A DNA stretch of 10,000 nt from Thiobacillus sp. Its GTDB lineage: Bacteria; Pseudomonadota; Gammaproteobacteria; Burkholderiales; Thiobacillaceae. Position 1 is the first letter of the stretch. The number at the start of each line of letters is the position of its first letter. The stretch is taken from NCBI GenBank assembly GCA_020217265.1, contig JAIWOS010000081.1, forward strand, positions 1 to 10,000. The letters are read 5' to 3'. The notes under the pieces were generated by a model, which saw only the letters and a program-made list of their open reading frames with translations, did no database searches and was not told the origin of the DNA. Shown here in pieces: positions 1 through 10,000 of the stretch. The position numbers and the translations under genes are program-made.

Positions 1-1179
<1,179 letters not shown>

Positions 1180-1209
1180 GGTCGTGCCTGTCATGACGAG
1201 TTGCGCAAG

Positions 1210-1235
1210 TTGTCATGTCGTTACTGTCATGTCAA
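1210..1235. promoter_or_regulatory. Dyad repeat, candidate upstream activator site for the FisR-like protein
   Basis: The arms TTGTCATGTC (1210-1219) and GTCATGTCAA (1226-1235) are inverted copies matching at 8 of 10 positions around a 6-nt spacer; the two mismatches are both A/T. A third related copy, TGTCATGAC, lies at 1189-1197 and overlaps the alternative ATG of the regulator. The dyad centre lies about 85 bp upstream of the start point predicted from the -24/-12 promoter, a usual distance for an NtrC-family enhancer site. The position next to the regulator's own start also allows autoregulation. Binding by this protein is inferred. Confidence 0.5.
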
Positions 1236-1280
1236 GCCGGGCGCCGGCTCCGGAGGTGCATGAAACGGGGCATTTCACGG

Positions 1281-1296
1281 TGGCATGCACGTTGCA
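1281..1296 (+). promoter_or_regulatory. Sigma-54 (-24/-12) promoter of the sqr gene
   Basis: TGGCATGCACGTTGCA fits the sigma-54 consensus TGGCAYG-N4-TTGCW at every consensus position. GG (1282-1283) and GC (1294-1295) are exactly 12 bp apart. Transcription would begin near 1307 and give a leader of about 25 nt that contains the Shine-Dalgarno of the next gene. The divergent neighbour encodes a sigma-54 activator, so promoter and regulator support each other. Confidence 0.85.
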
Positions 1297-1331
1297 ACAA
1301 GGCCGCCATCACAACGACAGGAGAGAACCTC

Positions 1332-2600
1332 ATGGCCCACATCGTCATTCTCGGCGCCGGCGTCGGCGGCATGACCATGGCGTACGAAATGCGCGAATCG
1401 GCGCGCCGCGAAGACCGCGTCACCGTCATTTCCAACAACGCCTACTTCCAGTTCACGCCATCCAACCCCTGGGTGGGGGTCAACTGGCGCAAACGCGACG
1501 ACATCACCATCGACGCGGGCAAGTACCTCGGCAAGAAGGGCATCGACTTCATCCCCGTGGCCGCATCGCGCGTGCATCCCGACAGGAACCAGGTCGAACT
1601 CGCCGACGGCCGCACCATCGACTACGACTATCTGGTGATTGCCACCGGGCCCAAGCTCGCCTTCGACGAAGTGCCCGGCCTCGGCCCCGAAGGGCACACG
1701 CAGTCGGTGTGCACCGTCGAACACGCGGAAAATTCGGGCAAGGCGTGGGAGCGCTTCGTCGCCAGCCCCGGCCCCATCGTCGTCGGTGCGGTGCAGGGCG
1801 CCTCGTGCTACGGCCCCGCCTACGAATTCGCCATGATCATGGACACTGACCTGCGCAAACGCAAAATCCGCGACCGCGTGCCCATGACCTTCGTCACCGC
1901 CGAACCCTACATCGGCCACCTCGGCCTCGGTGGCGTGGGCGACTCCAAGGGGCTGATGGAGTCCGCCCTGCGCGAGCGCCACATCAAGTGGATCTGCAAC
2001 GCCAAGGTCGTCAAGGTCGAAGCCGGCAAGATGTTCGTCGCCGAGCACAACGACAAGGGCGAAGTCATCAAGGAACACGAGCTGCCGTTCGCGTATTCGA
2101 TGATGCTGCCGGCGTTCAAGGGCATCGACGCGGTGTTCGGCATCGAGGGGCTCACCAACCCGCGCGGCTTCATCACCATCGACCCGCACCAGCGCAATCC
2201 CAGATACCGCAACGTCTTCTCGGTCGGCGTGTGCGTCGCCATCCCGCCGGTCGAGGCGACCCCTGTGCCCACCGGTACGCCCAAGACCGGCTACATGATC
2301 GAATCGATGGTCACCGCCACCGCGCACAACATCCGCGCCCTGCTCGATGGCAAGGAACCGGAAGAGAAAGCCACCTGGAACGCGATCTGCCTCGCCGATT
2401 TCGGCGATACCGGCGCCGCTTTCGTCGCGCTGCCGCAGATTCCGCCGCGCAACGTCAACTGGTTCAAGGAAGGCAAGTGGGTGCATCTCGCCAAGGTGGC
2501 GTTCGAGAAATACTTCATGAACAAGATGAAAAAGGGCTCCACCGAACCGCTGTACGAAAAATACGTGCTCGGCATGATGGGCATCAAGAAGCTGAAGTGA
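1332..2600 (+). CDS. sqr: Sulfide:quinone oxidoreductase
   Basis: FAD flavoprotein that oxidises sulfide to sulfane sulfur/polysulfide and passes electrons to quinone at the cytoplasmic membrane. The 422-residue product begins with the dinucleotide fold ILGAGVGGM (6-14) and closely resembles, from memory, the structurally known Acidithiobacillus ferrooxidans enzyme (434 residues). Shared stretches include FQFTPSNPWVGV, ATGPKLAF, EPYIGHLG, PVPTGTPKTGYMIESMV and WVHLAKVAFEKYF. The three redox cysteines are present: Cys127 (SVCTVEHAE), Cys159 (QGASCYGPAYE) and Cys353 (AICLADFGD). These correspond to Cys128, Cys160 and Cys356 of that enzyme and separate it from flavocytochrome c sulfide dehydrogenases. 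The C-terminal part (about 375-422) is the amphipathic membrane-association region. The ATG has AGGAG (1319-1323) 8 nt upstream. It is monocistronic: a sigma-54 promoter lies before it and an intrinsic terminator after it. Expression is probably switched on by sulfide or polysulfide through the divergent activator. Confidence 0.93.
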   Translation: MAHIVILGAGVGGMTMAYEMRESARREDRVTVISNNAYFQFTPSNPWVGVNWRKRDDITIDAGKYLGKKGIDFIPVAASRVHPDRNQVELADGRTIDYDYLVIATGPKLAFDEVPGLGPEGHTQSVCTVEHAENSGKAWERFVASPGPIVVGAVQGASCYGPAYEFAMIMDTDLRKRKIRDRVPMTFVTAEPYIGHLGLGGVGDSKGLMESALRERHIKWICNAKVVKVEAGKMFVAEHNDKGEVIKEHELPFAYSMMLPAFKGIDAVFGIEGLTNPRGFITIDPHQRNPRYRNVFSVGVCVAIPPVEATPVPTGTPKTGYMIESMVTATAHNIRALLDGKEPEEKATWNAICLADFGDTGAAFVALPQIPPRNVNWFKEGKWVHLAKVAFEKYFMNKMKKGSTEPLYEKYVLGMMGIKKLK

Positions 2601-2629
2601 TTCTCCAGGCCTCCTCGGGCCTTTGCTTC

Positions 2630-2656
2630 GGGCGCCCATGCGGCGCCCATTTTTTT
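2630..2656 (+). terminator. Intrinsic terminator after sqr
   Basis: A perfect 7-bp stem, GGGCGCC (2630-2636) and GGCGCCC (2642-2648), with a 5-nt loop CATGC, is followed by A and seven T residues (2650-2656). It starts 29 nt after the sqr stop and lies before the trpG promoter, so it separates the sulfide gene from the trp genes. Confidence 0.88.
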
Positions 2657-2680
2657 GCCGGCCAGCCGGGCACGGGCGGC

Positions 2681-2686
2681 TATAAT
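2681..2686 (+). promoter_or_regulatory. Promoter -10 box for trpG
   Basis: A perfect TATAAT, in the context GGCTATAATCGCC, lies 55 nt before the trpG ATG and just after the sqr terminator. No good -35 box is seen: TTGCCG at 2655-2660 is 20 bp away, which is too far. The predicted leader is only about 43 nt, too short for a classical trp leader-peptide attenuator. Confidence 0.65.
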
Positions 2687-2735
2687 CGCCAGCCTGCGCG
2701 CCGCATTTCAACCGCGGCGCGGCGAAGGACACGCC

Positions 2736-3301
2736 ATGCTCTTGATGATCGACAACTACGACAGCTTCACCTACAACCTCGTGCAGTACTTTGGCGAGCT
2801 GGGCGAGGACGTGAAGGTCGTGCGCAACGACGAGATCGACCTTGCCGGGATCGCCGCCCTGAAGCCCGACCACATCGTCGTCTCGCCCGGCCCCTGCACG
2901 CCCAACGAGGCCGGCGTGTCGGTGCCGCTGATCAAGGAGTTTGCCGGCAAGGTGCCGATCCTAGGCGTGTGCCTCGGGCACCAGAGCATCGGCCAGGCCT
3001 TCGGCGGCAAGATCGTGCGCGCCAAAGAGCTGATGCACGGCAAGACGTCGATGATCCAGCACACTGACAAGGGGGTATTCCACGGCTTGCCCAATCCCTT
3101 CCGCGCCACGCGCTACCACTCGCTGGTGATCGAGCGCGAGTCGCTGCCGGACTGCCTGGAAATCACCGCCTGGACCGACGACGGCGAGATCATGGGCGTG
3201 CGCCACAAGTCGCTGGTGGTCGAGGGCGTGCAGTTCCACCCGGAATCCATCCTCACCGAGCACGGCCACGCCATGCTGGCGAACTTTCTGAAGGAGCGCG
3301 T

Positions 3302-3305
<4 letters not shown>
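2736..3305 (+). CDS. trpG: Anthranilate synthase component II (glutamine amidotransferase)
   Basis: Releases ammonia from glutamine and delivers it to TrpE for anthranilate synthesis, the first committed step of tryptophan formation. It may also serve PabB in folate synthesis. The 189-residue protein is a class I glutamine amidotransferase of normal length. It starts with [14 protein letters not shown], has the oxyanion strand SPGPCTP (50-56), the nucleophile Cys79 in GVCLGHQ, and His168 and Glu170 in VQFHPES. The start is ATG 2736 because AAGGA (2725-2729) sits 6 nt upstream; the second ATG at 2745 is too far from it. The stop overlaps the trpD GTG by 4 nt (GTGA), so the two are translationally coupled. 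The partner trpE is not in the window. Confidence 0.95.
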
Positions 3306-4320
<1,015 letters not shown>

Positions 4321-4321
<1 letters not shown>

Positions 4322-4761
4322 TGGACAGGGAGGCAAAGGAGGTAAGGGAGGAAAACCTTGCCCGATTGGGGGAAGCGATCATCGGGGGTGCAATGCGCGT
4401 GCATAGTGCTCTGGGTCCCGGCTTGCTCGAATCTGCCTATGAGGTTTGCCTTTGCCACGAATTGAGCAAGACCGGATTGCGTGTGGCGCGACAGGTCGCG
4501 CTACCCATACGCTACGATGGCATTGAACTGGAGGCAGGGTACCGACTTGATCTCGTTGTAGAAAATTCTGTCGTGCTGGAACTCAAATCTGTCGAGAAAA
4601 TTTTGCCAGTTCACATTGCCCAGGTTGTCAGTTACCTGAACCTGGGCGGATATTCGGTCGGATATCTTCTTAATTTCAATGTGTCGCACATGCGTGATGG
4701 CATACGACGCTTGAGCAACAAGCGCAATAACCCTCTCGTTCCTCCCTTGCCTCCCTGTTGA
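4321..4761 (+). CDS. GxxExxY family protein, PD-(D/E)XK nuclease-like
   Basis: A 146-residue protein of unknown cellular role. The defining motif GLLESAY is at 34-40 (Gly34, Glu37, Tyr40), after the typical lead-in [15 protein letters not shown] (20-34). RLDLVV (Asp77) and LELKS (Glu87, Lys89) fit the D...ExK core of the PD-(D/E)XK fold, followed by QVVSYL and YLLNFNV, which are also typical. Nuclease activity is not demonstrated for this gene. The first about 11 residues (REAKEVREE) and the tail ([10 protein letters not shown]) are encoded by the inverted ends of the unit and are absent from typical family members as I know them. ATG 4321 overlaps the trpD stop (TGATG) without a Shine-Dalgarno, suggesting coupling; TTG 4318 and internal starts are alternatives. 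The stop (4759-4761) is 5 nt before the trpC ATG. Its G+C is lower than its neighbours. Confidence 0.82.
4323..4757 (+). mobile_element. GxxExxY insertion unit with GGGAGG-block inverted ends
   Basis: A 435-bp unit lies between trpD and trpC. Its two ends are inverted copies: left 4325-4351, right 4732-4758. Each end reads as a 9-6-6 series of conserved blocks (ACAGGGAGG, GGGAGG-like, GGGAGG-like) separated by 3-nt linkers that vary. The sequence TTGAT occurs on both sides (4318-4322 and 4758-4762). If this is a target duplication, removing one copy and the unit restores a junction where the trpD stop is 5 nt before the trpC ATG. The interior is visibly poorer in G+C than the flanking trp genes, which suggests transfer. 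The single gene inside encodes no recognised transposase. The exact boundaries (4 or 5 bp duplication, extra GG at the left) are uncertain, and mobility is an inference from structure. Confidence 0.6.
4325..4351 (+). repeat. Left inverted end of the GxxExxY unit
   Basis: Blocks: ACAGGGAGG (4325-4333), linker CAA, AGGAGG (4337-4342), linker TAA, GGGAGG (4346-4351). It matches the reverse complement of 4741-4758 at 17 of 18 positions; the match is weaker in the third block. Because the period is 9 nt, it encodes the N-terminus REA-KEV-REE of the GxxExxY protein. It contains a perfect Shine-Dalgarno-like AAGGAGGT (4336-4343) that has no in-frame start at useful distance. Confidence 0.75.
4732..4758 (-). 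repeat. Right inverted end of the GxxExxY unit
   Basis: Read on the minus strand: ACAGGGAGG, linker CAA, GGGAGG, linker AAC, GAGAGG. It ends 8 nt before the trpC ATG and occupies the place where a Shine-Dalgarno would be expected. On the mRNA it reads as pyrimidine-rich CCUCCC blocks, resembling the anti-Shine-Dalgarno sequence rather than a ribosome-binding site. It can pair with the left end. Confidence 0.75.
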
Positions 4762-4766
4762 TATTC

Positions 4767-5555
4767 ATGAGCGACATCCTCGACAAAATCCTCGCCACCA
4801 AGAAAAGCGAAGTGGCCGAAGCGCGCACCGACGTGCCGCTGGCGGAAATGCGCGCGCGTGCCGAGGCCGCGGCGAAACCGCGCGACTTCGTTGGCGCGCT
4901 GCGCGCGAAACTCGCGGCGGGCCAGCCGGCGGTGATCGCGGAAATCAAGAAGGCCAGTCCCTCCAAAGGCGTGATCCGGCCCGACTTCCGCCCGGCGGAG
5001 ATTGCGACGAGCTATGAGCGCGGCGGTGCGGCGTGCCTTTCGGTGCTCACCGACGTCGAATATTTCCAGGGCAGCCCGGGGTATCTGATGCAGGCGCGCG
5101 CGGCATGCGCGCTGCCGGTGCTGCGCAAGGATTTCATGATCGACCCTTATCAGGTGTACGAGGCACGGGCGATGGGGGCAGACTGCATCCTGCTCATCGT
5201 CGCTGCACTGGAATTGAAGGCAATGCAGGATCTGGAAGCGCTGGCGCTGGAACTCGGCATGGCGGTGCTGGTGGAGTCGCACGACGCCGCCGAACTCGAC
5301 GCCGCGCTGACGCTGAAAACGCCGTTGCAAGGCATCAACAATCGCAACCTGCGCACCTTTGAAGTGAGTCTCGATACCACGCTGGACCTGCTGCCGAAGA
5401 TCGGCCCGGAGCGCATCGTCGTCACCGAATCCGGCATTCTTGCGCCCGCCGACGTGGCGCGCATGCGCGAAAGCGGCGTGAACGCCTTCCTGGTGGGCGA
5501 GGCCTTCATGCGCGCCGACGATCCCGGGACGGAGCTGGCGCGGCTATTTGCCTGA
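4767..5555 (+). CDS. trpC: Indole-3-glycerol-phosphate synthase
   Basis: Closes the indole ring by converting carboxyphenylamino-deoxyribulose phosphate to indole-3-glycerol phosphate. The 262-residue (beta/alpha)8 barrel is a stand-alone enzyme, not fused to TrpF. Catalytic signatures: [11 protein letters not shown] (58-68, with Glu59 and Lys61), VLRKDF (118-123, Lys121), VLVESH (167-172, Glu170; VLVEVH is commoner), GINNRNL (189-195), TESGI (220-224) and FLVGEAFM (241-248). ATG 4767 was chosen for the standard N-terminus [12 protein letters not shown]. No Shine-Dalgarno precedes it, only the pyrimidine-rich end of the insertion unit. An in-frame TTG at 4758 overlaps the upstream stop as TTGA and is a possible coupled start that would add three residues. 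Translation probably depends on ribosomes leaving the GxxExxY gene. Confidence 0.94.
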
Positions 5556-5565
5556 TTCTGGTTGA

Positions 5566-5629
5566 ACAGGGAGGAACGGGAGGTAAGGGAGGAAGAGCAT
5601 TTCCTCCCCGTCCTCCCTTACCTCCCTGT
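5566..5629. repeat. 64-bp foldback, miniature relative of the GxxExxY unit
   Basis: Two 29-nt arms (5566-5594 and 5601-5629) flank a 6-nt loop GAGCAT. The left arm is ACAGGGAGG-AAC-GGGAGG-TAA-GGGAGG-AA; the right arm is its complement in every block but not in the two 3-nt linkers. The fold has helices of 9, 6 and 8 bp separated by two symmetric 3-nt internal loops. Block order and size equal those of the ends at 4325-4351 and 4732-4758. Read in the same frame, the left arm encodes NREEREVREEE, close to the start of the GxxExxY protein, so this resembles an internally deleted copy. It fills most of the 84-nt gap between the converging trpC and the ATPase gene. No T-run follows on either strand, so it is not a typical terminator, although it could stall polymerase. 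Confidence 0.72.
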
Positions 5630-5639
5630 GGATTCGTCT

Positions 5640-7151
5640 TTACCGCTTCCCGCCGAACAAACTCCCCAGCACCCCGCGGATGATCGAGCGCCCGACCTGG
5701 CTGCCGATGGCGCGCGCGGCGGATTTGGCAAGCGCTTCGACCGCGCTTTCGCGGCGCCCCCCGCCGCCGAGCACCCCACCGAGTACGCCGCCCAGTCCGC
5801 CCCCGGATTCCGTCGACTTGGCGGCCCTGGCATCCGCCTTCGCCTGTGCTTCTGCTTCGGTTGCCTGCGCGGCCTGTTCGGCGCGCGCCTTCAGTTTTTC
5901 GTAGGCGGACTCGCGGTCTACGACGGTGTCGTATACGCCGGCGACGAGCGAGTTCTGCATCAGCTGCCGGCGCTGCGCCTCGGTAATCGGGCCAATCTGG
6001 CCCTGCGGCGGCACGATGAAGGCGCGTTCGACCACGCCGGGACGCCCCTTGGCGTCGAGAAACGACACCAGCGCCTCGCCCACGCCGAGTTCGGTGATAG
6101 CCGTGGCTTCGTCGAGCGCGGCGTTGTCGCGCATGGTTTCGGCGGCGGCTTTCACCGCCTTCTGGTCGCGCGCGGAAAAGGCGCGCAGCGCGTGCTGCAC
6201 GCGGTTGCCCAGTTGCGACAGCACCTTGTCGGGCACGTCGGCGGGATTCTGCGTGACGAAATACACGCCCACACCTTTGGAGCGGATGAGCCGCACGACC
6301 TGCTCGATCTTGTCGACCAGCGCGTCGGGCGCGTCGTTGAAGAGCAGATGCGCCTCGTCGAAGAAGAACACCAGCTTGGGCTTGTCGAGGTCGCCGGCCT
6401 CGGGCAGGTTCTCGAAGAGTTCGGACAGAAGCCACAAGAGTAGCGTGGCGTAGAGCTTGGGCGACTGCATGAGCTTGTCGGCCGCGAGGATGTTGACGAC
6501 GCCGCGGCCGCGGTCGGTCTGCATCAGGTCGGCGATGTTGAGCATGGGCTCGCCGAAGAGCATTTCGCCGCCCTGCGATTCGAGTTCCAGCAGCCCGCGC
6601 TGGATGGCGCCGATCGACGCCGCCGAGACGTTGCCGTATTCGGTGGTGAAGGTTTTCGCGTTTTCGCCGACGTAGGCGAGCATCGCCCGCAGGTCTTTCA
6701 GGTCGAGCAGCAAGAGGCCGTTGTCGTCGGCAACCTTGAACACGAGGTTCAGCACGCCGCTTTGCGTCTCGTTGAGATTCAGCATGCGCCCGAGCAGCAG
6801 CGGCCCCATGTCGGAGACGGTGGCGCGCACGGGGTGGCCCAGTTCGCCGAAGGCGTCCCAGAAGGTGACGGGGTAGCCCTTGTGTTCGAAGCCTTCGAGT
6901 TTCAGCATCGCCACCCGCTCGTCGACCTTGGCGTTGCCGCCGCCCGGCTGCGAAATGCCGGAGAGATCGCCCTTGATGTCGGACAGGAAGCACGGCACGC
7001 CGATGTCGGAAAAGTGCTCGGCCAGCGTTTGCAGGGTGACGGTCTTGCCGGTGCCGGTGGCACCGGTGACGAGGCCGTGGCGGTTGGCCATCTGCGGCAG
7101 GATGTGGAGTTCGGTGCTGTCGTGCTTGGCGATCAGGAGCGGTTCGGTCAT
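5640..7151 (-). CDS. HerA/YjgR-type ATPase (DUF853 family)
   Basis: A 503-residue P-loop ATPase of the HerA/FtsK superfamily, most like the conserved E. coli protein YjgR (DUF853), whose role is not established. Walker A is GATGTGKT (30-37), Walker B is [13 protein letters not shown] (259-271), and the downstream [19 protein letters not shown] (290-308) contains the sensor-like TQNP typical of the family. The C-terminal part has an Ala/Glu-rich, probably helical stretch (about 415-445), then a Gly-rich run (450-465) and a conserved-looking end, [12 protein letters not shown]. The start is ATG 7151, with a GGA 7 nt upstream. The gene diverges from ndh and converges on trpC with the foldback repeat between them. 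Cytoplasmic location is expected, since no signal peptide or membrane segment is seen. A DNA helicase function is only suggested by the superfamily. Confidence 0.9.
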
Positions 7152-7181
7152 GACGAATTCCAGGAGACGGGGCGAGGCCGA

Positions 7182-7187
7182 ATTCTA
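7182..7187 (-). promoter_or_regulatory. Possible -10 box for the YjgR-like gene
   Basis: TAGAAT on the minus strand would start transcription near 7175, about 24 nt before the ATG. The nearest -35-like hexamer, TTAACA (minus strand of 7208-7213), is 20 bp away, which is longer than ideal. Weak evidence. Confidence 0.3.
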
Positions 7188-7234
7188 GCGACTTCGACAC
7201 GCTGCGATGTTAAGGAATGTATAGAAGCGTTCGC

Positions 7235-7251
7235 TGATATTCCCGTATCAT
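7235..7251 (+). promoter_or_regulatory. Dyad and possible -10 box upstream of ndh
   Basis: TGATA (7235-7239) and TATCA (7246-7250) form a perfect inverted repeat around 6 nt. The right arm extends to TATCAT (7246-7251), one mismatch from a -10 box, which would give a start near 7258 and a 23-nt leader. No clear -35 is seen. The dyad could be an operator covering the promoter. It is not an FNR site, whose half-sites are TTGAT and ATCAA around 4 nt. Confidence 0.3.
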
Positions 7252-7280
7252 CGGGCCAGACAAGAAGACGGGAGAGAAAC

Positions 7281-8600
7281 TTGGCGACGGATACACGGCT
7301 GCACGAAATCGTCATCGTCGGCGGTGGCGCGGGCGGGCTGGAGCTCGCCACCCGGCTGGGCAACCGGCTGGGGAAGAAAAAGCGTGCGCACATTACGCTC
7401 ATCGACGCTTCGCCCTCGCATCTGTGGAAGCCGCTGCTGTACGAAGTGGCGGCGGGCAGCCTCGATTCCTACGCCGAGCGGCTGGAGTATCTGGCGCAGG
7501 GCCACTGGCACGGCTTCACCTTCCGGCTGGGGCGCATGGACGGGCTCGACCGCGCGCGCAAGGTGGTCAGCGTGGCGCCAACGCTGGATGAAGCCGGCAC
7601 CGAGATCATCCCGCGCCGCGAGTTTCCCTACGACACCCTCATCATCGCCGTCGGCTCGGTGGCCAACGATTTCGGCGTGCCGGGCGTGCTGGAACACTGC
7701 GTGATGCTCGACACCCCCGAGCAGGCGCGCGAATTCCACCGCCGCCACATCAACGCCTGCCTGCGCGCCAACACCCAGAACGAGGCGGTTGCCCCCGGCC
7801 AGCTCACCGTCGGCATCGTCGGCGCCGGCGCCACCGGGGTCGAACTCGCCGCCGAGCTGCACGACACCACGCGCGAGCTGTCGTCCTACGGGCTCGACAA
7901 GATCGATCCCGACAAGAGCCTGAAACTGCTGATCGTCGAAGCCTCCGACCGCATCCTGCCCGGCCTGCCGCCGCGCCTGTCGGCCGCCGCCGCCGAGCGC
8001 CTCACCGAGCTCGGCGTGGAGATGCACGTCAACGAGCGCGTCGTCGAAGTGCGCAAGGACGGCATGCTGACAGCCTCCGGCAAGTTCATCCCGGCCTCGA
8101 TGATGGTGTGGTCGGCCGGCATCAAGGCCCCCGATTTCCTCAAGGACATCGACGGCCTGGAAACCAACCGGCTCAATCAATTGGTGGTGCGGCCCACGCT
8201 GCAGACCACGCGCGACGACGACATCTTCGCCCTCGGCGACTGCGCCGCCTGCCCCATGCCCGACGGCCGCAACGTGCCGCCGCGCGCGCAGGCCGCGCAC
8301 CAGCAGGCGAGCTTGATGGCGCAGGCCATCTGCCGCCGCTTTCGCGGCAAGCCGCTCCTGGAATACGAATACCGCGACTACGGTTCGCTGGTGGCGCTGG
8401 GGCGCTTCTCCACCGTCGGCAACCTCATGGGCGGCCTCACCGGCGGCAGCGTCATGATCGAAGGCGTGCTGGCGCGGCTGGTGTACTGGTCGCTGCACAA
8501 GATGCACCAGGTCGCGCTGCACGGCTGGTTCAAGACGGCGCTGTCGACCTACGCGCACTTCATCAGCACGCCGACGCGGGCGCGGATCAAGCTGCACTGA
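7281..8600 (+). CDS. ndh: Type II NADH:quinone oxidoreductase
   Basis: Single-subunit, non-proton-pumping flavoenzyme that oxidises NADH and reduces quinone on the inner face of the cytoplasmic membrane. The 439-residue protein is very similar throughout to E. coli Ndh (434 residues, compared from memory): IVGGGAGGLE (12-21, FAD), SHLWKPLL (46-53), GIVGAGATGVELAAEL (178-193, NADH), MVWSAGIKAPDFLKDI (275-290), FALGDCA (316-322, FAD) and PPRAQAAHQQ (333-342, quinone side). The C-terminal ILHKMHQ-like segment YWSLHKMHQVALHGWFKT (402-419) and the final KLH match the membrane-anchoring end. The start is taken as TTG 7281 because GGAG (7271-7274) lies 6 nt upstream, the encoded MATDTRLHEIVIVGGG has the right length, and no in-frame ATG or GTG lies nearby upstream. 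The reading frame stays open further upstream only by chance. Confidence 0.94.
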   Translation: MATDTRLHEIVIVGGGAGGLELATRLGNRLGKKKRAHITLIDASPSHLWKPLLYEVAAGSLDSYAERLEYLAQGHWHGFTFRLGRMDGLDRARKVVSVAPTLDEAGTEIIPRREFPYDTLIIAVGSVANDFGVPGVLEHCVMLDTPEQAREFHRRHINACLRANTQNEAVAPGQLTVGIVGAGATGVELAAELHDTTRELSSYGLDKIDPDKSLKLLIVEASDRILPGLPPRLSAAAAERLTELGVEMHVNERVVEVRKDGMLTASGKFIPASMMVWSAGIKAPDFLKDIDGLETNRLNQLVVRPTLQTTRDDDIFALGDCAACPMPDGRNVPPRAQAAHQQASLMAQAICRRFRGKPLLEYEYRDYGSLVALGRFSTVGNLMGGLTGGSVMIEGVLARLVYWSLHKMHQVALHGWFKTALSTYAHFISTPTRARIKLH

Positions 8601-8617
8601 CAGTGGGCGGGATCATC

Positions 8618-9505
8618 ATGCGGCCGGGTTCGACACGATTCCTGCTCGTCATTTGCCTGGCGCTCATCGTCAACCTGCCGCTGCCCGCATGGTCACGTGT
8701 GGAGACCGCGCAGACGAAGCAGACGCTGGCCTACGGCAGTGACCCCCTGCAGGCCCTCGACCTATGGCTGGCGCGCGAGGCGCGTGCGCCGCTCGTCGTG
8801 TTCGTACACGGTGGCGGCTGGAAGCGCGGCGACAAGGACAACGCCACCGGCCGCCACAAAGCGCCGCACTACACCGGGCAGGGTTATGCGTTCGCCTCGA
8901 TCAATTACCGGCTGGTACCGACTGTCCGCGTCGAGGGTCAGGCCGCCGACGTGGCCGCCGCGCTGAAATACCTGATCGATCGCGCTCCGGAATTCGGCAT
9001 CGACCCGGGCCGGGTCGTGCTGATGGGGCACAGTGCCGGGGCGCATCTGGTCGCGCTGGTCGGCACCGATCCGGCTTATCTGCGGGCAGCCGGGCTGGCA
9101 CCCGAGGCCGTGCGCGGCGTGATCGCCATCGACGGGGCGGCCTACGATGTGCCGGGGCAAATGGCAAGCGGCCCCCGTCTGATGCAAGGCACCTACACGG
9201 AGGCTTTCGGCACCGACCCCGCCCGCCAGCGCGCACTCTCACCCGTCTGGCAGGCGGATGAGCCCAACGTCGCCGAGTTCCTGCTGCTCTACGTGCAGCG
9301 CGAGGACGGCATCGAGCAGGCGCGGGCGCTGGGCGCAGCCCTCGAACGCGGCGGCAGCCGGGTCGAGCACGGCCGCTTTCCCGGCCGGGGCCTGCTCGGG
9401 CACATGGAAATCAACCGTCGCCTGGGCGAGACCGGTTTTCCGGCCACCCGCCGCGTCGACGACTGGTTGAATCGGATCTTTGGCGAGCCTGCGCCCGGTC
9501 CCTAA
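8618..9505 (+). CDS. Exported alpha/beta hydrolase (esterase-like)
   Basis: A 295-residue serine hydrolase of the HSL/carboxylesterase type (alpha/beta hydrolase fold-3); substrate unknown. Residues 1-26 look like a signal peptide: RFLLVICLALIVNLPLPAWS, with cleavage likely after PAWS. HGGGW (64-68) is the oxyanion-hole motif, Ser139 in GHSAGAH is the nucleophile, and Asp230 and His262 (GHMEI) are the likely remaining triad members by position. The HGGGW motif and size also recall kynurenine formamidase-like and feruloyl or acetyl esterase families, so the activity cannot be fixed. ATG 8618 has a GGCGGGA stretch 5 nt upstream; an in-frame GTG at 8603 is an alternative. The gene begins 17 nt after the ndh stop and is probably cotranscribed with it. 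A periplasmic location is inferred. Confidence 0.85.
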   Translation: MRPGSTRFLLVICLALIVNLPLPAWSRVETAQTKQTLAYGSDPLQALDLWLAREARAPLVVFVHGGGWKRGDKDNATGRHKAPHYTGQGYAFASINYRLVPTVRVEGQAADVAAALKYLIDRAPEFGIDPGRVVLMGHSAGAHLVALVGTDPAYLRAAGLAPEAVRGVIAIDGAAYDVPGQMASGPRLMQGTYTEAFGTDPARQRALSPVWQADEPNVAEFLLLYVQREDGIEQARALGAALERGGSRVEHGRFPGRGLLGHMEINRRLGETGFPATRRVDDWLNRIFGEPAPGP

Positions 9506-9746
9506 CGCAATTTTTTTGCCTGTGACTCAAGCCAGCCTCGCCTTGGCCGATATTGGCCTTGCCTGTCACGCCCTCATCTGGCGCATACCCTTGAATGCCC
9601 CACGGCAGCGCGTGCAGTCGTCAGAACCAATAACGGGGATACTTCCGCGCCATGCTGTTTGCCTACCCAGCCTGTCTTTTGCCGACGTGGACCGTCGCCG
9701 CGATCTCGCGCGCTTGCGCGCCTGATCTGTCACGAATCCATCGGCC
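9506..9746. other. Intergenic gap, no convincing gene
   Basis: 241 nt between the hydrolase and the MHYT gene. Short open frames here lack recognisable products or ribosome-binding sites. A T7 tract (9511-9517) follows the hydrolase stop but has only a 4-bp stem before it. A short GC hairpin, GCGCGC-TT-GCGCGC (9708-9721), framed by GATC on both sides (9702-9705 and 9724-9727), lies 25 nt before the next ATG. No clear promoter was recognised, although the downstream gene needs one. Confidence 0.5.
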
Positions 9747-10000
9747 ATGACGCTGCGCTTCCTGACCGAGCCGCCCGACGCCAGTCTGCTGATCTACGGG
9801 GTGTATCAACCCTGGCTGGTCATGCTGTCGGTACTGGTCGCGATCTTCGCTTCCATCGTGGCGCTGGAAACCGCGCGTCAACTGGAAAAAACCGCATCCG
9901 GTCGGGTGCGCACGATCCTCCTGATCGTCGGCTCGCTGGCCTTGGGCGGCGGCGTCTGGTCGATGCATTTCGTCGGGATGCTGGCGTTTCAGCTCTGCGG
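9747..10000 (+). CDS. MHYT-domain membrane sensor protein (N-terminal part)
   Basis: Only the first 84 codons are in the window. The segment holds two hydrophobic helices, about 22-40 (PWLVMLSVLVAIFASIVAL) and 57-75, the second running into WSMHFVGMLAF (71-81). This is the signature of the MHYT domain, an integral-membrane sensor proposed to bind copper and to sense diatomic gas or redox state. In proteobacteria this domain usually precedes GGDEF/EAL cyclic-di-GMP modules or a histidine kinase, but that part lies outside the window. An in-frame stop at 9723-9725 limits the start, and ATG 9747 is the only good candidate. No clear Shine-Dalgarno is seen before it. Confidence 0.8.
   Translation, partial: MTLRFLTEPPDASLLIYGVYQPWLVMLSVLVAIFASIVALETARQLEKTASGRVRTILLIVGSLALGGGVWSMHFVGMLAFQLC

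Follow-up and report, generated by a model that had tools for sequence, protein, structure and literature searches.

What is a small gene of the GxxExxY family doing inside the trp operon of a Thiobacillus genome, between trpD and trpC, and why is it enclosed by two inverted arrays of short repeats? From the 10,000 nucleotides of DNA analysed here (hereafter the window) it had been predicted that the gene forms a mobile unit with inverted 27-nt ends and a duplicated target site, moved in trans or by its own nuclease-like protein. The answer that we favour, with evenly balanced confidence, is that the feature is the gene-bearing copy of a selfish palindromic element whose PD-(D/E)XK protein recognises its arm family; it has the look of a kind of selfish DNA that has gone largely unnoticed. 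The original prediction was borne out in part, in that the packaging, the empty sites in relatives and the further copies of the ends were found, whereas the target-site duplications were not.

Architecture of the locus

The GxxExxY gene (4321..4761, plus strand, 146 aa, PD-(D/E)XK-like) was identified from its open reading frame and family profiles. It is preceded by trpD (3302..4321, plus strand) and followed by trpC (4767..5555, plus strand), host genes recognised as open reading frames in a conserved neighbour order; the names trpD, trpC and trpG come from reading frames and gene order rather than from a family search. The ATG of the GxxExxY gene at 4321 overlaps the trpD stop codon (4319-4321) in the sequence TGATG, its stop lies at 4761, and the trpC ATG is at 4767. 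Reading the sequence confirmed that removal of 4323-4762 restores a TGA, 5 nt and an ATG. The segment also has the low GC content ascribed to it, 0.530 as compared with 0.625-0.705 in the other, non-overlapping 440-base windows.

The gene sits within two inverted arms of 27 nt each, 85% complementary and built from three GGGAGG-type units, which lie ~434 nt from end to end. The left arm (4325..4351, plus strand) has the outer end ACA and matches a pattern dispersed in the genome, and the right arm (4732..4758, minus strand) is predicted to pair with it. Since the 9-nt unit period keeps both arms in frame, the ends of the protein are made of arm sequence; both arms are translated within the reading frame, and the C-terminal end reads PLVPPLPPC. 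Arms, reading frame and family scores (see below) together confirm a GxxExxY gene packaged in GGGAGG ends between trpD and trpC. No Rfam family was found in the window.

The encoded protein

The protein belongs to the GxxExxY family, with scores of 140.6 bits against TIGR04256 (cut-off 35) and 141.7 bits against PF13366 (cut-off 22), both above the curated cut-offs. PF13366 is its sole Pfam match, and the gene-bearing form encodes no recognised transposase. Family members number at least in the thousands (7997 of 8000 scored candidates were significant). A PDB sequence search with the protein gave no match, and its predicted structure (model pLDDT 88.9) has a PD-(D/E)XK-type fold according to Foldseek ranking. 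The PD-(D/E)XK superfamily is rich in structure-specific enzymes. The active-site residues D77, E87 and K89 are present in the window's protein and in at least 125 of 126 loci, and E37, D77, E87, K89 and Q101 were each found in at least 125 of the 125-126 loci. As judged from these alignments and from dN/dS values of 0.02-0.33 (where computable), the protein is under purifying selection with near-invariant catalytic residues, and its description as nuclease-like is upheld. Carriage by phages or plasmids was rejected, with the gene in 0 of 50,697 phage records and 8 of 72,556 plasmid records. In the collection of papers searched by names, accessions and arm sequences, none dealt with GxxExxY function or with the arms; the arm sequences matched unrelated papers on mammals, fish and plants, to judge by title.

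Inverted arms around GxxExxY genes

Most relatives, too, are packaged by inverted ends. An inverted repeat with a score of at least 12 was found around 64 of 80 GxxExxY genes, as compared with 14 of 800 control windows of the same length from the same loci; these 80 are the best of 582 loci by similarity to the window's protein rather than a random sample, and they span Proteobacteria, Acidobacteria, Planctomycetes, Verrucomicrobia, Chloroflexi, Cyanobacteria and others. Within the genus and the order, arms were present at 43 of 46 loci against 14 of 460 controls at a score of at least 12, and at 40 of 46 against 0 of 460 at score 14, the 46 loci consisting of 21 out of 22 from an earlier set (the fragment L037 was left out) and 25 new ones, one per genome, from 80 matches listed.

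Typical GxxExxY arms begin with ACC followed by units such as GCAGAGGAC or CACAGAGG, and of 52 arms in which the periodicity is clear, 51 have units that repeat every 8, 9 or 10 nt. The left arm is purine-rich on the coding strand in 84 of 107 loci, and on the opposite strand in 3. Where the neighbours on both sides are co-directional, the gene shares their direction in 67 loci and opposes it in 9 (p 4e-12), by a crude measure of orientation based on the longest open frame to either side. A tandem array of ~18 CACAGAGG units was also seen at a contig end (G002:C10:2-148). The original prediction had named, as a finding that would speak against it, that other copies of the gene lack GGGAGG ends. 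This is literally true of the loci that we read, as these copies carry other unit motifs, but it does not refute the idea because the architecture is kept and arm type follows the protein family (see below).

Gene-less palindromes

The further copies of the 27-nt ends were found in the same genome. The three-unit GGGAGG pattern, at up to two mismatches, has 22 matches there, as compared with 4 for the reversed pattern, and these include eight facing pairs, seven gene-less and one around the GxxExxY gene, which is itself present once in the genome. Most of the remaining matches are intergenic, with a weaker opposite arm and short unrelated loops (by eye). One gene-less copy of the palindrome, with both arms matched, stands directly behind trpC (5566..5629) and is predicted to fold as a hairpin with 3-nt mismatched spacers. 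At up to one mismatch, 99 relatives (55 of the same genus) yielded five single matches in four genomes and no facing pair, from which it follows that the GGGAGG palindromes have multiplied in this lineage. The possibility that the gene-less palindromes are deletion derivatives of the gene was rejected, by eye only, as their loops look unrelated to it.

Three motifs were followed, M1 (CACAGAG), M2 (CGCGAAGG) and M3 (GGGAGG). Among the matches listed, 42 M2 palindromes have outer spacers that match more often than by chance (0.87 vs 0.71) and inner spacers that match less often (0.23 vs 0.41). Because of this pattern, a built-in internal loop near the palindrome tip may be a recognition feature, by analogy with the bulge described as such for some REPs (PMC8266576). 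In gene-less CGCGAAGG palindromes the inner spacers of the two arms differ beyond chance, as if the element had left and right ends. In many CACAGAG palindromes (L051-L067) an AAAACC box lies ~5 nt from the first unit on its outer side, and several have GGTTTT opposite (by eye).

Empty junctions and re-used slots

The trpC gene was located in 53 of 60 genomes and 48 trpD-trpC junctions were read, with 5 left unread. Within the genus, 28 of 30 junctions (own genome included) are empty, the gap being -1 to 27 nt wide, in agreement with the empty sites predicted for relatives, and the filled junctions of G000 and G029 hold GxxExxY genes with different arms. Among 18 junctions outside the genus one holds the gene (G082), one holds a gene-less palindrome of another motif (G073), 13 have gaps of 4-48 nt and 3 have no recognisable trpD upstream. 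As the junctions are mostly empty and their fillings differ, the element is an insertion and its slot has been re-used.

Copies between trpD and trpC occur in at least 11 of the 30 order genomes examined (8 best-match loci and second copies in G082, G094 and G095, the one in G094 being counted with only the trpD side on the contig). On a protein tree of 101 translated stretches (17 with internal stops set to X) the eleven copies need seven changes, and their origin as a single clade was rejected (AU p 0.001); the gene tree also mixes phyla. By this phylogeny, trpD-trpC has been reached repeatedly and independently by unrelated family members.

Other operons hold the gene as well, behind trpE in four Oxalobacteraceae (with trpG visible downstream in three) and between gspE and gspF in four Thiobacillus. 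We take the names gspE, gspF, gcvT, gcvH and trpE to be correct from the look of the sequences, without a family search. Out of 29 gspE-gspF junctions, 2 contain the gene, 21 contain quite different palindromes (by eye) and 6 contain neither. Since these junctions hold differing palindromes, insertion-tolerant operon gaps are part of the story. The other gspE-gspF palindromes are of GGGGTCAGGATTCAGG type in 9 of 29 and of CTTTTCTTTGGTTACTTTC type in 12 of 29 junctions (L225-L253, by eye). At the gcvT-gcvH junction the same slot has a different palindrome motif, GGGAGG in the own genome (L020) and CGCGAAGG in G009 (L068) and G010 (L070).

Flanking repeats

TTGAT is found on both sides of the element (4318..4322 and 4758..4762), as had been noticed, and duplications of 4-5 bp were to be looked for around further copies. 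The left TTGAT lies 2 bases off the left arm and the right one overlaps the right arm by 1 base. When the flank pairs of 12 GGGAGG palindrome copies were compared, the other 11 copies showed no direct match as long as 3 nt, and 36% of shuffles gave a flank match of at least 4 nt in one or more of 12 copies. Because of the offset from the arms, the other copies without duplications and the shuffles, TTGAT gives no evidence of target duplication and is a chance repeat; target-site duplication was rejected, with 1 of 12 copies at 4 nt or more, as expected by shuffling. Tandem duplications that span a right arm or a whole palindrome together with the start of the next gene were seen as single cases in L031/G029, L042/G095 and L053/G013. 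Flank duplication as the footprint of a break was also rejected, as it is not enriched (5/205 vs 3/383 at a score of at least 20).

Arms and the protein that they enclose

Genes for another small protein, the four-helix-bundle IVS protein of TIGR02436, are in the same order also enclosed by inverted unit arms (23 of 30 genes, L254-L283, against 13 of 300 controls at score 12). Their units (GTGA..., AGGGGCT...) are unlike those of GxxExxY. CRC-type units are present in 40 of 43 GxxExxY arms and in 0 of 23 TIGR02436 arms of the same order (p 7e-15), counting arms with a score of at least 12 only (43/46 and 23/30) and using a unit expression written after the arms had been seen. A looser expression of TIGR02436 type matches 19 of 23 TIGR02436 arms and 9 of 43 GxxExxY arms. 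Both arm types are found in 9 of 12 compared genomes that have both genes, and the five GxxExxY genes of G082 have five different arm pairs. The mean arm distance is 0.18 between the left and right arms of one locus and 0.58 to other loci.

Within GxxExxY, distances between proteins correlate with distances between arms (rho 0.31, p 0.0005; 83 rows, host kinship uncontrolled, after removal of 15 rows that shared a site or were duplicates and of every short or weak arm). Moreover, genomes that carry a gene rank high in the palindrome cognate to its arms. For eight genes the ranks among 56 Thiobacillus genomes are 1, 2, 5 and 10 (M1), 2, 3 and 6 (M2) and 1 (M3), with a permutation p of 5e-6 and 1 of 280 label orders within carriers, although genomes of one genus are not independent, and G029, a ninth carrier in the genus whose own motif was unsearched, was left out. 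Matches that overlap within tandem arrays are included in the M1 counts, and the control with the reversed pattern resembles the motif.

Judged by sequence comparison, the type of arm goes with the encoded protein family rather than with the host. The CRC split, the distance correlation and the cognate ranks are the trace expected of a protein that recognises its own arms, and the GxxExxY protein probably does so. Against this stand the three GxxExxY arms without CRC-type units, namely L210, L217 and the window's own GGGAGG arms.

How the element may spread

The selfish-DNA reading is favoured because similar arms surround relatives in many bacteria and gene-less copies are scattered in the genome. 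Packaging, dispersed copies, the arm-protein match, patchy presence, re-used slots, co-orientation and selection on a complete active site were observed, and a scheme that connects them could run as follows. Two inverted arms, each of about three direct units of 8-10 nt, with the nuclease gene between them, would fold as hairpins on single-stranded DNA or as cruciforms. The nuclease would nick or cut at the folded arms, and repair or replication would copy the element into gaps that separate a stop codon from the start codon after it; gene-less palindromes would be copied in trans in the same way. Transcription would be supplied by the host operon, and the purine-rich left arm may act as a ribosome-binding site. 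Movement in trans or by an own nuclease, as originally proposed, is something that we still infer, and cleavage need not be the shared function because the non-nuclease TIGR02436 has the same layout.

An unlikely but substantial alternative is that the gene is a cargo or homing gene. Another factor would spread the palindromes, and the nuclease would cut gene-less palindromes or the empty junction, into which the gene would be copied by arm or trpD/trpC homology. Palindromes are indeed abundant without the gene, and the many palindrome-rich genomes that lack it also count against our own explanation. Only 3 of the 11 Thiobacillus genomes with at least 20 M2 matches carry an M2-armed gene, and matches to the general pattern number 57 in G073, 28 in G081 and 25 in G098, all without the gene (congeners of G073 and G081 carry it). 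At the order level 3 of 4 carriers are palindrome-rich, as compared with 3 of 36 others (Fisher p 0.008, with a threshold set after the counts had been seen and the fragment genome G088 counted as a non-carrier). The cognate-motif match could also arise if more palindromes simply offer more landing places. The repeated entry at trpD-trpC, by proteins that are not one clade, and the gene-less palindrome of G073 at that very junction fit homing as well. On the other hand, arm type differs between GxxExxY and TIGR02436 genes in one genome, a passive passenger would not explain five genes with five arm pairs in G082, and most Thiobacillus trpD-trpC junctions have no palindrome to home into. Re-entry of the same site across species, a mark of homing endonucleases, was found here, but would be expected equally from plain tolerance of the slot, which may explain the re-use because gspE-gspF holds unrelated palindromes in other genomes.

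It is improbable that we are dealing with an RNA-level element like the rRNA intervening sequences (IVS), the arms of which would pair in the transcript so that RNase III trims the loop, the insert is tolerated through its removal from, or insulation in, the mRNA and spread occurs by chance recombination. The ~434 nt and the layout are similar to those of the 428-nt IVS of Coxiella, which has an ORF and complementary borders, as described in PMC4990558, the IVS protein family itself is found in unit arms, the elements are co-oriented with operons, and in the predicted RNA fold of 4319-4766 the right arm pairs with 23 of 27 left-arm bases. Yet the gene-less palindromes are dispersed between many genes with no ORF to insulate, a near-invariant nuclease site would be unnecessary, and the inner spacers of the listed M2 palindromes pair below chance, so it is not perfect RNA pairing that is conserved.

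That GxxExxY is an ordinary host gene (e.g. for DNA repair or defence) with regulatory or recombination-prone surroundings is highly improbable, since in spite of its purifying selection and conserved position in some lineages (e.g. six Nostocaceae loci) it is patchy, with matches in 44 of 300 order genomes (9 of the 44 with split, partial or weak matches alone), and the same arm types recur at unrelated places and as gene-less copies.

These alternatives retain some weight beside the selfish element with a self-recognising protein because palindromes occur without the gene, no transposition or insertion event was caught in the genomes compared, target duplication is absent, flank duplications are unenriched and TIGR02436 shares the layout. 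A broader proposal, which we advance tentatively and hold to be somewhat doubtful, is a new class of selfish elements, each with a small protein gene placed between inverted arrays of protein-specified 7-10-nt units, GxxExxY and the four-helix-bundle IVS proteins being two independent lineages that each drive their own gene-less palindromes. If true, many intergenic repeats in diverse bacterial phyla that now lack an explanation would have one in such a class. If the protein specifies the arms, this would give the origin of an entire layer of intergenic repeats, make lineage-specific repeat recognition by a small nuclease testable and place the long-standing puzzle of the IVS/S23 protein in a general frame.

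Comparison with known systems

MITEs and classical insertion sequences have, like the present element, inverted ends and gene-bearing and gene-less forms (for the definition of MITEs see PMC3116915). Unlike them, it has no known transposase family and no target duplication, and is therefore not a classical IS or MITE. PD-(D/E)XK nucleases of the Cas4/RecB, restriction and Hjc kinds are also among the closest known systems.

The 23S rRNA IVS with an S23 protein ORF is of similar size (~430 nt), has its ORF inside a stem of complementary ends, is patchy and has been called selfish (PMC4990558), and its protein family TIGR02436 is found in unit arms outside the sequence described in that paper too. 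The present element also has an ORF within stem-forming complementary ends, but it lies between protein genes (trpD and trpC) instead of in rRNA, encodes a nuclease-like protein instead of a four-helix bundle and has other unit sequences; being outside rRNA, it is not an IVS in the strict sense.

REPIN/RAYT systems (TnpA_REP, REPtron) likewise combine short dispersed intergenic palindromes with a single-copy gene flanked by the same palindromes, and palindrome and protein are described as co-varying between lineages (PMC3116915; PMC8266576). A gene flanked by palindromes that are also dispersed as inverted pairs, as in a REPtron, is what we found here. However, the GxxExxY protein is of PD-(D/E)XK type and RAYT is an HUH (Y1) transposase, the GxxExxY arms are arrays of 8-10-nt units, and the GxxExxY tree mixes phyla whereas the RAYT phylogeny is given as largely congruent with that of the species (PMC3116915). 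A RAYT as the mover was rejected here, as no Y1_Tnp match was found in the own genome (84.6% complete) or in the palindrome-bearing G035, G095 and G098, yet 66 of 100 relatives have one, so that elsewhere a RAYT may still act. Having no HUH enzyme, the element is not a REPtron. By analogy, it appears closest to REPIN/RAYT in its working and to the IVS in its looks.
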